From Diatrype stigma (Eukaryota; Ascomycota; Sordariomycetes; Xylariales; Diatrypaceae), in the NCBI GenBank assembly GCA_022225965.2, contig JAKJXP020000005.1:558001-622000 (forward strand): a stretch of 64,000 nt of DNA, written 5' to 3'. Below, one piece after another: positions 1 to 64,000 of this stretch; the first letter of the stretch is position 1, and the number at the start of each line of letters is the position of its first letter. The notes under the pieces are model-generated. The model was not told the DNA's origin and searched no databases. It saw only the letters and a program-made list of their open reading frames with translations. Made by a program: the position numbers and the translations under genes.

Positions 1-960
1 AGATAGCCGGGCCGAAAAAAACGTATTTCTTAAATAGGCCGTTATTACGGTTATTTGTATTAATTAATATAGGGTTATATAGGGTTATATAAATTTATAT
101 AGGTTTATAAGATATTTATTTTTGTAATTATTATATATATAGCCATTAATAACTTTTAAGAAAAAATAAACGCCGATTACGGAAACTTGTTAAATTCTTT
201 TAATTTCGATAATTGCAATAATAAACCGTTCGTTATTGCCGTAATATTTATAAAGTATTACGAATTACTTAACGGTTTATAATACCTTATTAAAGTTTAT
301 ATAAGCCTATATAAAGCTATAAAATGCTATAATATACCTGGTTTTTATTGGTTTAAATTTTAACGTTATGCGATTTTATATGGCGTAACTTATTTATTAA
401 AAAGCCGGTAAATTTGCGGAAATCGTTATAAACGGACGTTATAGTAACGTTTTTAAATAAGTCCGGCAATGCTTTGTTTTCGTACGTAAAACTCTTATAA
501 AGGTAATTTTTCATTATGCTTATACGGGCTTATATAGCTTTGTTATCGCCTTTGGAATTTCGTATTAGCTTATAAAATCCTATATTAGCCTGTATTTTTT
601 AATATTAGTTATTTGCTTATTATTAATCCTTAGTTAATTTTATATAAGCCTATATTTTGTTTTAATTTCGTAATTTTTACGTAACGATTCTTATGAGAAA
701 AAGAAAACGTGCGTTTTAATCGCTTTAATTCTAGGAATTAAAATATAATTTTGGTTTAATTTAAAAATGGCTATATTAAAAAATTAAGGTAATATTAATT
801 TGGTTGGCGTTATTTATTTAAAACCGTTTTATTTGAATTGCATTTATTAAATTTGCTTATATGCATTTAATTATTATATACTTATATATAGGTATATATT
901 TAATTTTTTAATAATGTACTTATAATAAAATTTATAGGTCGAAATGTGTTTTGAAATAGT
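1..960. repeat. AT-rich, RIP-like degenerate repeat block
   Basis: The first ~960 bases are strongly AT-rich and TpA-rich, with recurring short words such as ttatatag, and no open frame of note. Base composition changes sharply near 960-1000 to ordinary intergenic DNA. This is what repeat-induced point mutation leaves of a transposon in ascomycetes. The left boundary lies outside the window and no terminal repeats can be assigned, so the parent family is unknown. Confidence 0.7.
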
Positions 961-1793
961 GATTACTGTGGCTACCCATAAATGCATCCCGACGTAACAT
1001 CACTTAGTTCTGATACGTAGCGTACGCGCTCTCCTTGCATGCACGCCGGCCGAGCCGAAGATATACTCTGTAGTGCCTAGAGGCCACCCTACATACCTAG
1101 GTAGTAATATTTTTCGCAACCACCAACCACTCACCACTCCCGCTTTAACGTCAGTGGCTCCTTGCTTTGGTTTTCAGGGTCTTCGGTCACTTCCGGACTG
1201 TGCCCACCCACCATCCCCCTCAAGAGACAGTTGCAAGAGGCGCTTCGTGCGAGGTGTTCTGCATTGCATATGGCACTACCAGCTTCTCGCGCAAATGGCC
1301 TTATCTCCAGCTCCATTGGTGCCTTCGGTCGAACTTCCAACTGCATGCATACTACCTAGCAGCCTAGGTACCTCCCTAAGTAACATGAACATAACCAACC
1401 AAACACCCATTTGGCCTTGATTAGTGAACGCCGAGCAAGAGCCTTGATAGCTTCCAGGAAGAGTTAAGCCTAGTATCTTCACCCTTAGGTAATAGCTGCG
1501 CAAGTGGGTTGGTTCCGTTCGCCTAGATTTTACGCTCCGTTTGCCTAGCTGTAAGTTACAGGCTATAGGTACAATACCTAATTACGCTAGACGCACAACG
1601 TACGCATGTAGGCCTAGCCCATCAGCCTACCAGCCTATCAGCCTATCAGCCCATCTACTCAAACTAACCGCGACCTAAACTGAGGGGTATTCATAGCGCC
1701 AGAAAAACTCTGTTGCGATTATATAGCAGAATATGTTTCAAACCTTCATCAAACAACCATCCACTCTCGGGATCTTCTCTCGAGAACTCGGTT
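961..1793. other. intergenic, no gene seen
   Basis: Ordinary-composition DNA between the AT-rich block and tRNA-Arg. It has short overlapping open frames on both strands near 1073-1503 with no recognisable similarity, copies of the cctaggta-type palindrome near 1097 and 1363, and a short direct repeat of cagcctat(c) near 1622-1650. Confidence 0.5.
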
Positions 1794-1883
1794 GGCCAGC
1801 TGGCCTAATGGTAAGGCGCTAGATTTCGGTTCACTCATCATGATACCCTCTAGAGATTGCAGGTTCGAATCCTGCGTTGGTCG
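1794..1883 (+). tRNA. tRNA-Arg (anticodon TCG), with intron
   Basis: A full cloverleaf folds by hand. The acceptor GGCCAGC (1794-1800) pairs with GTTGGTC (1876-1882) using G-T pairs, and the discriminator is G1883. The D arm is GCCT/AGGC and the T arm is GCAGG-TTCGAAT-CCTGC. The anticodon stem CTAGA (1819-1823) pairs with TCTAG (1849-1853), with anticodon TCG at 1826-1828, reading CGA (Arg). An 18-nt intron at 1830-1847 follows position 37, the canonical site. A T-run at 1884-1890 serves as the Pol III terminator. Confidence 0.9.
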
Positions 1884-1890
1884 TTTTTTT
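1884..1890 (+). terminator. Pol III terminator of tRNA-Arg
   Basis: A run of seven T residues lies directly after the discriminator base of the tRNA-Arg gene, the usual RNA polymerase III stop signal. Confidence 0.8.
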
Positions 1891-2635
1891 ATTCTTTTGT
1901 TATTTCTGTCCGCCAGCCGCCAGCTGCTCTTTTTGCCGCTTCGTTATGCTGGTCCATCATGCATGGTTCTGCTATTTCCATGTGCTTCCTGGCAACGGGC
2001 CCTTAATAACCTAATTGTTTGCTGATCCAGCTGATGTATTAGATTCTAAGGCTTTGTTGCACTTGTTGTTGTTCTCCTTTAAAAGGAACGTGTGGGCAAA
2101 TGGGAGCAGTGGGAGGTAAGTGGAAGCGCCATAGTTCGGGAATTGTCTATCTGAGCCAGCTAAGTCCTATTTGTATGTGATTCTGCCCTGCAGGTCTCCG
2201 TTTGTCTCTTTAACGTATACTGCAGGCCCCTAAGGCACACTCCATGCCGACAGGAAGAAAAGAAACGGAAGGTTTAGCTGCTAATATACAAATTGTCAGG
2301 ATGGATTCTTGAGAAATAAGTAATCCATCCCTATTGGCCTGATTTCCCTGCATAGTATTGTTCCCATACCTTATCGGACCCTTTATACCTTATCTGGGCA
2401 TCCACACCCATACAGCTGATTCGATGGCAGCCCTCCTACGAAGTAGTCAGAGCCCTACCCTCCTAGTCAGAGCCCTAGCGAAAGCCAGCCGAGCCAGCCG
2501 AGCCAGTCGAGCCAGCCGAGCCATGAAAAATTTTCTAGATTCCCTAGATCATGCCTATAATGTCACTTAAGAACAAACGAAACCAAGCAATTGGAACCTA
2601 GCAAATCAAATCATAGCATCCAGAAGATGCTTGAC
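1891..2635. other. intergenic between two tRNA genes
   Basis: No gene is recognised. A short tandem repeat of the unit gagccagcc/gagccagtc lies at about 2478-2523. A small open frame covers this repeat but has no recognisable similarity. Confidence 0.5.
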
Positions 2636-2750
2636 GGTGAGATGGCCGAGTTGGTTATGGCGCCAGGTTAAGGTTACCTTAACATGTTGACATGTAAACA
2701 ACAGTTTCCTGGTGGAGCAATCCTCGTGGGTTCAAATCCCACTCTCATCA
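2636..2750 (+). tRNA. tRNA-Leu (anticodon AAG), with intron
   Basis: A class II tRNA with a long variable arm. The acceptor GGTGAGA (2636-2642) pairs with TCTCATC (2743-2749), and the discriminator is A2750. The anticodon stem CCAGG (2663-2667) pairs with CCTGG (2708-2712). Anticodon AAG at 2670-2672 reads CTT as leucine (A34 would be inosine). A 33-nt intron at 2674-2706 sits at the canonical position. The T arm is GTGGG-TTCAAAT-CCCAC, and the variable arm forms a short GAG/CTC-type stem. Confidence 0.9.
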
Positions 2751-2937
2751 GCTTATACTTTTGCAGGTTTCCTGCTTCATAGCAGGCAGCTTATATTTTT
2801 GCGTCAGGTTAAGCCTTAGAGCAGACGAGAGTGCGGTCGAAGCCCCAGGCTTCTGTCTTCATTAACCCGGGCTGGTAGTGGCTAGTGGTGGCTTATATGT
2901 GGCTAATATGATGCGAATGATTCAGGAAAGATGTTTA

Positions 2938-3377
2938 AGACGGCGATTCGAAAAAGGGCTAACCTTGGTAAACAAATATATAAAAAGAAAAGAATACCGC
3001 ATTATTACTTTTTCGTAACTTAATTAATTTTAATTTTATAAAAATTCTGAAAATACGTTAAGAATTACAGCTTAATAAAGATCATTTTAATATATATTTT
3101 AAGTTTATACGTTTTAAAACTAATATATTTTAACTTTAAAATAAATAAGAATATAATATTTTAATAAATACTTTTAATTTTTTTAAAATTCGGCTTATAT
3201 TTTAATTTAATATAATATATTATAAATATAAAAGTATTTAAAGGTAATTATATTTCATAATTACCTTTAAACGTTATCGGATTTTAAATATCTTAAAAAT
3301 TAACAAAGTTATAAGAAAAAAGGTATATAGGGGGGTACTTATCCGCCCTGGCCCCTATAGGAGTTCGATCGCCGTCT
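2938..3377. mobile_element. MITE-like element with 10-12 bp TIRs and TA duplication
   Basis: The left end reads TA-agacggcgat (2936-2947) and the right end atcgccgtct-TA (3368-3379). This gives perfect inverted termini of 10 bp, or 12 counting the TA, with ttcgaa/ttcgat continuing on the inner side with one offset. TA on both sides fits the Tc1/mariner-type target-site duplication. The 440-bp interior is AT-rich with no coding frame and holds a perfect 15-bp hairpin (3237-3251 with 3257-3271). The AT bias suggests RIP. It is too short to be autonomous. Confidence 0.72.
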
Positions 3378-3379
3378 TA

Positions 3380-4939
3380 GACCACTCTCCGGAACCAGTG
3401 GCGCCAGCCACACCTAGGAAAAAGTGGTCTGTTTCTGAGATTTTGTTTCTGAGATTCTGTTCCTGAGATTCTGTTTCTGAGATAAGGTACATCCAGCGAC
3501 TCGGTTAACAAAGGAGAATGGAAAGTTCGAAGTTGTTTAAGCTATTGGATGCTCAGAAGACGATATTACAGACGGCAGTGAGTAAGTACTGCCTGCACCA
3601 CGATCTCCAATATCGGGAACGAAACCAAGGACACTGCCAAACGCGTCGAGCAATAAGGACAGAACAAGGGGGGTGAGTTATGGAGACCATGACGGGAGTA
3701 TTTCACCAAGTTGAGCAGGCTGTATCATCAATAGTTTACGAATAAGTGGTACTAGATGCATATAAGAAAGTAATGGAAGATGGGCTTCTACGCCTACCTC
3801 CCACAGAGGCAAGATCTTCATGTCAATGAAAGGGTCGAGGGGAGAAAGGGCGTCTGCTAGAACTTGACCTGTGGGTTTTGTATGTCGACGCGAGTTCGGA
3901 GTTCATTCTTCGTAGATTGCCTCTGCTTTCTCTCGGGGGGTAATTATACTACAATCTAACCGCAGTGTATCCTGCTGTTGGTGTATCCTGCTGTTAATAC
4001 CTATATACGTGGTGTACTGCGCTGAGGTAGGCGGGTAAAACTGGGCAGACTTCTGACTAAAACTTGCTTGTGTAGTCTGTGATGGAAGAATACTATTGGG
4101 CTCTGCTGTCACTGCTGTCCTTGTCTATCGTCACTTCAAACCCCCAAGTATATCAGTCGGATAAGTACTTCCTTCGTACCTATGCTGAGTATATCAGCAG
4201 CTAATGATGTAGCAGATGTATCTTCCTCGTCTATTGATCCAGGTAGAAACAGACACAGTTGATAGCAATTCAATAATGTCAGCAAACCCCGTTGTTCATT
4301 AGTTAGAAGGCAATACGCTATAGCCGTAGATACCAGGAGGGAGGCCAAGACTACCGACATTCTTCCAGACATCGCCTATCGATTGATGTTTCCTAGCAAC
4401 TAATCATATCACCACTGACCATAACGCAGAGAATACCATGATATATGTGTGTAGAAGGTAAAAAGACGAGTTGGAAAGCAAAACACACTGTTTTTACTGA
4501 TTAGTCTAGTCTAGGTAGTCTATGGGCATGGGTATGGGTATATCCCCCCTTCTCTATCCACACTCAAGAAAGCACCAACCGCTCATGTGGACAGATGGAC
4601 CACAATGTCATTCCGTGCCATGCTAAGCCAAGCAATGCTATACCATGCGATGTAATCAAATCATTCGGGAGGCTTCCTCCGCTCGCTCTCTTCCTGCTCC
4701 TGTCCTTTTCTGGATTGTTATGTAACAACAGACAGAATCTTGACAGACACCTTGCAAATCCATTAAACATCCTTCCTCTGTACTATACGTCGACTACCGT
4801 CCGTCTCGTCATCGCTACTCTTGATCGCAGAAACTAAAACAAAGAAACAGCAAACATGATTCGCGAGTCGGTCAGGTAGTCGGTCAGTCGGTCGGTCAAC
4901 CTCGTAGTATAGTATATCGGTTCAACACGAACCCACCGC
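3380..4939. other. intergenic, degenerate small frames
   Basis: It contains a short tandem repeat of tctgagattctgtt at about 3429-3482. Two consecutive minus-strand small frames (4136-4372, 78 codons, with one hydrophobic stretch; 3903-4112, 69 codons) have no recognisable family. They could be remnants of a gene or chance frames. The part nearest 4939 is the 3' flank of FUN30. Confidence 0.4.
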
Positions 4940-7900
4940 TTACGATTTCGTCAGCGCGGTCGTCGTTGTGGCCTCTACCTCGCTCTCGAGGAGCATGAGC
5001 TTGCGGCACTCTTCCTCGACGGAGACCTCCTCGTCATCGCCATCGGCGCCGCCGGCACCGAACTGGCCCTCGACGCAGGCGGCCAGCATAAGCTTCTTGA
5101 CGCACGAGTTGTAGATAAGGCCCTCGACGGTGTCGCGGGTAATGAGGCGGACGACCTCGACGTCGCGGGTCTGGCCGATGCGGTGGGCGCGGTTCGACGC
5201 CTGCACGTCGTCCTGCGGGTTGTCCGACTGGTCGAACAGCACGATCTTGTTGGCCGCCGTCAGGTTCAGGCCCGTGCCGCCCGCCCCCGTCGTCAGCAGG
5301 AACACCGGGATCGTCGGGTCCGCGTTGAACTTCTGGATCTCCGGAAACCGGTCCGCCGTGTTGGTCTGGCCCGTCAGCTCGCAGTAGGGAATTCCCGCGA
5401 AGTACAGCGTGTCCCGGAGCACGTTGATGACCATTTCGAAACGGCTGAAGACAAGAACCCGGTCGCCCGTCTTCTGGTAGCCTCGGACGAGCTCGAGCAG
5501 CTTCTTCACCTTCGGGCTGTCTTCCCACGAGCGATCGGGAACGTCTAGGTGTCCAATGTATTTCTTGAACTCCTTGCACCACGTATGCAGTTCAAAGTCC
5601 GACTTTTCTTTGAAGTCGGCCAGGAGGAGGGCTTTGTGACGATCTTCTTTGCTCTGCACATAAAGCTCATCCTCGGAACAATGCTTCCACAGGAGATCTA
5701 CCATCTCCTTGACGCGCGAATCAGTGAAGTGACGGCGGAACAGCTGGTGGTGAATAGCAGCTTTCTTCAGCTGTATCCACGAGTTACCGCTCTTGATGGT
5801 CGATGCCGCTGCACCTCGCTTTGCGGTCTTTGGTTGATGTAGATACGTCCCTTTGATCTCGTTGTAGATCAGCTTCTGCTCTGGATGCATGTCGACGACT
5901 ATGTTGCGTTCGGTCTTCTTGGCAAGGTCAATAACGTCGTCTTTGCGACGCTGCAGGATGAATGGTGCCATGATCGTGCGGGCATTGCCGACTCGCTCCT
6001 TAGCTAGTGCCGCGAAGTTGTGGACATCCTTGCTGGGGACCTTGGCTTCGAAGATAGTCTGGAGTCGCTCGAAATCGTCGCCTTCGAAAAGATCCGGTTC
6101 GACAAAATGGAGGACGCTGAGGAGTTCCTTGAGGTTGTTCTGAACTGGTGTGCCGCTCAAAATGAGACGCCAATCAGATGGTACGCGCATCATCTTCTTG
6201 TATATGAGTGTCTTCGGATTCTTCAACTTGTGACCTTCGTCAAAGATGGCCGCATGCGGATTGAGTTCTTGTAGGAACTGAAGGTCCTCGTGCTGTCTCT
6301 CAACCTGTGTGTAAGTGGTGAGGACGACATGGTAGTTCTGGGCCTCTTCTGGATCTATGTTTCGTCGATCGGAACCGTAGTAAGGCATCACAGAGATCTC
6401 TGGTGCAAACCTCTCGAACTCCGACAACCAATTCTCGTAGGTACTCGGGGGCACTACAATTAGATTGGGCCAAGGGGCTCTTCCGTTGTCCTCCTCGTCT
6501 TCGTGGTCTGAGTCCTCTTCGTCTGGTGGCATGTAGGAGTCCACCAGTTGTGCGATGAAGGAAATGACTTGACATGTTTTGCCAAGACCCATATCATCTG
6601 CGAGGATGCCGCTGTATCCTTTGGAGTGTAGGAGGTTCATCCAGTTGAGGCCGAGTAGCTGGTACGACTTGAGCTGCACATCTTCAGCCATAAGCGAAGG
6701 CTTAGCGCTAATGGGCAGTTCGCTCAAATCGGAGTTGGGTTTCATGCATCCGTTCTTGTCCATTGGCCAGGTTGCCATGATTGATTGCAATGTCGCGCCT
6801 CGCTCTTCGCATTCTTTGATGACAGTTGCTGCAGCTTCGAAAGCCTGGAACCAGGCAGCCAGCTTTTCGACGATAACCAATCCAACCTCAGCGCGCGAGG
6901 ACTTCCTCTTCGACTTCGCCTTTTCTTTGCGTGAGATGCGTTCTGCCTGCGCAAGGGTGGCAAAGGGGCGGGCTTGAATCATGAGCTTGGCGTCCTCGGG
7001 GAGTCCAGTCATTCTGGAGAGTTCATCGACAGAACAGCTGTTAAGGTATTTTAGCACCTGTTGGCGCTCGCCCACCAGAAGTTCACCCGCATCCGAATTT
7101 TCATCTGAGGGTACGTCAATTGGAGGGGTGGGGGTTTCAATCTTGGGTGAAGGTGAAATCTTGCGCTTTCGTGAGTTGACAGCCGGGGTGGTGAGGAATT
7201 CGTCGTCAGAATCCGAGTCGATTGTGATTGGCTGGGGTTGCGCTTGAGCACGACGGCCTTGAACCAGTCTACGGCGCTTGACAGCAGGGCCAGCCTGCGG
7301 AGGAACGGTCGTAGTGATTGCCATCTTTGCGGTAGATTGAGAACTTGCAGGAGAGGCTGCTGGGGAGGTTGGGGGTGAAGTTGCTGAAGAAGAAACAGAA
7401 AATACAGGTGGGGGTGAAGGTGATTTGTTCCGGCGTCCTTGGATAAGGCGTCTGCGTGGTGGGGCAGGTTGTTCTGAAGTAGACGTGAGAGAATGAGGAT
7501 TGTTCTTGTTGTAGGCAAACCTATCCAAGTCGAGGAGGGAAGACTGTACTTTAGCTTTCTGCTGCGGTTCGGTTGGGCGGGAATTGCGGGATTGTGCAGT
7601 TGTTCCCGGGAAGCTTTTGTTACTTTTGTTGGAGGTGGGATCAATGTCATTGTCCTCTGTAAGGTCAACAGACTTGGAAAAAGAGCTCTTTGAAGAGGCG
7701 GGGGCTTGCGTTTTGTTCGATTTTCCAATTAGCGAGTCGACAGCTGTAGAGACCTGCCAGCCAACACCTTTCATCAATGTATCTCGACAAGCCCTGATTG
7801 TTATGCTAGGTTTGGACTTGGACACAATTCTGTACACGTCTTTCGTCAGGTGGCGTAGTCTAAGGTCATGGATCTCATTCAACGTGATGTCCTCCTTAGG

Positions 7901-8629
7901 CATTCGTGTGGACCCAAGTCCGGCTCCTGAAGCGGTATCTTTCTTCACGAACGAAGAAGGGCGAATATCACCGCGCATAGGCGCCTCATCCCCTGAGCTC
8001 TCCTGTTTCTTGTAGTCGTTGTTCAGATCATCGTCCGAGATGGTGAAGTACTTGGCCTTAGCTGCCGTGCTCGCCTTATTTGCGCCCGGCCGATTCGTGC
8101 TTGTTTGGTTCGTGCTTGGTGATCTGAAAGATGTCCCGGCCGGAGCCATGAGAGAAGCAATACTCCCTCGAGCCACAGGTTTACTGTTCGAGCTCGACAT
8201 GTCTGCCGATGCTGTCTTGGACTGCGATTTCGGCTGGAAAGGGGACGATGCAGGGACCTCGATAGCAGAGCTCGGCGTGCTTGGAGAGGATGGAGAGGAT
8301 TGGCGTAGGGTTGTTCGGTTTATGACCTGTGTTGGCTGTGTTCCTTTGGCTATAATTTGCGTAGGTTGTGTTCCCTTGCCAATGATCTGGGTAGGTTGTG
8401 TGCCTCTGCTGATGATCTGTGTCGGTTGCGTTCCCTTGCCGATGATCTGGGTTGGCTGTGTGAAGAAAGGAGAAGAGCATGGAATATCGTCTGAGGCAAG
8501 CTCATCTATATCGTCATCCTCGAGCTCGATTCGCTTCAGATCCCTGCTTTTTTGTTCCTGTCTCTTCATGCCGGGCGTTCCTGGAACCAAGAAGGTCCCT
8601 CCAGCCGCATTCATAGATGGCCGGGCCAT
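4940..8629 (-). CDS. FUN30: SNF2-family chromatin remodelling ATPase, Fun30/SMARCAD1 type
   Basis: A single uninterrupted frame of 1229 aa. The N-terminal ~650 residues are low-complexity and Ser/Pro-rich, with a stretch near 250-300 that resembles the CUE-like part of Fun30 proteins. Five 10-residue TQPTQII repeats lie at residues 57-106. The SNF2 ATPase follows: motif I DDMGLGKT near 677-684, motif II DEGH near 795, motif III SGTP near 823, and motif VI with RAHRIGQ near 1143. DEGH rather than DEAH and the split between the two RecA lobes match the Fun30/Fft3/SMARCAD1 branch. Known roles of that family are long-range DNA-end resection and heterochromatin maintenance in the nucleus; the role here is inferred. 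The divergent neighbour is VMA21, 1.25 kb away. Confidence 0.93.
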   Translation of the reverse strand: MARPSMNAAGGTFLVPGTPGMKRQEQKSRDLKRIELEDDDIDELASDDIPCSSPFFTQPTQIIGKGTQPTQIISRGTQPTQIIGKGTQPTQIIAKGTQPTQVINRTTLRQSSPSSPSTPSSAIEVPASSPFQPKSQSKTASADMSSSNSKPVARGSIASLMAPAGTSFRSPSTNQTSTNRPGANKASTAAKAKYFTISDDDLNNDYKKQESSGDEAPMRGDIRPSSFVKKDTASGAGLGSTRMPKEDITLNEIHDLRLRHLTKDVYRIVSKSKPSITIRACRDTLMKGVGWQVSTAVDSLIGKSNKTQAPASSKSSFSKSVDLTEDNDIDPTSNKSNKSFPGTTAQSRNSRPTEPQQKAKVQSSLLDLDRFAYNKNNPHSLTSTSEQPAPPRRRLIQGRRNKSPSPPPVFSVSSSATSPPTSPAASPASSQSTAKMAITTTVPPQAGPAVKRRRLVQGRRAQAQPQPITIDSDSDDEFLTTPAVNSRKRKISPSPKIETPTPPIDVPSDENSDAGELLVGERQQVLKYLNSCSVDELSRMTGLPEDAKLMIQARPFATLAQAERISRKEKAKSKRKSSRAEVGLVIVEKLAAWFQAFEAAATVIKECEERGATLQSIMATWPMDKNGCMKPNSDLSELPISAKPSLMAEDVQLKSYQLLGLNWMNLLHSKGYSGILADDMGLGKTCQVISFIAQLVDSYMPPDEEDSDHEDEEDNGRAPWPNLIVVPPSTYENWLSEFERFAPEISVMPYYGSDRRNIDPEEAQNYHVVLTTYTQVERQHEDLQFLQELNPHAAIFDEGHKLKNPKTLIYKKMMRVPSDWRLILSGTPVQNNLKELLSVLHFVEPDLFEGDDFERLQTIFEAKVPSKDVHNFAALAKERVGNARTIMAPFILQRRKDDVIDLAKKTERNIVVDMHPEQKLIYNEIKGTYLHQPKTAKRGAAASTIKSGNSWIQLKKAAIHHQLFRRHFTDSRVKEMVDLLWKHCSEDELYVQSKEDRHKALLLADFKEKSDFELHTWCKEFKKYIGHLDVPDRSWEDSPKVKKLLELVRGYQKTGDRVLVFSRFEMVINVLRDTLYFAGIPYCELTGQTNTADRFPEIQKFNADPTIPVFLLTTGAGGTGLNLTAANKIVLFDQSDNPQDDVQASNRAHRIGQTRDVEVVRLITRDTVEGLIYNSCVKKLMLAACVEGQFGAGGADGDDEEVSVEEECRKLMLLESEVEATTTTALTKS
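8312..8461 (-). repeat. 30-bp coding minisatellite within FUN30
   Basis: Five imperfect copies of a 30-bp unit encode TQPTQIIGKG-like decapeptides (residues 57-106). The copies differ mainly at third positions and in the GKG/SRG/AKG/NRT tail, so purifying selection on TQPTQ is plausible. Confidence 0.85.
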
Positions 8630-9884
8630 CTCAAAGGATAATTATACAACTGACTGAGCCAGGTCCTTGTCAATGGCGCGATATCCGTTGGAGGGTGAGC
8701 GCGGTATAGCAATGTTAGACTGGCTGGCTGGCTGGCTGAGGCGCGTCTTAAGATCACGGGAGTCACAAGAGAAGGATTGACACGGATTTGTCTTCAAGGT
8801 ATGCGGTTTCAAGAACAGTGTAAAAGCAGATGTATAAGATGATGGCTATCAAATTGACTGCCCAAGCCAAGGAGCACTTTGCCAACAAAGGCGCTGTAAA
8901 AATGACTCGCCCCACGTTGGCGTTGCTGCTGCTGTCGTCGTATCGTGAACTCGGCAGTAGGTGAAGTAAATTATGGGAGGGCTGGTAGTTGGTTGGTTGA
9001 CGTGAAGGGGTGAACGGGCGCCCGATAAACTTATTGGAGGTAAGATAAGCTTCCTTCCAGAATTCGGGCAGTGGGGCCGGACCGCATTCGCCATGCGCCA
9101 GTGCGCCCAGCGCATTTCACGCTCCTAAAACTTTCTGCACTTATCCCCATTCAGTAGGGACGCCACCAGAACGCGCCCGACTCAAGACACGAATTCAGGT
9201 GACCTAGCGGCCTACAGGGATGCAAGTTTAATTGGGTCAGATCAGCTTCAACGAGTCTTACATAATGACCCCAATACAGGGCATACCTTATTCGACTTTG
9301 ACTGTATGTAGGTTATATACCTACGAAGTGAAAGTGCGTGTCCAGTATATAGCAAGTGTAATAGTTCAAGTACTCCATACGGGTAGTTGCTTGAAGTATC
9401 TTCAAGTTCAACTCCAATTAATCGACTAGATACTTATTCAACCATAAATAACCAATCTGCACCTCACTGACTTGCTAAGGGCGATCAACTACTAGAAGAG
9501 AGGGGATTATTCATCTGTAAGACTCCGTCCATATCGATTTGGCCTCCCCGTAATGCTTTCCAAGACCCTGAATGGTGTTGTCTGCATTTTATGGTATCGT
9601 CATTGCCAGATCTGCACATGTACCTACTTATTAGGCCCCTGTCCCTTTGTTCATTATCTATCCGTTTCAACACATGTAATAATCTACAACATCTGCGTAC
9701 TTACCACGGGCCAAACACAATATCCAACCATCAAGCTCCGCTGCTAATGTTTGCTAGATAGAACCTCGCCAAAGAACAAGGCGATTCATTGAGCACCAAG
9801 CCACCTGACTCAATAGACTCTTCGTTCTACAAACAGCAACTACAGAGACTCAACGAGAAACTCAACGAAGTTTGACCATCAACC
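8630..9884. promoter_or_regulatory. shared upstream region of FUN30 and VMA21
   Basis: A divergent intergenic stretch of about 1.25 kb that must carry both promoters. I see no TATA box or other element I can assign with confidence. Short frames at 8849-9115 and 9232-9747 have no similarity I recognise. Confidence 0.5.
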
Positions 9885-10591
9885 ATGGCAACTCGCCGTA
9901 TCATCTCGACGGAGAAGACCATACTTGACCAAGACGATGAGTCTCCCATAGTGGACAACCACCAGCAGCCGTCATCGTCGTCGTCTTCTTCTCCGCCGCA
10001 GAGCATCATAGCTCCAGCAGTTCCCTTGTAAGTAGCCGCGTTTGCAATACATCTTTTCTGGTTAACTAGCTAGTTGCCCAATGTAATGGAATGGCCAACG
10101 GGGGGAGTAGAGAACTAGCTTGGCGAGCCTAGCTAACGCGCTAAAACCAGAGACGTGATACTCAAGCTCCTCGCCTTCACCGTCGCCATGGTCGTGGTAC
10201 CCATTGGGTCCTACTTCGCGACGGTGAACACGGTGTTCAAAGGTAAGCTTTCTCTATCCATGTCCTGCTATGGTCTGCTCTGCTCTGCTCTATTTTACCT
10301 ACTTACCTACCTACCTATCTACCTAACCACCCTCCACCCCTCAAGCCATCCGAACCCCCCTTTTCCACCCACCCCCCCACTTTCTCCCATTATAACCCCT
10401 ACCCATCACCATTCAACTATTCGAGCCGCTATATTTACGTCTCGGAACACTTAGGAAACTCGTCCTACGCCGGCGGCCTGGCGGCGCTTATGGCCAACGT
10501 GGTGCTGCTCGGGTACGTGATCGTGGCGATGAACGAGGATCAGTCGGAGCAGCTGGCGGCGAAGGCGAAGGAGACGAAGAAGGGACGGTGA
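9885..10591 (+). CDS. VMA21: V-ATPase assembly factor Vma21 (3 exons)
   Basis: Spliced model 9885-10027, 10151-10242, 10455-10591 gives 123 aa. Introns have GTAAGT and GTAAGC donors and cag/tag acceptors, with phase checked across both. There is a Ser-rich cytosolic N-terminus, then two transmembrane helices (about residues 52-70 and 86-103, the second containing LMANVVLLGYVIVAM), and a charged tail ending KKGR. This two-helix layout and the GN-S-AGG turn are typical of Vma21, an ER membrane chaperone for assembly of the V-ATPase Vo sector. The C-terminal KKxx is the dilysine ER-retrieval signal known for the family. The second intron (212 nt) is C/T-rich. Confidence 0.92.
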
Positions 10592-12267
10592 GGAACCGGG
10601 AACTTCTGGCGCGCGTCTCGCCCCCTGTCCTTATCTATTCTTCCGTCCATTGATCTATCCGTCTATCTGTCGATATCACCGGCTAGGTTCGGTTAGATGA
10701 AGGTGTTAAATGATGCTGCTGGTTGACTGGTTGGCTGAACTCCTGGGTGAATGAGCATCTACATGCTTTAGTTAGGAGATAGGTGTCTACTACTATCTGA
10801 TCTACCCATTGGGAGATGATTGCTTGACTATGAATCAGTTAATCCCATTGGGTTGGCTGGATGTTTCTTACTACCTACCTAATTACGTACCCAACCTGAC
10901 ATAACCTACCTATCTACATCGCTCCATACTATCTCAGCATGACTATAACAATACTACGTACGACGTATGCTTATCTCCCGCTTCGCCTCGCTCCGTCTGT
11001 AAGTTTGTTATATGCCTTTGCTCGCGTACAGCTTCTCGGCTACCTAGGTACCTAGTCATCATAATTTTGCCTCCCGGACAAAAGCGAACAGCGAGTTCTT
11101 CGTATATTCCAAGGCACGTGGCCCTCACACCCCCTCCCCCAGGGGACTGAAAAGCCATTAGGATCGGGGAAAAGGAAAGACGAAAAGCGACTGCAATCAA
11201 TCCATCACCTACTAGTCCGGTCCAGCCCCAGAATGACTCTTACCTACCACGTCTACTTCGTACATATATCAATCAATACACGCAGTCATGTTAGCTTATG
11301 CGTCCCTTCCGCCGTACTTTTTCTATTTCATATGCGGAGAGGAAACGAAGACTATGGTATTTTCTTCTCGTCTACCTATGGAGATGTATCTGATGAAGCA
11401 GCAGCCACACAAATGAAAAGGCAAACTCCCAATTGTATCGTTATCTCGCAATGTGATGTGTGTGACCTGACCTGACCAGACAGGACCACCTACTATCAAG
11501 CATTTGTTGGCGGTCTTTCTATTTAACGAAGAAGGTCAGAAGAGAAAAAGAAAGAGCCGAGTTAAGTCGTTCCAGCTCCCCTTTTACCTACCACCTACCA
11601 AATTTTCTGTGGGGGGTAAAGCTGTAATTCCGCATCACATCTTCTGCTATGATCCATCGAGCGAAACAAAAAAGACCATTATTAATGATGATGGTATCTG
11701 GAGTGCGAGTTCGTGAGTCTGACCAACATGAGTTCCCTTCTGTCCTGTCCACTCCTCCTGCCTGCCTGCCTGCCTGCCTGCCGCAAATTCCTAACCTGAC
11801 ATGAAACGGCTGCTCTACCAACCTCAGCCGTCCAATGCTTATGACGTCGTCATGATGCGTCCCCCATGAAACAAGCTCTAGTTAACCCGTATGTACGCAT
11901 GCCTAACACCACCTCGCTTTCCATAGTGCATTAAATTATACTCGTGCGATGTGACGGCCATCGATGTTCCGCCGGAGTGGTTCTGTGTCATATTCTGACT
12001 TGCGTTCACCGCAAAGACGTAGATATATCTACAAGGGCCGTGCCTAACCATTAGACTAGGGAGGTAGGTGCCCTTAGTTTGGTGTTCAAATGAGTGAAGC
12101 GATCTTCCAGGCGAGCGAGAACACGATAATGTCGAGGGAACGGTAAGAAGAATAAGTCGAGAGATAGGGTATCTCCAATGGGAATCGGGAATAAAAGGAT
12201 TTTCGTAGAATTCGTATCGTCGTCATCGCTGCCGTCTGCCGCCAGCCGCCAGCCTTACGCCAAAAAT
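10592..12267. other. intergenic between VMA21 and the DUF2406-type gene
   Basis: Convergent 3' flanks. It holds a cctaggtacctag palindrome near 11042, a cctg tetranucleotide run at about 11757-11782, and several small frames without similarity. No gene is supported. Confidence 0.5.
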
Positions 12268-13646
12268 CTAAGAGTTTTTGCTAAATCGTCGGCCAAACCA
12301 ACTCTTGCGCTTCTCTGTTGACGGACTGCCTTGCTGGCTTCCCAACGTTTCGACTCTGGAGACCTTTCTCAACATGGATGCACCAACATCTTTCCTAGGA
12401 GGGGGAGGAGCGGACTCCGTCACATGGGGTGCCATAGGCGGCGCCACAGGGACACCGAGTGCTGGGGGTTGATACGATGAGTCTTGGCCAAAATTGATTC
12501 CGTAGTCGTTGATCGGCTCCTGGCGCTTCGGCGGCGACCGACGTTCGATCGAGCTGTTCTCGCTGCTAGTGGGATCAGTCTGGTATCCCGCCGGCTCGCC
12601 ATAACTGCCGCTGCCAGAACCAGAGGCGACTGTTTCGTATGATCGGTGGTTGTTCGGCATCGGATACACATTCCTACCGCCCATAGGTCGATTTACAGGA
12701 GGCTCTGATTGCAATCTCGAAACTCTACTTCGTCCACCATCGTAACCATCCTGGTATCCCGGTTGTCGGGGATCGTACATGTTGCTTTCTCGTCGTCCGT
12801 TGTAGTAGCCGTCTTGCGGGAAGCGAGGGGTACTGCCTGTGGGAGCATTTTGGTTAGATATGGCAACAGTGGGAAGTCATGCGAGCGTCAAGTGGTTACA
12901 TACTGCCATTAGCGTAATAGCTACTCCGTCGGTTCCCGGTTGCCATTGAATCCGAATCTCCTCTAATGAGAACGGATTTACGATCGTAATTTCCATCAAT
13001 GGCAGCTTCGAAGCTCCGAATCGTATCTAAGGGGCGTTCCCATCGGGGTCTGGTAGGATTCGATCGGTCTGGGTCGACTAGAGCTGGCCGTGTTAGTATA
13101 TGTGAGACGTTGTTGTATACAACCAAACCACTAAAGCAGGGGAAGGATACGCACCGATCGGATTGCCGTTTGCATCTTTGTGCTGCATCGAACTCAGCGG
13201 TTTCAATGCCCTGTCGCCGTCCGACATTTGCGCGACGGCAGCTAGAAAGTTGTATTAGCACACCACATCCGGTAGCGATGCTGATTAGAGTAGGAAGACT
13301 AACAAGGTTCTGCTTCGTTGATAGCCACACTGGGGTCCGCTTTGCTGTGAAGTCTCTTAGATTCCTTCTCGGCCGAAGTCTCGGTAACGTGGTGATGATG
13401 GTGACCACTGTCGGAACTCTTATGAGATTTGTGAGATTTGTCAGATTTAAAGCTGAAGCCCCTTGATTTGCGGATATTCGTAACTGGTGGTGTCGAAACT
13501 GGCGCTGCGGTAGGCTGGGCTTGCTGCTGCAATTGTGAACGCTGGTATGTCCCGGGTTCTGGGTACTGCTGGTACTGTTGCGGATGCTGAGCCTGGTGTT
13601 GAGGCGTCACGGGCAGAGGGTGACTGTTATAATTTGGAGCCGCCAT
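12268..13646 (-). CDS. DUF2406-type fungal protein (4 exons)
   Basis: Spliced model on the minus strand: 13646-13304, 13241-13155, 13077-12904, 12836-12268, giving 390 aa in one frame. Donors are GTTAGT, GTGCGT, GTATGT and GTATGT-like; acceptors are tag/cag. A Gln/Pro-rich N-terminus precedes a basic KSRGFSFKSDKSHKSHKS block, a His run, then the conserved core: AEKE-x-RLHSKADP near residue 95, AINEAEP, LKPLSSMQHKD, NGNPI-x-DPDRSNPTRPRWERPLDTIRSFEAAID. That order is characteristic of the Pfam DUF2406 family found only in fungi, whose function is not established. The C-terminus ends in a basic KSWFGRRFSK tail. No membrane segment is seen; a soluble, largely disordered protein is likely. Confidence 0.85.
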
Positions 13647-16600
13647 CTTGAACTTGGGGGGGCTGATGGCCCGTCCTTTATCAAATCGAAGCCCTGCACA
13701 GGGATTGACAGGCGTAGTGGAGAGGTGAGGAAAGTGTGGATCGTAGTGGATGCTTTGGTGTACCTCGTCACTTGGTTCAGGGAACTATCGCGAATGACAA
13801 TCTCGTTGTAACCGGGAACAAAGCAGTCTAGTTCCACCTTTCAGCGATGGTCGAACCGATAGCGCTTGGCTTTCCCCGTAATGCGCAAGGCGAGAGATTT
13901 AGTGTGCAGCTCCCGGGGTCGAAGGCTGAGATGGCAGGACGAGTAGCCAAAATGAATGGGAATCCGCGTCGACTAGGCCTTCCCAAGGGCAGAGATAGAG
14001 CGCTGAAAAGATACTATCCCGCTGGGTGGATTCGTAGATTCGGGGCAGTAAGAGAACCGAAACAATGGCGCAGCGGGCCGGGTGATAGCGGTGGTTGGTG
14101 TTGCTGGGTTGGTTGGTCGATCGGCCCTGGTCAGAGAGATTGTGGAGGTGGATGAATGATGTGCGATACGCTGGGTCTGCCAAGATATCAATCAATCAAT
14201 ATGTATTCTGTCACTGTGATTGAATTGAATGTAACAACAAGGACAACAGGAACAGGAACAAGGACAGGAACAAGGACAAGGACACCACTCCAGACACAAA
14301 CAACTTCACGGACGACTGCTCTCTTGCTCTTATGACCTAAGTAGGTAGCTACCAAATATGTGTCTGACCAGCCAGCCGCGTAGCGAACAAGACGGGGTGG
14401 GTAGACAGTTATTGATAGCTACAATGATCCTTATCAAGTGGCTGTGTGATAGGATATGGGTAAAGGACACACACACAGTCAGAAAGGTCAAAGAAAGAGC
14501 AGTCAATGCCCAGTTGAATCGTGTGTTTTGATCGGAGCTTCTGTGTCAGCCATCTCAACATTCACTGAAGGATGAGATGCTGGCCACATGAAGCAGCCAA
14601 GTTGCCAACATTGAAAACACAGATCGATCGGCAGGTACTCTGATACAGTAAAGTATACTCTCGAAGTACCTTGGGTAGCTTTAAGGTTCGGTTCCATTCG
14701 ACCTCGAAGCTGGGCAGCTCTGGGCTGGACTAGGCTGCTGGGGGTGAGGGAGGTGGATGATGCGAGGCGCCCATGTACTCTGTATGCAATGTATGTAATA
14801 CATCCATGACATCGGCAGGTGTGTGTATGTAAGTGTGGGTAGGCAGGTAGTAGGTGGGTAGGTGGTAGGTGGTAGCCTGGTAGGTACCTAGGCGGTAGGT
14901 GGTGGTAGGTGGTGGTAGGTGTTGCCGTGGGAGTCTGGAGGGGGCAGGGGTATTGTACAGGGGCACAGGGGCACAGGGGCGCAGGGGCACGTCCGCATCG
15001 TCGCACACAACACATATGAAATCGCAGAAAATTGACTTGCAAGACTTGGAAAGTTACCTACCTGCCTACTCAAGATATCCAACAAGGTTTGACTGTGGCT
15101 CTAAAGGGTGCCGTGCGGCCCTGCCTGAAGTACGTGGGTATGTATGTGTATGTATGTAGAGGACGCAATCCTTCGTAGGTAAGCTGGGTCAGTCGCTGTT
15201 GCTGCTGTTGCCGCTGCTGTTGCTGCTAATGCTGCTGGCTGCAAGCTCTAGTGAACTGCCACTGCGTACTTCCAGTAGGGGGGCGTGTAGTAAGTAACCC
15301 GTATAATTCGTATCGGATCGCACGAGGGCTGGCTGACTGCGACGGGACTATTTGGATGTATGGGCGGGCGGCAGGGCAACCATGCGTAGCGTAGCGCGCA
15401 GTGCGTGCTTCAGTTCAGTTGCAGCTTAACCCGAATCCGAATCTTTGTTTGGGTGATCTCTCCCGGACGGCGTCTTGGCGTTGAGAGCTTCCGATAGATG
15501 ATTACGGGATTCTTCGCTCTTTCTCGTGTCGAACCCACTGCTACCACGGGTCGCAGGTACAGTAGCTAGCTACCTAAAGTTAGATGATGGAGCAGAGATA
15601 CACCCCGGTGGATGATCTCTAAAGACTACTCTTCTTTGTTGAATTCCCTACTGCTTCTTTCTTCTTCCTTTTCTTCTTTCAAGCGACTCAGTAAACCGAA
15701 GCCGTAGAATCGGGAACTCCCCAAGGTTCAAGATGTTCCCTGTAGTTTGATCGACGAGTAGCACTTCGTGGACTGGGGTGAGGACTTGATTAGGTTTCCG
15801 TGACGTCAATTGAGCGGCGGCGCGCGGGTAGATGTTCTTTGTTTTTATTAAGTGGTGGTTGTGGCGGTTTCAGAGCCCGATTCGGTCGCTGCGGGAATAG
15901 GGATTCCCAGTTCGTCCAAGAGCCTTCAGAGGGTAAACCTGCAAACCTGCAAACCTGCAAAGGTAGATGACAGGGACGCCCAACACTATACACCGCTCAC
16001 ACACGTATGAACACACGTTTGGGTGAACGAACGTTTGAAATGCTATTCCTAGTGTGAAGTCAAAGTCTCTCGCCAGCCCGCAAAATGGCCTGTAGCGTAG
16101 TTCGTAGGTGGTGAGACCCTGCAAGGATTCGTCTTCCGACTTTAGTTTGATAGACGAAGTGAGCGAACGAACGAACGAACGTTATGAGGGCAAATTAAAA
16201 ATAGGTAACGTCGGCGCCAATGCGCAATATAACGAGAGTCTTGACAATAGTGATCAGTCGGGAAGAGATCTAAAATTACAACAAGAAGACGAGACGATGG
16301 ATATGTGTAGGTATATAAGTATGTATGCAGATATGGTGTGTTGAATGCTGGGCATGTAAGTTACCCGCCTGCTCATACAATACTGGTGGCGATCTATGAA
16401 TAATATCTCGGTTCTGGTACCTAGAAAGCAAATCACGAATGGCATTCATTGATGAAACCCCGTGGAATGCATGCCCGGGGACAAGGGGGTACTGGGGCGA
16501 GGTCTTCTACCGAGTTCTACAGGTATGGACTATGTAACTACGGCCTGCCATGTAAGCCCCCCCAAGCCCCCAAAGGACTTTTCTGTGTGGCCCGACGGTG

Positions 16601-18921
16601 GTTTGGTCCGTATTTTTCTTGATGATTGCGTGGTGTTTCCTTAGCTGTTGCGACATCTGGACATTTATCAACCAGGATGACGCACACTGCGTACGTTTTT
16701 AGCAGCTTTAGCACTTGTCGCCATAGGATCCCGGTGCAGATCCATACACATAGCTCCAATGCGATTCATGTTATGGAAGTGCCTAGATCTTCCCTAGATT
16801 TTCTTAAACAGGTGAGCGAACATGTCTTCATTGCACAGCCCTCTTCTATCCACCATCGAGAGCACGTCCAGCACCCAAAAAGAATATGAGATCTAAGTCA
16901 TGGACCAATCATCCCACTTGATCATATAGAAGTAGCTCAAGTTGCGGCGCATGCGAATGTTCCATACCTCATATGAAGTTCTCGGTCGTTTAGTTATCCG
17001 TCGGCGCCGTTGGTCTACTGCCTACATGTACAACACCCATGTATGTACAATACATACACGGCTGGCATGCAGTGGGAGATGCTGCCTGGCTTGCTTACAT
17101 AGGCTGATAGGTAATAGGCACCTGTAGTAAACTGGTACCCTAGGGACGGCGCTAGATGAAGCTCTCCAATAACAACAGCGGAGTGACACGCCCAACATTC
17201 CTACACAACTTACGTGAACATTGTGGCGGCCACCGTATCGTATAGGGAACGGATACGCATCCAAGTAAACAACAACCTTGGAAACACTGCCTAAACTTGT
17301 GTATTGTACCTAGTTAAGTAAGTAGCCCCGGTACTACGTAGTCCAGCTTAAGCATCGATGCCCATCAATACCTGTGTTATCTCTGCCGCTCTACCGGGAG
17401 ATTCGCACATTCGGACGCTATGTATCTCTAGCTGCCGAACCCGCCGCCGCCCGCATGCAGGCGAAGATAACGATAGTGCCGTACCCGTACTTCGTACCTA
17501 GCCCAGGTAGCTAAAGTGCGCGCACTACGATTCGAAGAAGCAACTATTTTCTGGCGCTAAGAAGCAAGTCTCGGTTCCACGCGCTCCACGGGTTCCAGAC
17601 TTGAACAGAGCTTCTCGAGCACTTGAGAACCACGAGACGAACCTCGCTGGCTCGACGCCAAGAGCAAAAATAAGAATAAGCAGCAGCCGTTGTAGTTATG
17701 TATGTATGTACGAAGTATGCACTATGGTAGACCCGCCGTGTTACCACCCGCGATCGGCCGATCTTGCGAACGAGTAATAACCTGAGTGCTACCATAGTAT
17801 TATGTATAGTATGCTTGTTATATACGGAGTACCGTACCAAGCCAAGCGTGCAATGATGATAATAATAAAAATCTGCCATGATAATACCCAAGTCGTCCCA
17901 TCCTCTCCCATACCCATACTACCGATCTACCCGTGGCCGGAAAGCGAAGGTGGGGGGCGAGAGTGAATACGTGGACACACTGACACCGCCACACTATCTA
18001 TCCAAGGTTAAAAACTGGGCAGCGCAATACGAAAGGGAAGGGCTGCAGAGAGGGCTGGCTTTGCTGTTGCATTCTCACCAATTGACAGCTCGATCACACG
18101 TTAAATAGACCCAATCACCGCATACGTATGCTGCAGGTATGAGATGGGTTGTGGGAACTCCCTTGTTATTATGTTATCCTGACGTTTGTGCCTGGCAGAT
18201 CCTCCCTCTTCTCTTCTCCCATCTTGACATCCCCCTCCCAGCTATGTGTTTGCTCCAATGGCAACAAAAGCTGGTGCAGCAGAAAATCAGGTTCTCGTAG
18301 AGTAGCGAGTGATTACCGAGCCGTAGGGTCGTATGTATGTACGGGGGCGGTGTCAGCGTCTCTTCCTCTTTTTGGCCTTTGATATTGCCTTATTCAGTGC
18401 ATGAGACGGGGCTGCTTGGCCTTGGCTGACTCAATCACTCCCCGGGATCTTGGGACCTTTTTATTAGGCGTGGTATCAAGTTGTGCCTTTTCTTACTCAG
18501 AAACTCGTGCGAACGACGGCTTTTGCTTACCATACCACCTACCATATTTACCGATGTATTGGCAAGATTAGGTAGGTCCAGGGGTAGGAACATGGAAAAG
18601 TCCAACAATCCCATACGCAGTGCTCTTACATACATAGTAATGCCAAGATAGCTGGATGGCTAGGCTAGTGCCTGAGTGCAGACCAACACCCACCTTGAAA
18701 TAACCTTAACACTCCGGTTGCAAAAGCAAATGGCCTGACGGCTTGTAGTCAAAAAGTCCGACTTGCTCGTCAGATGCCTTTACTGTCTGACTGTCTGACT
18801 ATTTGTCTCATGTCATCCATCGAATCTGGTACCTGGCATGTCGATACTGCGAAGGGCATAGTCCCACAATATCAAATAACTTGATTCGTCCTCTCTGCCC
18901 ATTTCACTTTCTGGTCTCTTC
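13647..18921. other. 5.3-kb gene desert with simple repeats
   Basis: No coding model is convincing; frames such as 14503-15042 (-) and 17544-17891 (-) are driven by repeats. Low-complexity tracts seen: (aggaacaaggac)-like at 14219-14285, (ggtaggtggta)-like at 14838-14930, (cacagggg) at about 14957-14990, (gctgct/gttgct) at about 15197-15238, aacctgca repeats at 15942-15966, (gaac)n at 16161-16181 and (tatg)n near 17698. The part next to 13646 includes the promoter of the DUF2406-type gene. Confidence 0.5.
14838..14990. repeat. ggtaggtggta and cacagggg tandem tracts
   Basis: Two adjacent purine-biased microsatellite-like tracts: imperfect ggtaggtggta units to about 14930, then about four units of cacagggg at 14957-14990. 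They are visible directly in the sequence. Confidence 0.7.
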
Positions 18922-21111
18922 TTAATCCTCCAGGCTCTTCAGTGCCTCCTCTAGACTCTTTCCTGTCAGTAGCTCATACACTTCCATGTAGCGGCCCTTT
19001 GTCTTCTCGACAACTTCCGGAGGCATCTCTACGTCCGGCTTCCCTTTCTAAAGTCAGATGTTAGTCTCAACTCCCAAGTTAGTCCGCAGGGTATTAGGGG
19101 CGAATCCTTTCTCATCGATAAAGTCTCATTCGAAGAGCCGATAGGATATGCTTTACGTACCAGACCGTTCGATGTCAACCAGTTCCTAAGCACCTGCTTG
19201 TCGACTACTGCATGTTAGCATACCGAGCCGAGGCTTCAGGATCCACTTCCCGGACCCTCCGAGAAATGTCACCGTCTTATAATACGGGCATGTGATTCGG
19301 GCGTGAATCGGGCATGAGGAGCACCTACAGGAGTCCTGATCGCGTCCGACTGCAAGTCTAGTTAGTATGTTCTATTATACCAAGAAACAAGACGTATGGA
19401 AAGACATACTTTCGTAATCGGCTCTGCTCCAGAAGCGAGAGGAATCGGGTCTAGCAGATTTTAACGTTAGAGTACACTGCTCCAGTGCATGGCTAATGAC
19501 CGTATTCAAGAGGACGTGTTCCGTCATGATTCGGACACCAAGAAAATATATGAGAAAAAAAGGCTTCATTTCAGGGGTAACGCACGTGAGGACTTCATCG
19601 ACAAGGTAGATCTCGTCAGTTGCCTCGTCTAAACCAAACTCGAATTTGGTATCCGCCTACACAACACATCGTTAGCAGTCTCCCCAACTTGAGCATTAAA
19701 GAAGGTCACGTAAGCCAAGTGCGGGAAGTGGGATTAGTAGAACAGGCGAGGATGTGACTGACTATGATGATACCGCGCTCCTCAGCGTACGCGGCGCCAG
19801 CTTGGTAGCATGAGAGTGCCAGCTCCTCGATACGAGAAGCATACTTCTCGCCCACGATCGCCTTTGCCTCATGTGGGGAGATGTTGAGATCCTTTTCCCC
19901 AAGCTCTGCCTTAGTGGATGGCGTGTAGATGGGCTTGGGTAGCTGCTGGCAACGCTTCAATCCAGCGGGCTGCGGGAGACCATGAATCGTTTGCGTTTTT
20001 TCGTACCTTCCAGCAACAGTCAGATATGCTTATACAAAGGCACCTCTGTTAAGGAGTAGAGAGACACCACTCACTCCGACCATGCGCTTCCCGTCACATA
20101 GCCACGCACTGCCCCACTGCGATGTTAGATTACCTTTCGAGATGACGGTTCTATATCACGACGTAGAACTATAACTTTGTGGAGCGCTTAGAAAAAGTAC
20201 TTGCCGATAGCTTCGATTGGAAAGATCTTGAGACGACTGCGAAATCAAATATTAGCAGTTTATGGGAGTGGCCATGTCTTAACTGGCTAGGTGACAGCCG
20301 GAACGGTTCACGTAGCACAGGGCCACGGCTTGAGGAGGTAATGCTAGTCCGTGGATAGGTGCATGGCAGAGTACATGAACGGAACGGGCCATACCGAACA
20401 ACCATTGACCGGCCACGAAGCATGCGCCGTTCATCAGGGGTAATAACGTCGGGTGCCGGCGGCGGGGTAAGGCTCAGAAAATGATGCTTCAAGCCTGGGA
20501 TCCGGGATGAGAGCACCTCGAACCACTTCGCCGACAGTAAGGTCAAGATCAGCCCCTTCGAGGATATACCGTTCTATCGCAGGTGTCATGTTAGTAAATT
20601 TCAAGAAGGCGATCAGGCTTCCGAGCACATGGGGTCAAAAGTCAGACATCCCAGCTCGATTGGACGAGGCAACCTCGAACCAGGAGTAACAAACCTTGAG
20701 AATGACATCGTATGCACTTATGCGATCTAAGACGGGCGGAATTAGTAACATAAGAGAAAGGAGACGGAATGCAATTCTAGGTCAAAGCATACCCGAAGTG
20801 ACAAAAAGGAGGGTTTGACCGTCCGGGAGGGAGAAGAGGTCCCTGCCACAGTCTGATGTCAGCACCTCCGCCCCTGAATGCCATTATCCCACTGAATAGG
20901 TGTTGTCTTGAAAATAGCTGGATATCCCGAGGCGTGATATCGCAGTCGCAGCGCAGATCTCCTTATCCGACCTCGGCGGAAAACCTGCGCGCGCAAAAAA
21001 AGGGGCAAGGCAGACCAAGCCACAACACGCGAGTATTCCATACCGGACTTTCCCCTTGGACAGCTGGGGAAGCGACGTCAGGGGGATGGCCGTGAGGGCC
21101 TCGGAAGACAT
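18922..21111 (-). CDS. ADE1: SAICAR synthetase (phosphoribosylaminoimidazole-succinocarboxamide synthase), 12 exons
   Basis: Minus-strand exons: 21111-21044, 20842-20793, 20726-20695, 20573-20395, 20236-20205, 20108-20075, 20006-19763, 19656-19586, 19450-19410, 19349-19329, 19207-19161, 19047-18922. They sum to 945 nt, 314 aa, with frame kept throughout. Visible family blocks: LSKGKVRDLF near 18-27, SDRISAYDVILK near 39-50, LTLLSAKWFEVLSSRIPGLKHHF, IEAIVRGYVTGSAWSEYE, GEKDLNISPHEA, YAEERGIIIADTKFEFG and FWSRADYE. The enzyme joins aspartate to CAIR using ATP in de novo purine synthesis in the cytosol; about 300 aa is the usual fungal length. Intron 5 uses a GC donor (GCAAGT at 20204), and exon 10 is only 21 nt. 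Eleven introns for this gene is high. Confidence 0.93.
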
Positions 21112-24100
21112 CTTTTCGTTGATTTTATCGGTGCAGTTGATTTGCCTTTAATTTCGCCGTGCGTATTGGGTGGAAAGTGGATGTTGCGCGGGCGCATCGC
21201 GGGGTCCTTTTCCGCACATTAGAAAATTCAAAGCTCGAAGTCGCTAAAAACGTGGGGTAAAAGTTGTAATTTGGTACCATACAGGGGCCGTTACTACTTA
21301 CATCATACTGTGGGCCCTCCACCGCTGTGGCTACTATAGTAGGTGATCGATATAGGGAATGCCCTCAGATACTTCGTAGTCCTCCACAATTTGCATCTCT
21401 TTCAAAGCGCTCTCCAGACTTGTATAAGGAGTCTCGGTCAGGATGCCAGGTAACCGGATCATACCTACAATAGATGAGCCAGTTCAGCCAGTGTGGTATC
21501 CTCGCAATACTGGCGTCACTACAAGATAAACACACTGTCTGAGATTTGTCTACGCACACATGTAAGCCACTATTGCGTGCGTTACTACTGCATAAATGAT
21601 CAAAGCCATTCAACGCGAGTCCGCCGGCTACAACTGCGACCTCAAGGTTGTTTAGCCCGAAATTTGCATCCGCCCAGTCATCCGTATCTTGCATCTCGCA
21701 TGTCCAATGCACTGATGAACGGGTGCTTTTCCTCGCTGAACTGAGCCTCTTCACCCTTCCCCTGCATGTTACATTGATTGATTGACTATTACGGTAGCAC
21801 TTGACGCGCGGCCTCGGCCTTCTTCGTCCCTACCGGCAGAGCATTATCACCACATCAATGGTCAAACACAAGTGAATAGTGCACAGTACGGTGTAGTAGA
21901 TACAGGGTCCTCACTATTCACATGTAGGTCTTGCAGAGGCTGATATTCAAACATGCCTACTTCTCCTTACTCAACCCTGATTTGATTTCCGTAAAGAGAT
22001 ATCAACCCCTTATTGGTCTCGGAGACTCCCCCAACCATGTGAGAATGGACCAATGAAGCACCGCATATAGTGGCATCTTTGGCTCCGCCCTCGTGCTCAG
22101 CTATGGCAGCCAGCCTGCTAGGTAGTCTCGAAATATATCCTTTAAACTGTTGTTGTTATTCGATTGTTGGGGTACTATGAAGCTGGGTGCTAGGGAGCTC
22201 GTGCGCAAGCTTTTCTCTACATTTTCAGCCAGCCAGCCAGCCATTGCACTGCATTTTTAGCTCTGCCCAAGGGGATTCTCTAGCCACCTACTACGTAGTA
22301 CTTGAAGTTTGAATGTCACACACATGCTTAGGTAAGTTTAAGCGAGCAGTAGGCATCAAGGTAATAATATTCGCCCGTACCCGTGAGGCTAACATTGGGT
22401 ACGCCCACCTCATCTGAATGTCGGGCACGACTAAGTAGCTATATATCCGTATCTAGTACAGACTATATACACCTCCAGTGCGCAGCCATTTGATGCCAGT
22501 CCTGAGAAGCTGGCGGCATGCTTGAACGAGGCTACGCCCCCCTCCACCCCCCTTCAACCCCGGCACCGAAAGTGAGAACATACCAAGTTTACGTAGAACC
22601 ACTCTGCAGCCACCACTCTATACTGTCTTATCGCTTGTCCCGACAAGCGTCCCCAATAGATCCGAGAAGCGGTATCGTGCACTGGCAGGGCAGCAGCCAC
22701 CCGAATGCTTTCCGGGCCTCGTCACCTTGTTGCTTTAAGCCCGGAGGGGAAAGGGGCAGGGGGCTGTGCGGGAACTCCCTTCCTCTGCATATTCGGGTTG
22801 CATCTGTGTGTGCTACATCTATAGAATAATCAAATCCCGAAGCATGGGAACTCATAATCTATCTTTCAAAAGAGGCCAGACCCCAGATCAGGCATGGGGT
22901 TGCGCCTCTCCTATGGTCTAGCCCGGGAGGAGGCTGTTCTGGGATATAGTAGTATCTTTGTACAAGTCGCGTTTTGGACGAACCTAGTGATGGTAGAGTG
23001 ACTAGAACTAACGAGATGGCCCTGCCTTACAAGCGCGCCCTCCGTCGTGTAGTGGGTTCTCCTACTACATGTCGCCACGGACGAGGCCACCGAATTATGG
23101 TATGCCAAAAATAAATATGTCGACAGCACAAGCCTGGGTTAAGAGCTGCTCTTGCTAGCCTAACGCCCTGTGATATTCGTTCGTTCTCCACGTTCCGAAC
23201 GTGACCGGGCTAGACCTGGCGAGGCGAGGCGGCAGCAGAAACGGCAGCAGCAGTAGCTCGATTTTCTCATCACTCGCTCGCTGCCTAGTATAAGTATAGC
23301 CCAGTTACTCTCGGAACTCTGGGTGAGGGAAGATCCCGCCTGCTTCGATATTATTAGCAGCATATCATCCACCACATATCCATCCATCCACCTTTCGACG
23401 CGTCCGCCCACGTGACGTTCCAAAGTGTCAAGGGGAAGAGCGACTGGAAAGTAGACAACTACAAGTCGTCGCCGCAGTCTTGAGGATAGTAGCTAGCGGA
23501 ACGTTCGGCCCGGCCACGTAGCCGCTGTGGGGAGTCCCTAGAGGTAGGCAGCGGATAGCTAGGTAGCTATCTAGACGTATGCGCTCATCCATGAGCATAA
23601 GGGGTTGGCCGGTGTGCTTCAAGTGCCTATTGTCGCCATAGATAGATGGGTTCAGCCCCTATCTATGCATGCGTTCTCGATCTCCGGCATAGACTGTATG
23701 TAAGGTTAACATGACTGCAAAGAGAATTCAGGAACAACATCTAGAGAAAGCAGCGACATAGTTGAGGAGGGGAGAGAATCGGCCAGTTTGGCTTATCTCT
23801 TAGCTAGGTAGCGATACAGTGTACCTGGGCTGGGATCCTTGAAACATCCATCTCTACCGTAAAACTGACGCATTTTTACATAGTTCCACAGGCGAGTTGA
23901 AGAGCACGACAGTTCTCCTAGACAAGGGCAAAGGTGCTGAAGAAGTGATCATCCGATGACCCGAAGATATTATGCCACCCAGCGTTTGCTTTCCTCGCTT
24001 GAGGCTAGATCAAAGGACCTGACACCTTCGATACCTACCTGCCTACGCGCCTCCATATGAGACCATGAATATGTCCGTGGTGTTTGGGATCTGGTTACTG

Positions 24101-24578
24101 TAGGCGCCTTGTTTCGGAGTAAACCACCACGGGGCCCCTTCAACTCGTCATCAACATCCCTAAATCACAGCGATTGTACATCAGTTGTAAGGGCACGTCT
24201 GAAATCAGTCGAAATGGGCATAACATCGTAACCATGAACTGCCGTATTTTTCATTTTGCTAGAATCTGGTTCGATGACTGAATGGCCTCCATATGGAAAT
24301 TGCCAACGATCGGAACTCGTATTGCCACCCGCGCACAGCAATTTTCCCGGCGGGATTCCCGTCTGGTATATCAAGCTGTGAGGGCGGCGTAACCCATTCC
24401 TAATCTCACGTCAAGTGCTCATTTCCAGCATTTTGTCTATAATCTCGTCCAGTCTGGTTTGTTGGTATTTCTTGATTTGTTGCTAGACGCAAGGCCGAAA
24501 AGCCGTTGACCTTGCCTAACCCAGATGCAGCCAATCATGAGAACCGTCCACACGACCAACTCCGGCTCCAACTCCTTC
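21112..24578. other. 3.5-kb intergenic region, no gene recognised
   Basis: Upstream of ADE1 and downstream of RPL33. The longest frame (21365-21754, minus, 129 codons) shows no family I recognise and no splice-supported extension. Short copies of cctacctg and cctaggta-like words recur. The first few hundred bases left of this block should include the ADE1 promoter; no specific site can be assigned. Confidence 0.5.
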
Positions 24579-25426
24579 TTATATCGAAGAAGGGTAGAGC
24601 ATGATACGAACAGAAGCACCGAAAGACTTGGAGGGAAGGGGGTTGGTGAACTTGGCCCGAACGACGCCAGAGTTACCTAGAACATCTGTTAGTACGAACA
24701 TCCAACTCGAAGTATGATATCATCAGCTACGGGGGCAGAGTCGATCACATACCGTGAGGCCGGGTGACCTTGCCCCAGATCACGCGGATCTTGGTGCCGC
24801 GGACCTCCTTCTGAGCCTTGTAGACATACGCGACCTTCTTGCCGAGGTAGAAGCTATAGTGGACGCGTTAGCCCTAGAACACATTTCGCTGGAACCCTTC
24901 GTTCACGTACTTAGCAGCGTTGGTGTCATCGACGCCCTCGATCTTGATCAGACTCGTCTTGGGGTGGGTGCTGTGTCGGTTCCGCTGGTAGCTGAGGTGA
25001 CGACCCCTACAGAAAACGTCCGTTAGCATCGAAGTTCGCCTATTCTGTCGACCTTTGGCCGAGACCAATTGTGCGAGTTTTGAAGAGATTCGGAGGTTCC
25101 GGCCCGTGGGGCTTCGCGTGTGATGTCTCGTGTGCATTTCTCGCGTTCGTATGTTGCCGGTAATTGAGGTGCGTGCTATCATCATGGGGATTTCACATAC
25201 TTAACGTATACTAGAGAACATGGGATGTCAGCGCAAGTCCATGTGAAGACGCCAATACCCAAAACAGGAACCCTCCTGGGACGTGGGAATGGACACGAAA
25301 AGCGGCAGTACGCTGCCAGCAACGCGCCATCGCATGGTTCGTGATCCAATCCCAGCGCAAACGTCATCCATGATAAAATCACCGAGCATCTCGTGATTAC
25401 TTACATCTGTGGCTAGTCTCGGGCAT
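24579..25426 (-). CDS. RPL33: 60S ribosomal protein eL33 (yeast L33, human L35A), 5 exons
   Basis: Minus-strand exons: 25426-25405 (22 nt), 25210-25201 (10 nt), 25006-24911, 24853-24753, 24676-24579. Total 327 nt, 108 aa. The frame reads MPETSHRLYVKGRHLSYQ at the start, then [48 protein letters not shown] and the C-terminal IMLYPSSI, the full eL33 family pattern at its usual length. Donors are GTAAGT, GTATGT, GTACGT and GTATGT. The second exon is a 10-nt microexon encoding only the L-Y-V part. A further intron lies in the 5' leader. eL33 is a component of the large cytosolic ribosomal subunit. Confidence 0.94.
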
Positions 25427-25441
25427 TTTGGCGGTTGGTTT

Positions 25442-25513
25442 CTGCGGCTCTCAGAAATCCAAGTCTGTCTGGTATGATCCGGGAGGGAGGAAGTCTTGCT
25501 GAAGAAGACTTAC
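25442..25513 (-). other. 5'-UTR intron of RPL33
   Basis: Upstream of the RPL33 start on the minus strand, GTAAGT (from 25513) and gccgcag (ending 25442) bound a 72-nt candidate intron 15 nt before the ATG. Leader introns are common in fungal ribosomal protein genes. Confidence 0.6.
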
Positions 25514-28212
25514 TGTCGGCGCTGGGCGAAATGTCGTCGTTGTTGATTGGAGTGGATGAGGCCGAATCTCGAGATGCGGTATGGAAGGGCTGATTGACCG
25601 GGTGTGGATTTTTGGCTCAATCGCTAGAGTAGGGTTGGGCTGGTGGGCAGCTTACACACAAAAATTTTCCATTCTTTCAATTGCATCTGTGGCGTGTGTG
25701 TCATGTGGCTTGTGGCTTGTGGTCTGTGCTGCTGCTGCTCTTTCCCCACCTCACTTGAGGCACTCCGTGCTTGAGGCTGTTCTACTGGGGGTTAGGTTCT
25801 GGTGGTGGGGTTCTATAAGGCTAACCAGCCACAAGTCACCTGAGGCTCGCTTGTACCCGTGTGGGATTCGATGTGGCTCAACTTTATCTAAGTACTTAGG
25901 TACCTAAGGTATCCAGGTCTCCAGCAGGTATCCACCTGATTCTCCATTCCTCTGATCCCGGCCAGTGAACCGTCGGTTTAGAAAACACCGAACATCATCA
26001 TTCGGCATCACCGATAACGGACTTATCCTCAATTCCCCAATGCCCCTTGTTGTTGCTGATGTGAACCGATAATCAATGCGTAGAACCTACCTCCCAGGTA
26101 AACTTATTGTAGCAAGGCTGGCATTGGCTTGGCTTGATGCTTAATCAATTATTATTCACGGAAACTACATCAAGCGATGGCAGATTTGATTTGAACTGAA
26201 GACTGCTCATCGTCAAGAGACCAATGATATAGAGCATCCAACATGTTTATACTAGTAATTCTTAATTATGCATCGTCCTGTCCTAGTGACGTTGTTCACT
26301 ACACCTTTTTCTGCATTGAGAAAAGTAGTGATCGTGACTAATTCCGTGCTGCATAGGTGCCATCGGACTTCTCGAATCAAAAATCGCTCAGTTTCCTACC
26401 TGGTTATTCTGGCGTCCGTGTGGAAAGGATGGGTTACATCTCTGATTACCTCAGCGCTTAACCCAGTCGAAGCACAGCTCTTGCTTGAGCGGCAGTTCAT
26501 TACAGGAGGTAGTTACAGCTACATACTTGAACAACCTTGACCTTAGATTTGGTAGCAACACGAAACTGCCAAAATTTCTGAGTGGATATGCAGACATGGT
26601 GGGGTGTGATTGATAATGGCAACTATTGCAACAAGCTGATGTCAGGAGCCCATAATTATTACTGTGTCACTATGTATGTAAGAGGCCACAAAGCTTTGAA
26701 ATCAAGTCCGAATGTTACAAAAGTGTAATAGTAAGAACAGGCTCGCCTTGACCTTGACAAGGCACAAGCAGCCGGAGCCAATCATAGAGTACACTGATTG
26801 TCGACGTCTTGACAGTATTTCGCTTGAGTTGGCCAATAACTACCTCAGATCTTGAGTATTGTCGCATTCCTACCTATGTACTTTGCTATGGCCTGTCATA
26901 ATTCAAACCCTTCTCAAAGCTGCATCTATGTTAAAAATGCTACCAAATAATCAATTGCAATTCCAATTTTACCAAGTTTCCTCATACACATTATGTATAT
27001 AGCAAATGTAGCATTGCATTTGTCAGCCTTTTGTTAGAACTTGGAATATTTCTCTTCTTATCTCTAAAGTGGGGTTGCTCAAAGCCACCTGGGAGTTGAG
27101 ATAGCCTCTTATTTATGAACTATGTACATGTGTAGCAGTCCTTATGAATATTCCCCCGTTCTTGCTAACCCCAAACATCAATATTGATATGTTAGGACAT
27201 TGTACCAATAGGCAGTTGAAATTGGGAAGCCCTTCATGTAGTACCGTATAAGGAATAAGGAAGGGAGAACTAATGCGAGCTAGGAATTCTCCTCGATATA
27301 TCAGAAATACCCCGCGATCAACCATACATCACTGCCAATGTGTCTTTCAAAGTATCTGAATAGTCTGGTGCCTGACTGCCTGGTATAAGAGAATAACTGA
27401 ATTTGAACCCATACTTTCAATTCAGGGCGTTATCATAAGGGATATCTAGATCTAGGTCTGAATGGGTTCCCCTCCCCTTGTCTCTGTACCTACCTACTAA
27501 GTAGGTAAGAGAAGAAGGGGAAATGGGCAGACAGGTGGCGTATACCCTTGCTGGACGGAGTAATTACCTCTCTACTGTAGTTGCATATTCCGATACAGAG
27601 TCTTGGTCTTTTCGACATCAAACAGTCAACAGTCAGCAGTGTTTGAAGCACTTATGCAATTAGTACTTGTATATAAGCAGGCAGCCAAGGACAACCAATA
27701 GCCGATACAGGCACCTGGTATTGACCGCATCAAAAGATCACTAGTTGGGCTTGGAGCTACTACGTGACTACCTACATACATACATACATACCTAGGTAGG
27801 TACTGTACCTACATGCTAACACCCCTACCTAACGCCTACCGGTCTTAAGTCCGTCCGTCGACGGCCATAGCCCACAGTAGCCCACCAACGCCGACATCGA
27901 CCCCCAAAATAACCTTTAGTACATGCTGTAACATACACACACACACACATAGCTACGTACATACGTACATGGGTGCTGTGATCTTCTCCGATGCTCCCGC
28001 GTTCGTAGCCTAATAACCCACCCTCGACGACCCTACCAGCTCTTCTTCCACTCCATAATCCGATCATTTTCAACTCGTCGCACCCCTAACACCAGATACC
28101 CCGACAACTCCCTCACTCTCCTTCACTCTCTCCATTGATATCGACAGTTTGCCCGGATCCCAGATCAAGAACATACTCACGCACATACGATACGAATCGT
28201 AGAACAGGCACA
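25514..28212. other. intergenic between RPL33 and ZWF1
   Basis: A divergent region holding the RPL33 and ZWF1 promoters at its two ends. The middle (26.2-27.6 kb) is somewhat AT-richer but has no recognisable gene. A (cata)n run lies at 27775-27790, a cctaggtaggtac word near 27792, and a (ca)n run at about 27931-27948. Confidence 0.5.
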
Positions 28213-30282
28213 ATGGATTCCGCTGCAGCGTAGGTTCCCTGATCAAGCAATCATCATCACCCCGCCATCTGCCCCGCTATTTCATCATGGAGCGCAACTT
28301 TCAAAGCTTCAGCTCCCAGAGCCCAGAGCTTCTAAGCCAGGTTGGAAGGATTTTTGCGACCGCGACAGCACTCTGTACCGGCTTCCTCTGTGTTTCTTTA
28401 TACCTTCCGGTCCTTCAATGGCACCATGTATCACACATCTTCTTGTATTCACACATTCACACATTCACACACGACACTATCGGCGCAGGTGAGCTAATTA
28501 TCATCATGCTGCAGTACGATGGAGCTGAAGGAAAACACGGTCATCGTGGTCCTTGGTGCCTCCGGTGATCTTGCGAAGAAGAAGACTGTAAGTCAACATA
28601 ATAACTATTGTTCTGATAAAGAGAACATGTCTAATTACTGACTCTGAATACAGTTCCCAGCCCTTTTTGGCCTTGTAAGTGCTACACTTGCCTCAATATG
28701 ACGCGGTTTACAGACACGACCAGTCGGAGCTAACAACCTCGGAAGTATCGCAATAAGTTCCTCCCGAAGGACATCAAGATTGTCGGATATGCGCGGACGA
28801 AGATGGACCATGCGGAATATCTGAAGCGGGTCAAATCCTTCATCAAGACACCCACCAAGGACCTCGAGAAGCAGCTTGAAGAGTTCTGCGCTGCCTGCAC
28901 CTATGTCTCGGGTCAATATGACCGCGATGATTCGTTCCAGGAGTTGAACCGGCACCTGGAGGAGCTGGAGCAGAGTCAGAGCGAGACGCACCGGCTATTT
29001 TACATGGCCCTACCACCCAGTGTCTTCACCATTGTCTCGCAACACCTCAAGAAGAACTGCTACCCGACTCGAGGAATTGCCCGCGTTATTGTAGGGAACC
29101 CATCCACCAGGCTCTCATGGGTAAGCCATGACAGGATGGTACAGATGCTAACTATGTCTTCTAGGTCGAGAAGCCTTTCGGCAAGGACCTGGCTAGCTCC
29201 CGGGAGCTGCAGAAGTCTCTGGAGCCCGACTGGAAGGAAGATGAGCTGTTCCGAATTGACCACTACCTCGGAAAGGAGATGGTCAAGAACATCCTGATCC
29301 TCCGCTTTGGTAACGAGTTCTTTGGTGCCACCTGGAACCGACACCACATAGACAACGTTCAGATCACATTCAAGGAACCCTTTGGAACGGAAGGACGAGG
29401 TGGATATTTCGACGAGTTTGGTATCATCCGAGATGTTATGCAGAACCATCTGCTCCAGGTTCTTACCCTCTTAACGATGGAGCGGCCAATCTCCTTCTCC
29501 GCCGAAGATATTCGCGACGAGAAAGTCCGAGTGCTCCGTGGCATGCCCGCCATTGAGCCCAAGAACGTCATCATCGGCCAGTATGGCAAATCGCTCGACG
29601 GTAGCAAGCCTTCATACAAGGAAGATGACACTGTTCCTAAGGATTCGCGCTGCCCCACGTTCTGCGCTCTTGTCGCATACATCAAGAATGAGCGGTGGGA
29701 TGGTGTTCCCTTCATAATGAAGGCCGGAAAGGCTCTGAACGAGCAGAAGACGGAAATTCGCATCCAATTCAAGGACGTCACCAGTGGAATCTTTAAGGAC
29801 ATTCCACGAAACGAGCTTGTCATGCGAATCCAACCGAACGAGAGTGTCTACATCAAGATGAACTCGAAGCTTCCAGGACTCAGCATGCAGACGGTCGTGA
29901 CTGAGCTTGATCTGACTTACAGAAGACGATTCTCAGACCTGAAAATTCCCGAGGCCTATGAATCGCTTATTCTGGATGCATTGAGAGGCGACCACTCCAA
30001 CTTTGTTAGAGATGACGAGCTTGACGCCAGTTGGAGAATCTTCACACCGCTACTGCACTATCTGGATGATAACAAGGAGATTGTCCCGATGGAATACCCA
30101 TATGGTACGTCGAACCCATTTGTCCCAACTGTCTCGGATTTCTGACAGCAACTAACATTTTCGTAGGCTCCCGTGGTCCGGCAGTCTTGGATGACTTTAC
30201 CTCGTCCTATGGCTACAAGTTCAGTGATGCTACGGGCTACCAGTGGCCTACCACGCCAGCTGTCGCCCCTAACAAGTTGTAA
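28213..30282 (+). CDS. ZWF1: glucose-6-phosphate 1-dehydrogenase (6 exons)
   Basis: Exons 28213-28229, 28515-28587, 28654-28674, 28746-29090, 29165-30104, 30167-30282 total 1512 nt, 503 aa, the usual fungal G6PD length. The coenzyme-binding GASGDLAKKK lies at residues 20-29, EKPFGKDL at 154-161, and the active-site RIDHYLGKE at 182-190 with the catalytic His185. The family blocks RNEFFGATWNR-like, GYFDEFGIIRDVMQNHL, KAGKAL, RIQPNE and WRIFTPLL follow. It converts glucose-6-phosphate and NADP+ to 6-phosphogluconolactone and NADPH, the first step of the pentose phosphate pathway, in the cytosol. Exon 1 encodes only five and two-thirds codons, and exon 3 is 21 nt. The last codons are followed by TTGTAAGT, so an alternative terminal splice to a TGA at about 30375 would change only the last residue. 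Confidence 0.96.
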
Positions 30283-31715
30283 GTCGGCAACGGGGAACCT
30301 TGATTATATATGTTAGACAACCTCAACGTTATGTTCCTCGAAAAGACTGGTACACTAATCCATTCATTTACAGCTGATAACGATATTTGTATCGGATTTT
30401 GCATCCCTCGGGAGCCTGCAGATGAAACACGAGACAGAGAGAAGGCCAGAACGGGGAGTTTGGACGCTTTAGGAGGAGAGGTTCACCCTTTGACTTAGAA
30501 GACGGTCTATTTTGCGGAGCTTACGAGATGAATACGGGATATATAGCTTTAAGACGTGCCACTGGATGATAGGAAACAATGGTACATGGTCTTCTCAACG
30601 ATGCTACTACCACATCTTGTGTCTGCTCATATAGCATATTAGGGATGTCTTTCAGGACGGTCGCTCCACTGATATGTGAGACTATGAACCAATTAAGGGG
30701 CCAGAGTTGTATCTCCGTCTTATGAATAGCCGACTCTTAGCTAGTTGTGGTTCATGTCTCCATAGGATATATGTATAGGCTAGTGCTGGCTCAAGAGATA
30801 ACCATCAGTTGAAAGGGATATGCGTGCGCAATAAGTGAATACCCAGCGATGGGTTCGATCAACACCATACCTAGGTACTGTGATTATTGTACAGATGGGG
30901 TCTAATATATGGCTATGCTATCCAGCCTTTATGTAATTTCTTCTCGTGAGAATAGCATATAAGCCAAAGTGGACTCGAAACTTTTGAGAAACTGTGTAGT
31001 TGTTAAGTCGATTGACACTGTCTATATACCTTGTAACACCCTTGACAATGGCTCGTTCCTTGGCACAGAAAACCCCAGCAGTGAGAGGTTCAATAGCTTT
31101 TCATACGAGATACCAGGCCGAAGATCGAAAGCAACAATGGCATGTAAGTACCTAGCCGCCCTTGATTGCACTCTTCTGGATGAGTAGTCACGGTCAACAC
31201 CGCGCGATTCATTAAATCCGCCGAGTCACGATAACTGGACTGCGGCAACTTTTTACGCCCGCCCCGCGGCCCCGGAACCACTACGATGGGATTCTTGTTA
31301 CTAACATCGTGACGTAATAAGGCACGGAACGCCGCTACAGAGTATGAACGCGTGGAAACGCTGCAAAACCGTGGCATGCGATCTGTTCTTTGACAGGAAG
31401 AATACCATTTCGTAACAAGCCAACAAATTCGGTAGTAAGTATTGGTATCTACGACATATCCTTTACTGACTTCAACTCTTATTTTATTCCCCAACAATTC
31501 TTTCTCTTGACATTTCGACACGATCGAGGCAAGCCTTCATGGATTTTCAGACCCACTTCACTACCGCCAATCGGTGAGGTTGTAGGCCCGTAGGGTGACC
31601 CCGTCAGCCCGTCTTTCCGGGCAGGGTTTTCAACTCCGAGCCCCCCCTTTCCCCCTCCCCCTATTTACGTATCCTGCAACACGTGACGACGTGCAAGCCA
31701 AAACCCCCATCGTCC
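30283..31715. other. intergenic between ZWF1 and the phosphoesterase-ATPase fusion gene
   Basis: 3' flank of ZWF1 and promoter region of the next gene. A minus frame at 31090-31521 (143 codons) and a plus frame at 31390-31593 lack recognisable domains. An upstream non-coding or short coding exon of the fusion gene cannot be excluded. Confidence 0.45.
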
Positions 31716-34700
31716 ATGAGCAGGCAAGTGGGGGCCGCGACGGCCAAGATGGGGGGCCGCCTGAAGAAAGGCAAGCCCCTCTGGCTTCTGCTCAGCGACC
31801 TGCACTTCAAGTCGTACGACCTGGACCGGATCGTGCGGACGGCGAGCTGGATCGCGTCGTTGCCGGGCTCGGTCTCGGGCCCGGGGGGCTACGCGGGGGC
31901 GCGCGGGGTCGGGGCCGGGCGCGGCGCTGGGGCCGGGGGTCACACCATCACGCGCGCCGTCATCTGCGGCGATCTGCTCACGGCCCGCACCTCCCAACCG
32001 ACCCACGTACTGTCAGCCTGCTACCGCTTCCTCAACGACCTGGCCGCCGCCGTGCCCCACGTCAACATCCTGCTGGGCAACCACGACCTCGCCTACCGCC
32101 AGGACTACCAGACCTCCGCCCTCGAGGCCCTCGCCATGACCCGCCTCGCCCCCTACGTCACCCTCCACGCCGACATAGGCCGCCACGTCTGGGACGGCCG
32201 CCGCGTGCTCGTCATGCCCTTTCGCGAGGACCAGGGCCTGCTTGTCGATGCCGTGCGCGAGCTTGCCTTGGAGGGGGAGGACGGGTCTCATGCTGCTGCT
32301 ACCATCGGCTTCGGCCACATGGCCATCAACCGCGCCATCACGCAGAGGCACATCATCGACCCGAAGACCGGGGCGGCCGGGCTGCCCTCGCGGTACCCCG
32401 GCCTCACGGGCGCGGGCGGCTTCGCGCCGCTGGCGCGGACCTTCACGGGGCACTTCCACAGCCACCAGACGATCCTGCAAGCCGCGGGCCGGGAGGCGGG
32501 CGATCTGCGCGGGAGTATCACGTACGTCGGGGCGCCGCTGCAGCTGACCTGGGCGGACCTGCTCGACACCCAGCGCGGGGTCGTGCTGCTGGACCCCGAG
32601 ACCCTGGAGACCGAGCTGGTGCAGAACCCGCACGCCGTCGGCTACGTCACCGTCGAGGCGCAGGACGTGTTCGCGGACCAGGTGCCCGCGGCGCACGTCA
32701 GCGACAAACACGTCATGATCACGGGCAGGCTGTCGCGGTACAAATACATCTTGGCCAGGGAGCAGCTGGTCAAGCTGGGGGCGCGCAGCGTGCGGGACTG
32801 GAAGGCGTTCCAGCCGGAATGGCAGTTCGGGCCGAACCGTCTCGGCAAGACGATGCTTTCGGCTGATGTCCAGAACCTGCCGGGCCGGAATAGAGCGGGG
32901 GAGACGGGCCAGGAGGAAGCGGGACATGGTGGTGAGGGCACCGCTCTCGGCCTCTCCGAGTCGCCGGCCATCGAGCTGCCTGGATCGAGGGCTGAACAGA
33001 TAGAGCACAAGCCACTCGACCTGAGCGTGATCGTCGACGAATATGTGTCCTCCCTCACCCTCGGAGCTACCCTCGAGGAGAAACGGGAGGTCCTGGCCGT
33101 CGTAGGAAAGCGGCTCGTGGACATCGGGAGCCGCGTCCGCGACAAGACCAACCACACGGTGAAGTACCGAGACATGCTCGACCTCACCACGCCGGCCAGT
33201 CTGATCCCCTCGAACGACGCGCCGCACGCGGCCACGGCGACGAACATCTTCGAGTCGCAGCCCGTCGCCGTCGAGATCACGAACTTCCTGGGCGTGCAGG
33301 GCACGCTCCGGCTCGACTTCGAGCGGCACTTCCAGCCGGGGCTGAACTTCATCGTGGGCCACAACGGGGCCGGCAAGAGCACCGTGATCGAGGCCATCGT
33401 GTGGTGCCAGTTCGGGCAGTGCATCCGGGAGGGCCTGGGGGTCAACGACGTGGTCAACGACGCGGCGGGCAAGGACTGCAACGTCCGCCTGACCTTCGCC
33501 AACGGCTACGCCATCTCGCGGTCGCGCCGGCACGGCGAGTTCCAGAACCGCGTCTTCGTGGAGCGCGACGGCCAGCCCCAGCCGCAGTTCGAGGGCGCCA
33601 ACGCGCGGGTGACCCAGGCGTCCCTCAACGAGCTGCTCGGCGTCGACTTCGACACCTTCATCCGCACCATCCTGCTCGGCAACGAGAGCACCCGCAGCTT
33701 CCTGAGCGCCTCGCCCCTGCAGAAGCGCCAGCTGACCGAGACCGCCCTCGGCCTGGGCATCCTCGACGGCTGCGCCGAGGCCTGCAACGCCATGCTCGGC
33801 CAGGTGGACGGGGAGCTGGCCGACAAGCGGTCGCGCCTCAAAGAAGTCACGCACACCGTCGGGCACCTGCAAGGCCGCGTCGACCAGATGGAGCAGACGC
33901 TGGAACGGCTACGCAACGAGGCAGCCTCCCTTTCTACTGAGATGCAGCGCGAGGAACGGAAACACGTAGCATCTGTGAACAGGAAGGAGCTCAGAAGAAA
34001 GCAACTGGTGAAGACTCTGGAGACCGAGCAGCGCTTGCCGGATCTCGAACCCGAGCTTCTGGACCTGCAGAACGGCGTTTCTCAGGCCAAAGACGAGGTG
34101 GGCGAACTTGACGCCCTGGAAAAGCTCGCGCAGGCTCGGTTGTCTATTGACCGCGAGGGGTCCATTGTGAAGCAAGAGATAGCGGCTACCAGAACACAGA
34201 TCCATCATCTCGAGGAAGCACTCGAGCGTTTATTGGCAGAGAACAGCATATTGGAGGTTCCGACATCCGCTGTCGAAGAGGACGATTATTATTATAGTAG
34301 CAAAACTCAAGGGGAGAGAAGCAGTAGTGGTAGTAGCGGGCAAGACTTCGTGCTAGCCATCTCACGCGCTTTTCGAAAACTTTGGATCGAGGTCCTCAAG
34401 ATCGTGAGCCCGACAGCCCGGGAGAACTTCCGGAGAATCGCGTTCCAAATCGCGGAAACCAAACGGCTGTGGCGAGAGCACACCGACGCGATCGACACCC
34501 TCGCAAGAAGCGTCGACGAAACCCACGGCAAGGTAGCGATCACGAAGGACCGGGTCGCGAACTTCCCCCGCGACATCGCCCGCCAGCACGTCATCAGCGA
34601 GCGCGACGTCCACGCGGCCCTGCAGACCCTGCCCACCGTCGAGCAGGCGTCCGCCGTGCCCGCGCAGCTCGCGGCGGCGGCCGACGCGCTGGAGGCCCTG

Positions 34701-35855
34701 ACACAGCGGCACGGGTCGGTGCAGCGCGAGTCCGAGGCGCGGCAGCAGCGGCTCCTGCGCAAGCAGCGGGAGCTGGAGGCGCACGAGCGCGACCTGGAGG
34801 CGACGCGGCGGCGGTGGGAGGTGGCGCTCGACCGCTACCGGCTGATGCTGGCGGGCAAGGAGCGCGAGGCGGGCACGTACGGCGCGCACCTGGCGGCGGA
34901 CGCGGCGACGCTCGCGGACCTGCGGACGCAGGCGGGCGGGCTGGAGGCGGACGCGGCCCGCACGCACGGCCACCGCGAGGTGTTCGCGTTCTGGCAGGCC
35001 GCCTTCACGCGGCGGCAGGTGGCCGCGGCCAAGCCGACCTTCCGCCGCCACGTCATCGAGCGCCACCTCGGCGAGCTGAACAAGCTGCTCGGCCAGATCC
35101 TGCTGGTCATGTACCGCGACGCCCACTACGCGCGCAGCACGACGACGGGGACCATCGGGGCCCTGTTCCGGGAGGAGGACGACTACGATGAGGATGAGGA
35201 GGGAGGGGAAGACGGTGATGCTGTGCGCGACAGCGGGCTCGGTAAGAGGGAGTACGACGGGCCCGATGGGAAGAAGAAAAGCGGCGACAAGGGCCGCAAT
35301 ACCAATACCAATACCAAGAGCAAGAGCAAGAGCAAGAAAGCATCCGCTGCCGCAGCCCCCTCCTCTTCCCCCAAGTCGACGACCAAGACCACGACGACGA
35401 CGACCACCACCACATCCCCATCCAAGTCCACATCGGCCTCGTCCGTGCTCGACCCCTCCCTCTCCATCAACCCCGCCCTCGCGTACGCCAAGAAGAGCGG
35501 CGGCGAGCGCAAGCGCGTGGACCTGGCGCTCTTCTTCGCGCTGTTCATGATGGGCGAGGCGCGCAGCGCGCACATGGCGCGCTACATGCTCGTGGACGAG
35601 GCCTTCGACAGCCTGGACGAGGCCGGCCAGGCCTCGGTCCTGAAGTGGTGCCGCTGGATGACCGGCCGGCTGGCCTACGTCTTCGTCATCACCCACAGCC
35701 GGAACCTGGTGAGGCTCGCGGAGGCGGTCGAGGAGAGCGAGAAGAAAGGGGGGGAGGGCGAGGATGATGGCGAAGGTGGTGGTGGTGGTGGTGGCGGTGG
35801 GGCGAACGTGGTTACGGTGAAGGCGGGTGATAGGGGCACGGAGCTGGTGGTTTGA
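31716..35855 (+). CDS. Mre11/SbcD-like phosphoesterase fused to Rad50/SbcC-like ATPase
   Basis: One intronless frame; the first ATG gives 1379 aa (the frame stays open a few codons further, from a GTG at 31683). Residues ~22-360 carry all calcineurin-like phosphoesterase motifs: SDLH (D28, H30), GDLL (D86), GNHD (121-124), GHMA (H201) and TGHFHSH (H246, H248). A linker is followed by the ATPase head: Walker A GHNGAGKS at 548-555, a LLGNESTRSF-x-SASPLQKRQ block near the Q-loop/lobe junction, long heptad-rich arms (about 700-1120), signature KKSGGERKR (1259-1267), Walker B YMLVDEAFDSLD (1290-1301) and H-loop ITHS (1325-1328). No CxxC zinc hook is present in the arms. Separate Mre11 and Rad50 proteins of this kind process DNA ends; here both activities are predicted on one chain. 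The N-terminus is basic, so organelle import is possible but unproven. The gene is markedly GC-richer than its neighbours, which with the intronless structure allows horizontal origin. Confidence 0.88.
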   Translation: MSRQVGAATAKMGGRLKKGKPLWLLLSDLHFKSYDLDRIVRTASWIASLPGSVSGPGGYAGARGVGAGRGAGAGGHTITRAVICGDLLTARTSQPTHVLSACYRFLNDLAAAVPHVNILLGNHDLAYRQDYQTSALEALAMTRLAPYVTLHADIGRHVWDGRRVLVMPFREDQGLLVDAVRELALEGEDGSHAAATIGFGHMAINRAITQRHIIDPKTGAAGLPSRYPGLTGAGGFAPLARTFTGHFHSHQTILQAAGREAGDLRGSITYVGAPLQLTWADLLDTQRGVVLLDPETLETELVQNPHAVGYVTVEAQDVFADQVPAAHVSDKHVMITGRLSRYKYILAREQLVKLGARSVRDWKAFQPEWQFGPNRLGKTMLSADVQNLPGRNRAGETGQEEAGHGGEGTALGLSESPAIELPGSRAEQIEHKPLDLSVIVDEYVSSLTLGATLEEKREVLAVVGKRLVDIGSRVRDKTNHTVKYRDMLDLTTPASLIPSNDAPHAATATNIFESQPVAVEITNFLGVQGTLRLDFERHFQPGLNFIVGHNGAGKSTVIEAIVWCQFGQCIREGLGVNDVVNDAAGKDCNVRLTFANGYAISRSRRHGEFQNRVFVERDGQPQPQFEGANARVTQASLNELLGVDFDTFIRTILLGNESTRSFLSASPLQKRQLTETALGLGILDGCAEACNAMLGQVDGELADKRSRLKEVTHTVGHLQGRVDQMEQTLERLRNEAASLSTEMQREERKHVASVNRKELRRKQLVKTLETEQRLPDLEPELLDLQNGVSQAKDEVGELDALEKLAQARLSIDREGSIVKQEIAATRTQIHHLEEALERLLAENSILEVPTSAVEEDDYYYSSKTQGERSSSGSSGQDFVLAISRAFRKLWIEVLKIVSPTARENFRRIAFQIAETKRLWREHTDAIDTLARSVDETHGKVAITKDRVANFPRDIARQHVISERDVHAALQTLPTVEQASAVPAQLAAAADALEALTQRHGSVQRESEARQQRLLRKQRELEAHERDLEATRRRWEVALDRYRLMLAGKEREAGTYGAHLAADAATLADLRTQAGGLEADAARTHGHREVFAFWQAAFTRRQVAAAKPTFRRHVIERHLGELNKLLGQILLVMYRDAHYARSTTTGTIGALFREEDDYDEDEEGGEDGDAVRDSGLGKREYDGPDGKKKSGDKGRNTNTNTKSKSKSKKASAAAAPSSSPKSTTKTTTTTTTTTSPSKSTSASSVLDPSLSINPALAYAKKSGGERKRVDLALFFALFMMGEARSAHMARYMLVDEAFDSLDEAGQASVLKWCRWMTGRLAYVFVITHSRNLVRLAEAVEESEKKGGEGEDDGEGGGGGGGGGANVVTVKAGDRGTELVV

Positions 35856-36523
35856 TGATGAGACTTTCTTTGGAGCGGTTCGGTGCCGGAGCCGAGGCAG
35901 GTAGAGCTGTAGAATCAAATGTATAAAAAATGTATGGCTATGTAGATAATAACCATGTATATAGTAGTCGCCTCACTTATATAGTTCAACCAGGAAAGCC
36001 CGTTCTTGGGTTTCTCTCTCACACAAACTCTCTCTCTCACTCTCACACACACAGAGCTTGCCATCTTTTGGATGTCGCGGCTTTTCTAGCCGTAGCTTTT
36101 TTTATCGAAACGAAAGTATCGGGACTGGATGGCGTTGGGATCCTACATTGTTGCGCCAAGGAGCCACAGATAGGTAAGTCATAAAGTTGGCGATTACCTA
36201 CTTCCGTGGCAAGAACTCGCACTCGATCGACTTGGTAGCAATATAGGAAATAAGAAGAGACGAGGAATATATCGTTATATGTGTCGATTAGAAGGGACGA
36301 CACCGAAATCTCCTCTACTAGGTACGGTTGCGACATGCTCTTCATATTCATTTCATGCGTAATACGTGAGTACCTTGTTGAGTAGTCATTAAGGACCCCC
36401 CTCCCTTCTCGCGTTATCTTCGTTACCACCATCACATCACATCCAAGCATCTCAAGAAAAAGTGAGACGTATGAAGAGCTCTTAGGCTACATAGGCAGGT
36501 GCCATATTCATCCCAACGAGAAT
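35856..36523. other. intergenic, convergent 3' flanks
   Basis: Between the fusion gene (+) and the SDR gene (-). A (tc/ca) microsatellite lies at about 36014-36055. No gene is seen. Confidence 0.5.
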
Positions 36524-37589
36524 TCAACCGACATAGTCCGACTCCAGCCACCCTCCGTCAACGTACCACTCCTGCTTGGTCACCATCTTGCTCTCGTCGC
36601 CGAGCAGGAAGGCGATGGAGGCCGCGATCTCCTCCGGCTTCGCGTACCGCTTGATGACCGAGGTGAGGTGGTCGCCCTCGGTCATGGTCCACTTCTGCCC
36701 GTTGGGGAGCTCCAGCGGCTGCTTGATCATGTCGGTGTCGATGCATCCGCTTTTTTGGGGGGCGTTGGCGCGTTAGCTAATAGTTACTTACATAAGGGGT
36801 GGTGGGGGAATGGAAATGGAAGGGGTGGGATAGGATGGGGTATTGCATGTTGGTGGAACTCACGGGCACACGAGGTTGACTCGGATGCCCTTCGGCCCGC
36901 CCTCGTACGCGGCGACCTGGGAGAGGCCGCGGACGGCGTTCTTCGACGCGGCGTACGCGCTCATGAGCCCTGATGCGTGGCGGACTTGCTGGCTGCCGCA
37001 GTTGACGATGCTACCGCCCCGCTTCATGTTCTTCATCTCCTCCTTGAGGCAGTTGAACGTCCCGACCACGTTGACGTTCAGCATCTCCTGGAGATCACTC
37101 AGGGGCAGCGTCTCGATGGGCCAGATCCGGTCGTTCATCTTGGCTGGATAGGAGAACAGGGGTATTAGTTTGGTGCTGTTAGATCCGTTCCCATCCTTGC
37201 GGCCCCCCTTTCTCTCTTTCCTTTTATTTTTCACCCATGTGCCAACATAGCAACGGGCATCGTATTAATCGAACGGTTGGGCGGGGTCACCTACCTGCTA
37301 CATTGGCAGCCCCGTCCAGAGGACCCCATTTTGCGACGGTCGCGTCTATCCAGGCCTTCACCTGATCGGGGTTGCTGACATCGGTCGCCTTTGTGAATAT
37401 ACGGTCGCCGGATCCCGGTACCTCCTTCTCGAGAGTCGCAACGGCCTTGGCCAGGTTCTCTTCCGACGTGGCGGCCAACGAGACCTTGGCGCCCCGGACC
37501 AGCAGGTACTGTGCCAGGGCGAACCCGGAGCCCCGGCTGGCCCCGGTAATGGCAATGACCTTGTCTTGGAAAGGGTGGGTGCTCGCCAT
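36524..37589 (-). CDS. short-chain dehydrogenase/reductase (3 exons)
   Basis: Minus-strand exons 37589-37295, 37143-36864, 36749-36524; 801 nt, 266 aa, the classical SDR size. The cofactor motif TGASRGSG lies near residues 15-22, NVAG (a variant of NNAG) near 96-99, then NVNVVGTFN, the SIVNCGS strand with the catalytic Ser, the catalytic YAASK tetrad region, PGCIDTDM after the junction, and a C-terminal VDGG. The fold binds NAD(P)H and reduces or oxidises an alcohol/ketone; the substrate cannot be read from sequence. Donors are GTAGGT and GTGAGT; the last acceptor is aag after an A-run, less usual but required for frame. No biosynthetic cluster partner is adjacent. Confidence 0.9.
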
Positions 37590-40500
37590 GGCTTGTCTCT
37601 GTCTTTTGGGCTAGGGGTACTGTGCTGTGCCGTACAGAACTAACTTGGTCATATGTTATGAAAGAAACAAACAATGAGAGGGATAATATGTGACACAATT
37701 AAAGGTTGACGTTTCTGTAACTATAGACCGAGAGTGAAGTCCCTAGCTTTTTCTATACGAGGCGTGGGGAACACACCGCAAGGTCTGAAGTTTCAAGGGG
37801 CTTCTAACCGCTAACTTGGGCCAGTGGAGAAGACTACACTATAACTGGATATGCCGATCTGATGTGCAGACACAGGGAATGCTGGAGGACATAATTGTAC
37901 CCAGTATTCTGCGGAAGCAGGAAATCTCGCTACGCTAGCCCTGCATCTGACCAAGCAGGCAAAGTCAGCTCGCCTTATTAGGTACAGCAGATCGTCAGGA
38001 AGGCGAGCTGACTTTTACATGATTGATCAATTACTTTAGCCCGTGAGTCTACGAGTCATTAGATATAACTTACGCTGGTTCCTTACTCCTGCGAGGATCT
38101 GAGAAGATAGGTTGGTCCGTAGGAAGGCTGACAGTCAAAGCGAAGCTGTAAGCTGTGAGAAGAGTCATGGGAGTCAGAGCGCAAGTGTGGCAGCTGGTGA
38201 AAGTCATAACAAACTGCCATAACTATTGACGGGCGCCTACCACTATAGGAGTATGATGATCGATCACTCACTGTCTTTCGTTAATCAGGGGATCTCTGGG
38301 CAGACCGCTCCGAAGCGAGCTTTCCAATTACCGTACTATGTAGTAACTTACATATATAGATCTGAACACGCCGGTTAGCAGATCAAGCCCCCATTAGTTA
38401 CCTGCTTCCTCCGTCTCATGGGGTGCATGATGTATGATATGTCGCCCGAGAGTATCAACGATATGTATCGGCATATACGAAGTAAATCCTCTTCTGCTTC
38501 TCGACCTCTCGAAAGCGGGATTTGACAACCCCAAGCATGCATATAAGCAGGTAATGCATGAGAATTATGTCGTTAGCATTACCCAGCTGCTGCAAAGACA
38601 GTGCCAACACACCCATACTACATAATTACATTCATCTCCACCTATATGTGGCAGCTGAAGCACGCGTGCACTAACTGCATAGAATATAACAAGCCGGCCT
38701 ATTCCCGATTTTCCTTACCGATGATCGATATATACTGTATGGATCGTGCCCCTGCCTTGGCGGGAGTAGCATCCGGGCGCCGGGGTGCAAAATTCTCCCA
38801 TTGGGTAACTACCTTGCGTTTGCACCAGCAAGCCACCAAGTCCGCGGGACGGGGAATAAAAATAAATTACATAACTAACACAACTCCGGCCTGCCGGGAC
38901 CCGTGCGCCGTTGCGTAGCGGCGGGGGCTTCCGTGAGCTAACGAGGGAGGCTAGGGCGAGAACGAAAAGCCTGTCGCTTATTAGGACGGGCCTGGATGGA
39001 TGGATGGAATTTCGCGCAGGGGTCATGCCAACAAGTTAGTAGAGCACAGCGGGCTTTACTTTGCTCTCCTGTCATCAGGTTTTTCAAGATTGCATTTGCC
39101 AGAATTACCAGAGCCAGATACTCGGGAAAAGCCGACTTGACTCGTTGCCAGAAGCATGGTCAAGTCTGAGCTGGAACCATATATTGTTGGATATACTACA
39201 TGGTGTTGGGATCATCTCGGGTAAAATCGGTAGATCATAGTTAAGTGTAGATCGCAACGCGATTGCTCAAGACGCCTCGGTGTTGTAGAGCTCGATCGCG
39301 TTGCACGTTGGCTATACTATAGTACTATAATAGATACACAGGCTGTCTGTTGACTCCCATCAACGCAAAATCCTCATGATTTGATGGCTTCAGTTCGCAT
39401 ATGGTTATAAGCCTTATAGCGGCACAGCAGTGACATTACCTAGCTAGTAGCTAGCAGGGGTTACTTCATAAGTGTAGGGATAAAAACACCGACGGGCCCA
39501 ATGTTTTTACGTGACAGCGTTAGAGCTTTCGTTGGACCAGGCAGTCCGTCGGTCACTGTATTCCTTACAGTATGTTGTAGCAGCATCGCACATGGCATGA
39601 AGCTTGCCACTTGCATTGTAGTCAGTCAGTCAGTCAGTCTCATCACACAGTAATGATAAAGGGGAGAAAACAGTAGATAGGCCAAAGACTATAGGCGAGT
39701 CTAGATGGTCAGACGTGAAGACGCCCTATGATTTATCACATATATCGGTATTGAATCTGCATAGATATGATTAACTAGGTAGGGCTGAAATGATGCATAA
39801 AAGACTCGACAGCGGCAGGGCAACATGTGCACGGGTGCATGTATATAAGAAATCAGGTTTAGTACGAAGTATTCCGTGACATCTTCCGCGGAGTCCACCC
39901 CTACACTCTATAAATGAGGGCCCTCTTTACCTATGCCAGACTCCTGGATCATAGGGATTTATTACACATGAAGGAACGTTTCAAGTGAACGCCCTAGTCA
40001 GAATTGTCCCGAACTGAGCCACCCACGCCTAATTTCGCCCTGTCATTCCTGCGGCTGGCAGGTGTAGATCATGCCATTGGGCAAGGTTCGGTAGGTACTC
40101 GTATCCGTACATAATTCACACAATTTTTTTTTTCTGGAACTGCAAGCTTCGCCGGCCTTCCTAGGCTTCCCATCTGACCACAAGTACCGAGCATATAATT
40201 AAGAGGCTCATTATTACTTCGAGGGTCAGCCCGGTGCTTAGCGAGGGTGGATTTACCTGTACAATACGTGTAGCAAAACCTCTGCCGGATATGAAGGTCA
40301 CCAAGGTGGTGGAAACAATACACCCTGGAAGCTAGCAGGAAACATCCGAGAAGTGACACTGCAGATCTCGAGACCAAGATCCCTCCCGTGGTTTGAACTA
40401 GCAAGAGGCAGTCGGCACCTACCACTCATACACCATCCCACGCAGATCGAGGATCCTTCTTGACCTGAGCGGATCACGTTTCCCGTAATAGTAATAGTCG

Positions 40501-40701
40501 GTAACTAGAACAAGTTTTCGTCTGAACTGGATCCTCTAAGCTCTTTGTACTCCCGCCCTCGTGTCCAGATCTCGACTTCGGAGAAGACGAACGACGAAGA
40601 GGAAGAGGAAGAAGAAAAAGAAAAAAAGAAGAAGGCTGCTCCTGGCTGGCCAAAGGGGTCAGCACCTTCTTTGCTTTAGGAACGTGGGAAGGCGAAGGAA
40701 G
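37590..40701. other. 3.1-kb intergenic region with two inverted repeats
   Basis: No gene is recognised. A perfect 16-bp inverted repeat (37961-37976 with 38000-38015) and a 10-bp pair (39254-39263 with 39295-39304) stand out. A (cagt)n run lies near 39620-39638. Small frames at 38715-39026 and 40069-40425 (minus) have no similarity I recognise. Confidence 0.5.
37961..38015. repeat. perfect 16-bp inverted repeat, 23-nt loop
   Basis: aaagtcagctcgcctt at 37961-37976 is the exact reverse complement of 38000-38015. The RNA of either strand would form a stable hairpin. It is not beside a gene end. Confidence 0.75.
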
Positions 40702-42334
40702 ATGTCGTTGGACTTGTCGGCATTTTATGGAGATCCGCCGCCGGGAGAGGACCGGTGGGCGGCCGGGACGAATTCTTCGAGACAACAGACCATCGGCGCT
40801 GCGACTCTGACCGTGGCCACCCTCGTCTACGCCTTGCGGGTGTTTTCGCGCCTCAGTATCGCGCAGGTGAAGCTGCGCACAGACGACTGTGAGTCTTTCG
40901 ACCCAACCCAACCAACCAGCATCAGCGGCGGCCTTGGAGTGGTCAGTCGATATGTCGTCTGTCGATAGGTGCTGACCTTTGGTGTCCAGGGCTGGCGGGC
41001 GCAGCAATGATATCTTGCTGGTGTTTCTACGGCTGCACGATGGGAATGATCAAGTTCGGCGGCTGCGGCAGGAATATCTGGCAAGTCACGTACGGCGAGT
41101 ACCAAGTCTTGCTGAAGGTGAGTTCCATTGCGTTGCGTCGGGTCGCGTCGCGAAGACCTAGCTGGTATCGATGACATTCAGCAGAATCCCACATCTGCAA
41201 TCTGGCTTTGCTAACCACCAACACCGACGCCGCGCACAGTGGACCGTGTCCGTGAACATATTCTACATGCTCTCGTCTGACCTCGCCAAGCTCTCGCTGC
41301 TCTTCCTGTACCTCCGCATCACGCCCGACAACAGGTTCCACATCGTGGTCAAGACGCTCGCCGCCGCCTTCGCGCTGTACGCCCTCGTGTACGCCATGAT
41401 CAGCATCTTCAGCTGCCGGCCGATCTCCGCCTCCTGGGACCTCGCCCTGATGGCCGCGGGGTCCACGTGCATCAACAAAGCCAACTTCTTCCTCGCCGCG
41501 TCCGTCGCCAACATCGTCATGGACGTGATCATATTGGTCATGCCGGTCCCGATCATCATACCGCTCCAGATCCCGCGCCGCCAGAAGGCTTCACTACTGC
41601 TTCTCTTCGCGACAGGTGGCTTGTAAGTAACTATGCGTCCTATGTATCTGCAAACCTGTGTATGGATGTATACGATGATGTGCCGCGGTAATCATGCTGA
41701 CCACCTAACTCAAAGCGTCATCGTTGTCGCCATCTACAACTCCGTTCTCACCGTCAACCTGTTCCTGAGCAACAACTACACCTGGGGCCTCTCGTACGAG
41801 CTATCCTGGATGTACGCGGAGCTTTCGGCCTGCGTCATATGCGCATCGGCCAGCTCCCTGAAGCCGGTGTTCGTGCGCTGCATACCGGGGCTCTTCAGCT
41901 CGCACTTCGGGTACTCGGGCGAGTCGTCGGGCGCCGGGGACGGCACGGGAGGATCGCGCAAGGACAGGAGGCAGCGCAGCCAGAGCAAGAAAAGCCGCAA
42001 GCACGGGGACGCCATCGAGCTGGAATCCGGCGACGAGCGGTCCGAGTCCGGGAGGAAGGGCTGCTGCGACGAGGACGAGGTGAAGCTGTGGTCCCGGCCC
42101 AACTTCTTCAAGCGCGGCGACGACTCGGCGCTCACGAAGGTTCAGGTTTCTGTCAGCAAGGGGGACAGCAACTTCTCGGGGTCGCACGTCGACACGAACC
42201 ACCTCGACTGGAGGAGTGGCAGTACGCCTCCAGTGGACTCCCCATTGTCGCGGACGAATCTGGAGATCAACGTCGTTCGTTCTGCCGAGGTCACGTATAG
42301 CCCGATAGAGCGACACCCGTCTGTTGCGTTCTGA
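40702..42334 (+). CDS. fungal rhodopsin-domain integral membrane protein (4 exons)
   Basis: Exons 40702-40888, 40990-41117, 41240-41622, 41716-42334 total 1317 nt, 438 aa. Donors are GTGAGT, GTGAGT and GTAAGT; frame is kept. About seven hydrophobic helices occupy residues ~25-290, with landmark words TDDWLAGAAM after helix 1, a short GGCGRNIWQV loop, an LSILF-like KLSLLFLYLRI helix, FSCRPISASWD and the VMPVPIIIPLQIPRRQKASLLLLFATGG segment. These are diagnostic of the fungal 'rhodopsin domain' (SAT4/PTH11-like) family. The C-terminal ~150 residues are hydrophilic and Ser/Arg/Glu-rich, presumably a cytosolic tail. Members are plasma-membrane proteins, some with receptor-like roles; there is no lysine-retinal evidence here. 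No CFEM Cys-rich N-terminus is present. Confidence 0.88.
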
Positions 42335-43310
42335 GGGCAAAGAAGAAAGGAAAAGGATTCAAGTCATTTCGACCCCTATATGGAATCGAAACTACCACTA
42401 CGTTAACGTTACGTTTGTACATACTTTTTATTATCGAAACCATGACGTCGAATAACGGCCTGGGAGACTCGGCTGAACCGTACAACTTTGAATTCACCTG
42501 GATGGTCTACAGCTGGTAGAATATGGGCGAAGAGTCCCAGGTCTGCGCACACATTCCTCTTCCGGACAACTCACAAATAAATGTAGAGATTGACTAATAT
42601 CCGCATTATCGATCTGGATAAAGTTGGAGACCCAGGGGTGGGTAGACTTACCAGACATCCGTCGAAGCTATCATCACCACGTCGAAATCCTCAGTGTCGA
42701 CACACGACATGAACCCGCGCGTTATGGGCTACAAGTGGCTATAGAGTGCGCGACGGTGCCGGGGACAGGACAACGGTAGCAGTGGTAGCCCCAGGCCGAG
42801 AGCCGATAAGTCCAGTGTTGGCAACAGTGAACATAGCTACCCCTTGTGTCTACACGAAGGCATAACCATTCTCCCCTTCCTATCTTCGGACCGCTCCTTT
42901 CAACTTCGCCCCCGTCTTCCACACCGAAGAGGGGTCTAGTGAACTGCCTCATAGGAATGAAGAAGAGGACACGAGAGGACGCGAGGATGGGAGTAGAGGC
43001 CCTCTTCCGATCCTAGCCACTGAGGTGCTCGAGTAAGCGGCTTTCTCTCGCAGAAAGGAGTGAATCTGGATCTAGATGCCATCACTTTGCCGTGCTTCGC
43101 ATAGTATGAGATGAATTATATCCAATTAACAGATACACTCTAAAATACCCTACAAGAAGTAAAACAACCAGTTTAGATATCACCCGCGCACCCACCCACC
43201 AGGAAACCATCAACCCGTTCCTTGAAAAAACGCCCCGTTTGCATTAGCAAAAGCCATCCCAACATTTACACATGAACCCTTGAATCGAAATCCAGATTTT
43301 TTTCTTCTTT
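42335..43310. other. intergenic, convergent 3' flanks
   Basis: About 1 kb between two converging genes. Only small frames without similarity; no repeat or RNA gene seen. Confidence 0.5.
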
Positions 43311-44285
43311 TCAAGCCTCGTCGAAGAAAGCCCAAGTGCGGACCTCGATGGACCGGCGGGCGGGCGCGTCCTCGGGGGTGCTGTTGTCCCAGAAGGCGCC
43401 GTGGGGCACGACCTTGGAGGTGACGGAGTCGAAGGAGGAGAAGACGAGGGCCTCGTCGGTGGCCATGTCGCTGGCGTAGTAGTACCGGTAGCCCGGGTCG
43501 TGCTTGAGGACGGAGTCGTGGGGCTTCTTGCCGCGGATGGCGACGCGCGGGTCGTTGGTGGGGAAGATCTTGGCCAGGTGCGACTCGTAGTCCCAGGCGG
43601 GCGCGCACTCCTTGGTGTCGATCAGCAGCAGCGGCCAGCGGCGCACCGTCTCCCCGATGCCGCGCCACACGTTGACCTGCGCGAACCGCGGGTACGCCTT
43701 CATCATGCGCTCGGCCTCCTCGGCGCCCACGACGTCCCGCAGCGACGCCGCCCCCGAGATCGGGTCCCGGTCGCAGTGCGCGATCGGCAGCGAGCTGACC
43801 CCCACGTCCTTGGTCGCGAAGCCGCCCGGCTTGACGCTCTGGTGCCGCAGCCGGAAGATGTACGGGATCACCACCGACGCGCCCGTCGTCTTCTGCACCA
43901 GGTCCTTGCACTCCTGGAAGTACGCGCTCTCGAGCAGCGTCTTGTCGTCCTTGCCGTTCAGGAAGTCCTCCGCCGTCATCGCCGTGTCGTGGTGCACGAG
44001 CTCGTAGCCCGCCTCGGCGAAGTGCGGCTTCGTTATCCGGATGTCCTGGACTTCGCAGTCGACCTCCTGCGGCGGGTTGATGTTCGTGTTGCCCGTGGCG
44101 AAGTCGACGTAGGCGTCGCCGTTGTCCTTGGTGCCGTTCCACATGCCGCACATGCCTGTGGTGGGGCGGCCGATCACTTCCGCTGCTGCCATTTTGTTAT
44201 TGGGGGTGATGGTGGTGGTGGATTCTTCCTTGGTGAGATAGTAGCTGAGGAAGTTGTACAAGTAGCTGACAACGCTGGACATCAC
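43311..44285 (-). CDS. AsaB/GA4-desaturase-like non-heme iron oxygenase family protein
   Basis: A single frame of 324 aa. It shows the pattern of the fungal CmcJ/NvfI/AsaB ('GA4 desaturase family') proteins: an early ECKDLVQKTTGA helix, a metal-ligand pair in PIAHCDRDP (H170, D172), a VNVWRGI-x-x-TVRRWPLLLIDTKE strand pair, YRYYYASDMATDEALVF, distal H295 in VPHGAFWD, and R316 in RRSIEVRTWAFFDE, the position expected to bind 2-oxoglutarate. Known members oxidise secondary metabolites; the substrate here is unknown. The start is ambiguous: the first ATG (44285) adds 31 residues before a second ATG at 44192 that opens directly on conserved-looking sequence. The gene is intronless and GC-rich, without a biosynthetic backbone gene nearby. 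Confidence 0.85.
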   Translation of the reverse strand: MMSSVVSYLYNFLSYYLTKEESTTTITPNNKMAAAEVIGRPTTGMCGMWNGTKDNGDAYVDFATGNTNINPPQEVDCEVQDIRITKPHFAEAGYELVHHDTAMTAEDFLNGKDDKTLLESAYFQECKDLVQKTTGASVVIPYIFRLRHQSVKPGGFATKDVGVSSLPIAHCDRDPISGAASLRDVVGAEEAERMMKAYPRFAQVNVWRGIGETVRRWPLLLIDTKECAPAWDYESHLAKIFPTNDPRVAIRGKKPHDSVLKHDPGYRYYYASDMATDEALVFSSFDSVTSKVVPHGAFWDNSTPEDAPARRSIEVRTWAFFDEA

Positions 44286-47200
44286 AGCTTCTCAAGTAGC
44301 TGTGTTGCTGTTTGCTTGCTGAACAGGATTGCGAAGAAGTGACTTGGTTCCTGTCTTGGTTCCTGTCTTGGTGGTGGATGGTGATGATGGTGTTGTGTCG
44401 TTGCTGTTGTTGTGTTGTCCTGAGCATATTTCCCTTCCTCCAGAGAAGATATTCCCATGATATATGTATCGCAGAGCCATCGTATAGTCGAAGGTAGGAA
44501 TAGGAATAGTATCGACCCAGTCACCATAGGTGCAAAGTTGAAGGATGCCAGGAATGAAGGATCAAGCAAGTAGAAAGTACCATATGTGAGACGTAAGTAA
44601 TGGGATTCTATGGGCCAGTACCGTTATGCGGCTGAATTGTGAGGGCCAGTCTGGTATTAGCAGCATTGCCCTATGCGATCTGATTCTCTCGCTTCTCTGA
44701 CCGGGGGTATCACTTTTTTGGGGATGGTAGGATGGCAGGATCTCTGGATGGCCGGAGCCCCGACCGATCGGACGACCGTGTGTGTGGATAAACGGCATCA
44801 TCGGCTGGGGCCGGCGCCAAGTCCAAGAGAAGACTGACCTGTTCAATACTAACCTCGAATGATGATAGTTAAAAGTCTCACATCAAAGTCAAAGTCCGTA
44901 CCTACATAAAAGTTCATGAGGCGTGGTCCCATAGTAAGCCCGGCTGGCAGTAAGAAACCTTCAGTCCGGTCTAGAACCAACAGACCCTTCGGGATCGTAA
45001 GGGCTATTCAGGAACATCCACTAGTTAGTTAACTAGAATAGAGTCAAACCGTTTACAAGCCAGGGCTCAGCCTCAACGAATCATTGTCGCACTTTCTTAA
45101 CGTGGCGCATCGCCTTCCTACAGTTGGCCGTATATCAAGTGTTGTTCGTATGGGGCTTCGAGTGTTGGTTGTCATTGATTAGATGAGGAAGGCTCCTCTG
45201 AAGCTGCTAGAATTTCAGAAGGTCAAATGCTTTAATGAGTTACTGATTTGGTATGTATGTACAATACCCCACTGAGCCACAACGAGCTAAGCCCCGGGGC
45301 AATGGAGCCTTAGGCTGCAGGTGCTTTAATAGCGTTCTATAGCGGATGGCCCGGGGTCGTCTTTACCCGGTGTAACCATCTTTTTCCGGTAAGATTAATC
45401 ATGGCGACTGAGCAGTGTTTTCCAAGTTCCATCTGTCCCTTGGGCGCAAACTCACAAACCCCAAGCTGGTGTTCTCATGGATAGGAACATATAGTAACTA
45501 CACGAAGCAGCGATTCGGTAAAGCCTTACTACATAGTAAGTGTGGCGTTGCAAGTCATAGATCCAACTGTCTGGATGTTATAATAGATCGCCGTAAGCAC
45601 TATCTTGTAGTAAAGCTGATCCCTCAGGCTGACAAGCTGACAGGCAGGTACATCGTTACCATGTTTAAATAGAAATAAAAACAAGCATTAGCCAAGACGG
45701 CTACACGGCCTTGGCGGCGAACCCCACATCCGGAAGCATGCCGACGTCGAAGATCAGATCAGATCATCAGTCAGCTTCAGCTAGATAGTCGGTATATTCG
45801 GATACAGAGGTGTCGACTCTAGACCACGGCATCTAGATACTATTTTCTTTCTTAGAAATTGATGGTTATCAGAGGTGGTGCTATTCTGCGACAGCATCGG
45901 AGAGGGAAGAGAGTCTTAGAGAGACACACACTCGGGGGTTTCGGACCATATTAATACTTCCTTCCCGGCTTTCAGGAACCGGTTGCGAGAACCGGGATAC
46001 TACCCTCCCTTCCCATAACTGTACAACTAGTAGACCTGGAACGCGCGCGCCCATGGCGCCACAGGAAGAGCGTCTAGCTGGTGTAGAATGGGAAATGTGG
46101 CGGTCGTTTAGAGTCGTATCCTGTCATAACTTTCAGGGCGCTGCTAATGTCATAATGATCCTTCAATCCTGTCAGCACATTAAGAGCTTATCGATATCAC
46201 CTCCTGTACCTTGTCATTGTCCGGCTCTATAATCAGTCACGTTGCACAATTTGGCATGGTAAATATACGCGGCATATACCTGTCCTTGCAAAGCTGGGGG
46301 GCAACAAAGTGCTCAAGTCTGAGAGGGAGACGTGTGACTGACTGTGTGACTATGGAAGTGTCCAACTGAGACTCCCCTCTCTGCTCCAGATAGGTCATCT
46401 ACACTTAGATCATGCCATATTGAAGTGTTGAGAGTCGCGCTCAATTCCGAAAGGGCCCAACATAACTCACGTTTTCAGTTATGTAGACACTCAACACATT
46501 GGCTTCTTGCCCCGGGGGTGAGGTAGGTGATGTTCCTAGGTAGTACATCCATACATCGACATCAAGGCAGATCAGAGGTTGTTTGAGTAAGGCTAATCGA
46601 GTCACAAGCTTTTTCGTCCAAACTATGGATATGTGATCATGGTCTACGTCTACAGCTACACTCTATGCTTCTTACTTCTTAACCATCTTCGGAGAAGTTG
46701 AAAGTCCTGGGATATTCCAATATGTGGCAGAAGTATTTCAAGTCGCGTGCGCATAGTCAGTTACCCTGAATCCTACCGCCCTTCTCTCTATACACCAATT
46801 TCACCTTGCACTCCACGTTCGTACAATACGGATGATTACCCTGTGTTGATCTAGTTCCATAGATACCAATACTTGTATCACCATGTGGCGAAGTTTTCAT
46901 GTGTACCTACACAATGCGGATTCTAGATTCCGAAGGTATACCTTTGTCCCAGAGTAAATCTTATTTGGTGTCTAAAGGCCCCGCTTGTTTACAATATTGA
47001 ATCACTTACCACAGTCTTATCACTTCCCTGGTGGAAGGCTTATGTAGAGCCGTTCGTGCCAACATGTCACTATCTCCCATTCAGGTCTAGAAATTCGCGA
47101 GTTACGAGGATTGGAATCCCTTAGAGGGACTGACCAGACGCTTATGAAGAATCAATTTATCTGCATCCCTCTACCTGTATCATAGCTTGTGTAGCCAAGA

Positions 47201-47386
47201 GAATCGAGTCTAGGCCGTGCGAGATTGTACAAAAGTGATCCGTCAGACCCAGCTGACTTTGTTCCATCCCTAAACTTCCGCTTCATTATCCCAACTCTCA
47301 ACCTCAACCCCTTCTTCGCTTGCTAGCCTGCTAGCAGCATAGACCTCTTGCCGTGCCATGTCGTAATCTCCAGTCAGTTAACCACT
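44286..47386. other. 3.1-kb intergenic region, nothing recognised
   Basis: Includes the promoter side of the oxygenase gene and the 3' flank of the Zn-cluster gene. The longest frames (44562-44846 minus, 45415-45672 plus) have no similarity I recognise and no splice-supported extension. A cctaggta word lies near 46536. Confidence 0.5.
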
Positions 47387-48331
47387 TCAATCTTCCATCG
47401 GAAAGGCATTACCAGTAGCAGATGTCTCCATTGCAGCATCGTCGGGAACTGCCTCCGGTTCTCGGACACACTCGCTATCCCGCTCAGCCAGGTACGCCTC
47501 TACGGCCAAGGCGATCTCCTGCAGCTTGAAGGCCTGGGGAGAGCCCTGCTCGATGACCATCGGCTCTCCGTCTTCCTCGTCCTCCATCTCCTTTAGTGCC
47601 GCCTCTTCTTCTAGCTCCGTAATTTCGGTGGTGGCGCTTGTGGCTGGCGTGATGGTGAACGGGGTGCCAGTTCTGGCAGCCGTGATGGTAGTCGGAGGCG
47701 TGACGGGCGAAGCTGGGATTGGGGTGGTAGACATCTCTTTCGTCACTATTGTATCTAGATGTCCAAGTCCTCTTGATGACATTGCTCGTATCATCGTAGT
47801 GGGCGTGGGCGTGGGCGTCATGAGCAGATCCTGCTCTTCTTGCACTTCCGCCTCCTGCTGCGTCTCTACCTTCCATTGCTCCTGATTGCCATGAAAAAGA
47901 CTCTGTGGGGTTTCTTGCTGCTGCTTCTGCTGTACCTGCTGCTTCTCTTGCTGCTGCTGTTGGACCAGTGGCTGCTCGGCCAAGCTGCAGGCGGACCACG
48001 GGTCCAGCTTCCTCTTCATGCACCTCTCGCAGGGCTCACCGGGATTCCGGCGCACGCACTTCACGTGGCCGTCACGGCACGCCTGGCAACTGCGGCGGAT
48101 GATCTTAGCGGTGGCGGGATTGCCTCTAATGCTGCCGCTGGAATGGATCTCGCGCTTGCGCTTCGCCTTGGGCGCTGGTGATGTGGCGGGGGTGCCGGTG
48201 CTTGCTCTCCGTTTCCGGGAGGCTGGTAGGGGACGCTTGGGGGTACAGGGGACTTCAGAAGGTGCCAATTTGGCCATCGTCGTGGTCGTGGTCGTCGCTG
48301 CGGTATCTTGCTGCGTGATGTTCTTATCCAT
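47387..48331 (-). CDS. Zn2Cys6-like nuclear protein with poly-Q, no middle domain
   Basis: A single frame of 314 aa. A Thr-rich start and a basic, NLS-like APKAKRKR stretch (53-60) precede a cysteine cluster with spacing C82-x2-C85-x6-C92-x8-C101-x2-C104-x10-C115. The first five spacings fit the fungal Zn(II)2Cys6 binuclear DNA-binding cluster; the last gap of ten is longer than the usual six to nine. A Gln-rich segment (124-140), Thr/Pro-rich linker and an acidic region with EEEAALKEMEDEEDGE follow. No fungal transcription factor middle-homology domain is present, so it is a short regulator or a non-classical member. DNA binding is inferred only from the cluster. Confidence 0.72.
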   Translation of the reverse strand: MDKNITQQDTAATTTTTTMAKLAPSEVPCTPKRPLPASRKRRASTGTPATSPAPKAKRKREIHSSGSIRGNPATAKIIRRSCQACRDGHVKCVRRNPGEPCERCMKRKLDPWSACSLAEQPLVQQQQQEKQQVQQKQQQETPQSLFHGNQEQWKVETQQEAEVQEEQDLLMTPTPTPTTMIRAMSSRGLGHLDTIVTKEMSTTPIPASPVTPPTTITAARTGTPFTITPATSATTEITELEEEAALKEMEDEEDGEPMVIEQGSPQAFKLQEIALAVEAYLAERDSECVREPEAVPDDAAMETSATGNAFPMED

Positions 48332-49309
48332 GACGGCGGTGGTACGATAGGTGTACTTGTGAGGGTTGTAAGGTGTTTGGAGGCAGGCTGGTAGGTTGAT
48401 AGGTTGGTAGGTCGGTATGGAATGTCCAGAAGTATGTAGAATTGTGTCCTTTGGGAGGTTAAGAGAAGTAGTGGTTCGGTTGGTGGTTCGTAGTGGTAGG
48501 TCAAATAATTGAAGGGCCGGAAGTTATGTGCCTGAGGGGAAACAATGGCTAGTTGGGTGTTGCAAAAGATGGGTGTTGGCGGATGGCTTGATAGGTGAAG
48601 CCTTCAAAGAACCTGCATGTAGGTCAATGTTCCTCTGTGTAGGTGTGTTCTTGCACAAAAGTTGTAGACTTGTAGACTTCTGGGTCAATAGGTAGCATGC
48701 ATGCGTGTGATGTGAAGATGCTGCAAGTCCTTTGACTGTACTGCTGAACTCCCCTGCAGCCTATGTTGGACCATTCTTAGGTACGCAAGAGCTGCCTACT
48801 GGACTTGATTGAAGGCCTAACCACCATTTGCAGAGTTTTTCCTGATTCTGGAATATTTGAGGGAGTTCGAGGTGTTTCCTAAGTAAATGCGAGGTGGACT
48901 ACACCATCAGAGATCTGGCTTGGAGCAGATGGAATAATACCCAATAATAAAGAGTATCATGAGCACAAGTACTTCGCCTGTAGCCTAGTTCATGCCTCTC
49001 AAAACACCATGGCGGTATCAATGAAGCCAAAGGAAATAACGAGACAAACCTATCCATGCTAAGCTATGGTAAGGATATGTCATTGGAGCGCTGCTCTTAT
49101 ATATTCGAGCAAGCTCACCATGCCAGTTGACTCTGATTTCACTTTACAACATTGCTATAGCTTGTGTATGCCATCAATCCAAGGACAATTTGAAGCTTCT
49201 ATCGTAGTTCCACATACGCACACACAAACACACACAACACATAGTCGTAGATGCCCTTCACAATACTGATGGCATGATGAACAGCCCACCAGAATGCAAG
49301 CTAGCTTCC
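48332..49309. other. upstream region of the Zn-cluster gene
   Basis: Promoter side of the minus-strand Zn2Cys6-like gene. A frame at 49066-49269 (plus) is not convincing. A (ca)n-rich patch lies near 49215-49240. Confidence 0.45.
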
Positions 49310-50600
49310 AGAGCTACAGTGTATCTTGAATAGCGATGGACATATCCAGCAACATCTGCACCCACAATAATGACAGGACGTACCAAACAGACAGGAGATA
49401 CCCCTCAGTCAACCCACGCGCCCGGGATATGTAGGGGCGATTTTGATGATATTTTCGAGCAAAGGGTCCAAGAGTAACAGCTGTTTGGAACATGTCGAAG
49501 CCTTCTCTAATATGTGCGCGTACCATCCATATGAACATGCAGAATCATGTAACAGGGATATTCCGGATTTGTGACAGCCCTTGGCATCGTCCGTGGTAAT
49601 AGGTCCAGCATCCCAGATTATCTGGAGATTAGTTACAGGGTGTGTAGAAGGTTCTCCCAACACACCCGGACCTAATAGCAGTCGATTTGATAATTTCAAG
49701 GAATGAAAATCTGGTTCTGGAAGCAAAAAAAGCTTTCTATTGCCTCCGGATGCCCCAAGAGTGTACTGCCATCCAGTAAACTGAATACGATTCGTTTATA
49801 ATCGGTGTCGAAAGCTCCAGCGGTAACAATCAGATCCAACGTCTCTTACAGACACGAGCTGCGATGGATGAGAACGTCGGATATTTCACGAGATTCCTGG
49901 GAAGGATAATAAGGGGTTTTGAATCTTGGTGGTTCGTGTATATCTGATCCTAAATCAAGAAGACGACGAACCAGAGCGGGTTGAAAGTATTGGATTGCCA
50001 ACTGATTTTTGTCTTTGAAAATATAGACAAAAAATTAGCAACAGTTTTTATACGATACACGGGCCATTATTTCTTACATGCAATGCAGTGTTGCCCTCTA
50101 CATCGCGATCCCAGGGCGAGGAGAGACCCCGATCCCAGGACGATATTATGTCACGCATTTGGACCTCTGGGAAAAATATAACGGTGGTTCAAAGAACGTC
50201 CGAGTTGGACCAGATCGCAGCTTGAATTGCCAACCAAACTGCGATTTGGAAACCTGCATCTCTATGATACGATTGGTAATCCACTTCCGGGCTTGGAAGC
50301 GCACTTGACTTGCTGAATACCAAAGAACCGCATTAGACTACTTATATAGATATGTGGCTGTTGGGCAGAGAACCAGATATCCCATTGCAGCCATCGAGGA
50401 AGCCCTGCTGGTGGTGCAATGCAGGTTGGCGTCGAGCGTAGGTGCGATGCAACATCAACCATTGCTAAGCCCCAAGAAATTGAATGAGCACGCAAAATGC
50501 TGAGACCAATCAGGCCGTACGGAGGTCGCCCTGCAGAGCACACAGCGTATAGTTGGGATGTACACACAAAAGGCCCCAAACTTATAACTGGGAACACAAC
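49310..50600 (-). pseudogene. decayed ankyrin-type gene fragments
   Basis: Reading the minus strand, coding-like pieces occur in changing frames, interrupted by stops. One reads DVEGNTALHV (about 50078-50107), a typical ankyrin-helix start. A second reads PALVRRLLDLGSDIHEPP (about 49945-49985), the typical end of an ankyrin unit. That frame continues to EISDVLIHRSSCL, hits an in-frame TAA at 49846-49848, and goes on as LDLIVTAGAFDTDYKRIVF and LLDGSTLLGHPEA. Further pieces include DAKGCHKSGISLLHDSA near 49550. Frameshifts and stops across ~1.2 kb suggest a broken ankyrin-repeat protein; some breaks could be unrecognised introns. The assignment rests on short patterns only. Confidence 0.45.
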
Positions 50601-52552
50601 TTGCCGTGCCCAGCAGCTCTGATGGCCGTGGTCGTGGTAGTGGGAGGGGGGGATGAGGGGGAAGGCATGGTATCAATATACACCTATCAACCCGTCCCCT
50701 CGAGGACTTAGGTTGCTCCCTCTAGACAGACAATCCAGGAGGAGCTTGCTGCTGAATCGCTAGCCCCTGAGTTTGAACGGGATAACATGCTCTATAATAG
50801 ATAATGTTTGTATTTTACCCTACATCTCGTCGCACATACGCGTGGGACTCGAGACGCAGTAGGTCCCGACTCCCCAGTTACGTCTGTCTGGGGGGAAGCA
50901 CGATGACCTGAGATGAACCTAAGATGGCAAGGTCTAATGGAAGCAAACAGGCACAGTGACACAGTGGCAGACAGGGCAGAGAGGCAGGCAGACAGGCAGG
51001 CGGGATAGGCAGACAGGATACGTCCACGGGTAACTACAACCTGGAAGTACAACACCAGGACCACCTGCACCGACGTCGGGATCTCCAGGCGCCAGAGGCC
51101 AGAGGCCAGAGGCCAGACACCAGACGCCAGACGCCAGATGTCAGACTCAGCTGGACCTCGTCGGGCAGAAATAACCTTGGAAATGGCGTGGCTCAAGCTT
51201 CCTGGGCTTCTTGCTCCGATCTGCGATGGATGCTGGGGAATTGGCTGCGACCTGATAGGCCGATCTCCGAAAGCTAGGACTCCATGCCCCACTCTTTCCC
51301 AGATGTCCAGGATGTGTCAATGGAAACAGCTCACACCGCAGTTTCCACTAACGAACTAGAAGCTTGTACGTAGTACTGCGTATGTATGTACATACTATAG
51401 TGGTAGTTCGTATGCACAAAAGGTTCATAAAGCCCATTAAAGTCCATGTGCGCTGCTGATATGCTGGAGCGCCGGAGGGGAAGTTTAGGTAATCCTTAGT
51501 GTGCTGTGTAAAAGGGCATTTCTACCCGTTTCCGTCTTGGAAATTCTGGTTCTCCATCTCTTCTACTTCTTTTCTCATCAGCCCCCAAGTCGTCCCGTCG
51601 CTCTAGACCAGAAGTTCAGCAGAGAGAGGTGTGATGACGATGACGAGGATGATGGAGACCTAAACTGGGTCATCGACGGCTAAGCCACTGAGCCGGTAAA
51701 AACCACAGCCACAGGCCGAAGACCCCCCAAACACCCCCGAATCATTTGAACCAGGGGGGGTTCGGCTCTCCTGCCTACTACCTGGACTACCTGCCTACGA
51801 CCTGCCTAAGAACTGGAAGAATTGGGTCTGGTTAGTCTCTTTACTGGAGTCCTTTATTGCTAGTGCTGCTGCTCTGCTGCCCATCCCGACTGCCTGATCG
51901 TCTTGCGTAGGCTCTGCCTGCTGAGTCGCTGAGTCGCTGGCAGCTTTGGTTGGTAGGTTTTACCTTTCACCCCCTGCCTGACCCTTGGCCATCTTCAACA
52001 ATCATCGCGAAGAAATTTCGGGTACGTGTCAAATTACCATCCAATTTGACACTATTCAAGCTTATCTTCCTACCTTTCTCTTTGCACAACACACTCCTTG
52101 TGTTACTTTTCGTGGTTACAAACTTTATCTACATTTGGCAGATTCGTCGCTCACTCTATTCCACTATTAGGAATTTCTCGAACGTTGAAAATACATTGGC
52201 AATCGCAGCAAGACGCCTGACAAAGACTAGAGTTCGTCGCACCTGTAAGTTTCAAGATACCCGTTTCATTAGCCCCTTAATCCGCGTTTTTGCTATGGTC
52301 ACGCCCGAATCTTGAAAGAAGCTTCAATATTCAATACAACAACGTTCACACCTTTTGGGCTTTCTCCGACCCTTTGTTGCTAGGCCAAAACTAACATATT
52401 TCCGACTCCTGACAGATTTCTACATAAATTGATTGCCTTGCACAGCCAAACAATTCTCTTCATCAAATCGATCGCTTCTGCGTTTCCTGACTTCACGTCC
52501 GCCCCAAACCTCCAGTCTTCGAACTTCCGATACCTCGCCCCCCACACGCGAC
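50601..52552. other. intergenic with minisatellite-like tracts; promoter and leader of PRA1 gene
   Basis: It contains an aggcaggcagac-type repeat near 50978-51018 and a ggccaga/cgccaga tandem tract at about 51089-51143. The minus frame 50792-51292 is created by these repeats. A probable leader intron of the PRA1 gene (52245-52415: GTAAGT donor, ctaac branch, gacag acceptor) lies at the right end. Confidence 0.5.
51089..51143. repeat. ggccaga/cgccaga short tandem repeat
   Basis: Imperfect tandem copies of a 7-8 bp unit (ggccaga, caccaga, cgccaga) are directly visible. Confidence 0.7.
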
Positions 52553-53086
52553 ATGATGTCTCGTATTCAAATTCCTCTCGACGTCTTGACGTCGCGTCTG
52601 AACATCTCGGACCGCTTTGCCGGTTTCCGGAACACATCGCTATCCAGCCGATTTGCCAACCTGCGACCGGTCGGCGAGTTTTTCGACTTCAAGCGCCTAT
52701 CTAAACCCGAGAACTTCGCCGAGGTTCAGTCGCGTGTCAACTACAACCTGAGCACCTTCTCGAGCAACTATGCTCTCGTCTTCGTCCTCCTGAGCGTCTA
52801 CGCTCTCATCACGAATACGCTCCTTCTGTTCGATATCGTCTTTCTCGGTGCTGGGCTGTGGATTCTTGGTCGGCTCAACGGCCAGGACCTCACTATCGGC
52901 AATTTCCACGCCACGTCATCCCAGCTTTACAGCGGGCTGCTCGTCACCTGTGGTCTTCTATTTATCATTGCATCACCATTCAGCACTGTCCTTTGGCTGA
53001 TTGGTGCTAGCGGCGTTGTCATCATCGGCCACGCTGCTTTTATGGACAAGCCTATCGATGAGGCTTTTTCCGGGGAGGCGGTCTAG
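52553..53086 (+). CDS. PRA1/Yip3-family prenylated Rab acceptor
   Basis: From the ATG at 52553 the frame gives 177 aa. The same frame opens earlier at 52433, but that part looks like leader. It carries the PRA1 layout: a SRVNYNLSTFSSNYALVFVLL segment (about 62-82) leading into the first hydrophobic hairpin with the ILGRLNG turn, then a second hairpin pair (LLVTCGLLFIIAS, TVLWLIGASGVVIIGHAAF), and a short tail. PRA1 proteins bind prenylated Rab GTPases and work in ER-Golgi membrane traffic. The tandem ATG-ATG makes the first residue uncertain by one. The leader probably contains an intron (52245-52415). The next gene starts only 65 nt after the stop, on the same strand. Confidence 0.9.
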   Translation: MMSRIQIPLDVLTSRLNISDRFAGFRNTSLSSRFANLRPVGEFFDFKRLSKPENFAEVQSRVNYNLSTFSSNYALVFVLLSVYALITNTLLLFDIVFLGAGLWILGRLNGQDLTIGNFHATSSQLYSGLLVTCGLLFIIASPFSTVLWLIGASGVVIIGHAAFMDKPIDEAFSGEAV

Positions 53087-53151
53087 GTGGTCGGCCGCGA
53101 GCTCCCGAATTTGCGCCCCAATGGGGAAGACCATCGAGGCGCGGGAGGAAT

Positions 53152-54354
53152 ATGTGGGCCGCGCCTGAGGGAGAGGATGTTCATTTTTGGAATTCTAGAC
53201 ACAGGGTCGTGGAGGAGGTCGACAGCGACGACACGGATGCACAAGGCGTTGGGTTGGCAGTTTCGGGGAATAGACGGTTTAAGCGCGGTGAGCCGCTCCA
53301 GCTTACGGGAAGCGGTGGCAATGATGGTAGTCGGTCACGCAGGGGTTTTGCTTATCACCCGTCTGGCGGCGAATCGACCGAGGAGGAAGCAACTGAGAAC
53401 TCTGACCAGGATACCGAGGATGAAATTCAGATCGCTCTCAGGGAAAGTGAAGAGGCTTTGGCGCAGTCTGCTTTAGCACGGATACGGAAAGCTCAAGCCA
53501 AAGGCAGGCAAGATGTCAAGCTGAATAAGGAAGAGCTCGCAGCTCTGGATCGAAGACGGAAGCGCTTACAAGCCGAGGCCGCAAAGAAGAAGAAGAATAG
53601 AGGCACATCAAGCAACGGCGGCGAAAATAGACGGAAAAGAGAGAAGGAGAAGGAGCAGAGATACGCTGTACCCCTCTCCCATTTCGATGCTGGTCCAGAT
53701 GTATCAGACGATGCACTGCCCCGTCACCCATCACCGGCAACCTTGGCCGAGAGCCAAGAGCGTGTCCGGCCTCCCAAGGGACGATTCCCGCCGCCGAACT
53801 CTTCACGCAGCCGCCCTCGCGCTACAGTCTCCTCTTCTCAAATCCCGCAGTCAGAGCACGAAAGTTCCTCACCCTTCGAATACAAATATGTCGAGCACCC
53901 ACCACCGAACACCCGGCACATCTCGGATCCCTCCACGCGCACCCAGTCATACTACCCCCCGCACCATCAAGAGCCATCTCGCCACAACGCCCCGGACCCG
54001 TTCATGTTCCTCACCGGCAACCCACGCGCGCCGTACCCCCATAGCACCGTGGCTTCTAGGAGCAGCCAGGGTACCGTAGGCGCTGAACACACGAGCGAGG
54101 AGGAAGCCTCGTCCAGCGATGATCATCGGGGCAGCGGGGCGCATATTCCGGCGAGCAGGGGCGGCGGCAGTGGCCGGGAGGAAATTGTTGTGCATGAAGC
54201 TTCTCCCGAGCCCGAGCACGAGCGGTCAAAGGGGCGAAAATCCTCATCTTCTACGAAGCGGAAGCCTGTGGGTGGTGGTAGTAGCGGTGCTGTTGGTAGT
54301 GGTGGTGGGAGTGGCGGTGGTAGTAGTGGCAGGAGGCGGCGGAGACGAGATTGA
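53152..54354 (+). CDS. low-complexity hypothetical protein, 400 aa
   Basis: A continuous frame of 400 aa with no catalytic domain. It begins near WAAPEGEDVHFW, then an acidic Ser/Glu segment (EEEATENSDQDTEDEIQIALRES), and a conserved-looking helix with ALARIRKAQAKGRQDVKLNKEEL (about 107-129) and LDRRRKRLQAEAAKKKKN, which suggests a charged coiled coil. The rest is Ser/Pro/Arg-rich, ending in Gly/Ser repeats and an RRRRRRD tail, probably disordered and possibly nuclear. It lies 65 nt behind the PRA1 stop in another frame, so the two genes have tightly packed transcripts or share one. I do not recognise a named family. An upstream non-coding exon overlapping PRA1 is possible. Confidence 0.7.
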   Translation: MWAAPEGEDVHFWNSRHRVVEEVDSDDTDAQGVGLAVSGNRRFKRGEPLQLTGSGGNDGSRSRRGFAYHPSGGESTEEEATENSDQDTEDEIQIALRESEEALAQSALARIRKAQAKGRQDVKLNKEELAALDRRRKRLQAEAAKKKKNRGTSSNGGENRRKREKEKEQRYAVPLSHFDAGPDVSDDALPRHPSPATLAESQERVRPPKGRFPPPNSSRSRPRATVSSSQIPQSEHESSSPFEYKYVEHPPPNTRHISDPSTRTQSYYPPHHQEPSRHNAPDPFMFLTGNPRAPYPHSTVASRSSQGTVGAEHTSEEEASSSDDHRGSGAHIPASRGGGSGREEIVVHEASPEPEHERSKGRKSSSSTKRKPVGGGSSGAVGSGGGSGGGSSGRRRRRRD

Positions 54355-55125
54355 AATGTATGGGCATGCCCTCTTCTCAACCGTCTCTATTTGTCTCCTG
54401 TCTGTCTGCCTTGGTAGAAAGCAAGAAAAAGTACCGCACCAACACGTTTGATACTTGAGTAACACCGTATATTAGTTGTCCCTTTAATGATGCACTCATT
54501 TCTGATTTCTTGCAAACTGATGTAATAAGCTGTTGAGTCAACCTGACGAACTATCTCTCGATGCAACTTGGGTATGTAGCGTGATGTGAACATCGCAAGA
54601 AGAAGAAGCAAGGAAGAAACAAATTGAGAAGTACTTTTTTGCTTCATTCATTCCGTGTAACTAAGTAGTTAATCTGAATTGTCTTGAAAGGGTATCTATC
54701 ATCTATCCCCCCACCAACTCAACGAGAACTTTTCCGACATCACATCGTAGCATAGTCCTCCAAGATCTGATCTATATACGAGATACAGTATCGATGATAG
54801 AAAACAACCAAAGTACAAGAAGTAACCGGAAGAAGGTGGATCTTTTCCAATCCAACAAGAAGGGAAAACAACAAGAACAAACTGAAAAAAGGATTTCGCC
54901 ATACCCGAAACGCCTGTATTTCATTACTCAATAAGCCCCAAACCAACGTAAGCAAGTAGTCAGTCACATCGTAAGGTTTCATTTTCCACATCATAAGAAA
55001 TTCATCATGCCCAACCAGCCAGCCAGCCAGCCGGCCGGCCAGCCAGTCCATCAAGTCAGTCAGTCAAGTCAGTCGCCCTTACCAACCAAAAGGGGATAGA
55101 TAGTCCAGGTCCAGTCTTCAGTTTT
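54355..55125. other. intergenic, convergent 3' flanks
   Basis: Between two converging genes. A run of agcc/ggcc tetramers lies at about 55014-55045, followed by agtc repeats to about 55068. No gene is seen. Confidence 0.5.
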
Positions 55126-56561
55126 TCACGAAAAAAACCGCGACACGGAACCCATGAACCCGCCCCCACTACCACTCTTACTGTGGTGATCGTCATCGCC
55201 CCAGCCGCTGCCGCCACCGCCGTAGCTGTAGTCCTGCTCGCGCTTTCTTTCCCACTGGTAGTCGCCGCTGCGACCGCGCTCGACGGAGATGGTACTGGCG
55301 CCGGCGCCGCTACCCCGACTGCCGTAGCCGCTATCGTAGCCGCCGTAGCCATAGCCGTAATCCAGGCCTTCGCCGGACCGGTCGTAGCCTCTGTTGTCGA
55401 ACCTCTCGTACCCGCCGCTGTAGCCGCCATCGCCAGCATACCCGGCGTTGCTGCCGCTGCTGCTGTACCCATATCCGTTGTTGTTGTTGTGGCTCGCCGA
55501 GCTATAACCATAATCGTGGTCGTGGTGGTCGTGGTGACTGTCTTTGCCACCACTGCTGCTGGAAGAACCGCCACCGCCACCGTGTCCAGTGACCATCCGG
55601 ACGGCCTCGCCGACGAGGCCCAGCGACCCGCCGCCGCCGGCCGTGCGGGCCGCGAGCCCGAGCATGCGCTCGACGGCGGGCGGGAGGCGCAAGCCGAAGC
55701 GGGCCAGCAGGGCGGTCAGGGCGCCGCCCGTGACCAGCGGCACCACCACCAGCAGGAACACCTTCATCGGGTGCCGCTTCGCCCAGTACACCAGGTCGCG
55801 CAGGAGCCGCTTCAGCTTGCGGTAGGCCTTCTGCACGAAGTTGGCCCGCGGGGAGCGCTTGTAGTAGGAGGGGGTGGAGGAGCGGCCTGGGAGTGATGGT
55901 TAGTTATTTTCGTTTTGTGCGATCGTTGGTTTCGCTTGGGAGAAGGGGGGGTTGTATTATGGGATGTTGGTTGGTTGGTTGGGTGGGTAGGTGTATTGGA
56001 ACGGCATGGCGTGATGATAGTTGTACATCAGGGATAGGGGGGATGGGTTGGTCGTGGTGGTTGTATATGTGGGTGTAGATGTGGCCCGTGTGTGGTGTGG
56101 ACGTGCGTAGGCAAATGGAGAGAGAGGGGGGTGAAGGGCGGGGAGTGGGGGAGGAGGATTAAGAGTGAGTCCGAGCTTAACGTAGCCAACATACCGAGTC
56201 CGAAGAAGCTCCTCGTGCTCCCGTTGCCGCCGCTGCCGAGCCCGAAGAACGAGCCCTTGGAGGCACTGTGCTTTCTGTAGTTGCTGTCCTCTCCGAGGCC
56301 GCCGAGGCCCGAACCCCGCGAGGCGTTGTGCTTCTTATAGTTGCTGCCGCTGCCGCCGGCAAGAAAGTTGCCCAGCCCCCCGGCGCCGCCGCCGGAGGAA
56401 GGGGTCTTGCGGTGCCGCGACCGCGACCGGCTGCGCGATCGCGACTTGTCGCTCGACGGCTTGCTGCTGCGGTGCGCCCGCTTGTGCGACGACGATGAGG
56501 TCTTGTGCCGCTTCGTCGATGACGAGAGCATCGACCCGTTGTCTTGGGTGAAGAAACCCAT
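55126..56561 (-). CDS. Gly/Ser/Tyr-rich membrane-anchored hypothetical protein (2 exons)
   Basis: Minus-strand exons 56561-56195 and 55886-55126 give 1128 nt, 375 aa; GTATGT donor and cccag acceptor, frame kept. The N-terminal third is Ser/Arg/Lys-rich with an SRSRSRSRSRHR tract and two degenerate NYKKH/NYRKHSASKGS-type repeats. Exon 2 opens with STPSYYKRSPRANFVQKAY, then LKRLLRDLVYWAKRHPMKVF and a single hydrophobic stretch LLVVVPLVTGGALTALLA (about 168-185). The C-terminal ~190 residues are Gly/Tyr/Ser/His-rich low complexity, ending in MGSVSRFFS. It resembles a conserved class of fungal single-pass proteins with unknown role. The glycine/tyrosine tail is of the sort that can self-associate; that is inference. 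Confidence 0.78.
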
Positions 56562-58285
56562 TGTGGTTGTAGTTGTGATTGCGGGATGCAAAGATCGATA
56601 GATAGATAGATGGTCAGAGCTCTCCGGGGAAGAGCGGGGCGTGGAGGGTATGGGGATGATGGACGAGGTTTGAGGTCTGATGCCTGATGTCTCCCTTGAC
56701 CGCTCGTAGTTCCGACTTTGATTAAGTTTAAACAGGACCTTATGCTCCCCCCTTCTCGTCTTGGTTTTGTTGCGACAAGCTCGTATGAATGAGCGAGAGA
56801 CTCTTTTGCTACACTAGTTATCTAAAACTAAAGAATGAGTGAGCGAATGAACGACTCGACTTCGCGACAAGAAGCTCACGATCGTCAATCAATTGAGGGG
56901 CTCAGGGCAACAAGGCCGTAACGATCGGGTTTCTTTCTCAAAAAGAATATAGCTCTAGTTCCCAGACGGATCAATCACCCTGGTTCTGGTGCTGATATAT
57001 ATGAGAGAGAGAGAAGAAATGCGATAAAGATATCCTCAAGGCTCCGCTATGGACGGACCTTATTTGGATCGAGAATTGCCGACGACCATACGAGGGGAAA
57101 GCATTGGGCACAGAGTGGACAGGCAGCAGAAGACGCAATGCAGTTGGTTTAGTTCAGTTAATGGATGCAGCTCTTCGCTGTTCTTTTGTGAGGGTCTCGA
57201 GAGGATGGATACAATAGTTAGGCGAGAGGCAAGGCAAGGCAAGTCCGTCAGTCAGCCAGAACTCACTCACTCACTCTCACTCACAGCTCTCACACGAGAA
57301 AAGACCCTCAAGACCCTCTTCTCACCGACAATTCGAGTGGCTGGGGTTGCTTCACCCCTCCCCCTGTCGCTCAGGGGCAAGGGACTGGAGGATCACCGTA
57401 GGTCAGCTTGATCAGAGGCCGGCCGCAGATGCGCTAGGCTCGTTTTCAACCGCAGCGCTGGCTCTTATGCAAGTCGCAGAATTCGAGACGGGCCTGGGGT
57501 GGCAAGGGGGGTCTTTAGAGCGAGAGTAAGGCTTATAAGTTCACTCCACTTCACGTGAGAGCCGGCGGGCAAGACAGACAGCAAGAACACGACTGGATGC
57601 CTGATGCCGTAGCGCAGATACTGGAAATGTGCTAATGGAAATGGACGACAAGAAGTTCGATTGATCTTACGTCTCGTAGCAGATGGCGATGGCCGGCATC
57701 GTTCTTTACCAGGTAGCTACTACTACTAGTAGAGTGTCGCTGGGCTCTAACTAATAACTGGCAGTGCTGGCCTCTGGGCTGCAAGTCAGAAAATTCTCCT
57801 AATGGATCGGCGGATCTCTGGATGTACCTTGTATGTGTGTATGTATATACGACCTTCGTAAGTACCGGTGTAACTACGTACCAGTTCCGACTACGTGAGA
57901 GCCACGGTGGCTTGATCCTGGAGAGTTCCAAGGTTAGAGCCACATCATCTAAGTTAACCTATGACGTGCATCGCTCGAGACCCTTGTGACGCATCGCAGC
58001 GACAGGGCAGCCCGGGCAGGTCAGGGCTGTCAGGGTGATTATCGTGTATATTAGTTACATATCTTAACTTTTATACTACATACCTAGGTAAGTACGCCTA
58101 CGAAGTATGAGTTGTACATAACTACTCCTATGTATGACCTGACCGACACTCACCTTGATAGGCACTAGAACCAACCTGACAACTCCTATATACCTACCTA
58201 TTCTACACCTAATAGTATTAGGTATTCATCTCTCACCTTTACCCGCTCCTCTTCCTTCGACGGTCACAATATACTGTTCTCTAAA
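56562..58285. other. divergent intergenic region
   Basis: Holds the promoters of the Gly-rich membrane protein (-) and the J-domain gene (+). Short repeats include (gata)n near 56594-56611, ggcaa repeats near 57229-57243 and ctcact repeats near 57262-57283. Frames such as 57049-57411 have no recognisable similarity. A cctaggtaagta word lies near 58083. Confidence 0.5.
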
Positions 58286-59361
58286 ATGGCGTTCAAAACA
58301 CCCCCAAATTACTGTAAGGCAACATGCAGAGACATCCATCCATCCATATATCCCCACCCCCAACACCACCACATGCAGTGCTGCTCCTGCATGTCCCTCC
58401 TACTTCCCCCACTAACACCGCATGAAATCATAGATGCGATCCTCGAGGTCTCCGAGACGGCAACCACAGACCAGATTCGCAATGCATACAAACGGCAAGT
58501 TCTCCATATATATTTCTTATAATTCCGGCTTACGACCTCCGAGCCACCAAAACTACGGTCTACCAACCAACCAACCAACCAACCTACCCACCTACCTACC
58601 TTAAAATGAACTGTTGTTAACATACATGAGTGCGGGGATACAGGGCAGCCCTCAAGACACACCCGGACCGGGTCCCCGCCGACTCGCCCGAGCGCCCCGT
58701 GCGCACGCGCAGGTTCCAGCTCGTGAACGACGCCTACTATACGCTGTCGGACACCAGCCGGCGCCGCGAGTACGATGCGCAGCGGCGCATGTTCGGCGGC
58801 GGACGGGGCGGCGGCGGGCGCAGCCAGCCCGCGTCTAGCGGCCACTACGCCGACCCGTTCGAAGAGGAGGACATGGACGCGGACGAGACGGTGCCCCCCA
58901 GCGGCAGCGGCGGCGGCCAGCCGAACGCGAACACCTTCTACAGCTGGGCGTGGAACTTCTTCACCCAACAGCAAGGCCAGAACCAAAACCAAAACCAACA
59001 ACAAGGACAGAACCAGAGGGGAAGAGAAGGAGGCACGCGCCAAGAAGCCGAGGACGCGCAGTTCGCCGACGTGTTCGAGGAGATGCTGCGCGAGGAAGGG
59101 CTAGCGGAGGAGGGCACGAACCGGCCCACCTCGAAGTTCTGGAGCATCCTGGGCGCGGCCAGCGGCGGCGTCATGGGCTTCATCGTCGCCAACGTGCCGG
59201 GCCTGCTCGCGGGGGCCGTCGCGGGCAACCGGCTCGGCGCCGTCCGCGACGCCCGCGGCAAGAGCGTCTATGCCGTCTTCCAGGAGCTGCCGCAGGGCGA
59301 CCGCGCGCGGCTGCTGGCCCAGCTCGCTTCGAGGGTGTTTAGCCATGCTATGGGGGTTTGA
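58286..59361 (+). CDS. J-domain (DnaJ/Hsp40) protein, 3 exons
   Basis: Exons 58286-58313, 58434-58494, 58644-59361 total 807 nt, 268 aa. The J-domain starts at residue 8: NYYAILEVSETATTDQIRNAYKRAALKTHPDR, with the HPD motif at 36-38 split from the start by two introns, then FQLVNDAYYTLSD and RRREYD. A Gly-rich linker, a Gln/Asn repeat tract (QNQNQNQQQGQNQ) and a C-terminal part follow, with a glycine-zipper-like hydrophobic stretch (GAASGGVMGFIVANVPGLLAGAVAGNRLGAV) and FQELPQGDRARLLAQLAS. It should stimulate Hsp70 ATPase through HPD. The C-terminal segment may contact membranes. Intron 2 uses a GC donor (GCAAGT at 58495); intron 1 has a clear ctaac branch site. Confidence 0.9.
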
Positions 59362-60946
59362 AGTTTCTGACGGGAAATTTGGCTACGTATACTGCCTTCC
59401 CTTTGTTTCTTCATTCAGCCGGCTGGCTGGCTGGCTGGTAGCTGACGAGGCTTCTCTCGGAATGAGCAATACGGACAGGCCATGGTCTCGATGGCCAGTG
59501 GTCAGTTGGGCCATTCCTACAAGTTGAACTAAGACGCAAGGGATCCGGCAAGGGATCCAACAGGGTTGGTGGCTGGCAACTCTTCTATCGTTTTCACGTC
59601 TTCGTGACTTTTTCATGTATGTAGATCAATATGTGTGTGCGGGAGTTCGGGTTTGCGCTTGCGCAAGGGGGGAGGGAAGGGAATGCGCTGGCTTCATGAA
59701 TTGATGAAATGGCAAACGAGCAACGGGCAATGGGCAACGGGCAACGGGCAACGGATTAGGTAGTTAGATATAAATATTGTTCTTTTTTATACTCGGCACT
59801 GAAAAGAAAAGCACAATATATGTGTAATACTTGGTTTCTCCCGGAATCCCGAGGTCTGAAAATCGACCCAGCACTCGAGGTACGGATACCCATACTGCCT
59901 ACTGCTAATATGCTTTACATCGCGTATGCAAGGCGGTTCATACATAAGAAGGTCGATCGATGTACTGCATCCCACAGCTCGATATATCGATGCGGGCTTC
60001 TTAGGTATAGGCCGGTGGGCAGGGAACCTTATGCTGCCTACCACGCTGCATACCATCATGGACCTTGGGTCTTACGTGGTCGTCGGTGGCCCACCATGGG
60101 ATCCAGTCTCCAGTCTGCATGTTTGCCCGGTCGATAGTTACCACTTTCTTGCCTCAATTTGTGCAAGGCGACCAAGTCAACCATTGCTGCAGGTCAGGTG
60201 TATTCCCCTTTCTCCTCTCGGGGAGACCTAGGAATAGTGGATGAATGTATGACAGTGGACCTCGACCTCCTATTTGAGTATTTTGCAGCCCAACCAGACC
60301 TGCTACTCCCTGCTGCCCTTATGTACCTACTCGGCTAGCGGGACCTGCATCGTCTGGCCAAGATCGGGATGCAAAAGGTGATGGAATAGGTAACTAGGTG
60401 AGTGATTTGTTGTCTGGATTGGGCAACGAGGGACAGAGTGCCTGACCTAGCATAGGCAGGTATCTATGATTCCCATGTCCCTCCTGGGTAAAGTTTCATG
60501 GTCCTTGGGCATCTTGGATACCTAGGTAGGCAGTTCACACAGCCGTGGGGACGAAACAAACCTGTATACTTCCCGGTTCGTACTGTTGGTATTGCGGGTC
60601 AAGGTATTGCACGTAGGAGGTGAGCTCACGATATGCATATATCGATATAGACGCTGTTCTCCATAGCGGGATTCCTGGCCACCTATCCGACTGTGATTAT
60701 ATAATCATAATTAGGTAGCGTGGAGGGGTAGGTATGTAGGTACGTACCGAGCTCCAGCTGTTGCTACCATCATTTCATCATAACGCGGCGTTGCTTGGGT
60801 GCCTGGATTGACACTCAACCAAGCTGTGCAGGTGGTCCATGGTCAAGTATTTCCTGTGGGGTATTCCAGATGACTTGAAACTTCACTTTCCGCAAACCCG
60901 CCATCTCGCAGCCTTACGCTCCTTTTCCATCAGTTGAGACGCCAAG
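59362..60946. other. intergenic between J-domain and thioredoxin-PITH genes
   Basis: An imperfect 7-bp tandem tract, (gggcaac)n, lies at about 59718-59755. Several cctaggta-type words recur (near 60227 and 60518). No gene is recognised; small frames at 59787-60231 lack similarity. Confidence 0.5.
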
Positions 60947-62304
60947 ATGTCGAAGCCTCTAGAGATAGAATCTACTGAGCAGTTCAGCAACTTGCTGAAG
61001 AGCTCGCGCATTGTTGTCGCCGACTGTAAGTTGCCTCTTGGCTCCCCGTGCGTGCAAATGTACCCCGCCATCGTCACTCCCGCCCTATCCAGTGCGACGC
61101 GACGCGCTCTGCTACCAAAGCTTGGGGGGCCGCAGGAGCCCTTGGATGACGATGGTCCAAATCATACTATCCTTTATTCGCCCAGTATTCACGACTTTGC
61201 AAACCTTGTCGGGCCTGTATCCTCTGTTCTGGCAATTGCTGGATGCAGGTTCTCACACCCCAGGTTGGACCTGCGGCATGGACTAGACTAACCAGCTCTC
61301 TACAGTTTATGCCGACTGGTGCGGGCCATGCAAGACGATCGCACCGTTCTACGAGCAGCTCTCGCAAAGGCTATCACTGCCCAATCTCGCCACTTTCGTC
61401 AAGATCAATACCGAATCTCCAGCCGGCAAGCGGCTTGCTCAAGAATATGGCATCGCTGCTCTACCCACCTTCATCATCTTCCGTGACAGCAATATTGTCG
61501 AGAAGGTCAAGGGCGGCGACCCGAAGTCCCTGAAGGCTGCTGTCGAGAAGCTCAGCAGCGATATCGAGAACGCTGGTGCAGGCGGTTCTGCCAGTGCTAG
61601 TGGCAGCGGCAGTGGAACTACCGGTGGCATCGCCTGGAGAGGCGCCGACTTGCCTAGGGGCTATACAGACATATCAGATACCGTCGATGTTCGTGGCTTG
61701 GAGCTGCTGAATGCCGATACCGACTTCTCCGTCCGGACGCTCTTGAGCAAGAACAAGCCCAGTGCCCTGGAGAAGGGCAAGAGTACGAGTACGGAGAAGG
61801 ACTGGGTGGAGAGCGACACGGATGAGCAACTGATGCTTTACACCCCTTTCAACTCCGCCGTGAAACTCCACACCTTGCAGGTACGCAGCTTACATTCCAT
61901 GTATCCAAAATGGTGCCATCGAATAAAAACTAATAGGTTAATAGATCACCTCTCTACCACCCACCGAAGCCGAGGACGAGGATGAGGATGAAGTACCCAT
62001 GAGACCGCAGACGATCAAGCTCTACACCAACCGGCCACACAACCTTGGATTCGACGAGGCTGAAGACATCGTGCCCACCCAAGAGATCGAGATTGCCGAG
62101 AGCGACTGGAACGCCAACGGCACCGCCACCCTCAACCTGCGGTTCGTGCGCTTCCAGAACATTACGAGCGTCGTGGTGTTCGTGGTGGACGGCGACGGCG
62201 ATGGCGAGAAGGTGCGCATCGATCGGATCCGGTTCATCGGGGAATCCGGCGAGAAGCGGGAGATGGGCAAGCTGGAGAAAATCGGCGACGAGCCTGGCGA
62301 GTAG
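60947..62304 (+). CDS. TXL1: thioredoxin-like protein with PITH domain (TXNL1/Txl1 type), 3 exons
   Basis: Exons 60947-61025, 61306-61880, 61945-62304 total 1014 nt, 337 aa. The N-terminal thioredoxin fold shows FYADWCGPCK (active-site CGPC about residues 32-35), FVKINTE and the cis-Pro loop ALPTFIIF. A Gly/Ser-rich linker (GAGGSASASGSGSGTTGG) joins it to a PITH domain with LLNAD, DEQLMLYTPFNSAVKLHTLQ, the TIKLYTNRPHNLGFDEAED block and FQNITSVVVFV. This domain order is that of TXNL1, a thioredoxin that sits on the 26S proteasome regulatory particle in yeast and mammals. Introns have GTAAGT and GTACGC donors and tacag/atag acceptors. Confidence 0.94.
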
Positions 62305-63819
62305 GATTCTCAAGACAAGATGCTCGGTTTCAACCAAGGCGGTCGTGGTGGCGGCGGTGGCGGTGACAGTGGCTACTGAGTTGCGGGTTTGAGGGTTTAC
62401 GATGTTACGAGAGCAAGGCACACACTCACAGAGCAAGAGAAATACTCTTCATAGACGTTGGCAAACGCAAGGCAAAGCTAGGCTACTTGAGCAAGGCGAG
62501 CGTACGGGCAAGGCAGGCAGGCAGGCAAACATAGGCGCCCGTAGCTAGTCCACCTGATAGATGCCAGTTGTGCTAACGACGGCCAGCAAGTAGATACACC
62601 ATCTGTCTATCCGAAAACGTTGGTGAAACATGTTTCCTCGACAAAAAACCTACGGCACACTCCAATGAACGTAGGTGCGTACACCAGAGCGCATCGTCAC
62701 ATCAAATGCTATCATGCAAACTTCCAGATGGTCCTCAGTTAAAATCAAAGTATATTTCATGTGCTCTTGACTAGCTCGCTTTACTCGAGTAAGCCTCCAT
62801 CGTCTCACCAGGAATTGGCAACAGCAATCTGCGGAAGCAACTCGCAAGTCTACATAAAGGAAGAAATGTCCAGCATCCAAGCCGCGGTTCCCACACGCCG
62901 GTCAAAAGGGCGCATAACATCGGGGAACCGACAGAACTCCACGAGGAAGTTTGGCAAGGAGATAGCCGGCCTGCAATTTGATCTCATCTGTGGCATTACT
63001 GACGCTGCGGAAAAGTTTTTAGACAAAAATCCATGGGAGAGATATAAGGATCCGAGCAACCGGGGAAACGGTTCTTGTCAATGCCAGCCGCACGAAGAGA
63101 AAAAAGGGAAAAGAAAAGGTTTGAAAAGTCGCGCCGGGGCGCGGTTTATTTTAAAGGCTGATTCTGCCGCTCGCACGCTTCGTAAATTTTCTATGGGCCG
63201 GTGGCTTTCACCGCTTGCCTGCTTGGGCCTGTGTGCCTTCTTAATAGTTTTGTGGGTGCATAAGGTATCGGGGAATCGAAGCCACTGCTTACTTAACCAC
63301 GTGTATGTAGGTATTTCCCTAGTCCAGTTAAGATCGGGACTTGGTCTGATAAGACTCAGAGGAAGCAACTGAAGCCACGAACTTCAACTTCAACCACAAG
63401 TGACACAAGTCCGAGATTATGCAACGCATTTAACGGGGAGGGCGTTTTCTAGCGCAACAAGCCGGAAGTATCATGGGGACTATCTCGATTCCTGATTCCT
63501 GATTCCGCAAGCCCCAGGCTCCAACTGCATGATGCATATTGGCTCGTTTCGGGTACCCGATTATTCCCCTTTCCCCTTCTCCCCGTCGGGACCGCGTCGG
63601 GAATATCAGAACCCCTCTTCAAAGCGGGATGAGCACATACTACGTGGTACCATGAACCGGCATTTGCGAATCACTTTGTATGCAACTACAAAAGATTCCT
63701 GACACAGTGTATATCCCATCAATTCTCACATGGATTGAATGCTCTTTTTGCTTGAAAGGCGTGGATTGTTACAACTGAGGCTAGACAGGATAAAGGATAC
63801 AGGATACAGAGTAGATATT
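62305..63819. other. 3' flank of TXL1 and intergenic region
   Basis: Includes a ggcagg repeat near 62508-62527. A plus-strand frame of 203 codons (62761-63372) has no recognisable domain and reads through what looks like non-coding DNA, so I do not call it a gene. Confidence 0.45.
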
Positions 63820-64000
63820 CTACCAATAATGTAGAAATGACACGCCAACGGCAATCTTCCCGGACGCTCGACCCTCCAATGCAATAACCTGAAATTTCAC
63901 AGTCAGGGGCCCATTGGCAGCCAATCTCGTCGTATTAACAACCACAAGACATCCATTTCCAAGTGTCCAAGCCAAGCCGAGCTGCATATCCCCAGCTCCT
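63820..64000 (-). CDS. possible 3' end of an unrecognised gene (partial)
   Basis: On the minus strand a frame enters from the right window edge and runs 59 codons to a TAG at 63822-63820. It reads GLAWTLGNGCLVVVNTT, then LAANGPLTVKFQVIALEG and ends GVSFLHYW. The alternation of hydrophobic and polar residues suggests beta strands, and codon usage looks protein-like, but I recognise no family. It could also be a chance frame. The remainder would lie beyond 64000. Confidence 0.35.
   Translation of the reverse strand, partial: GAGDMQLGLAWTLGNGCLVVVNTTRLAANGPLTVKFQVIALEGRASGKIAVGVSFLHYW

Follow-up and report, generated by a model that had tools for sequence, protein, structure and literature searches.

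Introduction

Proteins in which Mre11 and Rad50 are joined in a single chain have been in print since 2011, when Yoshida, Claverie and Ogata reported 13 of them, spread over viruses, bacteria and eukaryotes but with fungi unrepresented (PMC3175470). Those named there include Mimivirus R555 and proteins of Physcomitrella, Dictyostelium, Polysphondylium, Phaeodactylum, Micromonas and others, together with proteins of Clostridium kluyveri plasmids and of Bacillus phage 0305phi8-36; the same text places them beside the canonical proteins in nearly all cellular hosts and outside the canonical clades (PMC3175470). On the zinc hook, a yeast study describes a RAD50 that remains functional when a MukB hinge replaces the hook (PMC6969161). 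The fusion considered here, from the ascomycete Diatrype stigma, had been put forward in a first-pass annotation as a candidate for an undescribed system, a description overtaken by the 2011 report and by fungal entries already in databases (among the matches listed, 'Rad50/SbcC-type AAA domain-containing', 'Nuclease SbcCD subunit C' and 'gp46 recombination endonuclease subunit').

Results

The gene and its surroundings

All coordinates refer to the window, the whole stretch of 64,000 nucleotides that was analysed.

31716-35855, plus strand: the fused gene, complete (a single open frame of 1379 codons and a stop; 126 collinear homologues)

In Diatrype stigma, nuclease and ATPase are encoded as one chain. 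Translation of the gene gives 1379 amino acids with a sole, terminal stop, inside a stop-to-stop open stretch of 1418 codons, in keeping with the single intronless frame first noted, and its transcript is presumably single. The genome gave one match only to the gene, which is thus single-copy; a second copy was rejected on this ground. G6PD exons lie nearby. DUF3435 is tied to Starships, and the single DUF3435 match of the genome is on another contig (C9), so transposon or Starship cargo at the locus was likewise rejected. The genome also has its own MRE11 and RAD50 elsewhere, on contigs C7 and C83, and the fusion is therefore additional to the normal pair, as had been expected.

Nuclease and ATPase halves

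The nuclease half of the fused protein (P0001) comprises the following features, with motifs named as in SbcCD and Mre11-Rad50.

31782-32801, plus strand: nuclease of Mre11/SbcD/gp47 type including its cap domain (about residues 23-362)
31797-31805, plus strand: DxH motif (D28, H30), DLH at 28-30, from alignment and motif scan
31968-31973, plus strand: GD motif, residues 85-86 (D86), invariant in the 27-member alignment
32076-32087, plus strand: GNHD motif, residues 121-124 (127/127 proteins)
32316-32318, plus strand: catalytic-type His201, in GFGHMAI, invariant in the 27-member alignment
32448-32459, plus strand: GHFH motif, residues 245-248 (124/127 proteins, as GHxH)
33021-33140, plus strand: helical pair at about 436-475, proposed by position as the counterpart of the helix-loop-helix with which Mre11 binds the base of the Rad50 coil

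This half matched the SbcD-like family phrog_100 of PHROG at 2.6e-22. Pfam Metallophos was absent among the matches of the Diatrype stigma copy at E<=1; the same domain (PF00149) is among the precomputed annotations of some homologues. A Gly/Ala-rich insert is visible in the alignment within the nuclease domain of this copy. In a model of the homologue P0091, fold matches cover the cap to about residue 310, and a helix pair is predicted at 374-410, with no match to a known domain; its helices (374-384 and 392-410) were placed by eye, via the 27-member alignment, to give the putative pair at about 436-475.

The ATPase half follows in the same frame, with about 390 residues of coil between the two lobes of its head.

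33258-33803, plus strand: ATPase N-lobe, residues about 515-696 (AAA_23; phrog_77, 6.1e-53)
33357-33380, plus strand: Walker A, GHNGAGKS, residues 548-555 (motif scan; 127/127 proteins)
34989-35750, plus strand: ATPase C-lobe, residues about 1092-1345, including a long low-complexity insert (SbcC_Walker_B; alignment)
35496-35507, plus strand: ABC signature SGGE, residues 1261-1264, SGGER from 1261 (126/127 proteins)
35583-35600, plus strand: Walker B, YMLVDE, residues 1290-1295, within YMLVDEAF (121/127 proteins)
35694-35696, plus strand: H-loop histidine 1327, THS from 1326 (invariant in the 27-member alignment)

Pfam matches of the fused protein were AAA_23 (7.9e-17), SMC_N (2.2e-15) and SbcC_Walker_B (2.7e-6). 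An insert of similar kind to that of the C-lobe occurs in P0003 alone among the 27 aligned proteins. The motif scan agrees with the residues earlier assigned to the phosphoesterase and ABC/SMC motifs.

Distribution and conservation

All six motifs scanned are kept in 116 of 127 proteins, P0001 included, and DxH in 125, which bears out the claim of a fused nuclease-ATPase with the motifs of both halves in one chain. In the 27-member alignment, H30, D86, N122, H123, D124, H201, H246 and H248 of the nuclease are invariant and D28 nearly so; the invariant ATPase residues are G548, N550, G551, G553 and K554, S1261, G1263 and E1264, D1294 and E1295, and H1327. As judged from these sequences, the fusion is common to many ascomycetes, including many Sordariomycetes. 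The homologue searches gave the best 120 of 231 and the best 120 of 410 matches, so that absence from other fungal classes is not claimed. Among the matches listed were also short pieces of the family from several Fusarium species. Discula destructiva has two long proteins, P0036 and P0247, from one assembly or possibly two.

In phage and plasmid records, no place covered 80% of the fused query, nor did any with P0073 as query. In a viral fold library there are proteins whose length would allow a fusion. A scan of species genomes of bacteria and archaea with two short peptide patterns gave one weak ATPase match, and such a pattern scan says little.

Kinship of the two halves

Two nuclease trees were built. 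The larger had 51 rows, with 15 fungal fusions and 17 of 83 SbcD/gp47-like proteins (P0158-P0240) chosen by hand; the smaller had 45, after removal of two long-branch rows and four near-duplicates. In the 45-row tree the fungal nuclease half is sister to T4-type phage gp47 and not to bacterial SbcD, a grouping also seen with 51 rows. The first-pass annotation, made from the sequence alone, had no means of seeing this grouping, nor of seeing what replaces the hook (below). The T4-type gp47 proteins were also the top-scoring nuclease references against the fungal nuclease profile, whereas Staphylococcus phage gp47 (18.4 bits) scored below E. coli SbcD (19.6 bits). Within the 45-row tree, P0153 is sister to the fungal clade (support 100/99), and P0248, P0249 and P0250 share a nuclease clade with the fungi (100/98). 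The nuclease half lies outside the canonical clades as represented by three SbcD rows and, in the 51-row tree only, by a single MRE11 exon, whose branch is long. The MRE11 and RAD50 of Diatrype stigma were entered as single exons, and their low scores arise partly because single exons leave sequence out; the RAD50 C-lobe score is void. In the ATPase tree, which has very long branches, gp46 joined SbcC (87) and the fusions were not nested with phage gp46; this tree does not settle the nearest kin of the ATPase half.

Coiled coil and apex

The coil was modelled with AF2 from window fragment 33753-35015.

33804-34265, plus strand: ascending coiled-coil arm (AF2 helices that correspond to 681-773 and 778-845 of the protein)
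34341-34406, plus strand: predicted apical amphipathic helix, residues 876-897, at the zinc-hook position (AF2, local pLDDT about 50-60)
34410-34988, plus strand: descending coiled-coil arm (AF2 model)

The fused protein has eight cysteines (84, 102, 564, 569, 588, 686, 690 and 1312) and no CxxC among them, and none of the 127 fusion-family proteins scanned, P0001 included, has a CxxC after Walker A; the earlier observation that the zinc hook is missing thus extends to all members scanned. By comparison, each of 18 comparators, of phage, bacterial or metagenomic origin and picked by hand from fetched loci and matches, has a CxxC. The RAD50 exon of Diatrype stigma, which is not counted among them, carries a CELC hook; the comparator scan, which skipped 150 residues at either end, gave none for this exon because CELC lies near its end. 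A Pfam Rad50_zn_hook search of the genome gave no match despite that CELC, and since the model misses it, the search was not used as evidence.

What takes the place of the hook was examined by alignment, in 59 of the 127 proteins, and by pattern, in 111 of 129 proteins of 1000-1600 amino acids (18 were skipped, the boundary pattern having failed); relatedness inflates the counts of both. In 54 of the 59 aligned members, hydrophobicity along the coil peaks at its middle, in a basic stretch with few acidic residues, compared with a mean of 18.6 and a maximum of 29 in 200 shuffles, and the central maximum is missing in the remaining 5. Mean hydropathy of the apex exceeds 1.6 in just 10 of the 111. 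Among the openly available full-text papers searched, titles and abstract openings name neither a fungal Mre11/Rad50 fusion nor a hookless apex. The novelty of the family would seem to lie here, in the loss of the hook and the conserved hydrophobic, basic stretch in its stead, which looks new. The predicted apical helix is most likely a new tip-to-tip, or tip-to-membrane, contact.

Discussion

Taken as a whole, the earlier interpretation is partly supported. The protein is very probably a single-chain nuclease of Mre11-Rad50 type (phage gp47-gp46 type) and, by analogy, most likely acts as an active homodimeric nuclease of DNA ends and hairpins alongside MRN. Two chains would pair in the manner of SbcCD and Mre11-Rad50, using their heads as well as their nuclease domains; with ATP bound, the heads would close over the sites of the nuclease, and their reopening upon hydrolysis would allow cutting of DNA ends, hairpins or protein-blocked ends. 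Because nuclease and ATPase are covalently linked, their stoichiometry is fixed at 1:1. Beside nuclear MRN, such a protein may have its own substrate or its own compartment. Points that count against the reading as a whole are the missing Metallophos match and the Gly/Ala-rich insert of this copy, the score of Staphylococcus phage gp47 below that of E. coli SbcD, the ATPase tree, the low pLDDT and modest hydropathy of the apex with its 5 exceptions, and the short annotated N-termini.

Where it might act is a matter of graded possibilities. Mitochondrial DNA is our tentative first guess, and a lead only: an imported protein would fill the T4 gp46/47 role there, generating 3' ends to feed recombination-dependent replication and breaking down damaged, broken-ended DNA, perhaps held at the inner membrane by the apical helix. 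The relatedness of the nuclease and phage gp47 and the basic, amphipathic apex are consistent with this, as is the 67-residue N-terminal extension of P0153, the sister of the fungi, which has no D or E and is rich in S, H, R, K and A. Although 110 of 117 measured N-termini also have no acidic residue ahead of the first strand, these short acid-free stretches are weak evidence, and the annotated N-termini (117 of 120 measured) have a median of 8 residues ahead of that strand, a length that speaks against a mitochondrial presequence of the usual kind.

A slightly less likely possibility is that the protein is a second end-processing nuclease of the nucleus, which would act on hairpins or on ends blocked by protein, together with MRN or in its place. 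Motifs and fold imply the same chemistry as MRN, and the C-lobe insert of P0001 and P0003 has basic clusters that could be nuclear signals; however, these are missing from the other 25 alignment rows, and canonical MRE11 and RAD50 are already in the genome.

It is unlikely that the gene is accessory cargo, kept or lost, encoding a nuclease against invading plasmids, transposons or DNA viruses. Fusions are indeed described from phages, giant viruses and plasmids in the 2011 report (PMC3175470), and the short Fusarium pieces and the two long Discula destructiva proteins (P0036, P0247) would fit a gene of this kind, but the Fusarium pieces may reflect how the genes were annotated or where contigs end, the family is common to many Sordariomycetes, and the Diatrype stigma gene is a single copy near G6PD exons with the sole DUF3435 match on a different contig. 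An artefact joining two genes, raised at the outset as a possible assembly error, was rejected as having practically no chance: nothing was found in its favour beyond a frame GC sharply unlike that of the flanks, GC is high over the nuclease and ATPase halves alike, does not step at the linker and is lower only within the coil, and an assembly chimera is excluded because 126 other proteins, collinear and from many contigs, have the same fusion.

A bolder, and improbable, extension of the single-chain nuclease reading is a membrane-tethered Mre11-Rad50, in which eukaryotes adopted a phage-type fused gp47-gp46 and ascomycetes swapped the hook for a membrane-docking basic amphipathic helix; the coil tip would dock on the mitochondrial inner membrane or nuclear envelope, and DNA ends would be processed while anchored.

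If active, the protein would be a natural one-chain Mre11-Rad50 whose parts are unable to dissociate, and the hookless family a large natural experiment on zinc-hook loss, through which the role of the hook could be addressed directly. The fusion also asks whether fungi have retained, in addition to MRN, a recombination nuclease of phage type, which might serve the DNA of organelles.

Comparison with known systems

Compared with canonical MRE11-RAD50 (MRN/MRX), the fungal protein has the fold and motifs of both halves, but it is one polypeptide without CxxC in place of two genes and a zinc hook. The gene order of T4-type phages, 47 then 46, is the domain order of the fusion, and gp47 is its kin in sequence; gp47 and gp46 are, however, two proteins, and gp46 has a CxxC hook. 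The metagenomic fusions P0248, P0249 and P0250 (982-1042 aa) are likewise one chain and share the nuclease clade of the fungi, yet they carry CPGC, CPSC and CPYC and are N-terminally incomplete as predicted. The class of Yoshida and colleagues is described as nuclease then ATPase in a single chain, additional to canonical MRE11/RAD50 in nearly every cellular host and outside the canonical clades; the description consulted does not deal with loss of the hook (PMC3175470). The fungal protein has the N-terminal metal-motif nuclease, the C-terminal head with coil, and the canonical pair besides; its family is set apart, by description only, in having no CxxC and a hydrophobic, basic apex. That apex asks whether a tip of another kind can naturally stand in for the hook, in the way that a dimerising MukB hinge can in an engineered yeast RAD50 (PMC6969161), which has a folded hinge where the fungal tip is a natural, short predicted helix.

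Results

A single frame at 31716-35855(+) encodes 1379 residues and one terminal stop, within a frame open over 1418 codons. PHROG profiles called the nuclease half as SbcD-like phrog_100 (2.6e-22) and the ATPase half as SbcC-like phrog_77 (6.1e-53), bearing out the one-frame nuclease-ATPase fusion proposed in the first-pass annotation, all of whose motif positions were confirmed in the translation. Pfam called AAA_23, SMC_N and SbcC_Walker_B on the ATPase, and made no Metallophos call in the D. stigma copy. The gene is single-copy in this genome; its frame has 67% GC and a GC3 of 0.878, with abrupt boundaries (0.475 and 0.494 in the 1 kb flanks), versus a GC3 of 0.55-0.64 in seven other D. 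stigma genes or exons. A Gly/Ala-rich insert at 31872-31940, within the nuclease domain, lacks a counterpart in the other 26 aligned relatives. Upstream, a short, mitochondrial-presequence-like ATG frame at 31048-31143 (MARSLAQKTPAVRGSIAFHTRYQAEDRKQQWH) ends at a GTAAGT donor, and a CAG at 31605-31607 would by position hold that frame into the fusion, but this hypothetical intron would span ~464 bases. Six of the 20 scanned window frames had a Pfam match over its cut-off, one being DUF2406. Other features are:

1793-1884, tRNA-Glu (ttc), 92 bases long, at the window's AT-richer left end
4943-8641, minus strand, SNF2-type helicase frame
28734-30142, G6PD exons, ordinary neighbour
52433-53083, PRA1, ordinary neighbour
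61287-61982, thioredoxin-PITH, ordinary neighbour

Sequence comparison shows that the fusion is a conserved family rather than a local accident. A protein database search returned 231 matches to the whole protein; named organisms among the best 120 are filamentous ascomycetes, all Sordariomycetes except Phyllosticta, and include Daldinia, Annulohypoxylon, Xylaria, Fusarium, Trichoderma, Chaetomium, Cytospora and others. The best 120 plus seven from a later search, with the D. stigma protein counted in, gave 127 proteins, 116 of which retain all six scanned motifs. Among the other 11, six lack the Walker B pattern alone, two GHxH alone and P0243 the signature pattern alone. P0075 departs in just the first motif, where N replaces D, and P0033, truncated at its N-terminus, lacks DxH and GHxH. 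Across a 27-member alignment, the metal ligands and the ATPase motifs show little or no variation. Several Fusarium entries (P0137, P0138, P0143 and similar) are gene pieces only, which may reflect decay, contig ends or annotation. As had been anticipated, D. stigma also encodes separate canonical proteins, MRE11 on contig C7 (Metallophos and Mre11_DNA_bind domains) and RAD50 on contig C83, with its CELC hook visible in an exon.

With the fungal N-lobe profile, phage gp46-type proteins rank highest (four, 72-101 bits), ahead of bacterial SbcC (three, 42-57 bits) and the D. stigma RAD50 exon (18 bits). The nuclease profile scored three T4-type gp47 proteins (34-49 bits) above E. coli SbcD (20), with Staphylococcus phage gp47 slightly under the latter (18.4) and the partial D. 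stigma MRE11 exon at -2. In a careful nuclease tree, for which three SbcD rows served as root, a single clade (100/98) unites the fungal proteins, the metagenome nuclease piece P0153 (42% identity to database protein P0073 over 70% of the query) and three metagenomic fusions. Its sister group is made up of T4-type gp47 and phage-contig kin (96/87); a quicker 51-row tree agrees. The ATPase tree places fungi (99) and metagenomic fusions (95) in separate groups and joins gp46 to SbcC (87), with long branches throughout, and is thus neutral on a phage-type origin. Yoshida et al. 2011 assigned their 13 fusions a position outside the three canonical clades and favoured a viral source (PMC3175470).

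Discussion

Because its motifs are intact, the fusion would act as an ATP-gated end/hairpin nuclease, both the motif names and the step from motifs to activity being established for SbcCD and Mre11-Rad50. Its compartment can be suggested only tentatively. It is possibly mitochondrial: acidic residues are rare upstream of the first strand (none in 110 of 117 measured N-termini) and P0153 carries a 67-residue N-terminal extension devoid of D and E, although the median length of the measured N-terminal stretches is just 8 residues. A nuclear location is also possible: basic clusters in the D. stigma protein and P0003 point to it, but the other 25 aligned proteins lack them. A role in conflict with mobile DNA is unlikely; some database species have gene fragments and an additional long protein, but the D. 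stigma genome has neither.

The absence of the CxxC hook, already remarked in the first-pass annotation, holds across the family: all 127 proteins are devoid of CxxC downstream of Walker A, and the family's sole CxxC lies in the nuclease half of P0064. The coil's most hydrophobic 19-residue stretch is at mid-coil in 103 of 111 fungal proteins with boundaries set by pattern, and in 54 of 59 by alignment (200 within-protein shuffles: mean 18.6, maximum 29); these 54 central stretches average 4.2 basic versus 1.5 acidic residues in 31. Proteins without one (e.g. P0035, P0112) may be real exceptions. Yeast RAD50 engineered with a MukB hinge replacing its hook works (PMC6969161), which makes an alternative dimerising tip plausible for the fungal apex; membrane binding would be a bolder reading.

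Since one-chain Mre11/Rad50 proteins are already known, the fusion is ordinary in kind and not the undescribed system for which it was first put forward as a candidate. What is new, within the literature searched, is the fungal, hookless form with its replacement apex: in the comparison set, phage and bacterial SbcC/gp46 (15 of 15) and the metagenomic fusions (3 of 3) carry a mid-protein CxxC, whereas the fungal fusions carry a hydrophobic mid-coil stretch in its place.
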